64,000 nucleotides of DNA from Rhodocyclales bacterium (GTDB taxonomy: Bacteria > Pseudomonadota > Gammaproteobacteria > Burkholderiales > Rhodocyclaceae): the NCBI GenBank assembly GCA_016214145.1, contig JACRPA010000002.1, positions 124,001 to 188,000 of the forward strand, read 5' to 3'. The position numbers and the translations under genes were made by a program. This document shows positions 1-64,000 of this stretch, one piece after another; position 1 is the first letter of the stretch; the number at the start of each line of letters is the position of its first letter. The notes beneath the pieces are model-generated. The model saw only the letters and a program-made list of their open reading frames with translations. It was not told where the DNA came from and did not search any database.

Positions 1-1
1 C

Positions 2-1261
2 GCCGCCATCGTCGCGCTGTGTGCGGAAGATCGCATCCCGATGGTGCCGCAGGGCGGCAACACCGGCCTCGTCGGCGGCGCCACGCCGCAGCACGACGGC
101 CACGAGGTGGTGATCAACCTCTCGCGCCTGCGCCGCATCCGCGAGATCGATGCCGCCAACAACACGCTCACCGCCGAGGCCGGCTGCCTGCTGGCCGAGG
201 TGCAGGCGGCGGCCGAGGGCGCCGACCGCCTCTTTCCGCTCTCCCTGGCGGCCGAAGGCAGTTGCGAGATCGGCGGCAACCTCTCCACCAACGCCGGCGG
301 CACAGCTGTTCTGCGCTACGGCAACATGCGCGAGCTGACGCTCGGCATCGAGGCGGTGCTGCCCGACGGGCGCATCTGGCACGGCCTGCGCGGCCTGCGC
401 AAGGACAACACCGGCTACGACCTCAAGCATCTCTTCATCGGCGCCGAGGGCACGCTCGGCATCGTCACCGCCGCGGTGCTGAAGCTCTATCCCCGCCCGC
501 GCCAGGCGGCCACGGCCTGGCTGGCGCTGCGCGATCCCGCCGCCGCCGTGGCGCTTCTGTCGCGCCTGCGCGGCGCCTGCGGCGAGCGCGTCACCGGCTT
601 CGAGATCGTCGCGCGGCCGGCGCTGGAACTGGTGCTGAAGCACATCCCCGATACGCGGGATCCGCTGGCAAACGCCTCGCCCTGGTACGTGCTGACCGAA
701 CTCACCGACACCCTGGCGGATTTTGATCTGGCCGGCACCCTTGAGGCGATCCTTGGCGCGGAGATCGGAGCGGGGCGGGTAGCGGATGCCGCCGTGGCGC
801 AGGACCTCGCCCAGCAAAAGGCTTTCTGGCACCTGCGCGAGAACATCTCGGAAGCGCAGCGCATCGAGGGCATCAGCATCAAGCACGACATCGCCGTGCC
901 GGTGTCGCGCATCGCCGAATTCATCGCGCACGCCGACGCCGAACTGCGGCGCGCCTTTCCCGACGTGCGCATCGTCGCCTTCGGCCACATCGGCGACGGC
1001 AACCTGCACTACAACCTGTCGCGGCCGGAGGCGGCGGAGAACGCCGGGTTCATCGCCCAGACGCCGCAGGCCAACCGCATCGTGCACGACATCGTCGCCG
1101 CACTGGGCGGCTCGATCTCGGCCGAGCACGGCCTGGGGCAGCTCAAGCGGACGGAAATCCTGCGCTACAAGAGTGCCGTCGAAATGGACCTGATGCGCGC
1201 CGTCAAGCGGGCCCTCGACCCGCACGGATTGATGAATCCGGGCAAGGTGCTTGCTGATTAG
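2..1261 (+). CDS. FAD-binding oxidase (GlcD / D-lactate dehydrogenase-like), 5' truncated by window edge
   Basis: Open frame continues to window start (AAIVALCAEDRIPMVPQGGNTGLVGG, FAD_binding_4 motif); C-term SAEHGLGQLKR...DPHGLMNPGKVL typical of FAD-linked oxidases. Confidence 0.9.
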   Translation, partial: AAIVALCAEDRIPMVPQGGNTGLVGGATPQHDGHEVVINLSRLRRIREIDAANNTLTAEAGCLLAEVQAAAEGADRLFPLSLAAEGSCEIGGNLSTNAGGTAVLRYGNMRELTLGIEAVLPDGRIWHGLRGLRKDNTGYDLKHLFIGAEGTLGIVTAAVLKLYPRPRQAATAWLALRDPAAAVALLSRLRGACGERVTGFEIVARPALELVLKHIPDTRDPLANASPWYVLTELTDTLADFDLAGTLEAILGAEIGAGRVADAAVAQDLAQQKAFWHLRENISEAQRIEGISIKHDIAVPVSRIAEFIAHADAELRRAFPDVRIVAFGHIGDGNLHYNLSRPEAAENAGFIAQTPQANRIVHDIVAALGGSISAEHGLGQLKRTEILRYKSAVEMDLMRAVKRALDPHGLMNPGKVLAD

Positions 1262-1282
1262 CGACTATCTTCAGCAGACATT

Positions 1283-1342
1283 GTGGGAGCGGCCTACCGG
1301 CCGCGATATTCGCCGTAATCGCGGCCGGTAGGCCGCTCCCAC
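1283..1342. repeat. REP-like inverted pair, family B (GTGGGAGCGGC...GCCGCTCCCAC)
   Basis: gtgggagcggcctaccggccgcgatattcgccgtaatcgcggccggtaggccgctcccac. Confidence 0.85.
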
Positions 1343-1459
1343 ATCAGGAATAAGCTCTTCCGTGCGTAGCTGAGATTCATCGCAAATCAGGAGGTTCTTT
1401 GATGCGTTCCGGAGGGTTTACAAGGGCGGGGACGCTACGTATAATGCGCGCTCCTCTGT

Positions 1460-1535
<76 letters not shown>

Positions 1536-1567
1536 AAAGACACATCAGACTTCGAGCAGCACCTCGG

Positions 1568-1643
1568 GTCCCCATCGTCTAGAGGCCTAGGACATCGCCC
1601 TTTCACGGCGGTAACCGGGGTTCGAATCCCCGTGGGGACGCCA
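1568..1643 (+). tRNA. tRNA-Glu (anticodon TTC)
   Basis: Acceptor GTCCCCA/TGGGGAC, anticodon loop CTTTCAC, TTCGAATCC, encoded CCA. Confidence 0.97.
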
Positions 1644-1653
1644 TAAAGAAAGA

Positions 1654-1687
1654 CAAAGCCACCCGAGCGGTGGCTTTGTTGCTTTTT
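1654..1687 (+). terminator. Rho-independent terminator after tRNAs
   Basis: CAAAGCCACC-CGAGC-GGTGGCTTTG stem followed by TTGCTTTTT. Confidence 0.85.
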
Positions 1688-1799
1688 GGCATCATATCGG
1701 TACTCATGACCCGTACTTATTGCATCTTTCTCTTGCATCAAACCCCGCGTAGCTTATGCTTAGCAAGCTAGGTTGTCCCTAATAAAGAAGGTGGCATCT

Positions 1800-2744
1800 A
1801 TGAAAGCTCATCTGTGTGCCGGCGCTTCGATTTTTGCGCTGCTGTCTTTTCCAAGCCTTGCAGCGGATCCCTTGAGCGCGGGGGGGGGATATCCGATGTT
1901 CCAGCCTTCGATCAGCGTCGGGTACATCTACGACGGCCATACGGACGTGACGTTCAAGAACGCAACTCCCTCGGCCTTGGGCGTAACCAGAATCGAAAAG
2001 ACGATTCAAAACGACCCGGGCTGGTATGTCGGCGTCGATGTGCCGGTCAAAATCAACGACCGCTTCGAACTTGCCGTAGGCGGTCGCTGGGATGCGTCCA
2101 CCTCGGACAAGAGTTCGCTCGAGGTCTATAACAATGGTGTGGCGCGCAGGGAGTGGGAAGTAGACAGCCGCAAGTGGGATAACGCCTACGTTTCCTTGTC
2201 CTATGCCTTCTACCGCAACCCCTCAGTCAGCCTGTCCGCCATGGCGGGCCTGCGCTGGGACCGCCACAGCGTGAATTTCAGGAAACCGGTGAATCCGTTT
2301 AGCATATTAAGCAACATTGCGGACACTGCCGATTTCAGCATGAAGAATTTCTCGCCCGTGATCGGCATCGATGCGGTGTTTGCCGGCCCCCGCTCAGGGA
2401 TGTGGGGAGGCCCTATCAAGCTGAGCCTGTCCGGCAGCCCTTTCGTCAAGACCAATGTGAAGCATGATGAAAATTTTGGGGTCATTGCCTTCGTTAATCT
2501 CGATGCGGATTCCAAAAACGACAAGTACATCAGGTTCGCAGCTGAGGCGACCCTGCTGAACTTCAAGGCCGGCACGACCGCCAACGGCGCCTTGTCGATC
2601 AATGCGGACTACACCCGATTCGAGACGAACGGCTCGGCAAAAAGCAGACAAAGCTTGGGCGGTCCTGTTACCGTAAGCAGGTGGGATTACTCGACGCGCG
2701 CCAGCGAAGCCACCATAGGCCTGAAGGTGGCGCTGTCCTTTTAA
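1800..2744 (+). CDS. Outer-membrane beta-barrel-like protein with signal peptide
   Basis: MKAHLCAGASIFALLSFPSLAADP signal; alternating aromatic/polar strands; terminal F (..GLKVALSF); ATG at 1800 preceded by aagaaggtgg. Confidence 0.65.
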   Translation: MKAHLCAGASIFALLSFPSLAADPLSAGGGYPMFQPSISVGYIYDGHTDVTFKNATPSALGVTRIEKTIQNDPGWYVGVDVPVKINDRFELAVGGRWDASTSDKSSLEVYNNGVARREWEVDSRKWDNAYVSLSYAFYRNPSVSLSAMAGLRWDRHSVNFRKPVNPFSILSNIADTADFSMKNFSPVIGIDAVFAGPRSGMWGGPIKLSLSGSPFVKTNVKHDENFGVIAFVNLDADSKNDKYIRFAAEATLLNFKAGTTANGALSINADYTRFETNGSAKSRQSLGGPVTVSRWDYSTRASEATIGLKVALSF

Positions 2745-2850
2745 GAAGACCTTCCAGAATTTGATTAAGCTCGGAAGTTGGCCAAGGCAACACCTGGCTA
2801 CCTTCCAGTAATCTGATCAATCCGCTTGGGCACGCCCTATCTGCCAAGCA

Positions 2851-2882
2851 ACGAAGCCACCCCCGGGTGGCTTCGTTTTTTT
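2851..2882. terminator. Rho-independent terminator (possibly bidirectional)
   Basis: ACGAAGCCACCC/GGGTGGCTTCGT stem followed by T7. Confidence 0.85.
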
Positions 2883-2928
2883 GGCTTTCCTGCGGGTGCA
2901 GCAGAACCCCTCGGTTCGACCAGCACTC

Positions 2929-3276
2929 CTAGGCGGCGAGGGGCGTGACCTCCTGCTCGATGCGCTTGCGCATCTCCTTTTCCGTCGTCTCCAGGTCGTA
3001 CTGCGCCTGCAGGTTCACCCAGAATTGCGCGTCGGTGCCGAACAGCCGGGCAAGGCGCAACGCCGTATCGGCCGTGATGCCGCGCTGCCCGTTGCAGATT
3101 TCGTCGATGCGACGCTGCTGCACGCCGGCAAGCTTGGCAACCTTGTAGCGGGTGAGCGCCATCGGTTCGATGAAGTCCTTCATCAGCACTTCGCCGGGAT
3201 GCACCGGCGCCAGGCGGCGTCCGCTGGCAACATCCCGGAAGCTCATTCCCTTCAAGTCTTCGCGCCTGATAGCCAT
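2929..3276 (-). CDS. higA: HigA-family antitoxin (XRE HTH)
   Basis: MAIRREDLKGMSFRDVASGRRLAPVHPGEVLMKDFIEPMALTRYKVAKLAGVQQRRIDEICNGQRGITADTALRLARLFGT; HPGEVL and HTH motif. Confidence 0.9.
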   Translation of the reverse strand: MAIRREDLKGMSFRDVASGRRLAPVHPGEVLMKDFIEPMALTRYKVAKLAGVQQRRIDEICNGQRGITADTALRLARLFGTDAQFWVNLQAQYDLETTEKEMRKRIEQEVTPLAA

Positions 3277-3284
3277 GGTGTCTC

Positions 3285-3566
3285 CTAGTGATAATCCGCG
3301 ACCTCGACGTTGAAGGCATCGCCGCCAACCCACTCGAAGCAGATGCGCCACTGGTCGTTGATGCGGATGCTCCACTGCCCGGCCCGATCGCCTTTCAACT
3401 GCTCCAGACGGTTCCCCGGCGGTATCCGCAGGCTGTCAAGTGTTGCCGCCGAGTCGATCTGCTTCAACTTCCGCCGGGCGGTCCCCTGGATCTCGTTCGG
3501 CAGCCTTTTGACCTGAAAGCCCTCGAAGATCGCAGCCGTCCGCTTGTCGGCGAATGTCTTGATCAT
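3285..3566 (-). CDS. higB: HigB/RelE-family toxin
   Basis: MIKTFADKRTAAIFEGF...RKLKQIDSAATLDSLRIPPGNRLEQLKGDRAGQWSIRINDQWRICFEW; overlaps higA operon layout. Confidence 0.9.
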   Translation of the reverse strand: MIKTFADKRTAAIFEGFQVKRLPNEIQGTARRKLKQIDSAATLDSLRIPPGNRLEQLKGDRAGQWSIRINDQWRICFEWVGGDAFNVEVADYH

Positions 3567-3571
3567 GAGGA

Positions 3572-3600
3572 ACAATACTATTGGTACCGGATAGTATTGT
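3572..3600. promoter_or_regulatory. Probable higBA operator: perfect 10-bp inverted repeat
   Basis: ACAATACTAT-TGGTACCGG-ATAGTATTGT immediately upstream of higB start. Confidence 0.75.
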
Positions 3601-3671
3601 CAATCGTTACTATTGGAAAGGAGGAGACGGTTACCACAGTGAAAGGGCGGTAACTGGGTTTCGATGTTCTT

Positions 3672-4376
3672 TCATTCCACCGTCAGCGGCTTGCCGTTGT
3701 GGCGCGGGCCGAGCGAGAGCAGGAAGGGCACGGCCTGCCGCGCCCATTCCTCCGGCCCCGGATAGCCGGCGGCGCCGTCGCCGAAACATCTGCGCAGCAT
3801 GGCGGTGTCGATGATGCCGGGGTTGAGCGGCACTGCGGCGAGGTCCGCCGGCAGTTCCTGCGCCAGCGCCCGCGTCAGGCCCTCGATGGCCCACTTGCTG
3901 GCGCAGTAGGGGGCCACCTCGGCGTCGGTGGCGCGGCCCCAGCCGGAGCTGAAATTCACGATGACGCCGCAGCCGGCCTTGATCATGGCCGGGACGAAAT
4001 GGCGGAGGACGTTGGCGACGCCCTTGATGTTGACGTCGATGACCGTGTCGAATTCCTGCGCTGGCACTTTCCACAGCGGGGCGTTGCGGTTGATGAGGGC
4101 GGCGTTGTTGATGAGCAGGTCGGGCGCGCCGTGGGATGCCAGCACCCCGGCAGCCCAGGCCTTCACCGCCGCGTCGTTGGCGACGTCCACGCAGTCGAAG
4201 CGGTGCGGCGCGCCGAGGTGCGAATTCAACTCCGTGATGGGCTTGCGGCTGCGGCCGCAGCCGATCACGACATGGCCGAGTCGGGCGAATCCCTCAGCCA
4301 TGGCGCGGCCCAACCCGTGGCTGACGCCGGTGATCAGCACCCGGCGTGGCGCGGCGGAGGGCTTGCGGGCAGTCAA
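3672..4376 (-). CDS. SDR-family oxidoreductase
   Basis: VLITGVSHGLGRAMAEGFARLG; NNAAL; YCASKWAIEG. Confidence 0.9.
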   Translation of the reverse strand: MTARKPSAAPRRVLITGVSHGLGRAMAEGFARLGHVVIGCGRSRKPITELNSHLGAPHRFDCVDVANDAAVKAWAAGVLASHGAPDLLINNAALINRNAPLWKVPAQEFDTVIDVNIKGVANVLRHFVPAMIKAGCGVIVNFSSGWGRATDAEVAPYCASKWAIEGLTRALAQELPADLAAVPLNPGIIDTAMLRRCFGDGAAGYPGPEEWARQAVPFLLSLGPRHNGKPLTVE

Positions 4377-4624
4377 GGTGCTGGCCTGTCCCGGTCGGAC
4401 AGATTGCGGGCCTCACGCTCGACTTCGGTATATTCGCCTTCGAGGATGACGGCGTCGCCGGGCGCGCGCTTGGCCGGCTTGCCGCCGAACAGGCGGCGCA
4501 GCGCGGCGAGGGCCAGCGCGACGAGCGCGATCAGCAGGGCGAGCCACCAGGCAACGAAGACGGCGACCAGCACGGCGGCAATGAGGGCGGTGAAGATCAG
4601 CCAGCGGAAGACTTGTCCAATCAT
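4373..4624 (-). CDS. Small membrane protein of unknown function
   Basis: Hydrophobic N-terminal half followed by charged tail; overlaps SDR start by 4 nt. Confidence 0.6.
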   Translation of the reverse strand: MIGQVFRWLIFTALIAAVLVAVFVAWWLALLIALVALALAALRRLFGGKPAKRAPGDAVILEGEYTEVEREARNLSDRDRPAP

Positions 4625-4705
4625 GGGAGGTTCGTGTTTCGATCCGGAACGGAAGAATAGCGCGGCTGCCGCGCCGTGTCGCGGGGACTGACTTTCCCAT
4701 GAAAA

Positions 4706-4733
4706 GAAAAAAGCCGGCTGGCGCCGGCTTTTC
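4706..4733. terminator. Bidirectional terminator
   Basis: AAAAAGCCGGC-TGGC-GCCGGCTTTT. Confidence 0.8.
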
Positions 4734-4751
4734 TGGCTTTCCGCTGTTGGC

Positions 4752-4836
4752 TCAGCCGCCGAAGGCCTGGACGCCCGTATGCGCGCGGCCGAGGATGAGG
4801 GCGTGGATGTCGAGGTTGCCCAAGTAGGTGTTCGCC
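4752..4836 (-). pseudogene. Relic 3' end of an acyl-CoA (glutaryl-CoA) dehydrogenase
   Basis: Reverse strand reads [27 protein letters not shown], cf. [27 protein letters not shown] at the gcdH C-terminus (6106). Confidence 0.85.
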
Positions 4837-4842
4837 GTCAGT

Positions 4843-5982
4843 TCAAAATATCAGCTGACAACTCTTCGAGATGATGCCGATTTCCGAGAAGCCCGAGGCG
4901 ACATGATTGGTCGGCGAGTAGTTCACGCGGAAACCGCCCAGATCGACGTCACTCATTCCTTCCAGCGCTTTCAGGACAGATTCGCGAGTGGGCGTGGCGC
5001 CGGCCCGGCGTATCCCCTCGACCAGCACTCGCGCCGTTACATAGCCTTCGAGGTTGGTGTAATTCGGCTCGGTATTGGCGGGGCCATGGCGCTTGAAGTG
5101 CTCATTGAAGTCGCGAACGATCGGAATGGTCTTGTTGCGGACGTTGGGGAAGACCTGCACCATTGACACGCCTTTCGCGTTCGCTTCGCCGGCAATCTTG
5201 CAGACGGAATCGGTGTCCACGTAATTCAACGTCGTTATCGGCACGGTCAGGCCGGCGGTGCGCAGGTTTTTGATCGCCTGGGCACCCTGGCTCGGCGGGG
5301 TGATCAGCACCACCATGTCCGGCTGGGCCTTGCGGACAATCTCAACGTAGCGCACGTCTGCCGCATCGGCGCCGCCCATCGGTACCGTTGCGCGCGCCAC
5401 CGGCTCCAGTCCGGCCTGCTTCAGACCTTGTTCAACCAGAGCCAGACCGGCCTTGCCGAACGGAATCTCGACATGCAGTACCGCCAGGCGTTTCTGGCCT
5501 ACGGTCAAGGCCTGCTCGACGACGCGATCGATCTGCGCCTTGTCGCCGGCGCGAACATGAAACAGATAGCGGCTGCCGGGATTGCGCAGGGTTTCCGCTC
5601 CGGGGATCACGCCAACCACCGGAATCTTGACCTCCTCCAGGATTTGCTCCTTGAGCACCTTCGTCATCGAAGGCGATCCGATGGGGAGGATGAAAGCCAG
5701 CGTCGCGTCTCCGGCGGCCTTGCGCATCAGACGGATGGTTTCGTCCGGTTTGTACTGATCGTCAATAATGACATGCCGCACCTTCTGCTTCGCCACGCCT
5801 CCGGCGGCATTCAAGGCATCGAAGTAAACCTTTGCCCCGATGCTCGCTTCCTTGCCGTCGCGTGCGACAGGACCGGTCATCGGGATAACCTGCGTTATCA
5901 GGATTTCGGCATTTGCAATCCCACTCAACGCCAACAAAGCAGCTGCCAGAACCCGGTGCCCCTTTTTCATTTCCCAAGCCAT
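4843..5982 (-). CDS. Branched-chain amino acid-type ABC transporter substrate-binding protein
   Basis: Signal peptide; ITQVIPMTGPVARDGKEASIGAKVYFDALNAAGGV; Peripla_BP_6-like. Confidence 0.9.
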   Translation of the reverse strand: MAWEMKKGHRVLAAALLALSGIANAEILITQVIPMTGPVARDGKEASIGAKVYFDALNAAGGVAKQKVRHVIIDDQYKPDETIRLMRKAAGDATLAFILPIGSPSMTKVLKEQILEEVKIPVVGVIPGAETLRNPGSRYLFHVRAGDKAQIDRVVEQALTVGQKRLAVLHVEIPFGKAGLALVEQGLKQAGLEPVARATVPMGGADAADVRYVEIVRKAQPDMVVLITPPSQGAQAIKNLRTAGLTVPITTLNYVDTDSVCKIAGEANAKGVSMVQVFPNVRNKTIPIVRDFNEHFKRHGPANTEPNYTNLEGYVTARVLVEGIRRAGATPTRESVLKALEGMSDVDLGGFRVNYSPTNHVASGFSEIGIISKSCQLIF

Positions 5983-6105
5983 CGTTCTCTCCCTCGTCGA
6001 AAATGACTACCCAAAAAGGTGGTTTGTGACGGTCCTTGCGGGCCATGATGCAGTCAGTCGTTCCTCCAGATCATTTCATAGCGAAAGATACAGCGGCCCC
6101 TCGGG

Positions 6106-7305
6106 TCAGGCTGAAAACGCCTGGATGCCCGTCTGCGCGCGGCCGAGGATGAGGGCGTGGATGTCGTGGGTGCCCTCGTAGGTGTTGACCACCTCCAGGT
6201 TCACCATGTGGCGGATGACGCCGAACTCGTCGGAGATGCCGTTGCCGCCGAGCATGTCGCGCGCCATGCGCGCCACGTCGAGGGCCTTGCCGCAGGAGTT
6301 GCGCTTCATGATCGAGGTGATCTCGACGGAGGCGGTGCCATCGTCCTTCATGCGGCCGAGGCGCAGGCAGCCCTGCAGGCCGAGGGTGATCTCGGTCTGC
6401 ATGTCGGCGAGCTTCTTCTGGATGAGCTGGTTGGCGGCGAGCGGACGGCCGAACTGCTTGCGGTCGAGCACGTACTGGCGGGCGCGGAACCAGCAGTCCT
6501 CGGCGGCGCCGAGCGCGCCCCAGGCAATGCCGTAGCGGGCCGAGTTGAGGCAGGTGAACGGGCCCTTGAGCCCCGTCACGCCGGGCATCAGGTTCTCCTC
6601 CGGCACGAACACCTCGTCCATGACGATCTCGCCGGTGATCGAGGCGCGCAGGCCGACCTTGCCGTGGATGGCGGGGGCGGAGAGGCCCTTCCAGCCCTTC
6701 TCCAGGATGAAGCCGCGGATCACGTTGTCTTCCGTCTTCGCCCAGACGACGAAGACGTCGGCGATGGGCGAGTTGGATATCCACATCTTGGTGCCGGATA
6801 CCGAATAGCCGCCGTCGACTTTCTTCGCTCGGGTGACCATGCTGCCGGGGTCGGAGCCGTGGTTGGGCTCGGTCAGGCCGAAGCAGCCGATCCACTCGCC
6901 GGTGGCGAGCTTCGGCAGGTATTTCTGCTTCTGCGCCTCGGTGCCGAATTCGTTGATCGGCACCATCACCAGCGAGGACTGCACGCTCATCATCGAGCGG
7001 TAGCCCGAGTCGACACGCTCGACCTCGCGGGCGATCAGGCCGTAGCAGACGTAGTTGAGGCCGGAGCCGCCGTACTCGGCCGGGATGGTCGGGCCGAGCA
7101 GTCCCAGTTCGCCCATCTCGCGGAAGATCGACGGATCGGTCTTCTCGTGGCGGAAGGCCTCCAGGATGCGCGGCGCCAGCTTGTCCTGGCAGTACTGCTG
7201 GGCGGTGTCGCGCACCATGCGCTCTTCCTCGGAGAGCTGCAGGTCGAGGAGGAGGGGATCGTCCCACTTGAAGGCGGCCTTCTGTTTCTCGTGCGGTTTG
7301 TTCAT
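6106..7305 (-). CDS. gcdH: Glutaryl-CoA dehydrogenase-like acyl-CoA dehydrogenase
   Basis: [37 protein letters not shown]; full-length 399 aa. Confidence 0.9.
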
Positions 7306-7324
7306 GGTCGTTTCCAGATAAAAA

Positions 7325-8071
7325 TTAATGGATGGTCAGGCCGCCGTCGACGGCGAGGATCTGGCCGGTGATGTAGCTCGCCCAGTCGGAGGCGAGGAAG
7401 ACGAAGGCCGGCGCCACCTCGTTCGGCTCGGCCCAGCGGCCGAGCGGAATGCGTTCGAGGTATTTGTCCTTGAAGCGGTCGTCGGTGCGGATCACTTCGG
7501 TCATCGGCGTCGCCGCGCCGGGGGCGATGGCGTTCACCGTGATGCCGTGGCGGCCCAGCTCCTTCGCCGCCGACTTGGTCATGCCGGCGATGGCGGCCTT
7601 GGCGGCGCTGTAGTTGATCTGGCCGATGGTGCCGAGCAGGCCCGCCGTCGAGGTGACGTTGATGATGCGGCCGGACTTGCGCTCGATCATGCCGTTCACC
7701 ACCGCCTGCAGGCAGTAGAAGCTGCCGTTCATGTGCACGTCGATGACCTGCTGCCACTGCTCCTGAGTCATCTTGTGCAGCATGGCGGTGCGCGTGATAC
7801 CGGCGTTGTTCACCAGGATGTCGATGCGGCCCCATTCGGCCGTGACGCCGGCCGCCATCTTCTCGACCGAGGCGCGCTCGGCGACGTTGCAGGCGAAGCC
7901 CATGGCCTCGCCGCCGGCGAGACGGATATCGGCGGCGACCTCTTCCGCCGCCTGGGCATTCATGTCGACCACCGCGACCTTGGCGCCCTCCTGGGCGTAG
8001 GCCTGCGCGATGGCGGCGCCGATGCCCTGGCCGGCGCCAGTGACGATTGCGATCTTGTCTTTCAGCAGCAT
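7325..8071 (-). CDS. SDR-family 3-oxoacyl/3-hydroxyacyl dehydrogenase (FabG-like)
   Basis: [40 protein letters not shown]. Confidence 0.9.
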
Positions 8072-8103
8072 TTATGTTTTCTCGTAGTGTGCATTAGGTT
8101 TTC

Positions 8104-8160
8104 GTAGGTCGGGCTTCAGCCCGACTTTGGCCGATATTGTCGGGCTGAAGCCCGACCTAC
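8104..8160. repeat. REP-like inverted pair, family A
   Basis: GTAGGTCGGGCTTCAGCCCGAC ... GTCGGGCTGAAGCCCGACCTAC. Confidence 0.9.
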
Positions 8161-8672
8161 AAGTCGGCGCGCAATGTAAACCGTCGCGTGCACGTGGCGC
8201 CGCCCTGTGGAAGCTGACTTTCCGTGACGACGCGCACCCTCGGCGAGATGGTCTGCGCCGTGACCTGGAACCAGCGGTCGCAGCCCTCGCCGCACTGGTT
8301 CGGCAGGCCGGCCGCGCGGAAGGAATCCAGCCACGGGCAGGCGGTGTGCACCACCAGCACGGCGTCGCCGTCCTTTTCCATGTGCGCCGTCTCGCCCATC
8401 ACATCGCTGGCGCGCTGCATGGTGAAGGCGATCTGTTCGAGGTCCTCCGGCTTGCCGCCGCGCTTGAGGTACATCTTGCCGGTGCCGACGCCGACGTTCT
8501 CCCAGAAGGCGAGTTCCATTTCCTTCGCCGCCGCTTCGCCCTGGCTGTCCTTCACCGATTTCCGCCAGGCGTGGAAGAAGTCGTGGGTGATGCGGATCAT
8601 CGACTGCCAGTCTCGCTCCTTGCGCGCCAGCGCCTTCTCCAGGTCGGCGCCGCTTTTCTCCGTCGTGCTCAT
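8157..8672 (-). CDS. Hypothetical protein, possibly of the L-2-amino-thiazoline-4-carboxylate hydrolase-like family
   Basis: MSTTEKSGADLEKALARKERDWQSMIRITHDFF...HTACPWLDSF..NQCGEGCDRWF; family call is tentative. Confidence 0.6.
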   Translation of the reverse strand: MSTTEKSGADLEKALARKERDWQSMIRITHDFFHAWRKSVKDSQGEAAAKEMELAFWENVGVGTGKMYLKRGGKPEDLEQIAFTMQRASDVMGETAHMEKDGDAVLVVHTACPWLDSFRAAGLPNQCGEGCDRWFQVTAQTISPRVRVVTESQLPQGGATCTRRFTLRADL

Positions 8673-8854
8673 TGTTTGCCCTTCTCCTGTTTTCGCGCGG
8701 CGAAATCCGCCAGCGCCTGCTGGAACTCCGCCTGCATCTGCGGCGTCACCTCGGTGCCGCACTCGTAGCAGGTGTTGGTCATGCGGTCGAACCAGCGGCA
8801 GCCGCATTGCTCGCAGGCCAGTTCCGGGGCGCCGGCCGGATTGAAGAAGATCAC
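8669..8854 (-). CDS. Zinc-ribbon-like small protein
   Basis: CEQCGCRWFDRMTNTCYECG; overlapping start/stop with neighbours (operon). Confidence 0.7.
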   Translation of the reverse strand: MIFFNPAGAPELACEQCGCRWFDRMTNTCYECGTEVTPQMQAEFQQALADFAARKQEKGKQ

Positions 8855-9318
8855 CGGCAGGCTCCGAGGAAGGCCAGGCCGAGCGTGTCGAGGAACTCCT
8901 CGTAGCCGGCGTCCTGCAGCTCGTACTTCGTGCGCATGACGAAGAACATGATGTTGCCGGCGCGGATCTGCCGCTTCATCAGCGACAAAGTGTCGTCGCC
9001 GATGTTGCCGCGCAGCTTTTCCATCGCCTCGCCGTCGGCGACGAAGAGCAGGTCCACCTTGGCGTCCTGGAAACCGCGGTAGGGCGCGAGCGCGGCGCGC
9101 ATGCCGCCCGGCACGACTTCCCAGCGCAGCATCTCGCCGGCGCCCTCGGCGGCCATCAGGCCGGCGACGTGCTTGCCGGGCTGGATGCCGGAACCTTCCT
9201 TCGGCACGATGGCCACGCTCGATCCGGGCACCATCTCGGTGAACAGCTCGTCGTGGCGGTCCAGCATGGCCTGCCAGTCCGCCACTTCGCCGAAGATGCC
9301 TGCCGTCTCAATGGTCAT
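8851..9318 (-). CDS. Orphan protein, paralogue of 9424..9810
   Basis: DWQAMLDRHDE...DLLFVADGEAMEKLR...IRAGNIMFFVMRTKYELQDAGYEEFLDTLGLAF. Confidence 0.7.
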   Translation of the reverse strand: MTIETAGIFGEVADWQAMLDRHDELFTEMVPGSSVAIVPKEGSGIQPGKHVAGLMAAEGAGEMLRWEVVPGGMRAALAPYRGFQDAKVDLLFVADGEAMEKLRGNIGDDTLSLMKRQIRAGNIMFFVMRTKYELQDAGYEEFLDTLGLAFLGACR

Positions 9319-9347
9319 CAGTGCCCTTAAACTGCGGCGGTACTCAC

Positions 9348-9404
9348 GTAGGAGCCAGCTTGCTGGCGATGCGGCCGTCGAATCGCCAGCAAGCTGGCTC
9401 CTAC
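9348..9404. repeat. REP-like inverted pair, family B variant
   Basis: GTAGGAGCCAGCTTGCTGGCGAT...AATCGCCAGCAAGCTGGCTCCTAC. Confidence 0.85.
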
Positions 9405-9423
9405 CAAGCTCCGTCTAATCATG

Positions 9424-9810
9424 TCAGTGCTTGGGAAACACCAGTCCGAGGTCCTCGACGAACTCGGCCAGCCCGGCCGCTTCCAGTTCGTCCATGGTTT
9501 TCAGCATATACGGATGCAGGCGGCCTTGCCGGATCAATGCCGGCAGCGGCGCCCAGCCGGCTTCGCGCAGGGCCGCCAGCGCTTCCGCGTCGGCCACCAG
9601 CAGCACGGCCACGTCCTCGCCGGCCGCTCCGCTATACTCGCGCAATACCGCGCGGCAGCCGTCGGCCTCGCTGCGCCAGAGGAGCAGGGTGCCGCGGCGA
9701 GCGGCAAAATCGTCCCGCCGCAGCAGGCCGATCGAGGCGTTCGAAGCCGGCATGCCCTCGCGGTTCAGCATCGCTTGCCAGCCTGCGCAATTGAAAAATC
9801 CGTCTTCCAT
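9424..9810 (-). CDS. Orphan protein, paralogue of 8851..9318
   Basis: GWQAMLNREGM...AVLLVADAEALAALREA...IRQGRLHPYMLKTMDELEAAGLAEFVEDLGLVF. Confidence 0.7.
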   Translation of the reverse strand: MEDGFFNCAGWQAMLNREGMPASNASIGLLRRDDFAARRGTLLLWRSEADGCRAVLREYSGAAGEDVAVLLVADAEALAALREAGWAPLPALIRQGRLHPYMLKTMDELEAAGLAEFVEDLGLVFPKH

Positions 9811-9870
9811 CTATGCCCATGCCACCGAGTCAAGAAACGGTCAGATATATAGCATGATAAGATCGAAAAC

Positions 9871-9914
9871 TGCAACGTACTGCATCAATATTTCTATAAA
9901 TGCACAATAATGCA
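9871..9914. promoter_or_regulatory. Two TGCA-N6-TGCA direct repeats in divergent promoter region
   Basis: TGCA at 9871, 9881, 9901, 9911 (10/20/10 bp spacing). Confidence 0.55.
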
Positions 9915-9937
9915 GAAACCTTTGGGTCGAAAGCCCG

Positions 9938-11050
9938 ATGAAATCGGCAACCGGCATCGATCTTGAAGCCGTGCTGAACCGTTCCCGCCCGGCGCTGGCG
10001 CGGGCCATCACCCTGCTGGAAAACGACCGGCCGGGCGCAGCCGAACTGATGGCCGAACTGGCGCCGCGTTGCGGCCGCGCCCACGTCGTCGGCATCACCG
10101 GGGCACCGGGCGCCGGCAAGTCCACCCTCATCAACGCCCTGCTGGGCGAATTCACCCGGCGCGGGCGCAGCGTCGCCGTCGTCGCCGTCGATCCCTCCAG
10201 CCCGATCAGCGGCGGCTCCATCCTCGGCGACCGCCTGCGCATGGACGAGCACGGCTCGCGCGACGACGTCTTCATCCGCTCGGTGTCCTCGCGCGGCCAC
10301 CTCGGCGGACTGTCGCGCAACACCGGACGCATCATCGACGTCTTCGATGCCGTCGGCTTCGACACGGTGATCGTCGAGACGGTCGGCGCCGGCCAGTCGG
10401 AAGTGGAGATCCGCCATTTCGCCGACAGCAACATCGTCGTCTGCCCGCCCGGCCTGGGCGACGACGTGCAGGCCATCAAGGCCGGCATCATCGAGATCGC
10501 CGACCTGTTGGTGGTGAACAAAGCCGACCTGCCGCAGGCCGAGCGCACCGTGCTCGACCTCACCACGGCGACCCACCTGCGCCACCGCAAGGATTGGCAG
10601 GTGAAGGTGCTGCGCACCGTGGCGACCAGCGGCGAGGGCGTCGCCGCGCTGGCCGACGCCATCGAGGAACACGGCCGCGCCACCGGCATTGGCAAGCGCC
10701 TGAAGCGCGCGCCGTCCGGTCCTGCGCCGCAGGCGACGGACGAGGAACTCTTCGCGCAATTGCGCCGCTGGCGCGCCGCCGGCAAGGGCGTGGCGCTGGC
10801 CACCGTGGTGAAGACCTGGGGCTCCTCGCCGCGGCCGGAGGGCAGCCATCTGGCGGTGGAGGCGGACGGCGCCTTCGTCGGCTCGGTTTCCGGCGGCTGC
10901 ATCGAGGGCGCCGTCATCGGCGAGGCGCAGGCCGCCATCGCCGACGGCCAGCCGCGCCTGATCGAATTCGGCGTCTCCGACGAGCGCGCCTGGGAAGTCG
11001 GGCTGGCCTGTGGCGGCAAGGTGCAGGTCTACGTGGAGCGCATCGGATGA
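9938..11050 (+). CDS. Fusion: MeaB/ArgK-like P-loop GTPase + XdhC/CoxI N-terminal domain
   Basis: GITGAPGAGKSTLINALL, DPSSPISGGSILGDRLRM, NKAD; then LRRWRAAGKGVALATVVKTWGSSPRPEGSHLAVEADGAFVGSVSGGCIEGAV in one frame. Confidence 0.92.
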   Translation: MKSATGIDLEAVLNRSRPALARAITLLENDRPGAAELMAELAPRCGRAHVVGITGAPGAGKSTLINALLGEFTRRGRSVAVVAVDPSSPISGGSILGDRLRMDEHGSRDDVFIRSVSSRGHLGGLSRNTGRIIDVFDAVGFDTVIVETVGAGQSEVEIRHFADSNIVVCPPGLGDDVQAIKAGIIEIADLLVVNKADLPQAERTVLDLTTATHLRHRKDWQVKVLRTVATSGEGVAALADAIEEHGRATGIGKRLKRAPSGPAPQATDEELFAQLRRWRAAGKGVALATVVKTWGSSPRPEGSHLAVEADGAFVGSVSGGCIEGAVIGEAQAAIADGQPRLIEFGVSDERAWEVGLACGGKVQVYVERIG

Positions 11051-11075
11051 ATTGCGAACCTGCCCGGCAGAACCC

Positions 11076-11138
11076 GTGGGAGCGGCGTCCTCGCCGCGAT
11101 TACAGCCGCCAATATCGCGGCGAGGACGCCGCTCCCAC
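11076..11138. repeat. REP-like inverted pair, family B
   Basis: GTGGGAGCGGCGTCCTCGCCGCGA...TCGCGGCGAGGACGCCGCTCCCAC. Confidence 0.9.
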
Positions 11139-11180
11139 AGTGGTGTTCATGAATCCCCGCTTTCGCGGGAATGACGAGAA

Positions 11181-11867
11181 ATGAAGACCGAACTCTTCGA
11201 CCAATTGCTCGCCGAGCGCGCTGCCAAGCGCGCGGTGACGCTCGTCACCCGGCTTGCCGACGGCGCGCAGGCGCTGGTGATCGGTGATGAAATCTCCGGC
11301 GAACTCGAACTCGCGGCCGAGCAGCATGACGAAATCCGCCGCCGGCTGCGCAGCGACAAGAGCGGCACGCTGGAAACTTCCGACGGCGCGCTGTTCGCGC
11401 GCTGCTATTCGCAGCCGCCGCGCATGGTCATCGTCGGCGCCGTGCACATCACCCAGGCGCTGGCGCCGATGGCGGCGATGGCCGGCTTCGAGGTGATCGT
11501 CATCGATCCGCGCCGCGCCTTCGCCACCTCGGAGCGCCTGCCCGGCGTGACGGTGACGACGGAATGGCCCGACGAAGCGCTGGCGCGCATCGGCCTTGAC
11601 GCGCAGACCGCCGTGGTGACCCTCTCGCACGATCCCAAGCTCGACGACCCGGCGCTGATCGCGGCGCTGAAAAGTCAGTGCTTTTACATCGGCGCCCTCG
11701 GCAGCAAGCGCACCCATGCCGCCCGCGTCGAGCGCCTCCTGGCCGAGGGGCTGGGCGCGGAACTGCATCGCATCCGTGCGCCGGTCGGGCTGGACCTGGG
11801 CGGACGCTCCCCGGCGGAGATCGCCGTGTCGGTGCTCGCGCAAGTGATTCAAGCGCGCTACCGATGA
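11181..11867 (+). CDS. XdhC-family protein, Rossmann-domain half
   Basis: PPRMVIVGAVHITQALAPMAAMAGFEVIVIDPR...YIGALGSKRTHAARVERL...RIRAPVGLDLGGRSPAEIAVSVLAQVI. Confidence 0.92.
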   Translation: MKTELFDQLLAERAAKRAVTLVTRLADGAQALVIGDEISGELELAAEQHDEIRRRLRSDKSGTLETSDGALFARCYSQPPRMVIVGAVHITQALAPMAAMAGFEVIVIDPRRAFATSERLPGVTVTTEWPDEALARIGLDAQTAVVTLSHDPKLDDPALIAALKSQCFYIGALGSKRTHAARVERLLAEGLGAELHRIRAPVGLDLGGRSPAEIAVSVLAQVIQARYR

Positions 11868-11970
11868 CAGCCATCCCCCCGTCCCCCTTCCCGCGGAAGG
11901 GGGTGACACCGGATCGCTGCGCTCACAGGGCGTTGACGGTGCCTCCTTGGGGCGGCCCGGCGGAGGCGCA

Positions 11971-13602
11971 ATGATCTTCGGCGAATTCCGCTGCGACGAG
12001 GCCGAGGGCGTGACGCTCGCCCACACGCTGAACCTCGGCGAAAAGACGCTGAAGAAGGGCCGCGTTCTGACTTCCGCGGACATATCCCTGCTCGAACAGG
12101 CCGGCATCGCCGTCGTCACCGGCGCGCGCATGCAGGCGGGCGACCTCGACGAGAACGCCGGCGCCGGCGAGATCGCCGCGCTGCTGGTCGGCCCGAACAC
12201 GGAAACCCGCCGCCCCTACACCGGCCGCTGCAACGTGCACGCTTCGAAGCGCGGCGTGCTGCGGGTGGACGCCGCGCGCATCGACGCCATCAACCAACTC
12301 GACGAGGCCATCGCCATCGGCACGCTGCCCGACCATGCCCTGGCGCGCCACGGCCAGGTGCTCGCCACGGTGAAGATCATCCCCTTCGCCGTGACGCGCG
12401 AGCTGGTCGAGCGCTGCCGCGCCATCGCCGCGGGCAGGCCGCTGCTCAAGCTCGCCGAATTGCAACCGCGCCGCGCCGCGCTGATCCTGGGCGAGCTGCC
12501 GGGCATGAAGGAGAACGTTTTCCGCGGCACCGTCACCGCCACGCGCAACCGGCTGGAAGGCCTCGGCAGCCGCCTCGCCCTGGTGCTGCGCTGCCGCCAC
12601 GAACGGCGCGAGATCGAGGCCCAGTTGCGCCAGGCGCTTGCTGCCGGCTGCGATCTGCTGCTGGTCGCCGGCGCCACGGTGACCAAGGACCGCCTCGACG
12701 TCGTGCCCGCCGCGGTGACGGCGGCCGGCGGTACGATCGAGCACTTCGGCATGCCGGTCGAGCCGGGCAACATGCTGCTGCTCGCGAACCTTGGTGCCGT
12801 GCCGGTGCTGGTGCTGCCCGGCTGCGCCCGCTCGCGCCGCTCGAACGGTCTCGACTGGGCGCTGCAGCGCCTGTTGGCCGGCCTGCCGCTGACCCGCGCC
12901 GAGATCATGCGCATGGGCGTCGGCGGCCTCATCCGCAGCCCGCTGGAACCCGAGGACGAGGAGGAGGGCGAGGTGGAGAGCGTGCCGAGCGTTCCCGCCG
13001 GCGCGCCGAACGTTGCCGCGCTGGTGCTCGCCGCGGGGCAGTCGTCGCGCATGGGCGGCACGAACAAGCTGCTCGCCGAGGTCGACGGCGTGCCGATGGT
13101 GCTGCGCGCGGTGAACGCCGCGCTGGCCTCGAAGGCCGCCTCGGTGACGGTGGTGCTCGGCCATGAAGCGGAAATGGTCGAGACCCTGCTCGCCGGACGC
13201 AAGGTGACTATCGTGCGCAACCCCGAATTCGCGCAGGGCATGTCCACCTCGCTGCGCGCCGGCATTGCGGCGTTGCCGGTGGAGGCCGAAGCGGCCGTGG
13301 TGCTGCTCGCCGACATGCCGCGCGTGAATGCCGTGCATGTCGACCGCCTGATCGACGCCTTCGAGGCGAAGCAGCCGGCCATCGTCGTGCCGCAGCGGAA
13401 CGGAAAGCGCGGCAATCCCATCCTCTGGCCGCGCGAGTTCTTCGCCAGGATGCAGGCGGTGAGCGGCGACAAGGGCGCGCGCGGTTTGCTCGAAGAACAT
13501 CCCCAGCGCATCCGCAGCATCGAGATGGGCGACGACGCCATCCATGCGGATGTCGATACGCCGGACCACCTGCAGGCGCTGAAAACGGCAGCCGAGCGAT
13601 GA
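11971..13602 (+). CDS. Molybdopterin-binding domain fused to MobA/MocA-like nucleotidyltransferase
   Basis: MoeA/CinA-like N-terminus; LVLAAGQSSRMGGTNKLLAEVDGVPMV nucleotidyltransferase signature. Confidence 0.88.
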   Translation: MIFGEFRCDEAEGVTLAHTLNLGEKTLKKGRVLTSADISLLEQAGIAVVTGARMQAGDLDENAGAGEIAALLVGPNTETRRPYTGRCNVHASKRGVLRVDAARIDAINQLDEAIAIGTLPDHALARHGQVLATVKIIPFAVTRELVERCRAIAAGRPLLKLAELQPRRAALILGELPGMKENVFRGTVTATRNRLEGLGSRLALVLRCRHERREIEAQLRQALAAGCDLLLVAGATVTKDRLDVVPAAVTAAGGTIEHFGMPVEPGNMLLLANLGAVPVLVLPGCARSRRSNGLDWALQRLLAGLPLTRAEIMRMGVGGLIRSPLEPEDEEEGEVESVPSVPAGAPNVAALVLAAGQSSRMGGTNKLLAEVDGVPMVLRAVNAALASKAASVTVVLGHEAEMVETLLAGRKVTIVRNPEFAQGMSTSLRAGIAALPVEAEAAVVLLADMPRVNAVHVDRLIDAFEAKQPAIVVPQRNGKRGNPILWPREFFARMQAVSGDKGARGLLEEHPQRIRSIEMGDDAIHADVDTPDHLQALKTAAER

Positions 13603-13628
13603 AATCCGGCCGGGCAATGAATCCGAAT

Positions 13629-13716
13629 GTGGGAGCGGCGTCCTCGCCGCGAATTGGCGCTGCACCCCAAGGGCACTTCCTGCGGGGCGCAATCGCGGCG
13701 AGGACGCCGCTCCCAC
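13629..13716. repeat. REP-like inverted pair, family B, with long linker
   Basis: GTGGGAGCGGCGTCCTCGCCGCGA...linker...TCGCGGCGAGGACGCCGCTCCCAC. Confidence 0.9.
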
Positions 13717-13726
13717 AGGGAAAACC

Positions 13727-14941
13727 ATGAACTTCTCTCCGGCCAAATGGCGCAGGCACTTTCCGCTGCTGGCGGCCCACCACGAGCTGCATTACCTCGA
13801 CAATGCCGCCACCGGGCAGACCTGCGCCGCAGCGCTGAATGCGGCGACGGCCTTCGATACACAGTCGCGCGCCAACGTCCTGCGCGGCACCTACCGCCTC
13901 GCCGAGCAGGCCGACGCCGCCTACGAGAACGCGCGGCGGCAGGCCGCCGCCTACCTGAATGCCGCGGGCTCGGAAGAGGTGGTGTTCACCGCCGGCACCA
14001 CGGCCTCGATCAACCTCGTCGCCCATGCCTTCGGCGAAGGGTTGCATGCCGGCGACGAGGTCGTGCTGAGCCTCGCCGAGCACCACAGCAATTTCGTGCC
14101 CTGGCAGATGCTGCGCGAGCGGCGCGGCGTCGTGCTGCGCCTCCTGCCGCTCACGGCCGACGGCCGCATCGACCTTTCCCGCCTCGGCGAAACGCTGACG
14201 CCGCGCTGCAAGCTGGCTGCCGTCACGCATGCCTCCAACGTCACCGGCGCCGTCACCGGCCTGGCGCCGATCGTCGCCGCCGCCCGCGCCGTCGGCGCCC
14301 GCGTGCTGATCGACGGCGCGCAGGCGGTGCAGCACGGCCCGGTGGATGTCGCCGCGCTCGGCGCGGATTTCTACGCCTTCTCCGGCCACAAGGCCTTCGG
14401 TCCCACCGGAGTCGGCGTGCTGTGGGGCAGGGGTGAGGCGCTGGCCGCGCTGCCGCCCTTCCTCGGCGGCGGCGGCATGATCGGGCGCGTGACGGTTGAG
14501 GAAACAACTTATGCTCCACCGCCGCGCCGCTTCGAGGCCGGCACGCCGCCCATCGCCCAGGCCATCGGTCTGGGCGCGGCGCTCGACTGGCTGCGCGCGC
14601 AGCCATGGGCGGACATGAACGCCCACACGGCGCGCCTCGCGCAGCGGCTGATCGACGGACTCGCCGTGCTACGGGGACTGACTTTTCTCGGGCCGCGCGA
14701 TCTGAAGGAGCGCCTGCCCATCGTCTCCTTCAATCTTGAAGGCATACACCCGCACGACGCCTGCCAGGTGCTGGATGAATACGGCGTCGCCGTGCGCGGC
14801 GGCCACCACTGCGCCCAGCCGCTGATGGATTTCTTCGGCGTGCAGGGCGCCGTGCGCGCCAGCATCGCTCCCTACAACGACGACGCCGACATCGACGCCC
14901 TGCTGGCGGGCCTGCAGGATGCGGTACGAAAACTAAAATGA
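13727..14941 (+). CDS. Cysteine desulfurase, SufS-like (class V aminotransferase)
   Basis: DNAATGQTC, SGHKAFGPTGVGVLWG (PLP Lys), RGGHHCAQPLM (catalytic Cys). Confidence 0.92.
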   Translation: MNFSPAKWRRHFPLLAAHHELHYLDNAATGQTCAAALNAATAFDTQSRANVLRGTYRLAEQADAAYENARRQAAAYLNAAGSEEVVFTAGTTASINLVAHAFGEGLHAGDEVVLSLAEHHSNFVPWQMLRERRGVVLRLLPLTADGRIDLSRLGETLTPRCKLAAVTHASNVTGAVTGLAPIVAAARAVGARVLIDGAQAVQHGPVDVAALGADFYAFSGHKAFGPTGVGVLWGRGEALAALPPFLGGGGMIGRVTVEETTYAPPPRRFEAGTPPIAQAIGLGAALDWLRAQPWADMNAHTARLAQRLIDGLAVLRGLTFLGPRDLKERLPIVSFNLEGIHPHDACQVLDEYGVAVRGGHHCAQPLMDFFGVQGAVRASIAPYNDDADIDALLAGLQDAVRKLK

Positions 14942-14948
14942 AAAAACC

Positions 14949-15034
14949 ATTAACCACAGAGGCACAGAGACACAGAGAAAAGCAAATTAATGTTGTTTCT
15001 CTGTGTTCTCTGTGTCTCTGTGATGAAAAAGGTT
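14949..15034. repeat. Long inverted repeat, family D (CACAGAG micro-repeat arms)
   Basis: aaccacagaggcacagagacacagagaaa...tttctctgtgttctctgtgtctctgtg. Confidence 0.85.
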
Positions 15035-15038
15035 TTGC

Positions 15039-15464
15039 ATGAATTCTCCCGACCTCTACCAGCAGGCGCTGCTCGACCTCGCCAGGGCGGCCCACGGCGC
15101 AGGCACGCTGCCGTCGCCCGACGGCAGCGTGCTGCGCGACAGCCCGCTGTGCGGCGACCGCGTGCGCCTGCAGGTGGCGCTGGAGGCCGGCCGCATCACG
15201 GCCATCGCCCACGACGTGAAGGGCTGCCTGCTCTGCCGCGCCGCCGCCTCGCTGGTCGGTCTGCACGGCACCGGCCTGAATGCGACGGAGGCGGATGCCC
15301 TGCGCGGGCAGGTCGCCGCGACGCTGGCCGGCAGCGAGCCGCCGCCCGGCTGGCCGGAACTCGCCCTCTTCGCGCCGGTGCGCCCCCACCGCAACCGCCA
15401 CGGCTGCGTGCTGCTGCCCTTCGAGGCGCTGGCGGCCGCACTGGACAGCCACAGCCGCGCTTAG
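15039..15464 (+). CDS. SufU/IscU-like Fe-S scaffold or sulfurtransferase partner
   Basis: DLYQQALLDLARAAHGAG...SPLCGDRVRL...VKGCLLCRAAASL. Confidence 0.82.
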   Translation: MNSPDLYQQALLDLARAAHGAGTLPSPDGSVLRDSPLCGDRVRLQVALEAGRITAIAHDVKGCLLCRAAASLVGLHGTGLNATEADALRGQVAATLAGSEPPPGWPELALFAPVRPHRNRHGCVLLPFEALAAALDSHSRA

Positions 15465-15476
15465 CATACTGGCGTC

Positions 15477-15932
15477 ATGACATTCCAGTTCGGCAAGAAG
15501 CCGCAGCAGCAGACGGCACAGCCTGCGCAGGAAAAATCCGCCGCCGAGGTGAAGGCCGAACGCAGGCGCGTTTTCCAGGAAGCGGCGGAACTTGCCCGGC
15601 GGCGGCGCGAACGCATCGCGGCGGTGCAGGCCGGCCGGCTGCCGCGCGAGGCCCTCGATGCCGGCGAACGGATCCTCCTCGCGTCCTACGAGCGCAGGGA
15701 GGAAACCGAACAGCGCCCGGGCTTCTTCGAAAGGCTGTCGAGGCGCATTGCCGGCAGCGGGCTGGGCACGCTCATCGCTTCGATCATTACGGCGTCGGCA
15801 TCCGCGCCCAGCAGTTGCGGCGGGGCGTATAACCCCTTCCTGCTCAGAGTGGCCGCCGTGCTGGGCAGCCTGGGCCTGGTTGTCCTGGCCGTCGCCGTCG
15901 CGGTGTGGGCATACAGGCACCTCTTCCTGTAG
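15477..15932 (+). CDS. Hypothetical membrane protein
   Basis: Charged N-terminus, C-terminal TM segment. Confidence 0.55.
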   Translation: MTFQFGKKPQQQTAQPAQEKSAAEVKAERRRVFQEAAELARRRRERIAAVQAGRLPREALDAGERILLASYERREETEQRPGFFERLSRRIAGSGLGTLIASIITASASAPSSCGGAYNPFLLRVAAVLGSLGLVVLAVAVAVWAYRHLFL

Positions 15933-16066
15933 GGCAGGCTTATCGGCCGATGTCCACCTGCGGAGTGGCGGAAATGCTTAAAGTCATCGCTTCCGCTGCC
16001 GTTTACTGAGAATACGCGCGATCGCGGAAGGGTCTGCGCTTGTGCTGAACCGCCCCGGAGATCCCG

Positions 16067-16963
16067 ATGTTCAAGCTGCTTTGGAACAACCCCAGCCCGC
16101 CCAAGGGCCGCGAAGAAGCCGCGGACATGGTGCTGGACGGCGACCGGATGAAAATGCTCGGCGAGCACTTTCCGATCGGCAAGAAGGTGCGCTACTTTCC
16201 GGAATACCAGCGGGACATCGTTTTCCACACCATCATCATCGCCTGGCGGGTGAACGACCATTACATCTACTCGCGCGAGGCGATCCGGCGGGACGAGGAT
16301 GGCCTGCCCGAATCCTTCCTGGTCGGCGAACGGAAGACCCGGCTGGCGCTGGACAAGGTCAGGCGGCTGCAATTGATGGTGCCCGACACGACCGACATGG
16401 AAAGAACGCTGGACTACATCCGCCGGGCCAACCTGGGCCGCAACGGCCAGTTCGTCCGCGGCAACGCCATCACGCTGATCGCCGACACCTGCCGCAACGG
16501 CATTCCCAGCGTCGACACGCAGGTCGACAGCCGCCTGCGCATGAAGGACGGTCCCTATACGGACAACCAGATGATCCTGCTGCGGCCGGACCTCGACACG
16601 CTGAAGATCGCCGACCAGCGGCAGAAGGCGCGCGTGCAAAGCCGCGTCCCGGTGAACCTCTACCTGAAGGAGGATGCGCCGCCCGTCGGCTGCATCCTCG
16701 GCGACTTCTCCGACGTGTCGCTGCGCCTGAAGGCCGCGCCCGGCCAGGCCATGCCGCCGCTGAAGGTGAACGACAAGGTGGTCGTCGTCATCAACCTCGG
16801 CGATGCCGCGAGCACCTACCGCATCAAGGGCAGCGTGTTCCGCGCGGCGGCGGACGCCTGCGTGATCAAGCTGAAGCAGCTCTACAAGGACGGCGATTTC
16901 TCCGCCATCAAGACGATGGACGTCCTGGAGATCAAGACGGGGCTGCTCAACCTGCGCTTTTGA
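16067..16963 (+). CDS. PilZ-domain-like protein
   Basis: RVQSRVPVNLYLKEDAPPVGCILGDFSDVSLRLKA. Confidence 0.7.
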   Translation: MFKLLWNNPSPPKGREEAADMVLDGDRMKMLGEHFPIGKKVRYFPEYQRDIVFHTIIIAWRVNDHYIYSREAIRRDEDGLPESFLVGERKTRLALDKVRRLQLMVPDTTDMERTLDYIRRANLGRNGQFVRGNAITLIADTCRNGIPSVDTQVDSRLRMKDGPYTDNQMILLRPDLDTLKIADQRQKARVQSRVPVNLYLKEDAPPVGCILGDFSDVSLRLKAAPGQAMPPLKVNDKVVVVINLGDAASTYRIKGSVFRAAADACVIKLKQLYKDGDFSAIKTMDVLEIKTGLLNLRF

Positions 16964-17133
16964 AACGGGCTGAAAGCCAACAGGGGCGCGGCTTTCCGGG
17001 CATCGACCGGATTCAAGCCCGATGTACTATGCCGTTCGATTGACTTCGAGCCTTGCCGCCTTACAATCTCCATGATCGGGTTACCACGGCAAGCCGTGGC
17101 ATGCCGATCATTTCCCACACAGCACAGGCCGTC

Positions 17134-17617
17134 ATGTCCCAGTTTGCTGTCAAATGGGTATTCAAGCTGGACGCAGACTACGTCTACAACCTCCGCCAGC
17201 ATCTCCCGGCGGATTGGAATGCGGGCGTGGCATTCCTGGACAGCAAGGGCCACAGGCGGCTGGAGATTCATCCAGACGGCGATGCCAGGGTGCTGGCCGG
17301 CTATGCGTGGGACGGATGCACGCCGAAATTCTCGGTTTTCGACATCGTGATCGGAACGCCGGACGGCGTTCCCAACGAAACGACCGGCAAGCCGAAGGCC
17401 TAACGCATCGCTCCTGCACGATGTCCTGTACCAGTTCCTGGATGCCCAACTGCCTCTCAAGCGGGCACAAGCCGATCTGGTGTTTCTTGAGATACTGACG
17501 AGGGATTCCTTCGCGCCGCGATGGGTTTATTACAAGGCGGTGCGGTGGTTCGGCTGGCTGTTCCGGTATTTCACCCGCTGGAAGAGAAGTTACGCTGGAA
17601 CGCGTGTTCCGCTCTAG
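17134..17617 (+). pseudogene. Frameshifted hypothetical protein (two in-phase halves)
   Basis: Frame 1 ends ...GKPKA* at 17403; +1 frame from 17402 continues NASLLHDVLYQFLDAQLPLKRAQADLVFLEILTRDSFAPRWVYYKAVRWFGWLFRYFTRWKRSYAGTRVPL* at 17617. Confidence 0.65.
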
Positions 17618-17656
17618 AGACAGCGAGCGATCATTATTCAATTTTGGGGGCAGGCA

Positions 17657-18001
17657 ATGCAAGAATGCCTTGGTCGGCAGCAAGTCGGCAAAATCAAATC
17701 GCCGGATAAGGCATGCCTGACACGTGTGATCGCCATTGCAATTGTGGCGAGTGTTTGCAGTTCGGGCTTTGTGCAGGCGCAGTCAGGCAAACTTGGCGCG
17801 TACTCCGGCACAATCAATGTGTCGGGAACGGAGATCAATCCCCGGGTTAGTTATCGCGCCAGCGTCAAGGTAAGCCTGCCAGTCACCCAACGCGAAAGGT
17901 ACCTTTGGCTGCTCCAATATGCCGGAAAGCCTGTCGGCACAGGCTATCCGGATGGTATATTGCTTGGACTTGTGGCTGGTGTCGTGAGACTAAACGCATG
18001 A
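17657..18001 (+). CDS. Hypothetical protein with hydrophobic signal/TM segment
   Basis: ACLTRVIAIAIVASVCSSGFVQAQS. Confidence 0.5.
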   Translation: MQECLGRQQVGKIKSPDKACLTRVIAIAIVASVCSSGFVQAQSGKLGAYSGTINVSGTEINPRVSYRASVKVSLPVTQRERYLWLLQYAGKPVGTGYPDGILLGLVAGVVRLNA

Positions 18002-18119
18002 CTGAAAAGCGCCTAGATATGGATACTTCGTGGTTGCCATATATAGACACTTGTATCTATATATGGATGCTTGTATCCACTAATGGCAACCTATTGATGA
18101 CGTCTACTTCACGTTAGAG
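17988..18119 (+). repeat. Possible long (VCR-sized) attC-like site, left end of cassette array
   Basis: Imperfect palindrome (GGTTGCCA...TGGCAACC; CATATATAGA...TCTATATATG) ending ACGTTAGAG before next ORF; 5' core is degenerate. Confidence 0.4.
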
Positions 18120-18122
18120 CGC

Positions 18123-18515
18123 ATGAACACACCCCTGCATCCGCAAGCTTCACGCATACTGGTCGCAACTCGTCTAGTTGTTGCGGCTTGGCTCGCGCTG
18201 GTTCTGCTTGTGATGCAAATCACCCTTTCGCTTTTTCTTACCCCTTCAGAGTCGTGGCTCCTTCATCGCAACGTTTTCGCAGCACTGCTTTCTGTGCTCA
18301 TCGTTACTTCTATTGGCTATCTCGTTGCGGCCTCAACCATTAAATGCACCAACTGCGGTTGTCGCCTACTATTCGAGCGTCCCGGCCCTACCCCCCCCAA
18401 CTCACGTCGGGTCTGGTTCATGGATCGGTGGTCTACCGCTGTCATCGATGTTGTTCGTTTTGGCCATTGCACATGCATGTACTGCGGCTCACACATCTGG
18501 GCGCGTCAGTCTTGA
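18123..18515 (+). CDS. Cassette ORF: membrane protein with CxxC pairs
   Basis: Two TM segments; KCTNCGC, CTCMYCG. Confidence 0.65.
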   Translation: MNTPLHPQASRILVATRLVVAAWLALVLLVMQITLSLFLTPSESWLLHRNVFAALLSVLIVTSIGYLVAASTIKCTNCGCRLLFERPGPTPPNSRRVWFMDRWSTAVIDVVRFGHCTCMYCGSHIWARQS

Positions 18516-18524
18516 AACCAGTGC

Positions 18525-18624
18525 GCTCTAACATTCCGCTCGAGAGGGACCGCCGGCAAGCAGGGCTTGCCGGTACCCTCCGCGGCTTCGCCGCTCCGGC
18601 GGCCCCTCAGCTACAACGTTGGGG
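18525..18624 (+). repeat. attC-like site 1
   Basis: CTCTAAC ... inverted repeat GGGACCGCCGGCAAGCAGGGCTTGCCGGTACCC ... ACAACGTTGGGG. Confidence 0.75.
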
Positions 18625-18629
18625 GTCAC

Positions 18630-19052
18630 ATGCCTGACCACACTTGGGTTTGTTCTGCCTGCCGAAAGAGCAACCCTCCCTACACAGAAGCTTGTCGGGA
18701 GTGTGGATTTATGCCCAATCCAATTGTTCCACTTGTTGTGCATGGCGAACAGAAGCCAAACGTTGAACCACGTCCGCTTCATCTCTTTCCCGCCATACTG
18801 GTTGGCGCTATTTCTATTGCAATCGCGTTGCTATTAGATTCAGGACTTTCGAGTAGACCAAGCAGCCCCGTTGCTGAATCGGTGTGGGTCTTTTATGCTC
18901 TCCTTTGGCTGGTTGTAAATGGGTTCTTTGGGGGCATTCACAACGCACCTGCAGGGTCGTTTTTACCAAGCTTGATAATCACAGTCATTGTGCAAAACCT
19001 CTTAATTTTGAGCTTCTGTCAATGGATAGTGCGCAAGTGGAAAGAACGCTGA
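18630..19052 (+). CDS. Cassette ORF: zinc-ribbon membrane protein
   Basis: MPDHTWVCSACRKSNPPYTEACRECGF then TM segments; starts 5 nt after attC core. Confidence 0.7.
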   Translation: MPDHTWVCSACRKSNPPYTEACRECGFMPNPIVPLVVHGEQKPNVEPRPLHLFPAILVGAISIAIALLLDSGLSSRPSSPVAESVWVFYALLWLVVNGFFGGIHNAPAGSFLPSLIITVIVQNLLILSFCQWIVRKWKER

Positions 19053-19053
19053 C

Positions 19054-19141
19054 CCCCAACCCTGCGGTCGACCTCGTTCGCTTCGCTCTCTGGACGCTGC
19101 GCGATGAAGCCGCGCAGCGCCGGTCACCTTGAACGTTGGGC
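19054..19141 (+). repeat. attC-like site 2
   Basis: CCCCAAC ... GAACGTTGGGC; imperfect palindrome between. Confidence 0.75.
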
Positions 19142-19147
19142 CTCTCA

Positions 19148-19582
19148 ATGACGAGACTCGCTCTATTCGTTGTGCTATGCGTGCTTTCTGTCCAAGCACA
19201 TTCCACAACAGACGTTTTGCTTGATCCGCCTATCTTTGGCCATTGCGCAACACACAAAGAGTTGTGCGCCGTGCAGTGCAAGGGTGGTGGCAGCATATTT
19301 GGCCCGGGGCCCTGCTTAACCGAGCAGTACGCAGTAGCCGAGCAAGTGCTAAATGAGTCCTACAAACGTCTTGTAGAGCTTTCGCGTACTTTCGATGAAG
19401 ACCTGCCGCAAAAACTGGTTCAAGCTCAACGGGCCTGGCTTAAGTTCCGAAAGTTCAACTGCGAGTATCACCACGGGAAGACTCTTACAAATGATAGCTT
19501 CGACTACGGTGATTGCATGCTCCGTATCACAAGGCAACGAGCGCTAGAGCTTAAAAAGCTGGTGAAGGAGCTTGAACGTTGA
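19148..19582 (+). CDS. Cassette ORF: exported LprI/DUF1311-like protein
   Basis: Signal peptide; CLTEQYAVAEQVLNESYKRLVEL...LVQAQRAWLKFRKFNCEY...DCMLRITRQRALEL. Confidence 0.75.
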   Translation: MTRLALFVVLCVLSVQAHSTTDVLLDPPIFGHCATHKELCAVQCKGGGSIFGPGPCLTEQYAVAEQVLNESYKRLVELSRTFDEDLPQKLVQAQRAWLKFRKFNCEYHHGKTLTNDSFDYGDCMLRITRQRALELKKLVKELER

Positions 19583-19589
19583 AATCGAT

Positions 19590-19685
19590 GCCCAACCCGC
19601 CGGTCGAGGGGAGCGCCCGCAAGCGGGGCTTGCGGGTTCCCTCCGCGCTGCGCGCTCCGGCGCCCCCTCACCTAGCACGTTGGGC
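19590..19685 (+). repeat. attC-like site 3
   Basis: GCCCAACCCGCCGGTCGAGGGG...CCCCCTCACCTAGCACGTTGGGC. Confidence 0.85.
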
Positions 19686-20019
19686 CCCTTGAGAGCATGG
19701 CGAACCTTTCCGTCCTCGCGCTTGGCTCAGGTCGTTCTGGTGCTTCTGCGTCGGCCGTGCCTTCGGGTTCCGCTCGGTTGCTTCGCTCACTGTCTGCGCG
19801 GGCTCCGATGGTGCCTGTTCCTCGCCGTCGCACTTTGCGAACGTCATTGCCGGCGTTTGGCGTGGTCAAGTACCGTAACCGCTTCTTCGCATCCAACGGA
19901 ATGTTGAAGGTGAGCCCCAAGGCAGTTTGTCCTGGTGCCGCGCCTGAGGGCGCGGAGGTATCGCGGCCGGTCGCGCTTCGTGCTTTGCTTTGCGTCGGTG
20001 TTGGGTGCTGCCGTCAGTG

Positions 20020-20085
20020 GCCCAACCCGGCAGTCGAGCGGACCTGCGCGAAAAGCCGCGCAGGCCGCTCACTTCTACGTTGAAG
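20020..20085 (+). repeat. attC-like site 4
   Basis: GCCCAACCCGGCAGTCGAGCGGACCTGCGCG..CGCGCAGGCCGCTCACTTCTACGTTGAAG. Confidence 0.8.
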
Positions 20086-20259
20086 CTGTAGAAAAACTCA
20101 AACCGAGAAAAATCAGATGGGCACTCAAGAAAGCCGACCCCATAAAACGGCCCATAAGCGACGATCAGATGCTCAGGAGGGGTTGAGTGACTCCCGTAAA
20201 TCGTACTCAACGACCCCTCAGGTAGTTTTCCTACACCCTCGTTATTCTCTAGGGTAACG

Positions 20260-20868
20260 ATGAAAGACTTACTCAACCGGCTGAGCACTGAATTCGACGA
20301 CGTCGATGGCTGGATACGAATCGTCGATGCCGATTGGGTTGCCGACGACTTGAGGCTAAACGTGTCAATCAAATTTGGCGATGAGTTAGAACCCGAGTTG
20401 TGGGAGGTGGAATGTGGGGGCGTTGTTGAGGAGCGCTTATCGTCTGATGGCGCGGAAGCACTTACTCTGAAGCCTGATTCGCCGTTGCTGATGCCCTATA
20501 CCGAGCCAGAGGTCGACTTGATGTTTTCTGAGAATACTCTCACTCCTGAGTTTCTTTTGGGAGCGGTGTTCTCGTGCTGCGTTGAAACTATGGGAAAGCC
20601 TGAATACATTTCCAAGTTTCTCAATCTTAGACCAACGGTTCATGGCATCGCCAGATCGGGTTACGGTTTGCTTGGCCGCTTCCCCGAGCCGGTCGCGAAA
20701 GCGATTCTCAGCTCTCTTGGTACGCAGCCCATCAAATTGAAAGCTCTTCCGCGCGGAGTACCAAAACGATGGACAGGATCGGAGTTTGTGAGTTATCCAA
20801 AGTTGAACGCGCTCGTAATCGGAGAGTCATACGTCATTGCGGAGAGTTTCAGTGCAATTCGCGCATAA
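20260..20868 (+). CDS. Cassette ORF: hypothetical protein
   Basis: 202 aa acidic ORF filling cassette between attC4 and attC5. Confidence 0.65.
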   Translation: MKDLLNRLSTEFDDVDGWIRIVDADWVADDLRLNVSIKFGDELEPELWEVECGGVVEERLSSDGAEALTLKPDSPLLMPYTEPEVDLMFSENTLTPEFLLGAVFSCCVETMGKPEYISKFLNLRPTVHGIARSGYGLLGRFPEPVAKAILSSLGTQPIKLKALPRGVPKRWTGSEFVSYPKLNALVIGESYVIAESFSAIRA

Positions 20869-20874
20869 CCACGC

Positions 20875-20949
20875 GCTCAACACGTACGGTCTTGGTCAAT
20901 GCGCCTATGGCGCGTCGCCCAATCCAGCCGGTTAGCGTGAGCGTTGGGC
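20875..20949 (+). repeat. attC-like site 5
   Basis: GCTCAACACG...CCAATCCAGCCGGTTAGCGTGAGCGTTGGGC. Confidence 0.75.
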
Positions 20950-20955
20950 GTCACC

Positions 20956-21378
20956 ATGCTGACGATTGAATTTGAGCTAGCACGCGAGTCCAATTGCGAG
21001 TGCTGTGGGGGCTGCACAACTGCCCTCACTCGTTTCGTTTATCGTGATGGCGATGCTCATGCCGTCTACTACGCGCACTTCTCGAACAACCATCCAGAAC
21101 GTGTTGTTGTTGCCACAATAAGCCTAGGCGAGTGGGGTGAAGGTGCAACCCCGGAGCAGCGCGTTGCATTCACGCTTGAAATTCGCTCCAACGAAAACGA
21201 ATATCAGGTGGGTCTAATCGACGCAGCGGAATCCCCTTGGCGTGATGTCAAGCTGATTGGCCGAACGCTCGACCGAAGCGAGGCACTTGTACATCCTTTG
21301 GTCGACGAGGCATTTCACATCACCGATCACATAGTCGCTGAGGATCGACCGATCTATGAATACCTCAATGCACAATGA
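20956..21378 (+). CDS. Cassette ORF: hypothetical protein
   Basis: MLTIEFELARESNCECCGGCTTALTRFVYRDGDAHAVYYAHFSNNHPER; starts 7 nt after attC core. Confidence 0.7.
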   Translation: MLTIEFELARESNCECCGGCTTALTRFVYRDGDAHAVYYAHFSNNHPERVVVATISLGEWGEGATPEQRVAFTLEIRSNENEYQVGLIDAAESPWRDVKLIGRTLDRSEALVHPLVDEAFHITDHIVAEDRPIYEYLNAQ

Positions 21379-21384
21379 AGCGAT

Positions 21385-21479
21385 GCCCAACCCGCCGGTC
21401 GAGAGGGACCGCCGGCAAGCAGGGCTTGCCGGTTCCCTCCGCGGCTTCGGGACGGGGAAGTCCCTTTCATTCGTTAGAC
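21385..21479 (+). repeat. attC-like site 6
   Basis: GCCCAACCCGCCGGTCGAGAGGGACCGCCGGCAAGCAGGGCTTGCCGGTTCCC...TTCGTTAGAC (perfect GTTRRRY). Confidence 0.85.
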
Positions 21480-21487
21480 CTCTCAAC

Positions 21488-21907
21488 ATGCGTCATTACT
21501 TTTTCGTCATAATCACTGCAGCTATCGCATGCTCCGCGAAGGCCGAATCCACTCTCTACTCGGTTAGCTCAAAGTCTCAAGGCGCGCCTTTTGACCTTGT
21601 CGTGACCGAAATAAATCGAGAGCCGAATAAGTCCTACCTCTCAGTGCCTGGGTTTCACAATCGCACAGCTCCAGGGGCTCGTTGGCTTATGTGCGCCTAT
21701 ACCGATCTGGCCGTCAAACGTGGCTTCTCGCATTGGTTTGTTTCCTATCCACCGGCCAATTCTGAAGTTCTTGTCGTCGGCCTGACCAATTCTCCCCGCG
21801 CATCGGCCATAGAAGTCCTGGGGAAGGATTACAGTGCCGAACACACTCTAGGTAACGAGCCTATGCCAGTAGAGAAGCTATTTCCCATGTGCGGTATGCG
21901 TCGCTAA
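21488..21907 (+). CDS. Cassette ORF: exported hypothetical protein
   Basis: MRHYFFVIITAAIACSAKAEST signal peptide. Confidence 0.65.
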   Translation: MRHYFFVIITAAIACSAKAESTLYSVSSKSQGAPFDLVVTEINREPNKSYLSVPGFHNRTAPGARWLMCAYTDLAVKRGFSHWFVSYPPANSEVLVVGLTNSPRASAIEVLGKDYSAEHTLGNEPMPVEKLFPMCGMRR

Positions 21908-22100
21908 ACAGGAAGCCGAGACGTAGTTTCAACGTTGTACCTCAGAAGGACGGTGCACTTTGGATGTGATTTGCGGAACAAAGGGGATCAGCATCAATTT
22001 GATATTTATTGAGATAAGTAAACGATGCTGATTTATTTAGGTGCTGCCTACATGGAATTATGAATTCGCAAGTTATTACTTCGACCACATCGCCTTCACC

Positions 22101-22403
22101 ATGAAGAAACTCATCGTCTTCGCAATTTTTGTCTTTGTCGGTTGGCAGGGATATGCGAGATACCATGGTCAAATTTCGGCCTTGATCGACAGCCGGGAGA
22201 ACTCGCAAGTCAGCGAGCCTGCGCGCTCTCCCGGCACGGGAATTGGACGTGGCACGTCGAACTCGTTCAAGTGTGACGGCCGGATCTATTGCTCGCAGAT
22301 GACGTCCTGCGAAGAGGCGACTTTCTTTTTGAGGAATTGCCCCGGCGTCAAGATGGACGGAAACAACGATGGCGTTCCGTGTGAAAAGCAATGGTGCAAG
22401 TAG
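22101..22403 (+). CDS. Excalibur calcium-binding domain protein
   Basis: FKCDGRIYCSQMTSCEEATFFLRNCPGVKMDGNNDGVPCEKQWC. Confidence 0.88.
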   Translation: MKKLIVFAIFVFVGWQGYARYHGQISALIDSRENSQVSEPARSPGTGIGRGTSNSFKCDGRIYCSQMTSCEEATFFLRNCPGVKMDGNNDGVPCEKQWCK

Positions 22404-22421
22404 TGTTGTCGGACGTGAATC

Positions 22422-23063
22422 ATGAGAACGAGTGAGCATCGCACCCAAACCCTCATCGCAACGGCAGTCGCTCTCGTGGGCCTGCTTGCCTTCTCCGGCA
22501 TTCAGCCCTACGACCGCACGACTTGGGCGCTGGAAGTATTCCCTATCGTGCTGGCCTTGCCGGTCATGGTGTTCACGTATCGCCGCTTCCCCCTGACGAC
22601 GCTGCTGTACGTCTGCATCTTCCTGCATGCGCTGGTGCTCATGACGGGCGGGGCGTATACGTATGCGCGCGTGCCGCTCGGCTTCCAGATCCAGGACCTG
22701 CTGCAACTCGGCCGCAATCCCTACGACAAGATCGGCCATTTCTTCCAGGGCTTCGTGCCGGCGCTGGTGGCGCGGGAGATCCTCATCCGCGGCGGCTACG
22801 TGCAGGGGCGGCGCATGCTGGCCTTCATCGTGATTTGCATCGTGCTGGCGATCAGCGCCTCGTACGAACTGATCGAGTGGGGCGCCGCCGTCGCGCTGGG
22901 GCAGGGGGCGGATGAGTTCCTCGGCACGCAAGGCGATCCGTGGGACACGCAGTCGGACATGCTGCTCGCGCTGATCGGCTCCGTCTCGGCGCTGCTGCTG
23001 TTTTCGCGCTGGCACGATCGCCAGATCGCCGGCATTCTCCGGCAGGGTTCAGTGCATCAGTAG
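22422..23063 (+). CDS. DUF2238/YjdF-like inner membrane protein
   Basis: Multi-TM; YDKIGHFFQGFVPALVAREI...SASYELIEWGAA. Confidence 0.8.
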   Translation: MRTSEHRTQTLIATAVALVGLLAFSGIQPYDRTTWALEVFPIVLALPVMVFTYRRFPLTTLLYVCIFLHALVLMTGGAYTYARVPLGFQIQDLLQLGRNPYDKIGHFFQGFVPALVAREILIRGGYVQGRRMLAFIVICIVLAISASYELIEWGAAVALGQGADEFLGTQGDPWDTQSDMLLALIGSVSALLLFSRWHDRQIAGILRQGSVHQ

Positions 23064-23908
23064 AGAACCTCGCTCCAGCGCCCGCCGGAGACCAGTTCCT
23101 TTTTCCTGCGCGCCCATTCCGCCTGGCCGGCAAGCCCCTCCAGCGTTTTCTCGACCTGGGCCAGCATCGTTTCCATGCCGGCGACGAAGATGTGGGTGTC
23201 GGGTTTCTGCAGCATCTCCCACACTTCCGCGGCGTTGCGCTCGATCGCCTTGTCCAGCGCGATCGGGGCATCGAAGTGCGGTTTCGGGCTGACGGCCTGG
23301 AAGGCCTTGAAGGTCTTCTCGTCGAAGTAGTTGGCGAGATCGTTGTTCTGCTCGTTCATGTACAGCATCTCCAGGCCGGTGCGCGCGCCGTAGAAGAGCC
23401 GCACCTTGCCTTCCCAGCCGCCCAGGTTTTCGTAGAGGTGGCGGATGAACGCGCGGAAGGGGGCGATGCCGGTGCCCATGCCGATCATGAGGAGGTCGGC
23501 CGAGCGGTTCTCCGGCACGGGAAACGCCAGGCCGAAGGGGCCGGCGAAGGCGATGCGCTCGCCCGGCTTCAGGTCGCACAGGTAGTTGGAGGCGACGCCC
23601 TGGTACTGCTCGCCGTTGTATTCGTCGACGTAGAAGCAGCGCCGCACGCACAGGGTGAATTCCGTGCCCTCGTCGGTTTCCCGGTCCGGATCGGCGATCG
23701 TGTAGAGGCGCACATGGAACCTGTTGCCGTACTGTCCCGGCGCCATGACACGGATGCTTTGCCCCGTCCGGCATGCGAACGTCCGGTCGCCCGTGCGGAA
23801 CACCAGATGCCTGACTTCCTCGCGCGAGGACGCGGGGGTGATCCGCTCGGAGCGGACCAGCGTGGCGGAATACAGTTCTGGCTGCTGCGATTCTGGACTG
23901 GCGGACAT
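23057..23908 (-). CDS. FNR-type FAD/NAD(P)-binding oxidoreductase
   Basis: RLYTIAD, LLMIGMGTGIAPFRAFIRHLYENLGGWEGKVRLFYGART, VAGMETML. Confidence 0.85.
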   Translation of the reverse strand: MSASPESQQPELYSATLVRSERITPASSREEVRHLVFRTGDRTFACRTGQSIRVMAPGQYGNRFHVRLYTIADPDRETDEGTEFTLCVRRCFYVDEYNGEQYQGVASNYLCDLKPGERIAFAGPFGLAFPVPENRSADLLMIGMGTGIAPFRAFIRHLYENLGGWEGKVRLFYGARTGLEMLYMNEQNNDLANYFDEKTFKAFQAVSPKPHFDAPIALDKAIERNAAEVWEMLQKPDTHIFVAGMETMLAQVEKTLEGLAGQAEWARRKKELVSGGRWSEVLY

Positions 23909-23949
23909 GGGGCTATCCTCGGGAAAATGGTTGGCAACGACTGCGGAAA

Positions 23950-25131
23950 TTATACAAGGCGCTCCGCTGCATCACGTGCCAGACTCGGCCGCAGCAGGAT
24001 GGCGCCGAACTGAACGAAGTAGAGGGCAAAAGTCAGTCCCCACAGCACGGCGGCCAGCGCCACGGCCCAGTCGTCCAGGCCGTGCACCGTCGCCGCCAGG
24101 CGTATCAGCGAAGCGATGAACATCATCCCGTAGGCCAGTTTCATCGTCACCGGCACGACGAGCGGCCGGCCGGTGTGGCGCAGGCTGACGCGGGTCATCA
24201 GGCCGAGCATCATCAGGCCGAGGCTGCCGACGGTGAAGGCGTGCACCCAGGCCGCTTCCGGCACGAGGCCGCCGAGTTCCGCCGCGGCCTTGAGCAGGAA
24301 GGCGAAGATCAGCCAGGCGAAGCCGAGGTGCATGACGAACACCAGCGGCACGTCGGTGAGAAGCCAGCCCTTCCAGCGCGCCGTGCGCACGGCGTGCACC
24401 CCCGCGCAGGCCAGCGCCGCCAGGCCGATCCACAGCGGACGCGCGCCGGCGAGGTCGAGCGCGGCGAGCAGCAGCACCACGCCGACGGCCAGCATTTCCA
24501 GCTCGACGTTGAAGGGCGCCTGGTCGCCGCGGCCTTTCTCGCGCAGGGCGTTGCCGGTGAAGATCGGCGCCAGCACGCCGCCTTTCAGCACGTAGAGCAC
24601 GACGATCGCGTAGAGCGCGCCGCGCAGGCCGAGGCCGGCGAAGGCGGTGTTGGCGGCGAGGATGCCGTAGTGGTAGGCGGCGTTCGCCGCCGCCAGCGCC
24701 AGCAGGATGGGCAGCAGCAGGAGATACAGGCGGTTGGAGGCGCGGGCGAGCTGCGGCGCCACCATCGCGAAGACGGCGGGAAAAAGCAGCAGGTCGATGG
24801 CTGCCGGCGCCAGCGGCGGCAGCCAGGGCGCCGCCCAGAAGGCGGCGCGGCCGGCCAGCCAGAGGACGACGAGCAGGGCGAGGCGCCCGCCGCGGATTTC
24901 TTCGGTGCCGGCCCAGCTCGGCAGGGCGGTGAGGACGATGCCGGCGATGATGGCGGCGGCAAAGCCGAAAAGCATCTCGTGGCCGTGCCACAGGCGCAGC
25001 GGCGTGCCGACCGAGGGCACTTCCCAGAGACCAAGGTATGCTCCCAGCCAGGCGGCCGCCAGCAGCGGCGCGTAAAGCGCGCCGAGGAAGTAGAAGGGCC
25101 GGAAGGCGCTGGAGAGGAGGGGCGGGGGCAT
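23950..25131 (-). CDS. nnrS: NnrS family membrane protein
   Basis: SSAFRPFYFLGALYAPLL, RLWHGHEMLFGFAAAIIAGIVLTALPSW. Confidence 0.9.
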   Translation of the reverse strand: MPPPLLSSAFRPFYFLGALYAPLLAAAWLGAYLGLWEVPSVGTPLRLWHGHEMLFGFAAAIIAGIVLTALPSWAGTEEIRGGRLALLVVLWLAGRAAFWAAPWLPPLAPAAIDLLLFPAVFAMVAPQLARASNRLYLLLLPILLALAAANAAYHYGILAANTAFAGLGLRGALYAIVVLYVLKGGVLAPIFTGNALREKGRGDQAPFNVELEMLAVGVVLLLAALDLAGARPLWIGLAALACAGVHAVRTARWKGWLLTDVPLVFVMHLGFAWLIFAFLLKAAAELGGLVPEAAWVHAFTVGSLGLMMLGLMTRVSLRHTGRPLVVPVTMKLAYGMMFIASLIRLAATVHGLDDWAVALAAVLWGLTFALYFVQFGAILLRPSLARDAAERLV

Positions 25132-25237
25132 GTTGGCTGAGGCGATTCTATCGCGGGAGGGCACCGGATAAATTGTAACGAATGGTTTCAGGAGCGCGCA
25201 GGCCGGGCATAGGGGCTATATTGAAGGTAGATTTAAT

Positions 25238-25323
25238 GTAGGAGCGGGCTTGCCCGCGAATGCGCCACGCAGGAAGTGCCCTTGGGGTGCAGCCGCCAAT
25301 ATCGCGGGCAAGCCCGCTCCTAC
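25238..25323. repeat. REP-like inverted pair, family B variant, long linker
   Basis: GTAGGAGCGGGCTTGCCCGCGAA...TCGCGGGCAAGCCCGCTCCTAC. Confidence 0.9.
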
Positions 25324-25357
25324 GCAACCCACTGCGTTTCCCGGCATGGAGTCGATC

Positions 25358-25705
25358 ATGAAAAAGAGCAAATTCGTCCTGTGGCTGGCGCTGCTGTGCA
25401 TGGCGGCGTCGGCCGGATCGGCGTGGGCGCACGACCGCGGTCGCGGGCGCGTGGGCGTGTATATCGGCGTTCCCTTCGCCTACCCCTGGTACGCCGTGCC
25501 GCCGCCCTATTACTCGCCGTATTACTACAATCCCCCGGTGATCGTGCGGCCGGAGCCGCAGGTCTATATCGAGAAGGCCGCGCCCATGCCGGCGCCGCAA
25601 ACCCAGAACTACTGGTACTACTGCACCAGCCCGCAAGGCTACTATCCCTACGTCAAGGATTGCCCGGGCGGCTGGCTGCACGTCGTGCCGACGCCGCCGA
25701 ACTGA
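25358..25705 (+). CDS. Exported Pro/Tyr-rich protein
   Basis: MKKSKFVLWLALLCMAASAGSAWAH signal; PPPYYSPYYYNPP; NYWYYCTSPQGYYPYVKDCPGGW. Confidence 0.75.
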   Translation: MKKSKFVLWLALLCMAASAGSAWAHDRGRGRVGVYIGVPFAYPWYAVPPPYYSPYYYNPPVIVRPEPQVYIEKAAPMPAPQTQNYWYYCTSPQGYYPYVKDCPGGWLHVVPTPPN

Positions 25706-25716
25706 GCGAGGTCAAA

Positions 25717-26232
25717 ATGCAATTTTCTTCCGGATTCATGCTGCTCGCCCTGCCGTTCGCGCTGGGCGCCTGCGTTTCGATGCCGGACGGGCCGAGCGTG
25801 CTGGTGATGCCGGGTACGGGCATGAGCTTCGAGCAGTTCCGCCAGGACGACGCACAGTGCCGTCAGTACGCCGCCGACCAGACCGGGCTGTCCGCCGAGG
25901 GCGCGGCGGACAGTGCCGCCGTGCGCAGCGCGGCGCTGGGCGCGACGATCGGCGCAGTGGCCGGCGCCGCCATCGGCGGTCGGCATGGCGCCGGGACGGG
26001 CGCCGGCGCCGGCCTCATCGTGGGCAGCATGCATGGCGCCGGGACGGCGCGGGTTTCAGGGTACGAAGCGCAGCGCCGCTACGACAACGCCTTCATCCAG
26101 TGCATGTATACCAAGGGACATCGCGTGCCGGTGTCGGGCTATTACACGCCGGAGCGCCAGCGCGCCGCCGAGCCGGTCACGCCTTCCGTCTCGCCGCAGT
26201 ATCCGCCTCCGCCTCCACCGACATCGCGCTGA
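25717..26232 (+). CDS. Glycine-zipper lipoprotein
   Basis: LPFALGAC lipobox; ALGATIGAVAGAAIGGRHGAGTGAGAGLIVGS. Confidence 0.8.
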   Translation: MQFSSGFMLLALPFALGACVSMPDGPSVLVMPGTGMSFEQFRQDDAQCRQYAADQTGLSAEGAADSAAVRSAALGATIGAVAGAAIGGRHGAGTGAGAGLIVGSMHGAGTARVSGYEAQRRYDNAFIQCMYTKGHRVPVSGYYTPERQRAAEPVTPSVSPQYPPPPPPTSR

Positions 26233-26238
26233 AATGTT

Positions 26239-26292
26239 CGTCGTCCCCGCGCAAGCGGGGACCCATGGATTCCCGCTTGCGCGGGAATGACG
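26239..26292. repeat. Inverted repeat, family C (CGTCNTNCCCGCG..)
   Basis: cgtcgtccccgcgcaagcggggacccatggattcccgcttgcgcgggaatgacg. Confidence 0.85.
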
Positions 26293-26299
26293 GGGGACA

Positions 26300-29200
26300 T
26301 CAGGCAGCCGCAGCCGCCGTCTCGGCGTGCTGCGGGGACTGACTATAGCGTTCCATCAGTTCGGCCTGCTTCGTCCGCGCCGCGGCGGCATTGCGCAGCT
26401 TGATCGGGCCGTAGCCGCGGATGGTCTCCGGCAGGCGTGCGATCTCGGCGGCGGCAGACAGATTGTCGGCGCGCAGGCCGGCCAGCAGCGCCTCAACCGT
26501 CTTCTCGTATTCGCCGATGAGGGCGCGCTCCATGCGGCGCTCCTCGCTGCGGCCGAACGGGTCGAAGGCGGTGCCGCGCAGGAATTTCAGCTTCGCCAGC
26601 GGCTTCATCGCCAGGCGCATCCAGCTCCCGTAGGCGAATTTCTTCGGCATGCCGGTATGCGGGTCGTTGCGGCTGATGAATGGAATCGCCAGGTGGAAAT
26701 GCAGGCGGTAGTCGCCCTCGAAGGTGGACGCCAGCGTGCGCTCGAATTCCGCGTCGCTGAAGAGGCGCGCCACCTCGTATTCGTCCTTGTAGGCGAGCAG
26801 CCTGAAGTAGTTGCGCGCGACGGCCTCGGACAAGGCCTCGCTGCCGGGCTGCGCGGCCGTCTCGGCGGCGCGCACGCGTTCGACCAGCGCGGCGTAGCGC
26901 TGCGCGTAGGCGGCGTCCTGAAAGTCAGTCAGCACGGCACGGCGGCGGGCGACGATTTCGTCCAGACTCTTCGACAGTTCGTGCGTCGGCAGCACCGGCT
27001 CGCTGGCGGCGACCAGGTATTCGATGGCCACCGGATCATGGGCGGCACGACGGCCCCAGAGGAAGGCCGCCTGGTTGTCCTCGACGGCGACGCCGTTCAG
27101 CTCGATGGCGCGCATCAGGGCATCGCGAGAAAGCGGCACGCGGCCCTTCTGCCAGGCGTAGCCGAGCATGAACATGTTGGTGCCGATGGAGTGGCCCATC
27201 AGCAGCGTGGCGAGGCGGCTGGCGTCGAAGAGGTCGGCGCAGCCGTCGCCGACCGATTCGCGTATCTGGCCTTCCATGGTGGCGAGCGGGAAGGGGTGGT
27301 CGGGATTGCGCACGAAGTCGCCGGTGATGGCCTTGCCGGTGTTGACGATGGCGCGGGTGCGGCCGGTCTGCGTCTTGACCAGGGCGTCGTTGCTGACGGC
27401 GACGACGATGTCGCAGCCGAGCAGGGTGTCGGCCTCGCCGGTGGCGATGCGCGTGGCGTGGAGCTGGTCCTGCCGTTCGGCCAGGCGCACGTGCGACATG
27501 ACGGCGCCGCCCTTTTGCGCGAGGCCGGTCATGTCGAGCACCGAGACGCCCTTGCCCTCGAGGTGGGCGGCCATGCCGATCAGCGCGCCGATGGTCACCA
27601 CGCCGGTGCCGCCGACGCCGGCGACGAGGATGCCGCAGGGCTTCTCCAGGCTGGGCAGCGCGGGTTCGGGCAGATCGGCGAAAGCGCCGCCCGAAGTCTG
27701 CAGCGCCTTGCCGCGCCGCAACTGGCCGCCGTGCACGGTGAGGATGCTCGGGCAGAAGCCGGAGACGCAGGCGTAGTCCTTGTTGCAGGTGGACTGGTCG
27801 ATGGCGCGCTTCCTGCCGAACTCGGTCTCGACCGGCACGACGGAGAGGCAGTTCGACTTGGCGCTGCAGTCGCCGCAGCCCTCGCACACCTGTTCGTTGA
27901 TGAAGACGCGCACGGCGGGGTCGGGGAATTTGCCGCGCTTGCGCCGGCGGCGCTTTTCGGCGGCGCAGGTCTGGTCGTACACCAGCACGGTGACGCCGGG
28001 GACGTCGCGCAGCTCGCGCTGGACGCGCTCCAGTTCGTCGCGGTGGAGGATCTCGATGCCTGAAGCGAAGCCGGCATTGTCGCCGTACTTGTCCGGGTCG
28101 TCGGCCAGCACGACGATGCGGGCGACGCCTTCCGATTCGATCTGGCGGGTGATCTGCGGCACCGTCAGCGGGCCATCCACCGGCTGGCCGCCGGTCATCG
28201 CCACGGCGTCGTTGTAGAGCAGCTTGTAGGTGATGTTGACGTTGGCGGCAATCGCAGCGCGGATGGCGAGCAGGCCGGAGTGGTAATAAGTGCCGTCGCC
28301 CATGTTGGCGAAGACGTGATGCGTGCCCGATTGTCCGGCCATGCCGAGCCAGGTGGCGCCTTCGCCGCCCATCTGGCTGATGGTGACGGTGTTGCGCCCC
28401 ATCCACACCGCCATCAGGTGGCAGCCGACGCCGCCCAGCGCGCAGGAGCCTTCCGGCACGCGCGTGGACAGGTTGTGCGGGCAGCCCGGGCAGAAGTAGG
28501 GCGTGCGCAGCAGGGACAGCTTGGGCTTGGCCAGCGCCTGGTCTTTCGCTTCGAGGAAGGCCAGCCGCTCGCGGATCTTTTCCGAGGTGTGGAAGCGCGC
28601 GATGCGCGCGGCGATGGCGCGCGCGACGATGGCCGGCGTCAGCTCGGCCGTCGGCGGCAGCAGCCAGGCGTGGTGCGGCGCCGGCCACTCGCCGGTCTCG
28701 TCGAACTTGCCGACGACGCGCGGGCGCACGTCTTCCCGCCAGTTGTAGAGCATCTCCTTCAACTGGTATTCGATGATCTGGCGCTTCTCCTCGACGACGA
28801 GGATCTCCTCCAGCCCTTCGGCGAAGTGGCGCACGCCGTCGGCCTCCAGCGGCCAGGGCATGCCGACCTTGTACAGGCGCAGGCCGAGCTCGGCGGCGAG
28901 CGCGGCGTCGATGCCGAGGTCGTCGAGCGCCTGGCGCACGTCGAGGTAGGCCTTGCCGCAGGCGATGATGCCGAGGCGCGGCCGCGGGCTGTCGAAGACC
29001 AGGTAGTTGAGGCGGTTGGCGCGGGCGTAGGCGAGGGCCGCATACACCTTGGATTCCTGCATGCGGTGTTCCTGCGCCAGCTGCGGATCGGGCCAGCGGA
29101 TGTTCACGCCATCCGGCGGCAGGGTGAAATCCTCGGGCAGGCGGATGACGACGCGGTTCGGGTCGACCTCGACGGAGGCGGTGCTCTCGACGGTGTCGGA

Positions 29201-29806
29201 GGTGGTCTTCAGCGCCACCCAGCAGCCGGAATAGCGCGACATGGCCCAGCCGTGCAGGCCGAGGTCGAGGTAGTCCTGGATGCCGGCCGGCGCCAGCACC
29301 GGGATGCCGCAGGCGGAGAACATGTGCTCGCTCTGGTGCGCCACGGCGGAGGAGCGCGCCGAATGGTCGTCGCCGGCGATGAGCAGGACGCCGCCGTGCT
29401 TCGCCGTGCCGGCGTAGTTGGCGTGCTTGAAGACGTCGCCGCAGCGGTCGACGCCCGGCCCCTTGCCGTACCACATGGCGAAGATGCCGTCGACCTGCGG
29501 GTCGGGAAACAGGTGCAGTTGCTGCGTGCCCCAGATGGCGGTGGCGGCGAGGTCCTCGTTCACGCCCGGCTGGAACTTGATGTTGTGCTCGGCGAGGAAG
29601 CGTTGCGCGTCATGCAGGGCGGTATCGAGTCCGCCGAGCGGCGAGCCGCGGTAGCCGGAGACGTAGCCGGCGGTGTTCAGCCCGGCGGCCTGGTCGCGTG
29701 CGTGCTGCAGCATGGGCAGCCGCGCCAGGGCCTGCACGCCGGTGAGAAACACCCGGCCGTGGTCGAGCCTGTACTTGTCGTCGAGAGTGACCTGGGCGAG
29801 CGTCAT
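26300..29806 (-). CDS. Indolepyruvate ferredoxin oxidoreductase, fused alpha/beta (IorAB-like)
   Basis: 1168 aa; GYVSGYRGSPLGGLDTAL; CPGCPHNLSTRVPEGS; GCGDCSAKSNC; GVGGTGVVTIGALIGMAAHLEGKGVSVLDMTGLAQKGG. Confidence 0.93.
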   Translation of the reverse strand: MTLAQVTLDDKYRLDHGRVFLTGVQALARLPMLQHARDQAAGLNTAGYVSGYRGSPLGGLDTALHDAQRFLAEHNIKFQPGVNEDLAATAIWGTQQLHLFPDPQVDGIFAMWYGKGPGVDRCGDVFKHANYAGTAKHGGVLLIAGDDHSARSSAVAHQSEHMFSACGIPVLAPAGIQDYLDLGLHGWAMSRYSGCWVALKTTSDTVESTASVEVDPNRVVIRLPEDFTLPPDGVNIRWPDPQLAQEHRMQESKVYAALAYARANRLNYLVFDSPRPRLGIIACGKAYLDVRQALDDLGIDAALAAELGLRLYKVGMPWPLEADGVRHFAEGLEEILVVEEKRQIIEYQLKEMLYNWREDVRPRVVGKFDETGEWPAPHHAWLLPPTAELTPAIVARAIAARIARFHTSEKIRERLAFLEAKDQALAKPKLSLLRTPYFCPGCPHNLSTRVPEGSCALGGVGCHLMAVWMGRNTVTISQMGGEGATWLGMAGQSGTHHVFANMGDGTYYHSGLLAIRAAIAANVNITYKLLYNDAVAMTGGQPVDGPLTVPQITRQIESEGVARIVVLADDPDKYGDNAGFASGIEILHRDELERVQRELRDVPGVTVLVYDQTCAAEKRRRRKRGKFPDPAVRVFINEQVCEGCGDCSAKSNCLSVVPVETEFGRKRAIDQSTCNKDYACVSGFCPSILTVHGGQLRRGKALQTSGGAFADLPEPALPSLEKPCGILVAGVGGTGVVTIGALIGMAAHLEGKGVSVLDMTGLAQKGGAVMSHVRLAERQDQLHATRIATGEADTLLGCDIVVAVSNDALVKTQTGRTRAIVNTGKAITGDFVRNPDHPFPLATMEGQIRESVGDGCADLFDASRLATLLMGHSIGTNMFMLGYAWQKGRVPLSRDALMRAIELNGVAVEDNQAAFLWGRRAAHDPVAIEYLVAASEPVLPTHELSKSLDEIVARRRAVLTDFQDAAYAQRYAALVERVRAAETAAQPGSEALSEAVARNYFRLLAYKDEYEVARLFSDAEFERTLASTFEGDYRLHFHLAIPFISRNDPHTGMPKKFAYGSWMRLAMKPLAKLKFLRGTAFDPFGRSEERRMERALIGEYEKTVEALLAGLRADNLSAAAEIARLPETIRGYGPIKLRNAAAARTKQAELMERYSQSPQHAETAAAAA

Positions 29807-29823
29807 GCGTCCTCCATAGGCAC

Positions 29824-29894
29824 CGTCATTCCCGCGAAAGCGGGAATCCAGTGCCGTCCAACTGTCGTGGATCCCCGCTTTCGCGGGGATGACG
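29824..29894. repeat. Inverted repeat, family C
   Basis: cgtcattcccgcgaaagcgggaatcca...tggatccccgctttcgcggggatgacg. Confidence 0.9.
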
Positions 29895-29933
29895 GGCCCG
29901 GTGCCTTGGGTCGCATCAGGCCCGGCAATTCTC

Positions 29934-31085
29934 TCAGTCCTTCACCAGCACGAACTTGCCGTCCTTGACGGTGACCAGCACGCGGCCGCGATGGTCGAAG
30001 CCGGAGTGGTCCGTCGCCGACATGGTGACCACGCCCTGCGAGGTGACCATGTCCTTGGTGCCTTCCAGCGCGTCGCGCAGCGCGGCGCGGAATTCCGGCG
30101 TGCCGGGCTTGCCCTTCCTGGCGGCCTCGGGAATGGCGCGCAGCAGCAGCAGGCCGGCATCGTAGGTGCCGGCGCCGAAGATCGGCGGACGGCTGCCGAA
30201 CTGCTTCTCGTAGCCGGTGACGTACTCCAGGGTCACCTTCTTGGTGGGGGCGCCGTCGGGAATGTCCTCCGGCACGAGCAGCAGCGGGCCGACGACGAGG
30301 GCGCCCTCGACCTTCTTGGCGCCGATCTGGATGAAGGCGCCCGAGGCGGAGCCGTGGGTGTGGAAGATGGTGCCCTTGTAGCCGGCATCGACCAGTTGGC
30401 CGTGCGGCAGCGCGGCGCCGGCGGCGACGCCGGCAACAAGGATCCCGTCCGGCTTGGCGGCGATCAGCTTCGCCACCTGGCCGGTGACGCTGGTGTCCTG
30501 CCGGGCATAGCGCTCGTTGGCGACGATCTTCATGCCGGCCTTCTCGGCCATCGGCGCGAAGGTCTTGTGCCAGCTCTCGCCGTAGGGGTCGTTGAAGCCG
30601 ATGAAGCCGACCGTCTTGACGCCACGCTTGGTCATGGCGGCGATGATGCCGTCGGCGATCACCTCGTCGCTCGGGTGGGTGCGGAAGGTCCAGCGCTTCT
30701 TGTCGTCCATCGGCTGGACGATGGCGGTGGTGCCGACCGGCGCCAGCATCGGCGTCTGCGCTTCGGTGAGGAACTGCTGCACGCCCATGGCATTGGGCGA
30801 GCCGGAGGGGCCGATCAGCGCGTCGATCCTGTGCTCGCTGAGCAGCTTCTTGGTCAGCTGCACGCTCTGGGAAGAGTCGCTGGCGTCGTCATAGACGATG
30901 TATTCGATGTCGAGGTTGCCGGCCTTCTTCGGCAGCATCGCCACCGAGTTCTTCTGCGGGATGCCGACGAAGGCTGTCGGCCCGGTGGCCGAGGCGATGA
31001 CGCCGATCTTGACCTGGGCCTGGGCAGACAGCGACGCGGCCAGCGCCAGGACGGACAGGACGCCCGTGATTGCTCTTGTCTTCAT
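29934..31085 (-). CDS. ABC transporter periplasmic substrate-binding protein (LivJ-like), probably aromatic acid uptake
   Basis: Signal peptide; KIGVIASATGPTAFVGIPQKNSVAM; Peripla_BP_6-like. Confidence 0.9.
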   Translation of the reverse strand: MKTRAITGVLSVLALAASLSAQAQVKIGVIASATGPTAFVGIPQKNSVAMLPKKAGNLDIEYIVYDDASDSSQSVQLTKKLLSEHRIDALIGPSGSPNAMGVQQFLTEAQTPMLAPVGTTAIVQPMDDKKRWTFRTHPSDEVIADGIIAAMTKRGVKTVGFIGFNDPYGESWHKTFAPMAEKAGMKIVANERYARQDTSVTGQVAKLIAAKPDGILVAGVAAGAALPHGQLVDAGYKGTIFHTHGSASGAFIQIGAKKVEGALVVGPLLLVPEDIPDGAPTKKVTLEYVTGYEKQFGSRPPIFGAGTYDAGLLLLRAIPEAARKGKPGTPEFRAALRDALEGTKDMVTSQGVVTMSATDHSGFDHRGRVLVTVKDGKFVLVKD

Positions 31086-31165
31086 GTTCGTTCCTCCTTT
31101 GGATTTGAATGAAAACGCTTCAACTGCACTTGCATGGCTAACACCTTCTCACTGTAATCCGTTTT

Positions 31166-33175
31166 CTACGCCGTTTTGCCGAAATCCGGCTTGCGTCCTT
31201 CCTGGAAGGCGCCGATGCCCTCGCGCGCGGCGGCGGTGAGGGCGCTGGCGCCGAAGGCGCGGTAGCCGATCTCCAGCGCCTCGCCGAGCGTGCCGGCCTT
31301 CGCGGCGTCGCGCACGGCGTTCTCCAGGATGGCCATGATCTCCTTCGACAGCGGCTGGCCGCTGGCGGCGGCCGGCGCGATCGGTTCCAGCGGCGCCAGC
31401 GGTACCGGGCCCTGGGCAATGCCCGAAGGCCGGCCGGCCAGCGTCGTGACGCGCGCGACGGCCTGCGCGATGAGGCCGGGCAGGTCGTCGGCGAGGGCGT
31501 CGACCACGCCCAGTTCGCGGGCGCGCGGCGCCGTCAGGCGCTCGGCGCGGCGCAGCATGTCGTGGAACGTCTCGGCCGCCTGCGGCCAGCGGCGGTAGGG
31601 CACGACCATGGCGCCGATGCCCGGCACGATGCCGAGGGTGATCTCCGGCAACTGCATCCAGGCCTCCTTCAGCGCGACGATGCCGTGGCAGCGCATGGCC
31701 AGTTCCAGCCCGCCGCCGAGCGCCATGCCGTTGAGCGCGGCGACCACCGGCTTCTTCATGGCGTCGAGGTGCACCAGCAGGCGCGAGCAGTCGCGTGCGT
31801 ACTGCGTGGCGGCCTCAGCGTCGCCGAGCATTGAGGGGAATCGGCCGATGTCGGCGCCGGCGCAGAAGGCGCGCGCGCCGTAGCCGGCGAGGACGAAGCC
31901 CTTCACGGCCGGATCGGATTCGAACTTGCGGATGACGGCGAGCACCTCGTCGGTCAGCCCGTCGTGCAGGGCGTTCATCGCCTCGGGACGGCGCAGGGTG
32001 ATGACCTTGACGCCGTCCACGTCGTCGACCAGCACGTGGCGCCAGAAGTCCTGGTAGGCGGGGAGCGGACGCTTCGGCATGGGCATGCCGGGGCGCTCGG
32101 CGGCGAGGCGGTCGAGGATGCGACGGGTTTCCGCTTCGCCGAGGTCGCGCATCAGTTCCAGCGGGCCCTTTTTGAAGCCCAGCGCGGTGCGGCAGCCGAG
32201 GTCGAGGTCGGCCGGCTCGCCGATGGAACGGTCAAGGATGTCCACCGACTGCGAGAAGAGGATGCCAAGCAGGCGGTCGCGGATGGCCGCGGCCGTCTCC
32301 GGGGCGACGTCGACGCGCTTGCCGGGCGGCACGGTGAGCCAGGTATCCACCGAGCGGAAGACCGGCGCGGGCGTGTAGTGCGCGCCTTCCTCCTCGGCCT
32401 GCAGGGTGTTGGTCTCGGTGATGATCGGGTTGCCGCGGGCGAGGTTGAGCACGAAGAAGGGGCCGGCGTGCACGAACTCCGCCGCCACGCTGTCCACCTC
32501 GGCGGCGGTGGCGCACCCCAGCAGCAGAGCCGACTCGTTGCACCAGTTGTCGAAGATGCGGTCGAGCATGAAGCAGACGGCGTCGGCGGTGACCAGCGGT
32601 ACCTTGCCGGTGATGCAGAACAGCCAGCGCAGGTAGTCGACCACCGCCGGGTCGGTCTTCTCCCAGGCGATGACTTCCACCGCCGGATTGCGCCAGGCCG
32701 GCGCGAAGAAGTGGGTGACGGTGGCGCGCGCCTTGTGCTTCAGCTCGGCGAAAATGCGCTCCGCCGGCAGCGAACTGGTGTTGGAGGTGATCAGCGCATC
32801 CGGCCGCACGACGGCCTCCACCTGGGCGAAGATGCGCCGCTTCAGCGCCATGTTTTCCGTCGCCGCCTCGATGACCCAGTCGCAGTCGGCGAGCTGGGCG
32901 TAATCCTGCGTGCCCGAGATGTTGGCGATGACGGCGGCGGCGTGCTGCTCGCTCATCTTGCCCTTGGCGACGGCCTTTTTCGCGTAATCCTGACAGCGCT
33001 GCAGGGCCTTGTCGATCGCAGCCTGGTTGATGTCGACGAGGGTCAGGCGGATCTGCGGCAGGGCGCTCTTCAGGTAATAGCCGATGTCCGGGCCGATGGT
33101 GCCGGCGCCGATGATGGCGACGTGCTTCGGCAGGGGGCGGGATGGTGTTTGCAGGAGGGGATTGGCGGTGGTCAT
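31166..33175 (-). CDS. 3-hydroxyacyl-CoA dehydrogenase / enoyl-CoA hydratase fusion (HAD domain first)
   Basis: VAIIGAGTIGPDIGYYL; SNTSSLP; then VITLRRPEAMNALHDGLTDEV...CAGADIGRF; NGMALGGGLELAMRC. Confidence 0.92.
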   Translation of the reverse strand: MTTANPLLQTPSRPLPKHVAIIGAGTIGPDIGYYLKSALPQIRLTLVDINQAAIDKALQRCQDYAKKAVAKGKMSEQHAAAVIANISGTQDYAQLADCDWVIEAATENMALKRRIFAQVEAVVRPDALITSNTSSLPAERIFAELKHKARATVTHFFAPAWRNPAVEVIAWEKTDPAVVDYLRWLFCITGKVPLVTADAVCFMLDRIFDNWCNESALLLGCATAAEVDSVAAEFVHAGPFFVLNLARGNPIITETNTLQAEEEGAHYTPAPVFRSVDTWLTVPPGKRVDVAPETAAAIRDRLLGILFSQSVDILDRSIGEPADLDLGCRTALGFKKGPLELMRDLGEAETRRILDRLAAERPGMPMPKRPLPAYQDFWRHVLVDDVDGVKVITLRRPEAMNALHDGLTDEVLAVIRKFESDPAVKGFVLAGYGARAFCAGADIGRFPSMLGDAEAATQYARDCSRLLVHLDAMKKPVVAALNGMALGGGLELAMRCHGIVALKEAWMQLPEITLGIVPGIGAMVVPYRRWPQAAETFHDMLRRAERLTAPRARELGVVDALADDLPGLIAQAVARVTTLAGRPSGIAQGPVPLAPLEPIAPAAASGQPLSKEIMAILENAVRDAAKAGTLGEALEIGYRAFGASALTAAAREGIGAFQEGRKPDFGKTA

Positions 33176-33198
33176 GGAAAAGAGGTCAAGGTCAGTAC

Positions 33199-33259
33199 CG
33201 TCATTCCCGCGAAAGCGGGAATCCAGAAGTTCTGGGTCCCCGCTTTCGCGGGGACGACG
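33199..33259. repeat. Inverted repeat, family C
   Basis: cgtcattcccgcgaaagcgggaatccagaagttctgggtccccgctttcgcggggacgacg. Confidence 0.9.
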
Positions 33260-33286
33260 AAGTAGTTTGATTGCTGTTCGTTCATG

Positions 33287-34477
33287 TCAGGCAATGATGC
33301 GTTCCTGTCCGAGCCGGGCGATTTCCTCGGCACTGCAGCCGGCTTCCTTCAGCACGGCGCGGGTATGCTCGCCGTACTTCGGCGGGAAAGTCAGTTCCTG
33401 GGACACGGCGGGAAGGTCCACCGCCATCGGCTGCATGCGCACCGGCTTGCCTCCTGGCATGCGCGTCAAAGTCAGTCTGCTGGATACGGCGTCGAGCTGG
33501 CGCACGGCGGGGATGTCGTGGATGGGCGCGTGCGGGATGGTGGCCTGGCGGAAATCCGCGGCGATCTCGGCCGTGGTGTGTTGCCGCGTCGCCGCCGCCA
33601 TGTCGCGGTGGATGGCTTCGCGCTCCTGATGACGGCCTTCGTTGGTGACGCGCACCGGATTGCCGACCGCGGCGAACTTCGGCAGCTCGGTCAGGCGCTT
33701 CCACTGCACGTCGCTGCCGATGGCCATGTAGATGAAGCCGTCTGAAGTCGGGTAGACGTTGGTCGGAATGAACTTGCGGTGCTCGTTGCCGCAGCGGGTG
33801 ATCTCGTTCGGCTGGCAGCCGAAGTCGAGCAGTGGCAGGGTGGTGATCAGCCAGGAAGCGGCCGCCTGCAGCATGGAGACGTCGATGCGCATGCCGCGGC
33901 CGGTCTCGGCGCGCTCGGCCAGCGCCAGCATCACGTTGGCGTAGACCTCGTCGCCGGCCTTGAGATCGACCAGCGGCACGCCGGAGAGCGTCGGCGGGCC
34001 GTCGGCCGGGCCGGTCAGTTCCATGTAGCCGGCCATGGCCTGGATCACCGGGTCGTAGCCGGGCGCGTCGGGATACTCCGGGCCCATGGCCGAGATGCCG
34101 GCCCAGATGAGATCCGGCTTGGCGGCGGACAGCGTCTCGTAGTCGATGCCGAGCTGCTTGTAGCGGCGCGGTACGGTGTTGCAGCAGAAGACGTCGACAT
34201 TCAGATCGACCAGCAGCTTGCGCAGCAGGGCCTGGCCCTGAGGATCCTTCAGGTTGAGGGCGATGGCTTCCTTGCCGACGTTGGGCGCGATGAAGTAGCT
34301 GCGGCGGTCGTCGTCGAGCACCTTGCCGCCGATATAGCGGTTCGGGTCGCCCGGCAGGCCGTCGCCGGCCGGCGTCGACTCGATGCGGATGACGCGCCAG
34401 CCGAGCTGCGCGAAGCGCAGCGTGGCGTAGGGCAGGGACAGCGCCTGCTCCATCGATAATACGGTTCTGCGTTTCAT
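33287..34477 (-). CDS. iaaL: Family III CoA-transferase (IaaL-like)
   Basis: CaiB/BaiF family: [44 protein letters not shown]; symbol from cluster context. Confidence 0.8.
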
Positions 34478-34492
34478 TTCAATTCAAAACCT

Positions 34493-34588
34493 TTCACCAC
34501 AGAGACACAGAGGCACAGAGAAAGACAAGAACAAAGTCGGTTTTTTTTTCATTTGCAGTTCTCTGTGTCTCTGTGCCTCTGTGGTTAA
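34493..34588. repeat. Long inverted repeat, family D
   Basis: caccacagagacacagaggcacagagaaa...ttctctgtgtctctgtgcctctgtggtt. Confidence 0.88.
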
Positions 34589-36957
34589 TGGTGTTGCCCT
34601 TTTGCCTTTAACGCCCGGTAAACCTTCTCCGGCGTAAACGGCAGCGCCATGATGCGCACGCCGGTGGCGTTCTCGATGGCGTTGGCGGTGGCGGCGGCGA
34701 TGCAGATGGCCGGCGCCTCGCCGACGCCCTTGGCGCCCTGCGGGCCTTCGCCGTCCATGGTCTCGATGAAGCGCACGTCCATCTCGGGGATCTCCGGCGC
34801 GGTGACCAGCTTGTAGTCGCGGAAGCCGGGGTTCCTCACCACGCCGTTCTCCACCAACAGTTCCTCGGTCAGCGCGTAGCCCTGGCCCATGACGATGCCG
34901 CCCTCGATCTGGCCCTCGATGCCGAGGCGGTTGAGCACGCGGCCGACGTCGTGGGCGCCGGTGACCTTGAGCAGGCGGACGATGCCGGTGTCGGTGTCCA
35001 CCTCGACCTCGACCACCTGCGTCGCCCAGGCGTAGGCGGCGGAGACGTCGCCCTTGAAGTGCTTGTCCTGGTGCTTCGACGGCGGCTCGTAGTAGAAGGA
35101 GGTCATCACCAGCTCGGCCTTGTCGCTGAAGTGCAGCTGGCGCAGCAGCTTGGCCAGCGTCATCACCACCTTGCCGCTCTTCGCCTCGACGATGTGGCCG
35201 CCGCGCAGGTCGAGTTCGTCCGGATTCAGGTCGGCCATCTTGCCGGCGGCGGCGAGGATCTTGCCGCGCGCCTTCTTCGCCGCGCCTATGGCCGAGTTGC
35301 CGGCGATGAAGGTGGTGCGCGAGGCGTGCACGCCGACGTCCCACGGCGTGATCTCGGTGTCGTTGTTGATGACGCGCACGGCGGAGAGCGGCAGCCCGAG
35401 CTCCTCGCAGACGAGCTGCGCCAGCACCGTTTCCGAACCCTGGCCGATTTCGGAGGCGCCGGTGATCAGCGTCACCGAGCCGAAGTCGTCCATCTTGAGG
35501 ATGGTGCCGCAGCCGTCCGACGGGTAGATCTTGGCGCCGCCGCCGACGTGCAGCATCGAGGCGATGCCGATGCCGTGCTTGAAGCGGCCGGGCTTGTCGC
35601 GATTGGCGCGGTTGGCTCCGGCTTTCGCCAGAAAGCCGCTCGCCTCGGCGGCGGTCGTCAGGCATTCCTTCAGGCCGCAGCTCTTGAAGTGCATGCCCTG
35701 CGGCGTCACCTCGCCGGGGTCCTGCGCGTTCTTCAGGCGGAAGGCGAGCGGGTCCATGCCGATGGCCTCGGCCATCATGTCCATGTGCTGCTCGACGGCG
35801 AAGGTGGCCTGCAGGTTGCCGTAGCCGCGGAAGGAGCCGGCGTAGGGGTTGTTCGTGTACACCGCCTTGGTGTGGTAGAGGCAGTGCGGCACGCGGTAGA
35901 GCGACGAGATCGTCTGCATCATGACGAAGGGCGTCGTTGCGCCCCACGAGGTGTAGGCGCCGTTGTCGTGCAGGGTGCTGACGGTGCGGAAAGTCAGCGT
36001 GCCGTCCTTTTTGCAGCCGGAGCGCAGGGTGAGGATCACCGGCTGGCGCGTCGGCGAGGCGAGGAACTCCTCCTCCCGCGTAAATATCAGCTTGACCGGC
36101 CGTCCGGTGGCCCTGGCGAGGAACACCGTGATCGGCTCGAAGGGATAGATGTCGAGCTTGGAGCCGAAGCCGCCGCCGATGGGCGGCTGGATGATGCGGA
36201 TGCGCGCCGGGTCCATGGCGAGGATCTCGGCGAACTCGCGCTTGTGCAGGAAGGGCACCTGGGTGTTGGAATACATCAGCAGGTTCCCGGAGGAGTCGAA
36301 CTCGGCGATGATGCCGGACACCCCCATGCAGCAGTGCGTGACGTAGTGCAGGTGGAAGGTGTCCTCGAACACCACGTCGGATTCGCGCTCGCCCGCCGCC
36401 ACGTCGCCCTGCGCGTAGTCGAAGACCATGGCGATGTTGTCGGGCTTGCCGGCGTAGGCGATGCCCTGCGCCTGCTTGAGGTGGTCGTGCTTGGCCGTCG
36501 CGCCGTGCGGCTCGGGATGGATCAGCGGCGCGCCCGGCTTGAGCGACTCGTTCGGGTCGGCGAGCACCGGCAGATCCTCGTACTCGACCCTGATCAGCTT
36601 CAGCGCGGCTTCCGCAATGGCCTCGGATTCCGCCGCCACGGCGGCGATCTCGTCGCGCAGGCTGCGCACGCGGTCGGTCTTCAGCGGAAAGTGGTCCTTG
36701 GCGACGCCGATCGGGCGCTGGTAAGGCACGTCGGCGGCGGTGATCACGGCGTGCACGCCGGACAGCGCCTTCGCCGCCGAGGTGTCGATGCTCTTGATCT
36801 TCGCGTGCACCCGGGACGAGCGCAGGATCTTGCCGTAGAGCTGGCCCTGCACGTCGAGGTCCTGGATGTAGCGCGTCTTGCCGCCGGCCTTCTCGGGCGC
36901 ATCGAGCTTGGTGATGCGCTTGCCGATGAGAGTGTCTTTCTGGATGGCTTCTGGCAT
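34585..36957 (-). CDS. Xanthine dehydrogenase-family molybdenum hydroxylase, large subunit
   Basis: 790 aa; GGGFGSKLDIYPFEPITVFLARATGRPVKL; active-site GAKGVGEAPA. Confidence 0.92.
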   Translation of the reverse strand: MPEAIQKDTLIGKRITKLDAPEKAGGKTRYIQDLDVQGQLYGKILRSSRVHAKIKSIDTSAAKALSGVHAVITAADVPYQRPIGVAKDHFPLKTDRVRSLRDEIAAVAAESEAIAEAALKLIRVEYEDLPVLADPNESLKPGAPLIHPEPHGATAKHDHLKQAQGIAYAGKPDNIAMVFDYAQGDVAAGERESDVVFEDTFHLHYVTHCCMGVSGIIAEFDSSGNLLMYSNTQVPFLHKREFAEILAMDPARIRIIQPPIGGGFGSKLDIYPFEPITVFLARATGRPVKLIFTREEEFLASPTRQPVILTLRSGCKKDGTLTFRTVSTLHDNGAYTSWGATTPFVMMQTISSLYRVPHCLYHTKAVYTNNPYAGSFRGYGNLQATFAVEQHMDMMAEAIGMDPLAFRLKNAQDPGEVTPQGMHFKSCGLKECLTTAAEASGFLAKAGANRANRDKPGRFKHGIGIASMLHVGGGAKIYPSDGCGTILKMDDFGSVTLITGASEIGQGSETVLAQLVCEELGLPLSAVRVINNDTEITPWDVGVHASRTTFIAGNSAIGAAKKARGKILAAAGKMADLNPDELDLRGGHIVEAKSGKVVMTLAKLLRQLHFSDKAELVMTSFYYEPPSKHQDKHFKGDVSAAYAWATQVVEVEVDTDTGIVRLLKVTGAHDVGRVLNRLGIEGQIEGGIVMGQGYALTEELLVENGVVRNPGFRDYKLVTAPEIPEMDVRFIETMDGEGPQGAKGVGEAPAICIAAATANAIENATGVRIMALPFTPEKVYRALKAKGQHH

Positions 36958-36987
36958 TTCAGTCTGTCCTTAAAAGCATTCTTTGGC

Positions 36988-37062
36988 CGCGGATTACGCG
37001 GATTTACGCGGATAAACCAGACCTGAAGAAATCCGCGTTCATCCGCGAAATCCGCGGCAAAT
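36988..37062. repeat. Long inverted repeat, family F (CGCGGAT units)
   Basis: gccgcggattacgcggatttacgcggat...atccgcgttcatccgcgaaatccgcggc. Confidence 0.88.
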
Positions 37063-37067
37063 GGTTT

Positions 37068-37532
37068 TTACTCCTTGCTCGCAGCCTCAATCGCGTCGAC
37101 GATCTTGACGTAGCCGGTGCAGCGGCACAGGTTGCCCTCGATGCCGCGCTGGATTTCCTCGCGGCTCGGGTGCGGGTTCTGTTCGAGCAATTGTTTGGCC
37201 TGCATCACCATGCCCGGCGTGCAGAAGCCGCACTGCACCGCGCCGGCATCGACGAAGGCCTTCTCGATGCGCAGGCCGACCGGATCGGCGGCCAGGCCCT
37301 CGATGGTGGTGACCGCGCGGCCGTCGCACTCGACGGCGAAGAGCAGGCAGGAATTCAGGGAGACGCCGTCGAGCAGGATGGTGCAGGCGCCGCATTCGCC
37401 CTCGCCGCAGCCGTACTTGGTGCCGGTCAGGCCGGCGACGTTGCGGATCATCTCCAGGGCGCTCATCTGCACGGGCACCGACACGCGGGTCGGCACGCCG
37501 TTGAGGGTGAAGTCAATGGTTTGCTGCGACAT
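37068..37532 (-). CDS. Molybdenum hydroxylase 2x[2Fe-2S] subunit
   Basis: GCGEGECGACTILLDG; QCGFCTPGMVMQ; LCRCTGYVKI. Confidence 0.95.
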   Translation of the reverse strand: MSQQTIDFTLNGVPTRVSVPVQMSALEMIRNVAGLTGTKYGCGEGECGACTILLDGVSLNSCLLFAVECDGRAVTTIEGLAADPVGLRIEKAFVDAGAVQCGFCTPGMVMQAKQLLEQNPHPSREEIQRGIEGNLCRCTGYVKIVDAIEAASKE

Positions 37533-38385
37533 CTTCGAGGATCCTTCTCGTCATGTTGTGGATCATCTCCTTGCGGTACCAGGCGCTGGCGCGCACGTCG
37601 GAGATGGGATGCACTTCGTCCTGCGCCGCCTGGGCGGCGGCGTCGATGGTGGCGGCGTCGAGCTTTTTGCCTTCCAGCGCCTCCTCGGTGGCGCAGCCGC
37701 AGACCGGCGTCGGCGCCACGGCGCCGAAGGCGACGCGCACCTGGCTCAGCTTGCCGTCCTTGAGCACGCCGGCGACGCCGATGGAGATCGCCGAGATGTC
37801 CAGCGCCGGACGCGTGCCGAACTTGTGGAAGCGCGCGACGAAGCCCTTCGGCGGGATCGGAATGCGCACGGCGGTGAGCAGCTCGGCCGGGGCGAGCCGT
37901 GTCTTGCCGGGGCCGACGAAGAACTCCGGCAGCGGCATGCTGCGGCGGAACAGCTTGTCGTCGGGCTTCGAGGCGAGCTCGACGCTGGCGCCGAGCACCA
38001 TCAGCGGCACCAGCGTGTCGCCGGCGGGCGAGGCGTTGCAGATGTTGCCGCCGAGGGTGGCGGCGTTGCGGATCTGGCCGCTGGCGAAATGGTCGCCGGT
38101 GGAGACGAGGAGCGGCAGGTGCTCGCTCACCAGCGGGTGCGCCATGATCTCGGCGATGGTGGTCAGCGCACCGATGCGGATTTCGCCGTCCTCGCGGACA
38201 ATGCCGCGCAGCTCCGGGATGCGGCGGATGTTCATCAGGGTGCGCTTGAATTTCACGCGCCCCGCGTTGGCCTGCGGCATCAGGTCGGTGCCGCCGGCGA
38301 GGATGGTCACCTCGCCGAGTTCCTGCAGCTGCTCCACCGCCTGTTCCAGGCTGGTGGGAGCTATGTAATTGTCGAGTGCGGTCAT
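37513..38385 (-). CDS. Molybdenum hydroxylase FAD-binding subunit
   Basis: ILAGGTDLMPQ; RNAATLGGNICNASPAGDTL; overlaps FeS subunit by 20 nt. Confidence 0.93.
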   Translation of the reverse strand: MTALDNYIAPTSLEQAVEQLQELGEVTILAGGTDLMPQANAGRVKFKRTLMNIRRIPELRGIVREDGEIRIGALTTIAEIMAHPLVSEHLPLLVSTGDHFASGQIRNAATLGGNICNASPAGDTLVPLMVLGASVELASKPDDKLFRRSMPLPEFFVGPGKTRLAPAELLTAVRIPIPPKGFVARFHKFGTRPALDISAISIGVAGVLKDGKLSQVRVAFGAVAPTPVCGCATEEALEGKKLDAATIDAAAQAAQDEVHPISDVRASAWYRKEMIHNMTRRILEDVAANH

Positions 38386-38411
38386 TTCATACCCTAAAGA
38401 CAAACGCTATT

Positions 38412-38514
38412 AACACAGAGGACACAGAGGCACAGAGAACACAGAGAAACCCACGAAGAAATATTAAAAAGCTTTCTCTGTGCCCTCTGTGCCTCTGTGA
38501 TCTCTGTGTTGAAA
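38412..38514. repeat. Long inverted repeat, family D
   Basis: acacagaggacacagaggcacagagaacacagag...ctctgtgccctctgtgcctctgtgatctctgtgtt. Confidence 0.88.
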
Positions 38515-38527
38515 GCGGTTTCCATCG

Positions 38528-40141
38528 CTAAAACCTTATCGGCTCCTGGTAGCGGCCGAATATTTTCACGAGTTCATTGGTCATTTCGCCGACGCTGGCA
38601 TAGGCCTTGACGGCTTCGACCAGGGCCGGCATGACGTTGCGGCCCGAAGTGGCATCGGCGGAAAGTCGCGCCAGCGCCTGCGTCACCCTGGCCTGGTCGC
38701 GCTCGGCGCGGATCTTGTTGAGGCCGGCGATCTGCACCCGCGTGTCCTTCTCGTTGTAGGGGTGGAACTCGACCGGGTGCTCCTCCTCCTTTTCGTTGCG
38801 GTAGCAGTTGACGCCGACCTTGCGGAACTTGCCCGACTCGATGTCGCGCTGCATCCGGTAGGCCTGGGCGGAGACCTTGGACTGGATGGCGCCCTCGGAG
38901 ACGAGCTTGACGATGCCGCCCTGGGCATCGACCTCGGCCATGATCTCTTCCATCTTCTGCCGCATCTGGTTGGTCAGGGTCTCGACGTAGAACGAGCCGC
39001 CCAGCGGGTCGACCGTCTCGGTCAGGCCCATTTCCTCGATCAGCAGCTGCATGGTGCGCAGCGAGATGCGCGCCGAGTACTCGGTGGGGATGGTGTAGGC
39101 CTCGTCGTAGGAGCACAGCGCCATGGTCTGCGTGCCGGACAGGGCCGAGATCAGCGCGTAGTAGGCGCCGCGCACGATGTTCACCTCGGGCTGCTCGAAC
39201 GTCAGTCCGCCGCCGCCGCCGGCGGCGATCATGCGCAGCCACATCGAGCCGGGCTTCTCGGCGCCGTACTGCTCCTTCATGATTTTCGCCCACAGGCCGC
39301 GGCCGGCACGGAACTTGGCCACCTGCTCGAAGAGGTTGCCGAAGATGTTGAAGTTGTAGGACAGGCGCCCGGCGAACTCGTCGACGGCCAGGCCGCGCTT
39401 GATGACGTCGTCGGCGTAGGCCTTGGCGATGCAGAAGGCGTAGGCCATCTCCTGCGCCGGGTTGGCGCCGGATTCGCGGATGTGGTAGCCGCACACCGAG
39501 ACGGGGCTGTACTTCGGCGCGTGTTCGGCGCAGTACTCGATGGTGTCGCCGACCAGGCGGATGGAGGGCTCGACCGGGAAGATCCAGGTGCCGCGGCCGA
39601 TGAACTCCTTGAGGATGTCGTTCTGCGCCGTGCCGCGCAATTGCTTGACGTCGTAGCCGCGCTTTTCCGCCATCGCCAGGTACATGGCGATGAGGATGGC
39701 CGCCGCGCCGTTGATGGTGAGCGAGACGGTGATCTTGTTCAGGTCGATGCCGTCGAAGGCGATTTCGAAGTCGCGCAGGGTGTCCACCGACATGCCGACG
39801 CGGCCGATCTCGCCGGAGGCCAAGGGGTCGTCGGAATCGAGGCCGATCTGCGTCGGCAGGTCGAAGGCGACGTTGAGGCCGGTCTGCCCGTTGGCGATGA
39901 GGTACTTGAAGCGCTGGTTGGTGTCGGCCGGGTTGCCGAAGCCGGCGTACTGGCGCATGGTCCACGGCTGCTTGCGGTACATCAGGCGGTGGATGCCGCG
40001 GGTGAAGGGGTATTCGCCCGGCTGGCCGAGCATCGACAGGCCGCCGCTCTTCTCGACGTCCACCGCCGTGTACAGCGGCTTGACCTCGATGCCCGACTCG
40101 TTGGTGATCGGCTTCAATTCATCCTTGGCGCGATCGTTCAT
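38528..40141 (-). CDS. B12-dependent acyl-CoA mutase, large subunit (candidate 2-aminophenylsuccinyl-CoA mutase)
   Basis: PWTMRQYAGFGNPADTNQRFKYLIANGQTGLNVAFDLPTQIGLDSDDP; EFIGRGTWIFP; ISGYH-like VCGYHIRESGA. Confidence 0.92.
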   Translation of the reverse strand: MNDRAKDELKPITNESGIEVKPLYTAVDVEKSGGLSMLGQPGEYPFTRGIHRLMYRKQPWTMRQYAGFGNPADTNQRFKYLIANGQTGLNVAFDLPTQIGLDSDDPLASGEIGRVGMSVDTLRDFEIAFDGIDLNKITVSLTINGAAAILIAMYLAMAEKRGYDVKQLRGTAQNDILKEFIGRGTWIFPVEPSIRLVGDTIEYCAEHAPKYSPVSVCGYHIRESGANPAQEMAYAFCIAKAYADDVIKRGLAVDEFAGRLSYNFNIFGNLFEQVAKFRAGRGLWAKIMKEQYGAEKPGSMWLRMIAAGGGGGLTFEQPEVNIVRGAYYALISALSGTQTMALCSYDEAYTIPTEYSARISLRTMQLLIEEMGLTETVDPLGGSFYVETLTNQMRQKMEEIMAEVDAQGGIVKLVSEGAIQSKVSAQAYRMQRDIESGKFRKVGVNCYRNEKEEEHPVEFHPYNEKDTRVQIAGLNKIRAERDQARVTQALARLSADATSGRNVMPALVEAVKAYASVGEMTNELVKIFGRYQEPIRF

Positions 40142-40156
40142 GTTGCAAACCCCTTT

Positions 40157-40257
40157 TTGCCGCGGATGAACGCGGATGAACGCGGATTTGAGAAATGGAC
40201 AGCTCCGGTTTGGCTTGGCTGTTTTCCAATCCGCGTAAATCCGCGTAATCCGCGGCT
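40157..40257. repeat. Long inverted repeat, family F
   Basis: ttgccgcggatgaacgcggatgaacgcggattt...aatccgcgtaaatccgcgtaatccgcggc. Confidence 0.88.
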
Positions 40258-40271
40258 AATGCCTTTCAAAT

Positions 40272-40688
40272 TCATTTCACATGCTCCCGGATGTAGTCGA
40301 CGATGGCGTCGAACTTGCTGCCCGTCGGGAAGATGCCGGCGAAGCCGAGCTGGCGCAGGGCGTCGTGGTCCTGCGCCGGCAGGTTGCCGCCGATCACCCA
40401 CAGCTTGTCCTGCAGGTGGTTGGCTTCCAGCAGCGGCTTCAGCTTGGTGCAGAAGGGGATGTGCGAGCCGGCCAGGCTGGACAGGGCGATGACGTCGACG
40501 TCCTCGTCGAGCGCCATGCGCGCGATGGCTTCCGGCGTCTGGCGCAGGCCGGTGTAGATGACCTCCATGCCGGCGTCCATGAGCGCGCGCACGACGACCT
40601 TGGCGCCCTGGTCGTGGCCGTCGAGGCCGGGCTTGGCTAGCAGGACCTTGATTCGCCGTATTGTGGAGACTGACTTTTCGGCGCTCAT
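40272..40688 (-). CDS. B12-binding small subunit of acyl-CoA mutase
   Basis: KVLLAKPGLDGHDQGAKVVVRALMDAGMEVIYTGLRQTPE (DxHxxG). Confidence 0.95.
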   Translation of the reverse strand: MSAEKSVSTIRRIKVLLAKPGLDGHDQGAKVVVRALMDAGMEVIYTGLRQTPEAIARMALDEDVDVIALSSLAGSHIPFCTKLKPLLEANHLQDKLWVIGGNLPAQDHDALRQLGFAGIFPTGSKFDAIVDYIREHVK

Positions 40689-41818
40689 GAAGAAACTTCC
40701 TTGGCAATGATGAGTTTCAGAATCTCGCTGGTGCCGCCGCCGATCAGTGTGAAGCGCACGTCGCGCAGATAGCGCTGCACCGGGTACTCCATGGCGTAGC
40801 CGTAGGAGGCGAGCACGCGGGCGGCCTGGTCGCAGATGCGCGCGGCGGCCTCGGTGGCATTCAGCTTGGCCATGGCGGCTTCCTTGTGGTGCGGCCGGCC
40901 GGCGTCGCGCAGCCAGGCGGCGTAATACACCAGGTGCCGGGCCGCCTCCAGGTCGGTCGCCATCTCGGCCAGCTTGAACTGGATGGCCTGGAAGCGGTTG
41001 ATCGGCTTGCCGAACTGCTTGCGCTCGGCGGCGTAGCGCACCGCCTCGTCAAGCGCGGCCTGCGCCACGCCGAGGCCCATGGCGCCGGTGATGATGCGGA
41101 TTTCCGCCAGGGTCTTGCGCAGGTGGCCCTCGCCGTCGCCTTCGGCCTGCGAAAGGCGGTGGCTGTCCGGCACGAAGCACTCGTCGAAGGCGACTTCCGA
41201 GGTGGGCAGGGCCCAGACGCCCATCTTGTGGATCTCGCGGCCGACGATGAGTCCCTTGAAACTTTTCTCGACGAGGAAGATGGTGAGCTTCTTCTCCTCG
41301 CCGGCCCTGGCGAAGACGGTGAAGAAGTCGGCCACCGGCGCCGAGGTGATCCATGTCTTCTGGCCGTTGATGACATAGCCGCCATCGACCTTCTTCGCCG
41401 TGGTGGCGATGGAGTCGAGGTCGGAGCCGGCGTTCGGCTCGGTCATGCAGATGGCGCCGATCTTCTCGCCGCGCAGCGCCGGCTTGAACAGGCGCTCGAT
41501 GATGTCGGCGTTGCCGAGCATGTGCAGGAACTTGCTGCCCATCAGCGACTGCATGGCCACCGCGCCGGCGAGCGACATCGAGCCGCGCGCGATTTCGGCC
41601 AGGGCGAGGGCGAACTCGGTAAGGGCGAGGCCGGAGCCGCCGACGTCCTCCGGGTAGCGCATGCCGAAGAAGCCGAGGTCGGCCAGTTCCTGGAAGAGGG
41701 CGCGCGGAAAGGCGCGCGCCTCGTCCAGCGCCGCCGCCTGCGGCGCGATACGCTCGTCGCAGAAGCGCGCGAAGGTGTCGCGGATCTGGCGCTGCTCGTC
41801 GGTGAGATCGAAATTCAT
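40685..41818 (-). CDS. Acyl-CoA dehydrogenase
   Basis: MNFDLTDEQRQIRDTFARFCDERIAP; MTEPNAGSDLDSIATTAKK; IGGGTSEILKLIIAKEV. Confidence 0.93.
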   Translation of the reverse strand: MNFDLTDEQRQIRDTFARFCDERIAPQAAALDEARAFPRALFQELADLGFFGMRYPEDVGGSGLALTEFALALAEIARGSMSLAGAVAMQSLMGSKFLHMLGNADIIERLFKPALRGEKIGAICMTEPNAGSDLDSIATTAKKVDGGYVINGQKTWITSAPVADFFTVFARAGEEKKLTIFLVEKSFKGLIVGREIHKMGVWALPTSEVAFDECFVPDSHRLSQAEGDGEGHLRKTLAEIRIITGAMGLGVAQAALDEAVRYAAERKQFGKPINRFQAIQFKLAEMATDLEAARHLVYYAAWLRDAGRPHHKEAAMAKLNATEAAARICDQAARVLASYGYAMEYPVQRYLRDVRFTLIGGGTSEILKLIIAKEVSS

Positions 41819-41825
41819 GAAACCT

Positions 41826-41932
41826 CTTTCAACGCAAAGGGCGCAAAGGCGCAAAGATCGCAAAGAAGGACCAGGCAAAAAAACGCATTTCTTTGCGTCC
41901 TTTGCGCCTTTGCGATCTTTGCGTCAAGAGCG
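41826..41932. repeat. Long inverted repeat, family E (CGCAAAG units)
   Basis: ttcaacgcaaagggcgcaaaggcgcaaagatcgcaaag...ctttgcgtcctttgcgcctttgcgatctttgcgt. Confidence 0.88.
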
Positions 41933-41941
41933 GTTGCTTTT

Positions 41942-43636
41942 TCATTGTCCCAAGTCCGATTCCGTCATGCCGTAATCGCGCATCGCCGCCTTTTTCGAGA
42001 TGACGCCGTTGCGAACTTCTTCGGCAAGCGTCTTGCGGTTGCGTTTTTTCGGGTCTCCGTAGCCGCCGCCGCCGCTCGCCACCTGGTGGTACACCGTGCC
42101 TTTCGGCACGCCGGTGATGAGGTCCTTGTTCTTCGGCACGACGGTGCTGCCGTCCGGGTAGCGCAGGCGGATGAAGTTGAGGCCGGCATCCTTGCCGCCG
42201 AAGAGGCCGAAGGCCGGCTCGAAGTCGCCATCGCCGAAGGTGACGAGCTGGGTGTCCTCGGAACCGATCTCGAAAATCGTTTCCACGCCGAGGCCGCCGC
42301 GCCATTCCCCGGCGCCGGCGGAATCGGGCAGCAGTTCGTGCCTGATCAGGGTGTGCGGCGTCTGCTGCTCGAACATCTCATAGTCCTGGTCGAGCACGCC
42401 GCCCGAGGCGTCGATCATGCCGATGTGGTCGTAGCCGTCGGTGCCGCGCATGGCGCCGGAACCGCCCTTGAGACCCATGAAGCCGATGTCCACGTACTTT
42501 TCGTTGGTGCGCGGATCGATGCCGGTGGTGAGCGAGGCGAGCAGGTTGTTCCAGCCGGCCGTGACGCGGTCCGGCATCACCGGCCCCAGCGCGCGCTGGA
42601 TGGCGTCGGCGTTGGGCGGACAGAGGTGGTTGCCGAAGGTGGTGGCCTTCGGATAGGCGGCGTTGAGGAGGGTGCCCTCGGGAATCACGATCTCGATCGG
42701 CTGCACCATGCCCTCGTTGTGCGGGATGTCCGGATTGACCATCTGCAGCAGGGTGAGGATGGTGGCCGAGGCGCTGGAGGTGAAGGTGCCGTTCACGAAG
42801 CCGTTGGTCTGGGCGTCGGTGCGCGAGTAGTCGAACTTGATGTGCTTGTCCTTCACCTCGATGTCCACGCGTATGGTGTACTTCGAGCCGACGAAGCGGC
42901 CGTCGTAATAGACGTAGCCTTCGCCCGAGTAGCTGCCGTTCGGAATCTTGGCGATCTCGGCTTCCATCATCCTGCGCGTGGCATCGAACAGCGCCTGCTT
43001 GTGCGCTTCGTAGCTGTCGACACCGTACTTGCGCAGCAGTTCGAGCAGGCGGCGTTCGCCGACGGTGCAGGCGCCCATCTCGGCCTTCATGTCGTGCTGC
43101 ACGATGTCCAGCCTGACGTTGGCGAAAATCAGGTTCCACACGTCCTTGCGCAGCTTGCCTTTTTCCACCACCTTCACCGGCGGGATGCGCAGGGCCTCCT
43201 GCCAGACCTCGACGGCGTTCGGGTTGTAGCCGCCCGCCACGTTGCCGCCGATGTCGGCCTGGTGGCCCTTGACCGCCGTCCACGCCACCAGCCTGTCGTC
43301 GAGGAAAACCGGCTTGAAGGCGGCGACGTCGTTGTTCTGGTTGCCCAGGCTGAAGACGTCGTTGTGGAAGATGACGTCGCCGGGGTAGATCTCGTCGCCG
43401 AAATATTCCTTGATGTACTTGCACACCGGCGCCAGCGAGAAGGCGAGGATGGGCAGGTTCTCGGTCTGTTCCAGCATGTTGCCGTCGGCGTCGTAGAGGC
43501 CGGTGACGTAGTCCTTGGCCTCGCACAGGATGGGCGAACGGGTGGTCTGCTCCATCGAGATGCTCATCTCGTCTGTGATGGACTTGAAGGTCCGCGCGTA
43601 GACGGACAGCAGGATGGGGTCGATCTTCGTGCTCAT
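41942..43636 (-). CDS. Hydantoinase B/HyuB-like subunit
   Basis: MSTKIDPILLSVYARTFKSITDEMSISMEQTTRSPILCEAKDYVTGLYDADGNML; GDVIFHND. Confidence 0.92.
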   Translation of the reverse strand: MSTKIDPILLSVYARTFKSITDEMSISMEQTTRSPILCEAKDYVTGLYDADGNMLEQTENLPILAFSLAPVCKYIKEYFGDEIYPGDVIFHNDVFSLGNQNNDVAAFKPVFLDDRLVAWTAVKGHQADIGGNVAGGYNPNAVEVWQEALRIPPVKVVEKGKLRKDVWNLIFANVRLDIVQHDMKAEMGACTVGERRLLELLRKYGVDSYEAHKQALFDATRRMMEAEIAKIPNGSYSGEGYVYYDGRFVGSKYTIRVDIEVKDKHIKFDYSRTDAQTNGFVNGTFTSSASATILTLLQMVNPDIPHNEGMVQPIEIVIPEGTLLNAAYPKATTFGNHLCPPNADAIQRALGPVMPDRVTAGWNNLLASLTTGIDPRTNEKYVDIGFMGLKGGSGAMRGTDGYDHIGMIDASGGVLDQDYEMFEQQTPHTLIRHELLPDSAGAGEWRGGLGVETIFEIGSEDTQLVTFGDGDFEPAFGLFGGKDAGLNFIRLRYPDGSTVVPKNKDLITGVPKGTVYHQVASGGGGYGDPKKRNRKTLAEEVRNGVISKKAAMRDYGMTESDLGQ

Positions 43637-43650
43637 GTTTGGCCTCACTT

Positions 43651-43742
43651 GTAGGTCGGGCTTCAGCCCGATGACCGCAGGAAATCCCTGTGGGACACCA
43701 TCGCAGGTTCCGTCGCCGTCGTCGGGCTGAAGCCCGACCTAC
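43651..43742. repeat. REP-like inverted pair, family A, with linker
   Basis: GTAGGTCGGGCTTCAGCCCGA...GTCGGGCTGAAGCCCGACCTAC. Confidence 0.9.
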
Positions 43743-45828
43743 ACAGGTCTTCGCGTCCCTTGCGATAGAGGGCGAAGGAGCCGAGGGCATCCACCGCGCA
43801 GTCGAAGGATGCGCTGACGAAGATGGCGGTGGTCTCCTGCTCGATCATGGCCGGGCCGTCGATGCGGTTGCCGTGGCGCATTTTGTGGCCGTCGTAGACC
43901 GGAATCTCGCGGAAAGTCTTGGTTTCCGGGATGTAAACGCTGCGGCGGCCCTTAAGGGCGTTTGTTGCGTCGGCGCCGGCCCAGGCCTCCTCGCGGTAGG
44001 TCGGCTTGTCGGTGAAGCCGATCGCCTGCACGCGCACGTTGATGATCTCGATCGGCGCGTTTTCCTGCTCCAGCGAGTAGCCGTAGAGGCGGTTGTGCTC
44101 GTCGTGGAAGGCGCGGGCGATGCCGGCGACGTCGCGCCGGTCGATCAGTTCGCGCCGCACGAGGAAGGACACCTCGTGGTACTGCTTGATGTAGCGGCAG
44201 TCGAACTTGATGTCGTTGCGCCGGCGGCTGTCGGGAATCCGCTCCTCGGTCAATTGGCGGGCGCCTTCGGCCGACATCTCGTCGATCATCTTCGTCAGAC
44301 GCGGCCAGTCGATGGCCTCCAGGCGGGCGACGAAAGTGCGCACGAAGTCGTGCTTGAGCTCGCTCATCAGCATGCCGAAGGCGCACAGCACGGAGGATTC
44401 GCGCGGCACAATCTGGAAGGGGATCTCCAGCTCCTCGCAGATCAGGCAGGAATGGATCGGGCCGGCGCCGCCGGCCGGGATGAAGGGGAACTCGCGCGGA
44501 TCGAAGCCGCGCTTGATGGTCACTTCGCGCACGCCCTGCGCCATGTTGTTGCAGGCGACGCGGTACATGCCGGCGGCGGCCTCCTCGACGGAGAGGCCCA
44601 TCGGCTTCGCGATGTGCGTCTCGATGGCCCGGCGCGCCGCGGCGACGTCGAGCTTCATTTTCCCGCCGGCGAAGAAGTCGGCATCGAGGTAGCCGAGCAC
44701 GACGTTGGCGTCGGTGGTGGCGGGCAGGGTGCCGCCCTTGCCGTAGCAGGCCGGGCCGGGATCGGCGCCGGCGCTCTGCGGGCCCATGCGCAGCATGCCG
44801 CCCTCGTCGAGCCAGCCGATCGAGCCGCCGCCCGCGCCGATGGTGTGGATGTCGAGCATGGGCAGGGCGATCTTGTGGCGGGCGATCTCGCCGTCGTTCT
44901 TGATCATGGGGGCGTCGACGGCCACCGAGGCCTCGAAGCTGGTGCCGCCCATGTCGGTGGTGATGCACTTGTTCTGGCCGTGCGGACGGACGTAGAAGAG
45001 TCCCGCGCCGGGGCCGCCGGCGGGGCCGGAGAGCAGGGTCAGCGCCGCCTTTTCCCGCGCCAGTTGCGGCGAGATGACGCCGCCGTTGGACTGCATGATG
45101 AGCAGCAGGCCGTGGAAACCGATGCCCTTGAGACGGCCGACGAGCTGGTCGAGGTAATGGTTGAGCTTGGGGCCGACGTAGGAGTTCAGCGCGGTGGTGC
45201 TGATGCGCTCGTAGAAGCGGATCGAGGGCAGCAGGTCTGTCGACACGGAAAGATAGGTGCCGGGCATTTCCTTGCGCACCAGTTCCGCCGCCGCCTGCTC
45301 GTGCGCCGGATTGGCGAAGGAGTTCATGAAGCAGATCGACACCGCCTGCACGCCTTCCTGCTTGAAGAGGGCGATGGACTGGCGCACCTGCTCCAGATCG
45401 AGCGGCGCCACCTCGCGGCCGGCGCGGTCGAGGCGGCCCTTGATGCCGGCGCGCAGGTAGCGCGGCACCAGCGGCTTCACGTTGGTGTAGCGGTTGTTGT
45501 ACTGCTCCTCGCGGATGCCGCGGCGCATCTCCAGCGCGTCCCTTACGCCCTCGGTGGTGAGCAGGCCGCATTTCGCGCCGGTGCCGGTCAGGGTGGCGTT
45601 GGTCGTCACCGTGGTGCCGTGCACGATGGTGTCGATGGTGGCGGCGAAGGCCTCCAGCGTCAGCGGCGGGTTCTGCGCCGCGGCGATGTCGGTGAGGCCG
45701 TTCACCACGGCGATGGACGGGTCGGCGGGGGTCGACAGCGATTTGAAGATCGCCGGCTCGGCGCCGTCGCGGGTGACGACGAAGTCGGTGAATGTGCCGC
45801 CGACGTCGATTCCGATCTTTAATGCCAT
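43663..45828 (-). CDS. Hydantoinase A/HyuA-like subunit; C-terminal tail encoded by REP element
   Basis: KIGIDVGGTFTDFVV; VHGTTVTTNATLTGTGAKCGLLTTEG; TTDMGGTSFE; tail CRSGFSPT...RSSG* lies in repeat. Confidence 0.92.
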   Translation of the reverse strand: MALKIGIDVGGTFTDFVVTRDGAEPAIFKSLSTPADPSIAVVNGLTDIAAAQNPPLTLEAFAATIDTIVHGTTVTTNATLTGTGAKCGLLTTEGVRDALEMRRGIREEQYNNRYTNVKPLVPRYLRAGIKGRLDRAGREVAPLDLEQVRQSIALFKQEGVQAVSICFMNSFANPAHEQAAAELVRKEMPGTYLSVSTDLLPSIRFYERISTTALNSYVGPKLNHYLDQLVGRLKGIGFHGLLLIMQSNGGVISPQLAREKAALTLLSGPAGGPGAGLFYVRPHGQNKCITTDMGGTSFEASVAVDAPMIKNDGEIARHKIALPMLDIHTIGAGGGSIGWLDEGGMLRMGPQSAGADPGPACYGKGGTLPATTDANVVLGYLDADFFAGGKMKLDVAAARRAIETHIAKPMGLSVEEAAAGMYRVACNNMAQGVREVTIKRGFDPREFPFIPAGGAGPIHSCLICEELEIPFQIVPRESSVLCAFGMLMSELKHDFVRTFVARLEAIDWPRLTKMIDEMSAEGARQLTEERIPDSRRRNDIKFDCRYIKQYHEVSFLVRRELIDRRDVAGIARAFHDEHNRLYGYSLEQENAPIEIINVRVQAIGFTDKPTYREEAWAGADATNALKGRRSVYIPETKTFREIPVYDGHKMRHGNRIDGPAMIEQETTAIFVSASFDCAVDALGSFALYRKGREDLCRSGFSPTTATEPAMVSHRDFLRSSG

Positions 45829-45874
45829 GTGGGCTCCATCCTTTGTGGATTCGAAAGTCCGGCGAAGAAAGCAC

Positions 45875-45947
45875 CGTCATTCCGGGGCCGCGCCGCGGAA
45901 CCCGGAATCCAGGCGGCTTCTGGATTCCCGCTTGCGCGGGAATGACG
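45875..45947. repeat. Inverted repeat, family C variant
   Basis: cgtcattccggggccgcgccgcggaacccggaatccaggcggcttctggattcccgcttgcgcgggaatgacg. Confidence 0.8.
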
Positions 45948-45982
45948 AGTCAAGTGGCGATCCATGTCATGCGGATTCATTG

Positions 45983-47509
45983 TCAGGCTACCGGTATGCG
46001 CAGGACCATCTGGCGCAGTTCTTCCTTGCGGATCTTGCCGAGGGCGGTCTTCGGCAGCTCGCCGACGAAGAGCACGTCCTTGGGGTGCTTGTAGCGGGCC
46101 AGCCGGCCGTCGAACAGCTTGAGGATGTCGTCGGCCGAGGGCCGGCGTCCGGACTTCGGCACGACGACGGCGACGGCGATCTCGCCCCAGCGCGCATCGC
46201 TGCGGCCGATCACGGCGGCCTCGGCGATGTCCTCGCATTCGGCCAGCACGTTCTCGAGTTCGGCGGGGTAGATGTTCTCGCCGCCGGAAATGATCATTTC
46301 CTTCTTACGGCCGACGACGGTGAGGAAGCCCTCGTCGTCCAGCCAGCCCATGTCGCCCGTGCGGTACCAGCCGTTGTCCATCGCGGCGGCGGTCGCCTCG
46401 GGGTTGCGCCAGTATCCGGCAAACAGGTTGCGGCCCCGGACGAGGATCTCGCCGGCCTGCCGCGGCGGCAGGTCGGCGCCGTCGTTGCCGACGATGCGCA
46501 GCCGGCAGTGCAGGGCGGCGCGGCCGGTCGAGCCGATCTTGCGGTATGCCTCGTCGCGCTTGAGGCAGGCGACGATCGGGCAGGTCTCGGTGGCGCCGTA
46601 GACCTGGGTCATCGGCACGCCGCGGGCGTGCACGGCCTCGATCATGCGCAGGGGCACGATGCTCGATCCGATGCTCATCATGCGCAGGCTGGAGAGATCG
46701 GTGGACGGCCAGCGCGGGCTGGCCATCATCATGTCGACCACGGCAGGGACGGTGAGGACCAGGGTGATGCGTTCGCGCTCGATGGCCTCCAGCGCCGCTT
46801 CGGGGTCGAAGCGCGGATGCAGCACCAGCGTGCAGCCGGCGCGCAGGGCCGGCGTGGTCTGGATGTTGAGGCCGCCGACGTGGAACAGCGGCAGCACGGT
46901 CAGCACGCGGTCGTCGGGCGAGAAGACGTGCATGTCGGCGCTGTTGTCGGCGTTGCAGGCGATGGCGTCCTGGGTGAGCACGACGCCTTTCGGCTTGCCG
47001 GTCGAGCCGGAGGTGTAGCAGATGAGGAGCGGGGCGTCCGGCCCGACGGCCGGGTCGGCCGGCACCGCGCTGCCCGCAGCGAGAAAATCCTCCCACGCCT
47101 GCCAGCCCGCTGCGCCGCTGCCGAGGGCAACGAGCCTCATGGCGCCGAGTTCCTTGCGGTAGGCGTCCGTCTGGGCGAGGAAGGGCGCCTCCACCACCAG
47201 CACGCCCGGCGGGCAGTCGTCGAGCATCTGCTGGTGCTCGGGGCCGGCCAGGCGCCAGTTGAGCGGCATGAAGAGGGCGCCGAGGCGGGCGCAGGCGAAG
47301 AACAGGGCGAGCATTTCCGGGCTGTTGCAGCCGAGGAAGGCCGCGCAGCCGCCGCGGCGCACGCCCGCTGCGGCGAGGGCCGCGGCCGTGCGGTCGACCA
47401 GGTCCGCGAAATCCCGGTAACTGAGGTCGCGGCCGCCATAGCGGATGGCGGTCTTCGCGGGCGTTGCCACCGCGTGCCGGCCGATCCACTCGGAAATGTC
47501 CATCCTCAT
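45983..47509 (-). CDS. iaaB: AMP-forming acyl-CoA ligase (IaaB-like)
   Basis: LICYTSGSTGKPKGVVLT; YRTGDMGWLDDEGFLTVVGRKKEMIISGGENIYPAELE; symbol from cluster context. Confidence 0.82.
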   Translation of the reverse strand: MRMDISEWIGRHAVATPAKTAIRYGGRDLSYRDFADLVDRTAAALAAAGVRRGGCAAFLGCNSPEMLALFFACARLGALFMPLNWRLAGPEHQQMLDDCPPGVLVVEAPFLAQTDAYRKELGAMRLVALGSGAAGWQAWEDFLAAGSAVPADPAVGPDAPLLICYTSGSTGKPKGVVLTQDAIACNADNSADMHVFSPDDRVLTVLPLFHVGGLNIQTTPALRAGCTLVLHPRFDPEAALEAIERERITLVLTVPAVVDMMMASPRWPSTDLSSLRMMSIGSSIVPLRMIEAVHARGVPMTQVYGATETCPIVACLKRDEAYRKIGSTGRAALHCRLRIVGNDGADLPPRQAGEILVRGRNLFAGYWRNPEATAAAMDNGWYRTGDMGWLDDEGFLTVVGRKKEMIISGGENIYPAELENVLAECEDIAEAAVIGRSDARWGEIAVAVVVPKSGRRPSADDILKLFDGRLARYKHPKDVLFVGELPKTALGKIRKEELRQMVLRIPVA

Positions 47510-47523
47510 CCTCCGTTGTTCCT

Positions 47524-47604
47524 GTAGGTCGGCCTTCAGGCCGACTTTGGCCGCTGTTGTCCCACAGGGATTTCCTGCGGTCATCGGGCTGAAGCCCGAC
47601 CTAC
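47524..47604. repeat. REP-like inverted pair, family A, chimeric arms
   Basis: GTAGGTCGGCCTTCAGGCCGAC...ATCGGGCTGAAGCCCGACCTAC. Confidence 0.88.
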
Positions 47605-47606
47605 GG

Positions 47607-48812
47607 CTATGCGTCGCAAACCTCCAGCACCACCGCCATCGCCGTGTCGCCGGCGGCGCAGCCGGTGAACAGGCCCCAGCCGCCGCCGCGCAGCGCCAGT
47701 TCCTCGATCAATTCGATGATTGCGCGCGTGCCCATCGGCGCCTGCGGATGGCCCCAGACGAGGGAGCAGCCGAAATTGTTCATGTTCTTCAGGTCGGCGC
47801 CGGTCTCGCGCGCGAAGAAGAGGTCGTTGATGGCAAAGGGGTTGTGCGTCTTGATCGCCGCCATGTCCTTCACCGTCTTGCCGGCCTGTTCGAGGGCCTG
47901 CTTCGCCGCCGGCACGGTAGCCTCGGGCATGTGGGCGAGCGCGGCGCGGGCGAGGCCGAAGCCGTGCAGGCGCACGGCGATCTTCGGGTCGCGCGACAGT
48001 TCGCGCGCCTTCGCCGCCGTCGTCACGACGATGCCGGCGTTGCCGTCGGCCGGATGCGTCTGACCGCCGAAGGTGACGGTGCCGCCCTCCATCACCGGCT
48101 TGAGCTTGGCGAGGCCCTCGGCCGTGGAGTGATTGATGCCCTCGTCGCCTTCCATCGTGCCGGCGGTCTTCCTGAAATTCGGCGCCGGCACCTCGAAGGG
48201 CAGGGTCATGAAGCGCTTGAGGAAGGCCGCGCCGTTGTCCAGCGCCTGGCGGTACTGTTCCTCGCGGCGCAGCACCACCTCGTGCTGTTCGGCGGTGCCG
48301 ATGCCGTGCTTCTTCGCCACGTTCTCCGCCGTCTGCAGCATGGAATGGCGGCCGAGCGGGTCGCAGCCGAAGTTGTCCATCACCCAGTCCTCGGCGCTGC
48401 CGGTGCCGCCCGGGCCCTTCGGGTTCGGGTAGTAGAGGTGCGGGCCGTTGGAGGTGCGGTCGCAGTTGATCACCAGCGCCGTACTGCAGAGACTGACTTC
48501 TATTTCCTGCACCGCCGCGAGCAGGGTGCGCACGCCGGTGGCGCAGGCCTGCATCAGCGTCGGGCCGCCGGCCTGGCCGGCGCCGATCAGGCCTGTGAGC
48601 CAGGGCAGGCCGTAGAAGGCGTGCTTCTGCGGCACGGAGAAGCCGAGCGCGCCGTAGTCGAACAGCTTCGGATCGATGTTGCGCTTTGCCAGCTCGTTCT
48701 TCGCTACGTGGGCGGCGAATTCGATGCTGTGCAGGTTGGCGAAGCTGCCCTGCCAGCGCGCGAAGGGCGTGCTCCAGTAGGCGCCGTAGGGGATTTCGGC
48801 CTTGTAAGTCAC
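47607..48812 (-). CDS. Thiolase-family protein (beta-ketothiolase)
   Basis: GGPTLMQACATGVRTLLAAVQEIE; EGINHSTAEGLAKLKPV; MNNFGCSLVWGHPQAPMGTRAIIELIEELALRGGG. Confidence 0.92.
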   Translation of the reverse strand: MTYKAEIPYGAYWSTPFARWQGSFANLHSIEFAAHVAKNELAKRNIDPKLFDYGALGFSVPQKHAFYGLPWLTGLIGAGQAGGPTLMQACATGVRTLLAAVQEIEVSLCSTALVINCDRTSNGPHLYYPNPKGPGGTGSAEDWVMDNFGCDPLGRHSMLQTAENVAKKHGIGTAEQHEVVLRREEQYRQALDNGAAFLKRFMTLPFEVPAPNFRKTAGTMEGDEGINHSTAEGLAKLKPVMEGGTVTFGGQTHPADGNAGIVVTTAAKARELSRDPKIAVRLHGFGLARAALAHMPEATVPAAKQALEQAGKTVKDMAAIKTHNPFAINDLFFARETGADLKNMNNFGCSLVWGHPQAPMGTRAIIELIEELALRGGGWGLFTGCAAGDTAMAVVLEVCDA

Positions 48813-48823
48813 TGTTGGAATCC

Positions 48824-49507
48824 TTATTCGGTGGCTGGCTTGTCCAGCCCGGTGGCGGCGATGAAGCAGCGTTTCGCTTCACCCAGGTGGTCGCGCATGG
48901 CCGCGGCCGCGGCATCGCCGTCGCCGGCTGCCAGCGCCTCGGCGATGCGCTTGAGGCCTTTCAGCACGATGTTGCGGATCTTCGGGTCGCCCAGCGTCAG
49001 GGCGCGGATGCGCATCATGTGGTCGGCATACTGCTCGATGGCGCGCACCAGGCGGCGGTTCGGCACCAGCGCAATCCAGGCGTTGCGGAAGCGGATATTG
49101 GCCTCGCGGAAGGCGTCGGCGTCGTTGCCCTTGTAGGCGACTGCAGCGGCGGCAAGTGCTTCGTCGATCGGTGCGCGGACGGCCGCATCGGTCGTGAACT
49201 CGGCGACGCGGCGCAGCGCGGCCGGCTCGATGAGGAAGCGCACTTCGTAGATGTCGTCGACGTCGGTCAGGGTCAGCGCCGGCACGACGAAGCTGCGTCC
49301 GTCCGAGGCGAGCAGACCTTCGCTGGCCAGACGCGTCAGCGCTTCGCGCACCGGCGTGCGGGAGACGCCGAGTTTTTCCGCCAGCTGGACTTCCTGCAGC
49401 GGCTGTCCCGAGACGATGGTGCCGTCGCGCAGGTGGGCGCGGAGCGTCTGGTAGACCTGGTCGCCGAGGGCGAGGGGACGTTGGAGCGGCTTGATGGACG
49501 TGACCAC
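48824..49507 (-). CDS. GntR-family (FCD-type) transcriptional regulator
   Basis: LGDQVYQTLRAHLRDGTIVSGQPLQEVQLAEKLGVSRTPVREALTRLASEGLL; GTG start with GGAGGA upstream. Confidence 0.9.
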   Translation of the reverse strand: MVTSIKPLQRPLALGDQVYQTLRAHLRDGTIVSGQPLQEVQLAEKLGVSRTPVREALTRLASEGLLASDGRSFVVPALTLTDVDDIYEVRFLIEPAALRRVAEFTTDAAVRAPIDEALAAAAVAYKGNDADAFREANIRFRNAWIALVPNRRLVRAIEQYADHMMRIRALTLGDPKIRNIVLKGLKRIAEALAAGDGDAAAAAMRDHLGEAKRCFIAATGLDKPATE

Positions 49508-49556
49508 GGAAGGTCCTCCGCTAAGGGAAGAATTGGGGATATCAGCCCTGTACTGC

Positions 49557-49570
49557 GGATACTGTATACA
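49557..49570. promoter_or_regulatory. Candidate GntR operator, copy 1
   Basis: GGATACTGTATACA containing palindrome TGTATACA, upstream of gntR gene. Confidence 0.6.
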
Positions 49571-49620
49571 CGCCATGGGGACGTGTAAAGATGCAGCAAA
49601 GTGCCGAGTCAAAGCCATTC

Positions 49621-51591
49621 CTAGATCCGGCAGCCGAGCCGGTAGCCTTCGTGGATGGCCGCGTCGAGGCCGCGCGCGATCACCGTGTCGCCGGCGCCGT
49701 GCAGTTCATCCACCATCCACTGGAATTCATGGAACAGGTCGTGATTGGGCTTGCGCGGCCCGGCTATCAGCACCATGTCGGCCGGGACGAAGGTCTCCTC
49801 GCCCTTGGCATTCCTGACCCGGGCGCCGTCCTGGGTGACCGCGATCAGCTGCGAGGACGTCAGGGTGCGGATCTCCAGTTCCTCGATCCAGGCGGTGTGG
49901 CGCCACTTGAAGGAAGGCATGACATCGCCGGCGATGCGTTTCTCCTCCTCGACCAGCACCACCTCGTGGCCCTGCTTGGTGAGCGACTCGGCCAGCGTCA
50001 GGCCGATCTTGCCGGCGCCGACGATGACCAGTCGCTTGGCCGGCTGGACCTTGCCGTGCGCCACATCTAGGGCATCGACGAGCAGTTCGTGGCCTTCGAC
50101 GTGGCGGAAGGCGGCCATGTCGGTGCGCGCGCCGGCGGCGACCAGGCAGACGTCGTACTGGTGCAGCACGCTCCTCATGAACTTGGCGTTGGCCTCGGTG
50201 TTGAACTTCACTTCGATGCCGAGCTTCTTCACCATGGTCTCGTAATAGCGCACCACGCTGAAGAGGTCGTCGGGACGGGCCAGGTCGTTGCCGGCATAGC
50301 CGAGCAGGTTGCCGCCGATCCTGTCGCTCTTCTCATAGATCGTGACATCGTGGCCGCGCCGCTTTGCGGTGATGGCCGCTTCCAGACCGGCCGGGCCGGC
50401 GCCGATGATCATGATCTTCTTCTTCACCGCCGCCTCGGTGACGGCGTATTCGGGCTCGACTTCATGCCCCAGCGCCGGGTTCATGGCGCAGGTGTAGGGC
50501 AGGTCGCGGAACAGGCGGGAGAGACAGTTCAAGGAACCGATGCAGCGGCGCACTTCGTCGAGGCGGTCCTCGGCGGCCTTGTGGATCAGTTCCGGGTCGG
50601 CCAGCATCGGCCGGCAGACTTCCCAGTAATCGAAGACGCCGTCCTTGATGCACTGGTCGGCCATGACCGGGTCGGGCAGGCGGTTGCCGAAGGTGATCAG
50701 GGTGTCGGGGAAGAGCTTCTTGGCCTTGGCCGAGAGGTAGTTCCAGTGGCCGGGCGGCACGTCGCGGCCGATGGAGGACTCCGGCGCCTCCTGCCAGCCG
50801 ACGGTCACCGAGATCATGTCGACGCCGGTATCCACGGCCTGTTGCATCAGTTCGAAGCAGTCGTCCTCGCTGTTGCCGCCCCAGCGGTCCATCAGCTCGG
50901 CGCCGTTGAGTCGGATGACCAGCGGATGCTCTGGCGTGGCCTGCTTGATGGCGTCGATCAGTTCGCGCATGAAGCGGCCGCGGTTCTCGATCGAGCCGCC
51001 GTATTCGTCTGTGCGCTGGTTGGTGAAGCGGGAGTTGAAATTGGCCAGCAGGTAGCCCATGAAGCTGGTCACCTCGGTGCCGTCGAAGCCGGCGCGGATG
51101 GAGCGCTTGGCGGCGTCGGCATGCTGCTGGACAACGGCCTTGATCTGCTCCCTGGTCAACTCGCGCGGCGGGCGGAAGTGCGGCAGGGTCTGCGGCACCA
51201 CCGAGGGCTGCACGCAATAGCCCAGGTCGATGCCGCCGTAGCGGCCGGCGTGGAGGATCTGCTGGATCGCCACCGCGCCGCCGTCATGGATGTACCGGGC
51301 GATGGTCTCGAACTGCGGCAGGAACTTGTCGTCGAAGATCGCCACCTGGCGGAAGTAGGACTTGCCCTCGCCGAGCGGGTCCGGATAGGCGCCCTGGTTG
51401 GTGATGATGCCGCAGCCGGTGGCGGCGATGACGCGCATGCGGGCCAGTTCGCGCGGGGTGATGAAGCCGTCCCGCGTGTTGTAGTTGGCGACGAAGCAGG
51501 CGCCGTACTTGACCATGTTTTTGGTCTTGAACTTGCCGAACTGGCCGGGCTGGAAGAGATGCTTGAGCTTGAGTTCGCCGGGTCGTGTCAT
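49621..51591 (-). CDS. Old-yellow-enzyme / 2,4-dienoyl-CoA reductase-like FMN-FeS-FAD oxidoreductase
   Basis: LKLKHLFQPGQFGKFKTKNMVKYGACF; GFDGTEVTSFMGYLLANFNSRFTNQRTDEYGGSIENRGRF; CIGSLNCL; IIGAGPAGLEAAITAKRRGHDVTIYEK. Confidence 0.92.
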   Translation of the reverse strand: MTRPGELKLKHLFQPGQFGKFKTKNMVKYGACFVANYNTRDGFITPRELARMRVIAATGCGIITNQGAYPDPLGEGKSYFRQVAIFDDKFLPQFETIARYIHDGGAVAIQQILHAGRYGGIDLGYCVQPSVVPQTLPHFRPPRELTREQIKAVVQQHADAAKRSIRAGFDGTEVTSFMGYLLANFNSRFTNQRTDEYGGSIENRGRFMRELIDAIKQATPEHPLVIRLNGAELMDRWGGNSEDDCFELMQQAVDTGVDMISVTVGWQEAPESSIGRDVPPGHWNYLSAKAKKLFPDTLITFGNRLPDPVMADQCIKDGVFDYWEVCRPMLADPELIHKAAEDRLDEVRRCIGSLNCLSRLFRDLPYTCAMNPALGHEVEPEYAVTEAAVKKKIMIIGAGPAGLEAAITAKRRGHDVTIYEKSDRIGGNLLGYAGNDLARPDDLFSVVRYYETMVKKLGIEVKFNTEANAKFMRSVLHQYDVCLVAAGARTDMAAFRHVEGHELLVDALDVAHGKVQPAKRLVIVGAGKIGLTLAESLTKQGHEVVLVEEEKRIAGDVMPSFKWRHTAWIEELEIRTLTSSQLIAVTQDGARVRNAKGEETFVPADMVLIAGPRKPNHDLFHEFQWMVDELHGAGDTVIARGLDAAIHEGYRLGCRI

Positions 51592-51606
51592 GCCGGATCC
51601 TCCTTT

Positions 51607-51620
51607 GGATACTGTATACA
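51607..51620. promoter_or_regulatory. Candidate GntR operator, copy 2
   Basis: GGATACTGTATACA, identical 14-mer to 49557, upstream of OYE-like gene. Confidence 0.6.
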
Positions 51621-51656
51621 TTGCGTCCGGGCGAGTCAATGCGCGAACGAATTTCC

Positions 51657-51695
51657 CTCTCCCCCGGCCCCTCTCCCCGCGGGGAGAGGGGAGGG
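51657..51695. repeat. Inverted repeat, family G (CCCCTCTCCCCGCGGGGAGAGGGG)
   Basis: ctctcccccggcccctctccccgcggggagaggggaggg. Confidence 0.75.
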
Positions 51696-51700
51696 AGTTA

Positions 51701-52831
51701 TCAGCCTTTCGGCTTGGCCAGCACCTGCTCGGCGAACTTCTCGTCGAACACGGCGCCTTCGGCCACCAGTTGGCGGTACTTGATGAAGTCGATGACGTCC
51801 TTGCCGGTGACCTTCTTCGCGTCGAAGGCGTTGAAGCCGAGCCAGGCCTCGTGGTTCATGTTGGCGGCCAGCCAGTGGCGGTTCGGCAGCTTGGCCTGGT
51901 CCCAGAAGAACTTCTTCTTGGCGCGGATGCCCTCGATCGACTTGATCAGGCAGTGCGGGAAGAGGTTGCTGAATTTCCAGACGAGGTCGTTCACCGCCTT
52001 GTCCAGCAGTTCGAAGTCGGTGGTGCACTGGGCCATCAGTTCCTTCGCCTTGGCGGCCTGCTCCTTCGATACCGGTTCGCCGTAGACGATCTCGCCGTCA
52101 TCGACGTAGGTGTCGGTGCGAACGAGCGGGTTGCGCACCCACTGGCCGTCCTTCTTCAGCACCGGCACGACCTTGGTGAGGAGGTTCTTGGCCTTCATCT
52201 TGTAGGCGCTCCAGGTCTCGCAGGAGACGCAGTTGTACATGGCGTCTTCCATGTTGAGGAACCAGGGGAGGAAGTCGGTCGAGCCGCCGTCCGGCGCGGA
52301 GCCGTGCTTGGGACCGGCTTGGCCGTAGATGGCGAGGTCGGAGGAAATGGTCAGGTCGGTGGCCATGCCGATCTCCTGGCCGCCGGCGACGCGCATGCCG
52401 TTGACGCGGCAGATGACCGGCTTCTTGCAGTTGAGGATGCCGTCCACCATGGCATTGAAGAGGTCCATGTACTCGCCGTATTCGTTCGGCCGCTTGGAGT
52501 AGTAGGCCGAATACTCGGCGGTGTTGCCGCCAGTGCAGAAGGCCTTGTCGCCGACGGCGGTGAACACCACGGCGACGATGCGGCGGTCGCTCGAGGCCTT
52601 CTGGAAGCCGGCGATGACGCCCTTCACCATCTCCGTGGTGTAGGAGTTGTACTGCGACGGGTTGTTGAGCCAGATCCAGGCGGAGAAGAGGCCGGCCACG
52701 GCCTGGCCCTTGTCGTCGATCACCGGCCGTTCTTCATAGACGACCGTCGGCGCGTCCTTGCCGAAGTGGCTGTTGTCGAAAAGTTGGTGGTCCTTGAGTT
52801 CGTTGTCGCGGCGCAGCCATTCCAGTGCCAT
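51701..52831 (-). CDS. bzdY: 6-oxocyclohex-1-ene-1-carbonyl-CoA hydrolase
   Basis: Crotonase fold with FCTGGNTAEYSAYYSKRPNEYGEYMDLFN and GQEIGMATDLTISSDLAIYGQAGPKHGSAPDGGSTDFLPWFL. Confidence 0.93.
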   Translation of the reverse strand: MALEWLRRDNELKDHQLFDNSHFGKDAPTVVYEERPVIDDKGQAVAGLFSAWIWLNNPSQYNSYTTEMVKGVIAGFQKASSDRRIVAVVFTAVGDKAFCTGGNTAEYSAYYSKRPNEYGEYMDLFNAMVDGILNCKKPVICRVNGMRVAGGQEIGMATDLTISSDLAIYGQAGPKHGSAPDGGSTDFLPWFLNMEDAMYNCVSCETWSAYKMKAKNLLTKVVPVLKKDGQWVRNPLVRTDTYVDDGEIVYGEPVSKEQAAKAKELMAQCTTDFELLDKAVNDLVWKFSNLFPHCLIKSIEGIRAKKKFFWDQAKLPNRHWLAANMNHEAWLGFNAFDAKKVTGKDVIDFIKYRQLVAEGAVFDEKFAEQVLAKPKG

Positions 52832-52858
52832 GTTTATTGCTCCTTAAGAAAAAAGCTG

Positions 52859-52955
52859 AACCACAGAGAACACAGAGTGCACAGAGAAAACCAAGAAAAG
52901 GAGTTCTGGTTTCTCATGCGCTTTTCTCTGTGTTCTCTGTGATCTCTGTGGTTCA
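52859..52955. repeat. Long inverted repeat, family D
   Basis: aaccacagagaacacagagtgcacagagaaaa...ttttctctgtgttctctgtgatctctgtggtt. Confidence 0.88.
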
Positions 52956-52960
52956 AGACG

Positions 52961-54031
52961 TTAAAAATCGGGGGTCAATATCACGCGTTTCTTCAGCTTG
53001 CCATGATGCGCTTCATCGAAGACCTGCGCGATCTGGCTCATCGGACGCGTCTCGACGAAAGGCCCGAGGGCGATGCGTCCGTCGACACACATGTCGAGCA
53101 CCAGCGGGTAGTAGGCGGGCAGGCAGCCCCAGGTGCCGATCAGCTCGGCGTCGAAGGCCATCAGCTTCGACAGCATGTAGGAGGTCTCGTCCGTGCCGTA
53201 GCCGACGATGACCAGCTTGCCGACGAAGGAGAGCAGGGACAGGGCCAGCTCCTGGCCGGGTTTGGTGCCCGTCACTTCGAAGATCTTCCAGCCGTAGTTG
53301 GAGGGGACGCCCTTTTCCTTGCAAATGGCCTTGAAGAGCTCCTTCACTTCCTTGGCGCTCTTGCCCTTCGGGTTGATCACCGCATCGGCGCCGTAGCCCT
53401 TCATGAACTCCAGCTTCTCGTCGTTGATGTCGATGCCGATCACCATCCTGGCGCCGAAGCCCTTGGCGGTCTGCGTCATGAAACTGCCGACGCCTCCGGC
53501 GGCGCCGATGACGATGACCAGGTCGCCCTCCTTGAGGCCGGCACGGATGGCCGCCTGGTAGGGCGTGGTGACGGCGTCCGCCACGACGGAAAGATGTTCG
53601 AGCGGGATGTTGCCGCGGCCATGCACCACGCAGAGGTCCTTGGCCGGCACCGGGATGTGGCTGGAGAAGCCGCCGTAGATGCCCATCGAGTTGCCCGGCA
53701 TCTTCTGACTCAGGCAGCGGTTGCCGCGGCCGGACTTGCAGATCTCGCAATTGTTGCAGGGAAGCACCGCCGGAATGATGACTTCCTGGCCGATCAGGCG
53801 TGGGTCGTCGCTGGCGACGACGACGCCGGAAATCTCGTGGCCGAGCGAGAGCGGCGGCTTCTGGATGGTCGGCACGCCCATGTAGAAGTAGGACAGGTCG
53901 GTGTGGCAGACGCCGCAGCCGCGGATTTGGACCAGCGCCTCGCCGGGTCCCAGCGTCGGCGTCGGGATTTCCGTGCGGACAAGCTTGCCCGGCTCGGTCA
54001 TCTGCCAGGTGTGGATCATTTTTGGAACCAT
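52961..54031 (-). CDS. bzdX: 6-hydroxycyclohex-1-ene-1-carbonyl-CoA dehydrogenase (Zn-ADH family)
   Basis: IRGCGVCHTDLSYFYMGVPTIQKPPLSLGHEISG; CNNCEICKSGRGNRC. Confidence 0.92.
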   Translation of the reverse strand: MVPKMIHTWQMTEPGKLVRTEIPTPTLGPGEALVQIRGCGVCHTDLSYFYMGVPTIQKPPLSLGHEISGVVVASDDPRLIGQEVIIPAVLPCNNCEICKSGRGNRCLSQKMPGNSMGIYGGFSSHIPVPAKDLCVVHGRGNIPLEHLSVVADAVTTPYQAAIRAGLKEGDLVIVIGAAGGVGSFMTQTAKGFGARMVIGIDINDEKLEFMKGYGADAVINPKGKSAKEVKELFKAICKEKGVPSNYGWKIFEVTGTKPGQELALSLLSFVGKLVIVGYGTDETSYMLSKLMAFDAELIGTWGCLPAYYPLVLDMCVDGRIALGPFVETRPMSQIAQVFDEAHHGKLKKRVILTPDF

Positions 54032-54057
54032 GCTTCCTCCACGCGAAATTAGTATTT

Positions 54058-54124
54058 GTAGGTCGGCCTTCAGGCCGACATGGGCCTGGTTCGATCGCTG
54101 CTGTCGGGCTAAAGCCCGACCTAC
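54058..54124. repeat. REP-like inverted pair, family A, chimeric arms
   Basis: GTAGGTCGGCCTTCAGGCCGAC...GTCGGGCTAAAGCCCGACCTAC. Confidence 0.88.
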
Positions 54125-54894
54125 CTGTTCTTCCACACCGGCTTGCGCTTCTCCATGAAGGAGTTGAGTCCTTCGACGGCGTCGGCTGTGGCCATCAGGT
54201 CCTTCAGGTAGATTTGCTCGACGGTGAACAGCGCCTCGAAGAAGGGCTTGCCGGCCGCCTCGCGCACCGCCTTCTTGGTGTACATCAGGGCCACGCGGGA
54301 AAGCCCGAGGAACTGGTCGAGGAAGGCGCGCGTGTCCTGGGCGAAGCTGGCGCGCGGGAAGACGCGGTTGAGCAGGCCCAGGTTGAGCGCCTCGCTGGCG
54401 CTGATCAGCCCGCCGCCGAGGAGGAGCTCCATCACCTTGGGCAGCGAGATGATGCGCGGCATGAGGATGGCGGCGATGGGCGGGAACACGCCCAGCTTGA
54501 TCTCCGGCTGGCCGATGCGGGTGTCCTCGGTCGCCACCGCCATGTCGCAGGCGAGCGCCAGTTCGCAGCCGCCGCCCATGGCCGAGCCGTTCAGCGCGGC
54601 CACCGTCGGCAGCGGGAACACCATCAGACGCTTGAGGATGCCGTGGAAGACGTCGATCATCTGCACCACCTTGTCCGGCGTGTGGTCCATGACGTCGACG
54701 CCGGCGGAGAACACCTTCTCGCCGGCGGCGGTAATCATCAGCAGCTTGGCCGATTCCTCGCGCGCGGCGATGTCGAGCGCACGGTTGAGCTCCTCCATCA
54801 CCGCAATGTCGAGCACGTTGTGCGGCGGCCGGTTGATGGTGATGGTCGCCAGTGCATCGGCGACCGTGTAGTTCAGAAATTTGAATTCAGTCAT
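54121..54894 (-). CDS. bzdW: Cyclohexa-1,5-diene-1-carbonyl-CoA hydratase
   Basis: ITINRPPHNVLDIAVMEELNRAL; FSAGVDVMDHTPDKV; NGSAMGGGCELALACDMAVA. Confidence 0.92.
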   Translation of the reverse strand: MTEFKFLNYTVADALATITINRPPHNVLDIAVMEELNRALDIAAREESAKLLMITAAGEKVFSAGVDVMDHTPDKVVQMIDVFHGILKRLMVFPLPTVAALNGSAMGGGCELALACDMAVATEDTRIGQPEIKLGVFPPIAAILMPRIISLPKVMELLLGGGLISASEALNLGLLNRVFPRASFAQDTRAFLDQFLGLSRVALMYTKKAVREAAGKPFFEALFTVEQIYLKDLMATADAVEGLNSFMEKRKPVWKNR

Positions 54895-54925
54895 GCCAAC
54901 CTCTCGTAAAGGCAAACCGCTTTAA

Positions 54926-55018
54926 ACGCAAAGGACGCAAAGACGCAAAGAGCGCGAAGAAGAACATATTGAAAAGCATTTCTTTGCGTCCTTTGCGTCT
55001 TTGCGATCTTTGCGTCGA
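54926..55018. repeat. Long inverted repeat, family E
   Basis: aaacgcaaaggacgcaaagacgcaaagagcgc...tttgcgtcctttgcgtctttgcgatctttgcgt. Confidence 0.88.
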
Positions 55019-55025
55019 AGGAGTT

Positions 55026-57566
55026 TCAAAACAAATCGTCCATCTCGTCGGCGCCGACGCCCTTGGGCATGGATCCGTACTGCTCCATGTAGGCCTGCAC
55101 CAGCTGGTTTTCCCGCTGGCTGAAGAAGGGCGCCTCCTCGGCGACGAAGTATTTCGCCTCGTCGGACTTGCCGATCATGGCCTGCAGGCCTTCGCGCAGG
55201 TTTTCCACGCCCTTGATGGCGAGTACCTTCATGTCGGCGTCGAGCAGCTGGTAGACGCCGGATTCCGTGGTCACGCCGGCGACATTGGCCTCGTTCAGTT
55301 CCAGCCAGGACTCCGGCGGCAGCACCATGTCCTCGATCTTCGCCGCCAGGTTGCACTTCAGGCAGCGCAGCGCCTCGGCCTGAGCGGTCTGCGCGTCGAA
55401 GCCGAGTTCGACCTCGTTCCAGTTGTTGCGCTGGGCCGGATCGATGAAGATCGGATGGAAGCGCCGGACCTGGTTGAAGCCCTCGTCGCGGCCGATGTGC
55501 GGGTCGGTGTCCCAGTCCGGCAGCAGCTTTTCCTCGATGTCGCCGTCCCCGCCGAGCTGACTATCGATGGCGGCCGCGGCGATGCGGCCCTGGGCGACGG
55601 ATTCGATCAGCGTCGAGGGGCCGAGCACGCAGTCGCCGCCGGCATAGACCTTCGGCCTGGAGGTCAGCATGGAATCGGCACGCACCGTGATGCGGCCCTT
55701 GTCGTTGGTTTGCACGCCGAAGCCTTCGTATTTTTTCGGATACTGGCCGATGGCGGCGATGACCAGGTCGACGTCTTCGGTGAACTCGCTGCCGGCGATT
55801 TCCACCGGGCGGCGGCGGCCGGAAGCATCCGGCTCGCCCAGTTGCATTTTGGCGTAGGTGATCTTCAGGCGCGCGCTGCCGGATTCGTTCAGCTCGATCT
55901 TCTTCGGCGCCAGCAGGAAGCGCAGGTTCACGCCTTCCTCTTCGCAGCCCTGCACCTCGTCGTCGCGCGCAGGCATTTCCTCGCGCGTGCGGCGATAAAC
56001 CATGTCGACCACCTCGGCGCCGAGGCGGCGCGCGGAACGGGCGTTGTCGGTGGCGACGTTGCCGCCGCCGATGACGGCGACGCGCTTGCCGATGACGATG
56101 TCGGTGTCCGGCGTGCCGATCAGGCCGAGCGTGGCGGCGCGCAGGAAAGTCGGGCTGTCGACCACGTTGGGCAGGCCGTCGCCGGGCAGGCCGAGCTTGT
56201 CGCCGCCCTGGGCGCCGATGCCGATGAAGACGGCTTCATAGCCTTGCGCAAAGAGGTCGTCGACCTTCTCGACGCGGGTGTTGTAGCGGATCTCCACGCC
56301 CAGTTTCGTCACTTCGGCGACTTCGTTGTCGATGACGTCGAGCGGGACGCGGTAGGAGGGGATGCCGTAGCGCGCCATGCCGCCGGCGGCGGGCAGGGCG
56401 TCGAATACCGTGACGGCATGGCCCTTCTTGGCGAGGTAGTAGGCTGCCGTCAGACCGGCCGGGCCGGCGCCGATGATGGCGGCCTTCTTGCCGCTCGGCG
56501 ACAGCTGCTTCGAGTACTGGCGCCAGAGGCCGGTGTCGTTGTCGGCGGCGATGCGCTTGAGCGAGCGGATGGAGACCGGCTCGTCGAGGTGCTTGCGTCG
56601 GCAGGCCGACTCGCAGGGCGAGAAGCAGGCGCGGCCGAGGATGCCGGGGAAGGGCAGCTTCTCGCGCACCACGGCGACGGCCTCCGAGTATTTACCCAGG
56701 CCGACCAGCTGCACGTAGCGCGGCACGTCGATGCCGGCCGGGCAGGTGTGCTTGCATGGCACCTGCGATGCTTCCTTGCGTGCCACGTCGAGAGTGCGGT
56801 CCATCAGCGCGCCGGTCGGACAGACCGTGACGCAGGCCGAGCAGAACTTGCAGCCGGACTCGATCAGCGTCGGCGCGATGGTGCCGACCCACTTGCGGCC
56901 CTCGGTTTCCTTCACCTCCAGGCAGCCGACGCCGCGCACCTCGTTGCAGGCCACCAGGCAGCGGCGGCAGTCGATGCACAGGTTGTAGTCGCGGTCGTAG
57001 AAGGGCTCGTCCTTGATGACCGGCAGCTGGACGTGCTTGTAGGCCGGCGTCGTAGCCGGGATGCCGATGTAGTCGGACACCTTGCGCAGTTCGCAGGTGT
57101 GGAAGATCGAGCAGCAGCGCTGTTCGACCGGGTTGCCGAAGGAGCAGGTGGTGCGGCTGCAGCCCTCGCGCTGCGGGCAGGTGAGGCAGTTGTGCGGGTG
57201 GTTGCCGAGGATCTTCGCGATGCGCTCCTGGCGCAGCTTGTCGATGGCGGGCGATTTCGTCGTGACGCTCATGCCGGCTTCCACGGCGACGGAACAGGAG
57301 GTGCGCATGCCGGCGGTGCCGGCGATCTCGACCACGCAGAGGTTGCAGCCGCTGTCGCCGGCGCCGCGCTGGCAGGAAGGCGGCAGGTCCGGATGGGCGC
57401 ACAGCGACGGTATGTAAACGCCGGCTGCTGTGGCCGCGGACAGCAGCGACGCGCCCTCCGGGGCATCGAATTTCTTGCCGTCCATGGTGATCGTCACCAG
57501 CGATTCGGCCTTGGGCGCTTCCGAAGAAGCCTTCCACCATCTGACGGCTTGCGCGCCTGTGTTCAT
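55026..57566 (-). CDS. bzdV: NAD(P)H:acceptor (ferredoxin) oxidoreductase, BzdV-like: 2Fe-2S + 4Fe-4S + GltD-type flavodomain
   Basis: CAHPDLPPSCQRGAGDSGCNLC; CIDCRRCLVACNEVRGVGCLEV; CKFCSACVTVCPTGAL; IIGAGPAGLTAAYYLAKKGHAVTVF. Confidence 0.88.
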   Translation of the reverse strand: MNTGAQAVRWWKASSEAPKAESLVTITMDGKKFDAPEGASLLSAATAAGVYIPSLCAHPDLPPSCQRGAGDSGCNLCVVEIAGTAGMRTSCSVAVEAGMSVTTKSPAIDKLRQERIAKILGNHPHNCLTCPQREGCSRTTCSFGNPVEQRCCSIFHTCELRKVSDYIGIPATTPAYKHVQLPVIKDEPFYDRDYNLCIDCRRCLVACNEVRGVGCLEVKETEGRKWVGTIAPTLIESGCKFCSACVTVCPTGALMDRTLDVARKEASQVPCKHTCPAGIDVPRYVQLVGLGKYSEAVAVVREKLPFPGILGRACFSPCESACRRKHLDEPVSIRSLKRIAADNDTGLWRQYSKQLSPSGKKAAIIGAGPAGLTAAYYLAKKGHAVTVFDALPAAGGMARYGIPSYRVPLDVIDNEVAEVTKLGVEIRYNTRVEKVDDLFAQGYEAVFIGIGAQGGDKLGLPGDGLPNVVDSPTFLRAATLGLIGTPDTDIVIGKRVAVIGGGNVATDNARSARRLGAEVVDMVYRRTREEMPARDDEVQGCEEEGVNLRFLLAPKKIELNESGSARLKITYAKMQLGEPDASGRRRPVEIAGSEFTEDVDLVIAAIGQYPKKYEGFGVQTNDKGRITVRADSMLTSRPKVYAGGDCVLGPSTLIESVAQGRIAAAAIDSQLGGDGDIEEKLLPDWDTDPHIGRDEGFNQVRRFHPIFIDPAQRNNWNEVELGFDAQTAQAEALRCLKCNLAAKIEDMVLPPESWLELNEANVAGVTTESGVYQLLDADMKVLAIKGVENLREGLQAMIGKSDEAKYFVAEEAPFFSQRENQLVQAYMEQYGSMPKGVGADEMDDLF

Positions 57567-57683
57567 ACCCGCTTCTCCATAACCCCTGGTCGATTAAAGA
57601 AATGCAAAATAACGCATATCGATAAATCTAAAGGTATTAGAATGCATTTATCCGATTTTAGGAGAGTTGGCGCTTCTGCATAT

Positions 57684-57697
57684 TTGATCTGCGTCAA
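57684..57697. promoter_or_regulatory. FNR/CRP-family-like box 1
   Basis: TTGATCTGCGTCAA (one mismatch to TTGATNNNNATCAA). Confidence 0.5.
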
Positions 57698-57969
57698 GAC
57701 GAAGCATAAAAACCTTATTTCGCCAGAGGGCTATGAAAATCGATAGTTGTATATAACTTTATGATAAATATTGAAATAATACTCTTTTCGCACAAACCGG
57801 CCGGACGCTTCACAAACTTTGCCTGGAGGCGGGTCAGATAAGCCTCCGGTAGATTGGCCAAGGTTTTCAGGGGCATCCTGAACTGGAATGCAGGAGTATT
57901 CGTAAATGCTTATTTATAAGTGAAGTTCAGAGGAATTCTGCTTGATTATGGTTTGATAATGCGGTTTTC

Positions 57970-57983
57970 TTGATGCAGGTCAA
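57970..57983. promoter_or_regulatory. FNR/CRP-family-like box 2
   Basis: TTGATGCAGGTCAA (one mismatch to TTGATNNNNATCAA). Confidence 0.5.
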
Positions 57984-58133
57984 ACCTTGCGGCAAAAATG
58001 GTTTCTAAAATCGCCACTAATGCTTTATCGTGCATTTGAATTAATTGTGAAGCATGATAATGCATATATCTGTTGCAAGGAATAACGGCGTGAAGGGCAC
58101 CTGCCCTTCAAGCCAAACACCAGGGGAACGACG

Positions 58134-59270
58134 ATGAGCGGATTGTTTGACCAGTTCAAGGAATGGTACGAGAAGCGCCACGATTACGCCCGCGCCTGGA
58201 AGAGCCGCACCGGCGGCCAGGTGGTGGCGACGATGTGCACCTACACGCCCGAGGAGATCCTCATTGCGGCGAACATGCTGCCGGTCCGCGTGCTCGGCGC
58301 CCACGAACCGCAGAACGTCACCGAGCCGCACATCTTCGGCATGTTCTGCCCGTTCTGCCGTGACTCGCTGGCGCAGGGCCTGCTCGGCCGCTACGACTAC
58401 TGCGAAGGCGTCACGCTGACCCAGTCGTGCATCCAGTACCGCCAGACCTTCAACTCCTGGCGCGAGCATGTGCCGACAGTGAAGTGGGACTACTACCTGC
58501 CGATGCCCAACGAAGTGCAGTCGCGCTTCGCCAAGGCCCAGCACTATGCCGAGATCAAGAAGTTCCGCGGCTACATGGAAGGGGTCATCGGCAAGCCGAT
58601 CACGGACGCCGAGCTGAAGGCCGGCGTCGAGGTGGTGAACGAGAACCGCCACCTGCTGCGCGAGCTGTTCGAGTACCGCAAGGAGACCAATCCGCGCGTG
58701 ACCGGCGTCGAGGCGCTGTACGCCTCGATCACCGCCCAGTTCGTCGACAAGGCGGAGCACAACAAGGAGCTCAAGCGCGTGCTCGCCGAACTGCCGAAGC
58801 GCAAGAACGACCGTGCCGAGGGCATTCGCTTCATGACCATCGGCTCGGAGAACGACGACGTCTCCTTCATGGCCATGGTCGAGTCGGTCGGTTCCACCAT
58901 CGTCATCGACGACCAGTGCTCGGGCACCCGCTACTTCTGGAACGAGGCGCGCATCCAGGACGATCCGATCGCCACCATCGCCGATCGCTACTGCGAGCGT
59001 CCCGCCTGTCCGACCAAGGACTATCCGTTGCACACCCGCTTCGACCACGTACTGAAGCTCGCCCAGGATTACAACGCCAAGGCGGCGGTGTTCCTGCAGC
59101 AGAAGTTCTGCGACCCGCACGAGGGCGACTACCCGGATCTGAAGCGCCACCTGGAGGCCAACGGCATTCCGACGCTGTTCCTCGAATTCGACATCACCAA
59201 CCCGCTCGGACCGTTCCGCATCCGCATCGAGGCCTTCCTCGAGACGCTGGGCGAAGAAGAGTTGTTCTGA
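58134..59270 (+). CDS. bzdN: Benzoyl-CoA reductase subunit (BzdN/BcrC-like)
   Basis: MSGLFDQFKEWYEKRHDYARAWK; FCPFCRDSLAQGLLGRYDYCEGVTLTQSC; 378 aa HgdB-like family. Confidence 0.93.
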   Translation: MSGLFDQFKEWYEKRHDYARAWKSRTGGQVVATMCTYTPEEILIAANMLPVRVLGAHEPQNVTEPHIFGMFCPFCRDSLAQGLLGRYDYCEGVTLTQSCIQYRQTFNSWREHVPTVKWDYYLPMPNEVQSRFAKAQHYAEIKKFRGYMEGVIGKPITDAELKAGVEVVNENRHLLRELFEYRKETNPRVTGVEALYASITAQFVDKAEHNKELKRVLAELPKRKNDRAEGIRFMTIGSENDDVSFMAMVESVGSTIVIDDQCSGTRYFWNEARIQDDPIATIADRYCERPACPTKDYPLHTRFDHVLKLAQDYNAKAAVFLQQKFCDPHEGDYPDLKRHLEANGIPTLFLEFDITNPLGPFRIRIEAFLETLGEEELF

Positions 59271-59278
59271 CCGGAAAT

Positions 59279-59324
59279 GTAGGTCGGGCTTCAACCCGAC
59301 ATGTCGGCCTGAAGGCCGACCTAC
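59279..59324. repeat. REP-like inverted pair, family A, chimeric arms
   Basis: GTAGGTCGGGCTTCAACCCGACAT-GTCGGCCTGAAGGCCGACCTAC. Confidence 0.88.
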
Positions 59325-59348
59325 CAAAGAGCAAGGAGAGAACTGGAA

Positions 59349-60659
59349 ATGGCAAACTACCCGACCGAGCAGCTCAAGTGCTGGAAGAAGGCCAAGGAGC
59401 TGCGCGAGCAGTACTACATCAACTTCGCCAAGGCCAAGGAGAAGGGCGGCCTGCGCTGGTCCGGTTCCGCCTGGGCGCTCGACGCCATTCCCGCCGGCCT
59501 GGGCAATGACGTCTATTCGCTGACCGGCGAGCCCTATGGCGCCACCATCGCGGTGGACAAGAAGTTCAACAAGGAATGCCAGGATGCGGCCGAGTCCTAC
59601 GGCTTCGCCCGCGACCTGTGCGCCTACATGCGCACCTACTGGGGCTCGATCATCCTGAACAAGTATCCGTTCGGCGGCGAGTTTCCCAAGCCCGACTTCA
59701 ACTTCCAGACGCAGATCTGCTGCTCGCACGCCAAGTGGTACCAGGCTGCGTCGAAGCTTGAGCACGACACGCCGACCTTCTTCATCGACGTGTCGGTCGG
59801 CGCCTACAAGGACCTGACGACCGAGCGGCTGGACTACGTCACCAACCAGGGCCTGGAAGCCTGCGAATGGCTGGAGAAGACCACCGGCCGCAAGTTCAAC
59901 GACGAGCTGTTCATCGAGGCGGTGAAGAACGAGATGCGCTCCACCTCGCTGTGGGCCGCCATCTGCGCCGAGAACAAGGTCAAGCCGGCGCCGCTCGACG
60001 AGAAGACCATGTACTCACTCTACGTGCTGGCGACGCTGTCGAAGTCGTCGAAGTGGTGCGCCGATTTCTATCAGGAGTGCCTGGACGAGGTGAAGGACCG
60101 CGTCGCCCGCGGTATCGCCGCCGTGCCCAACGAGCGCTGCCGCGTCATGTCCGACACGCAGCCGCCCTGGGGCTTCCTCAAGGTGTTCCGCTATCTCGAG
60201 GAGTACGGCGCCGTGTCGATCGGCTCGCTGTATACCTTCGGCCTGGAAGGCATCTGGGAAACCAAGCCGGACGGCAGCTGGGGGCCGCGCACCCTGCCCT
60301 GGCAGAAGGGCATCGAGATGAACACCCGCGAGCAGGCGATGCGCCTGTACTGCGACTGGAACCTGTCCAAGCCGCAATGGCAGCACTTCTACGACCCGCG
60401 CATCAAGACCGAGATGATGAAGACCATCGTCAAGGAGTGGCAGGTAGACGGCGTCATGCTGCATCTGAACCGCGGCTGCGAGGGCCTGTCGATCGGCATC
60501 ATGGAGAACCGCCTCGGCCTGGCCGCCTCGGGCATTCCGGTGATGACCTTCGAGGGCAACATGGGCGACGAGCGCGAATTCGACCTCGGCCGCACGCAGA
60601 ACCGCGTCGACTCGTTCATGGAAACCCTTAATCTGAAGCGCGATTTCGCGCACGCCTGA
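59349..60659 (+). CDS. bzdO: Benzoyl-CoA reductase subunit (BzdO/BcrB-like)
   Basis: 436 aa; [51 protein letters not shown]. Confidence 0.93.
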
Positions 60660-60681
60660 ACAACGCAAGGAGGAAGCAAAG

Positions 60682-61491
60682 ATGATTACCGCTGGCATCG
60701 ACATGGGTTCCCGCACCGTCAAGGTGGTGTTTCTGGAGGAGCTGAAGGTGGACGGGGCGCCGCAATTGCGCTGGGGCGTGAAGGGCAAGCACATCATGTT
60801 TCCGGACGACCTGGATGCCGACCAGGCCGCCGACAAGGCCTTCGAGGATGCGCTGAAGGGCGCCGGGCTGACGCGCGACCAGGTGACGAAGGTCGTCGCC
60901 ACCGGCGCCGGGCGCAAGCAGGTCAAATTCGCCACCTCGGACGTGACCGAGGTGGGCGCCGGCGCGCGCGGCGCGGTGTTCATGTGCCCGGAAGCCAAGA
61001 CGGTGGTCGACGTCGGCGCCGAGGAAGGCCGCGGCGTCAAGGCCAATGCCGAAGGCAAGGTGGTGGACTTCGCCGGCAACGAGAAATGCGCCGCCGGCGC
61101 GGGCGCCTTCGCCGAGTCCATGTCGCGCGCCCTGCAATTGAGCCTGAAGGATTTCGGCGAGGCCAGCCTGCGCTCCGACAAGACCATTCCGATGAATGCC
61201 CAATGCACGGTGTTCGCCGAATCCGAAGTGGTGTCGCTGATCCATTCGGCCACCCCCAAGGAAGACATCGCCAAGGCCGTGCTGGATGCGGTGGCCAGCC
61301 GCGTCTGCGCCATGGTGCGCCGCGTCGGCATCGAGGACGAAGTGATCCTGATCGGCGGCATGGTGCACAACCCGGGCTTTGTCCAGTCCCTGAAGGGCGC
61401 CCTGGGTGTCGACAAGGTGCATCTGCCGGACATGCCGGAATACATCAGCGCCCTCGGCGCCGCGCTCATCGCCACCGACGGCGACGCCTGA
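60682..61491 (+). CDS. bzdP: Benzoyl-CoA reductase ATPase subunit (BzdP-like)
   Basis: ITAGIDMGSRTVKVVFLEE; NEKCAAGAGAFAESMSRAL; BcrAD/BadFG family. Confidence 0.93.
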   Translation: MITAGIDMGSRTVKVVFLEELKVDGAPQLRWGVKGKHIMFPDDLDADQAADKAFEDALKGAGLTRDQVTKVVATGAGRKQVKFATSDVTEVGAGARGAVFMCPEAKTVVDVGAEEGRGVKANAEGKVVDFAGNEKCAAGAGAFAESMSRALQLSLKDFGEASLRSDKTIPMNAQCTVFAESEVVSLIHSATPKEDIAKAVLDAVASRVCAMVRRVGIEDEVILIGGMVHNPGFVQSLKGALGVDKVHLPDMPEYISALGAALIATDGDA

Positions 61492-61524
61492 GCATCAGCA
61501 GATCAATCGGAAAGGAGAGCAAAT

Positions 61525-62418
61525 ATGACCGCTGGAGAAAAGAAGGAATACTGGCGCTGGCAGGAAAACTGCTGGATCGACGAGTCCAAGAACTGGCGCG
61601 ACGCCAAGATCATCACCGCCGGCATCGACGTCGGTTCGGTCAGTTCGCAGGCGGTGATCTGCGTCGACGGCGAGTTGTACGGCTTCAACAGCATGCGCAC
61701 GGGCAACAACAGCCCGGATTCCGCCACCAACGCAATCAACGGCGTGCTGGAAAAATCCGGCATGAAGCTGGAGGACATCACCTACGTCATCGGCACCGGC
61801 TACGGCCGCGTCAACGTGCCGTTCGCGCACAAGGCCATCACCGAGATCGCCTGCCATGCGCGCGGCGCCAACTACATGGGCGGCAACAGCGTACGTACGA
61901 TTCTCGACATGGGCGGCCAGGACTGCAAGGCGATTCACTGCGACGAGAAGGGCAAGGTCACCAACTTCCTCATGAACGACAAGTGCGCCGCCGGAACCGG
62001 GCGCGGCATGGAGGTGATCGCCGACCTGATGCAGATTCCGATCGCCGAACTCGGTCAGCGTTCGTTCGATGTGGACGTGGAGCCGGAGGCGGTGTCCTCC
62101 ACCTGCGTGGTATTCGCCAAGTCCGAAGCGCTGGGTCTGCTCAAGGCCGGCTACTCGAAGAACAAGGTGATCGCCGCCTACTGCCAGGCCATGGCGGAAC
62201 GCGTGGTGTCGCTGATCGAGCGCATCGGCGTTGAAAACGATTTCTTCATCACCGGCGGCATCGCCAAGAACCCGGGCGTGGTGAAGCGCATCGAGAAGCT
62301 GCTCGGCACCAAGGCGGTGGATACCAAGTACGACAGCCAGATCGCCGGCGCCCTGGGCGCCGCGCTGTTCGGCTACACGCTGATGCAGAAGCAGGGCGCG
62401 TCGAAGGCGGCTGCCTGA
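61525..62418 (+). CDS. bzdQ: Benzoyl-CoA reductase ATPase subunit (BzdQ-like)
   Basis: ITAGIDVGSVSSQAVICVDGELYGFNSMRTG; DMGGQDCKAI; NDKCAAGTGRGMEVIADLM. Confidence 0.93.
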   Translation: MTAGEKKEYWRWQENCWIDESKNWRDAKIITAGIDVGSVSSQAVICVDGELYGFNSMRTGNNSPDSATNAINGVLEKSGMKLEDITYVIGTGYGRVNVPFAHKAITEIACHARGANYMGGNSVRTILDMGGQDCKAIHCDEKGKVTNFLMNDKCAAGTGRGMEVIADLMQIPIAELGQRSFDVDVEPEAVSSTCVVFAKSEALGLLKAGYSKNKVIAAYCQAMAERVVSLIERIGVENDFFITGGIAKNPGVVKRIEKLLGTKAVDTKYDSQIAGALGAALFGYTLMQKQGASKAAA

Positions 62419-62426
62419 AAGGCTTT

Positions 62427-62471
62427 GCAGGAGCCGGCTTGCCGGCGAATCGCGGGCAAGCCCGCTCCTGC
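62427..62471. repeat. REP-like inverted pair, family B, chimeric arms
   Basis: GCAGGAGCCGGCTTGCCGGCGAA/TCGCGGGCAAGCCCGCTCCTGC: arms from two variants. Confidence 0.8.
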
Positions 62472-62560
62472 ACAAAGGTCCCGACGCTCCGGTCCGCAAA
62501 GTACCCCTCTCCCACTGAGCGGGCCGGAGCCGAGGGATTCACGACGAAAAGGGGAACGAC

Positions 62561-62845
62561 ATGATCGCGAACTACGGCTACAAGGACGGTTCGGGCGAGT
62601 ACTACATCAGCATCGACACGGACAAGTGCATCGGCTGCACGGCCGGCCGTGCCTGTCTGACGGGTTGCCCGAAAGGCATGTTCGAGATCATCACCGACGA
62701 CTACGACGACGAGGTGGCGGCGGTGAAGCAATCCTTCCGCCGCACGCTGGCCTTCGATTGCACCGGCTGCAAGCCCGCCGGCGGCTATACCAGCCTGCCC
62801 TGTTCGACGGCCTGCACGCCGGGGGCCATCAAGCATTCCTGGTAG
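62561..62845 (+). CDS. bzdM: Ferredoxin-like Fe-S protein (BzdM-like)
   Basis: DKCIGCTAGRACLTGCPKGMF...DCTGCKPAGGYTSLPCSTACTPGAI; follows bzdNOPQ. Confidence 0.8.
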   Translation: MIANYGYKDGSGEYYISIDTDKCIGCTAGRACLTGCPKGMFEIITDDYDDEVAAVKQSFRRTLAFDCTGCKPAGGYTSLPCSTACTPGAIKHSW

Positions 62846-62852
62846 GCGCACG

Positions 62853-63137
62853 ATGGTCCGGATACCGCTGAAGCTGGTGAAGGGCGGCAAGGAAGCCGAC
62901 CTGTTCGCCGAGGGTTGGATAAAGAAGACCACCATCGGCGAACCGAGGCTGTCCGAAATCGTCGAGAACTATCGCCAGCTCGGCTACGAAGTGCATGTCG
63001 TCGAGCATCGCGAGGAGTCAGGCGACGGTTGCAACACCTGCTTCACTGCAGGGGCGGAGATGGGACAGGTTTACGGGGACGTGTACATTCGCAAGGGGAG
63101 TGGCGGCAGGAAAGCCGCCGACGACGAGCTGTTTTAA
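62853..63137 (+). CDS. Small conserved protein of bzd operon
   Basis: 94 aa; ENYRQLGYEVHVVEHREESGDGCNTCFTAGAEMGQVYGDVYIRKG. Confidence 0.7.
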   Translation: MVRIPLKLVKGGKEADLFAEGWIKKTTIGEPRLSEIVENYRQLGYEVHVVEHREESGDGCNTCFTAGAEMGQVYGDVYIRKGSGGRKAADDELF

Positions 63138-63161
63138 TCAATACGGCGCAAGGAGAATACG

Positions 63162-63611
63162 ATGGCAGTGCAGGTTACCGTGCGGTTGATCCGCAAGAAC
63201 GATCTCGATGCTGTGGTGGGGATCGACAAGCTCATCACGGGCCAGGAGCGGCGCGAGTACTACCAGCGCAAACTGGCGCAGGCCCTGGACAACGAGCACA
63301 ACGTGAACGCCTCGGTTGCAGCGGAAGTCGACGGCAAGGTGGTCGGCTTCATGATGGGCGACGTTCTGTTCGGCGAGTATGGCATTGCGGACTCCTCCGC
63401 GACCATCGATACGCTCGGCGTGCATCCGGATTTCCAGAAGCACGGCGTCGCTTCAGACCTGATGGACCAGTTCCTCATGAACATGAAGGCGGCCAGCGTA
63501 AAAAAGGTCTACACGCTGGTGAACTGGAACGATTTTGCGCTGGAGGCTTTCTTCTCGCGGCACAAGTTCCAGCCGTCGAAGCGCATCAGCCTGGAATTGC
63601 AACTGCCGTAA
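63162..63611 (+). CDS. GNAT-family N-acetyltransferase
   Basis: VTVRLIRKNDLDAVVGIDKLITG; IDTLGVHPDFQKHGVASDLMDQFL. Confidence 0.88.
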   Translation: MAVQVTVRLIRKNDLDAVVGIDKLITGQERREYYQRKLAQALDNEHNVNASVAAEVDGKVVGFMMGDVLFGEYGIADSSATIDTLGVHPDFQKHGVASDLMDQFLMNMKAASVKKVYTLVNWNDFALEAFFSRHKFQPSKRISLELQLP

Positions 63612-63614
63612 TGC

Positions 63615-63683
63615 GTAGGTCGGCCTGAAGGCCGACAGTGGCCGCCTAAGTCGGCCTGAAGGCCGACCTACAGCCCGACCTAC
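63615..63683. repeat. REP-like array, family A
   Basis: gtaggtcggcctgaaggccgac...aagtcggcctgaaggccgacctacagcccgacctac. Confidence 0.85.
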
Positions 63684-63686
63684 GAA

Positions 63687-64000
63687 ATGTGGATCGACTG
63701 CCATTGCCATACCAAGCATTCCTACGACAACTGGCTGGAGCCTCTTGACCTGATTCGCCGCGCCAGGGCGATTGGCCTCGATGGCGTGGTGATCACCGAG
63801 CATCACTCCTACGAAGCCTCGGCGCCGGTCGAGGCGATCGGCCGCGGCGAGGGCCTGCTCGTGCTGCGCGGCATCGAGATTTCCACCGATCGCGGGCACC
63901 TGCTGGCCTACGGCATCGAGGATGATTCCTGGAACACCTGGGGGCGCGACACCTGGCTCCCGCTCGACGAGGTGATCGAGCGCATCCTCGACCTGGGCGG
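63687..64000 (+). CDS. PHP-domain metal-dependent phosphoesterase, 3' truncated by window edge (not in ORF track)
   Basis: ATG at 63687: MWIDCHCHTKHSYDNWLEPLDLIRRARAIGLDGVVITEHHSYEA. Confidence 0.85.
   Translation, partial: MWIDCHCHTKHSYDNWLEPLDLIRRARAIGLDGVVITEHHSYEASAPVEAIGRGEGLLVLRGIEISTDRGHLLAYGIEDDSWNTWGRDTWLPLDEVIERILDLG

Follow-up and report, generated by a model that had tools for sequence, protein, structure and literature searches.

A MeaB-type GTPase fused in frame to half of the molybdenum cofactor (Moco) chaperone XdhC is encoded in the 64,000-nucleotide stretch of DNA analyzed here (the window), and the fusion recurs in relatives that carry the pathway for anaerobic degradation of the plant hormone indoleacetate (iaa). 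From domain content and gene neighborhoods, we consider it probable, at roughly two chances in three, that the protein is a two-headed maturation factor dedicated to this pathway, with each head in its usual job: MeaB for a B12-dependent mutase and XdhC for a molybdenum hydroxylase. The MeaB-XdhC fusion is apparently undescribed so far; our literature search found no paper with both MeaB and XdhC, and the sole paper with ArgK and XdhC was a genome announcement.

Results

A MeaB-type G domain runs into the N-terminal half of XdhC

The fusion gene (Table 1) is open throughout, with no internal stops. In its product, Pfam recognizes MeaB (PF03308) at residues 20 to 249 (E = 3e-93) and then XdhC_CoxI (PF02625) at residues 278 to 345 (E = 1e-26), and the next open reading frame matches XdhC_C (PF13478; E = 3e-41). 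Both XdhC domains, XdhC_CoxI and the Rossmann domain, are present, on two genes. These results bear out the first-pass annotation, which had read an in-frame join of MeaB to the XdhC N-terminal domain with the Rossmann domain as a separate gene. It had also called the MeaB part intact. That description holds for the Walker A (residues 55 to 63), DPSSPISGG, and NKAD motifs and fails for the C terminus, where the match ends at position 238 of the 273-position profile and the dimerization arm is absent.

Table 1. Location of the fusion, its operon, and its presumed clients in the window
Feature	Position	Strand	Basis
MeaB-XdhC_CoxI fusion gene, 370 aa	9938..11050	+	ORF and Pfam; in frame in ~25 relatives
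MeaB G domain, residues 1-249, without C-terminal dimerization arm	9938..10684	+	PF03308 profile 1-238/273
Flexible linker, residues 250-277, variable in length and sequence	10685..10768	+	Alignment with relatives; G014 model
XdhC_CoxI domain (XdhC N-terminal half)	10769..10972	+	PF02625, residues 278-345
REP-like perfect inverted repeat, 22-bp arms, between XdhC halves	11078..11136	.	Repeat search
XdhC Rossmann half (XdhC_C), only XdhC_C of this genome	11181..11867	+	Pfam; genome search
Molybdopterin-binding (MoeA/MogA-like) domain fused to MocA-type Moco cytidylyltransferase	11971..13602	+	Pfam/profile match
SufS-family cysteine desulfurase, probable sulfur donor for Moco	13727..14941	+	TIGR01979 above cutoff
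SufU/NifU-N-like protein	15039..15464	+	Pfam; TIGR01994 below cutoff
Indoleacetate Mo hydroxylase: large 34585-36957, small 37068-37532, FAD 37513-38385	34585..38385	-	Only XDH-family Mo enzyme found in genome
Split B12 acyl-CoA mutase IaaGH: large 38528-40141, B12-binding 40272-40688	38528..40688	-	Homology; PMC8360864

The P-loop, the base-specificity motif, switch I/II (D92, D105, E154; M. extorquens MeaB numbering, used for all such residues), and switch III (D182, Q185, and K188, corresponding to D175, Q178, and K181 of the fusion) are all in place, and the MeaB part scores 323 against the TIGR00750 cutoff of 240.75. Lacking the C-terminal dimerization extension, it is a MeaB-type G domain and not a canonical full MeaB. 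Equivalents of D92, D105, R108, E154, Q160, D182, Q185, and K188, which MeaB needs for mutase-coupled GTP hydrolysis (PMC9974510), are invariant in 73/73 aligned MeaB domains, fused or unfused. The arm is missing in every fusion: the tail after the G domain measures 45 to 81 aa in arm-bearing MeaBs, and in the fusions it exceeds 100 aa and belongs to another family.

The fusion is kept in frame across three families

The same fusion is common to ~25 relatives, which span three families and nine or more genera, counts among named organisms being lower bounds. The in-frame join occurs in the window's genus (G001, G002, G004, G007 to G011, G013, and G014), in other genera of the family (G019, G024, G075, G082, G086, G132, G137, G173, G203, G267, G308, G319, and G320), and beyond it in G647 and G383, which belong to two other families of the order, as well as in a Burkholderiales metagenome-assembled genome (MAG; L182). 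G137 is Aromatoleum aromaticum EbN1 (plasmid NC_006823.1), G647 is apparently the same genome as L181, and the G383 protein has MeaB joined to the XdhC Rossmann domain only, by a weak match. A frame error joining two genes, a worry raised at first pass, is excluded by the in-frame join in ~25 independent assemblies, by purifying selection on both halves (dN/dS, ~0.1 to 0.5), and by single chains of 603 to 627 aa with the order MeaB-XdhC(N)-XdhC(C) in G007, G010, G014, G082, G203, and G267. The same recurrence rules out an assembly artifact, and we also rejected a chance fusion of neighbors confined to one genome.

The linker is unconserved, and several relatives carry in-frame repeat insertions of the PLPPAGEG type; the frame is always kept. 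An AlphaFold model of the G014 triple fusion (pLDDT, 78.7; pTM, 0.51), which informs on folds and the disordered linker only, has pLDDT values of <50 at linker residues 258 to 274. Its MeaB part matches MeaB structures, and the best structural match of its XdhC part is 2we8.

The fusion accompanies the indoleacetate pathway

Positions 26300 to 49507 form an iaa region for anaerobic indoleacetate degradation, a pathway whose operon is known from A. aromaticum (PMC8360864). The operon set is complete: CoA ligase, a hydantoinase-like pair, the acyl-CoA dehydrogenase IaaF, IaaGH, the Mo hydroxylase, and a CaiB-type transferase. The first-pass annotation had placed a split B12 mutase and a Mo hydroxylase in one putative pathway; both are indeed there, and the pathway is the known iaa operon. 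Over its full length, the mutase is 79 to 97% identical to those of relatives and 87% identical to that of A. aromaticum EbN1. The MeaB half presumably serves IaaGH, and the XdhC half presumably serves the indoleacetate hydroxylase. Fusion and mutase genes are separate and 28 kb apart in the window.

A search for co-occurrence with the mutase and XDH-family genes, suggested along with the original annotation, gave a clear answer. Among 299 genomes of the family, 25 have a MeaB-XdhC or MeaB-MocA fusion and 274 do not. IaaG (≥76% identity) occurs in 24/25 fusion genomes versus 16/274 others (Fisher p ~9e-24), or, by genus, in 7/7 versus 3/61 (p = 1e-7); the genomes are related and not independent, and these p values overstate the association. 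The lone fusion genome without IaaG among the 25 (G008) is a MAG that is 85% complete, and no IaaG was seen either in G014, which lies outside the sample and is 83% complete. Fusion genomes of two further families are also iaa positive (G647/G689, 86 to 87%; G383, 88%).

Physical linkage points the same way as this near-perfect co-occurrence. In 13 of 24 genomes, fusion and iaaG lie on one contig at a distance of 11 to 57 kb, and all single-contig chromosomes in the set are among these 13; the other genomes have them on separate contigs, most of which are short. They are 18 kb apart in A. aromaticum EbN1, the fusion directly adjoins the iaa-associated IOR gene at the IOR/SBP end of the iaa region in L181 and L182, and in G031, which has a MocA fusion, they lie on different contigs, at least tens of kilobases apart. 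The association of the fusion with the iaa pathway is thus very strong.

In the genome to which the window belongs, chaperones and clients match up in number, which supports the assignment of clients. There is one XDH-family Mo large subunit, that of the iaa hydroxylase, and one XdhC; there are three acyl-CoA mutases (IaaG, methylmalonyl-CoA mutase [MCM], and IcmF) and three MeaB domains (the fusion, one beside MCM, and one inside IcmF). Given these one-to-one counts, by elimination the fusion would serve IaaGH and the iaa hydroxylase. In G002 (L270) and G009 (L271), the MCM locus lacks the adjacent MeaB present there in G000 and G001, so the fusion may serve MCM too, which weakens the argument by elimination. 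Similarly, five relatives have a second Mo hydroxylase (form II, CoxL-like) in the operon, so that XdhC is not always dedicated to iaa.

The fusion belongs to a molybdenum maturation operon

XdhC-family proteins bind Moco, support its sulfuration with a cysteine desulfurase, and deliver it to an XDH-family enzyme (PMC2997495). The gene complement around the fusion fits the production and insertion of sulfurated MCD-type Moco. The two XdhC halves are separated by only 130 bp with a REP-like inverted repeat; two perfect pairs of such repeats (GGGAGCGGCGTCCTCGCCGCGA), at 11078 to 11136 and 13631 to 13714, are both intergenic in this operon. Five relatives (G001, G002, G004, G008, and G013) have a cassette for a CoxL-type Mo hydroxylase between the halves. 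The CoxSLM cassette of G001 (L033:9049-15463), with equivalents in the other four, has the form II motif AYRGAGR and is followed by CoxD-, CoxE-, and CoxG-like genes (checked with Pfam) and then by XdhC(C).

We considered the split of XdhC as an unusual feature and rejected this idea: the XdhC halves also stand alone in relatives without MeaB, and on Azospirillum plasmids the matches are a pair of neighboring genes labeled "XdhC family protein." The same kind of XdhC maturation operon is found without MeaB in G016, G021, and G040. Upstream of the fusion, at 8669 to 9810 on the minus strand, are small genes without Pfam matches, comprising a Zn-ribbon-like protein of 61 aa (8669 to 8854) and a look-alike pair (8851 to 9318 and 9424 to 9810). 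Genes of this type adjoin the XdhC operon in relatives, even without MeaB (G016, L049).

The MeaB lineage changes its C-terminal partners

On the MeaB tree, the XdhC fusions group, with modest support (83/92), with MocA fusions (G031 and G115), with a G151 fusion whose C-terminal partner is a salicylyl/anthraniloyl-CoA hydroxylase, and with an unfused MeaB that heads the iaa operon in genus g2. The 1,060-aa MeaB-flavoprotein of G151 (L160:4986-8168) lies beside an iaa-like cluster with a 38% identical mutase, and no Mo hydroxylase was seen in the stretch read at this locus. In the g2 protein (L048:9225-10295 in G016), a tail of ~100 residues replaces the dimerization arm, and no Pfam match explains it. 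Another tree group has MeaB-4HBT thioesterase fusions, encoded in operons of the order mutS-mutL-MeaB; the nearest unfused relatives of the fusion MeaB are also found in operons of this kind. MeaB-4HBT-type thioesterases were recorded at L183:10001-11200, L185, L187, L194, L196, L164 (G093), L168 (G286), and L274 (G610); these loci adjoin a B12 mutase ~35% identical to IaaG, and we found no literature description of this fusion. Judging from these sequences, the constant element is the presumed B12-mutase chaperone and the variable element is the C-terminal partner. That one MeaB lineage swaps partners argues against a special MeaB-to-Mo signal.

Discussion

In the mechanism that we propose, the GTP cycle of the MeaB head would open the B12-binding domain of IaaGH for adenosylcobalamin loading and repair. 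The XdhC head, with its N-terminal domain on the fusion and its Rossmann half from the next gene or, in some relatives, the same chain, would hold Moco while the operon's SufS-type desulfurase sulfurates it and would then deliver the sulfurated cofactor to indoleacetate hydroxylase. We infer that the heads, on their flexible tether, most likely act independently and that the fusion would fix a 1:1 supply of two chaperones needed simultaneously. MeaB activity requires a dimer in which switch III acts in trans (PMC9974510); IcmF, a notable fused case, reaches the G-domain dimer state by oligomerizing (PMC10481361); and XdhC is a dimer (PMC2997495). Since the arm is absent, we speculate that XdhC replaces it as the dimerization module; dimeric XdhC would then probably provide dimerization for the arm-less MeaB. 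The fusion is dispensable for either job: genomes of g2 and g7 run iaa with separate proteins, and in G005, which has iaaG, MeaB of this clade was not detected.

The join might also be a product of operon drift, in which the stop between neighboring genes was lost and the two domains still work separately, the join itself having no use beyond coexpression. The variable partners in the lineage (MocA in G031 and G115, salicylyl/anthraniloyl-CoA hydroxylase in G151) and the thioesterase in the sister operon type fit this explanation, as do unconserved linkers that tolerate repeat insertions. A useless join, however, should split again repeatedly, whereas this one persists across at least nine genera in three families, its linker insertions never break the frame, and the MeaB arm is lost where the fusions occur. 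We therefore regard drift as rather unlikely. A more elaborate idea, which we find decidedly doubtful, is that an arm-less MeaB branch uses interchangeable oligomeric partners (XdhC, MocA, and flavin hydroxylase, plus thioesterase in a sister branch), such that assembly of a second cofactor enzyme in the same pathway physically shares, and may be timed by, the GTP-dependent dimer rearrangement that loads B12.

The initial hypothesis of a dual-cofactor GTPase survives insofar as co-occurrence, linkage, and client counts favor service to two enzymes of one pathway, a B12 mutase and a Mo hydroxylase; its further proposal, coupling of the two assemblies, is unsupported and unlikely. Such coupling would have the GTP-driven rotation of the MeaB dimer passed to XdhC, coordinating Moco and B12, or have MeaB gate Moco. 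Its appeal lies in the dimerization that the MeaB active state requires (PMC9974510), in the dimeric state of XdhC (PMC2997495), in two lineage partners that are Mo-cofactor proteins (XdhC and MocA), and in the G383 chain, where MeaB is joined solely to a weakly matching XdhC Rossmann domain. We nevertheless judge it very improbable, given the disordered linker, the unchanged MeaB switch residues, the partners unrelated to Mo that this lineage or its sister carries (G151, G093, L183, and others), and the relatives with an XdhC operon without MeaB. The alternative put forward at first pass, a MeaB module repurposed to gate Mo insertion, likewise lacks support: catalytic and switch III residues are unchanged, the partner elsewhere is non-Mo or missing, and G016, G021, and G040 manage their XdhC operon without MeaB. 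That the MeaB head is now a Mo-only factor, no longer serving a B12 enzyme, gains some color from its place in an operon with a full set of Mo maturation genes (XdhC, MocA, SufS, and SufU), but it is scarcely credible: the fusion tracks the iaa B12 mutase and not Mo hydroxylases generally, its nearest unfused relatives sit in mutS-mutL-MeaB operons, and the B12-specific switch III is invariant.

The two-headed factor that we favor would matter in several respects. Cofactor chaperones have been studied singly; here, B12 and molybdenum chaperones are one molecule, in a pathway needing both and in a cultivated model organism. The fusion is a natural test of whether the MeaB dimerization arm can be replaced, an issue raised by IcmF and MeaB structures. 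It also points to probable maturation factors for the two indoleacetate enzymes, mutase and hydroxylase; the main text of PMC8360864 mentions none, and the words "chaperone," "molybdenum," and "cobalamin" have zero occurrences there.

The fusion resembles several known systems in part. With MeaB/MMAA, the chaperone of methylmalonyl-CoA mutase (PF03308, TIGR00750; PDB 2qm8 and 8dpb), it shares the G domain, the switch I to III residues, and the base motif; unlike MeaB/MMAA, it has XdhC in place of the dimerization arm, and its probable client is the iaa mutase rather than MCM. It has the same two domains as the XdhC/CoxI Moco chaperone (PF02625 plus PF13478; PDB 2we8 and 3on5) and, like it, stands beside MocA and a cysteine desulfurase, but a GTPase precedes the N-terminal half and the domains are spread over two genes, as is seen elsewhere too. 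The operon described in A. aromaticum (PMC8360864) is the one in the window, with the fusion outside it. IcmF (PMC10481361) also joins a MeaB-type G domain to another protein; there, the partner is the chaperone's own client mutase, whereas here it is a chaperone for a different cofactor, which sets the fusion apart from the IcmF type.
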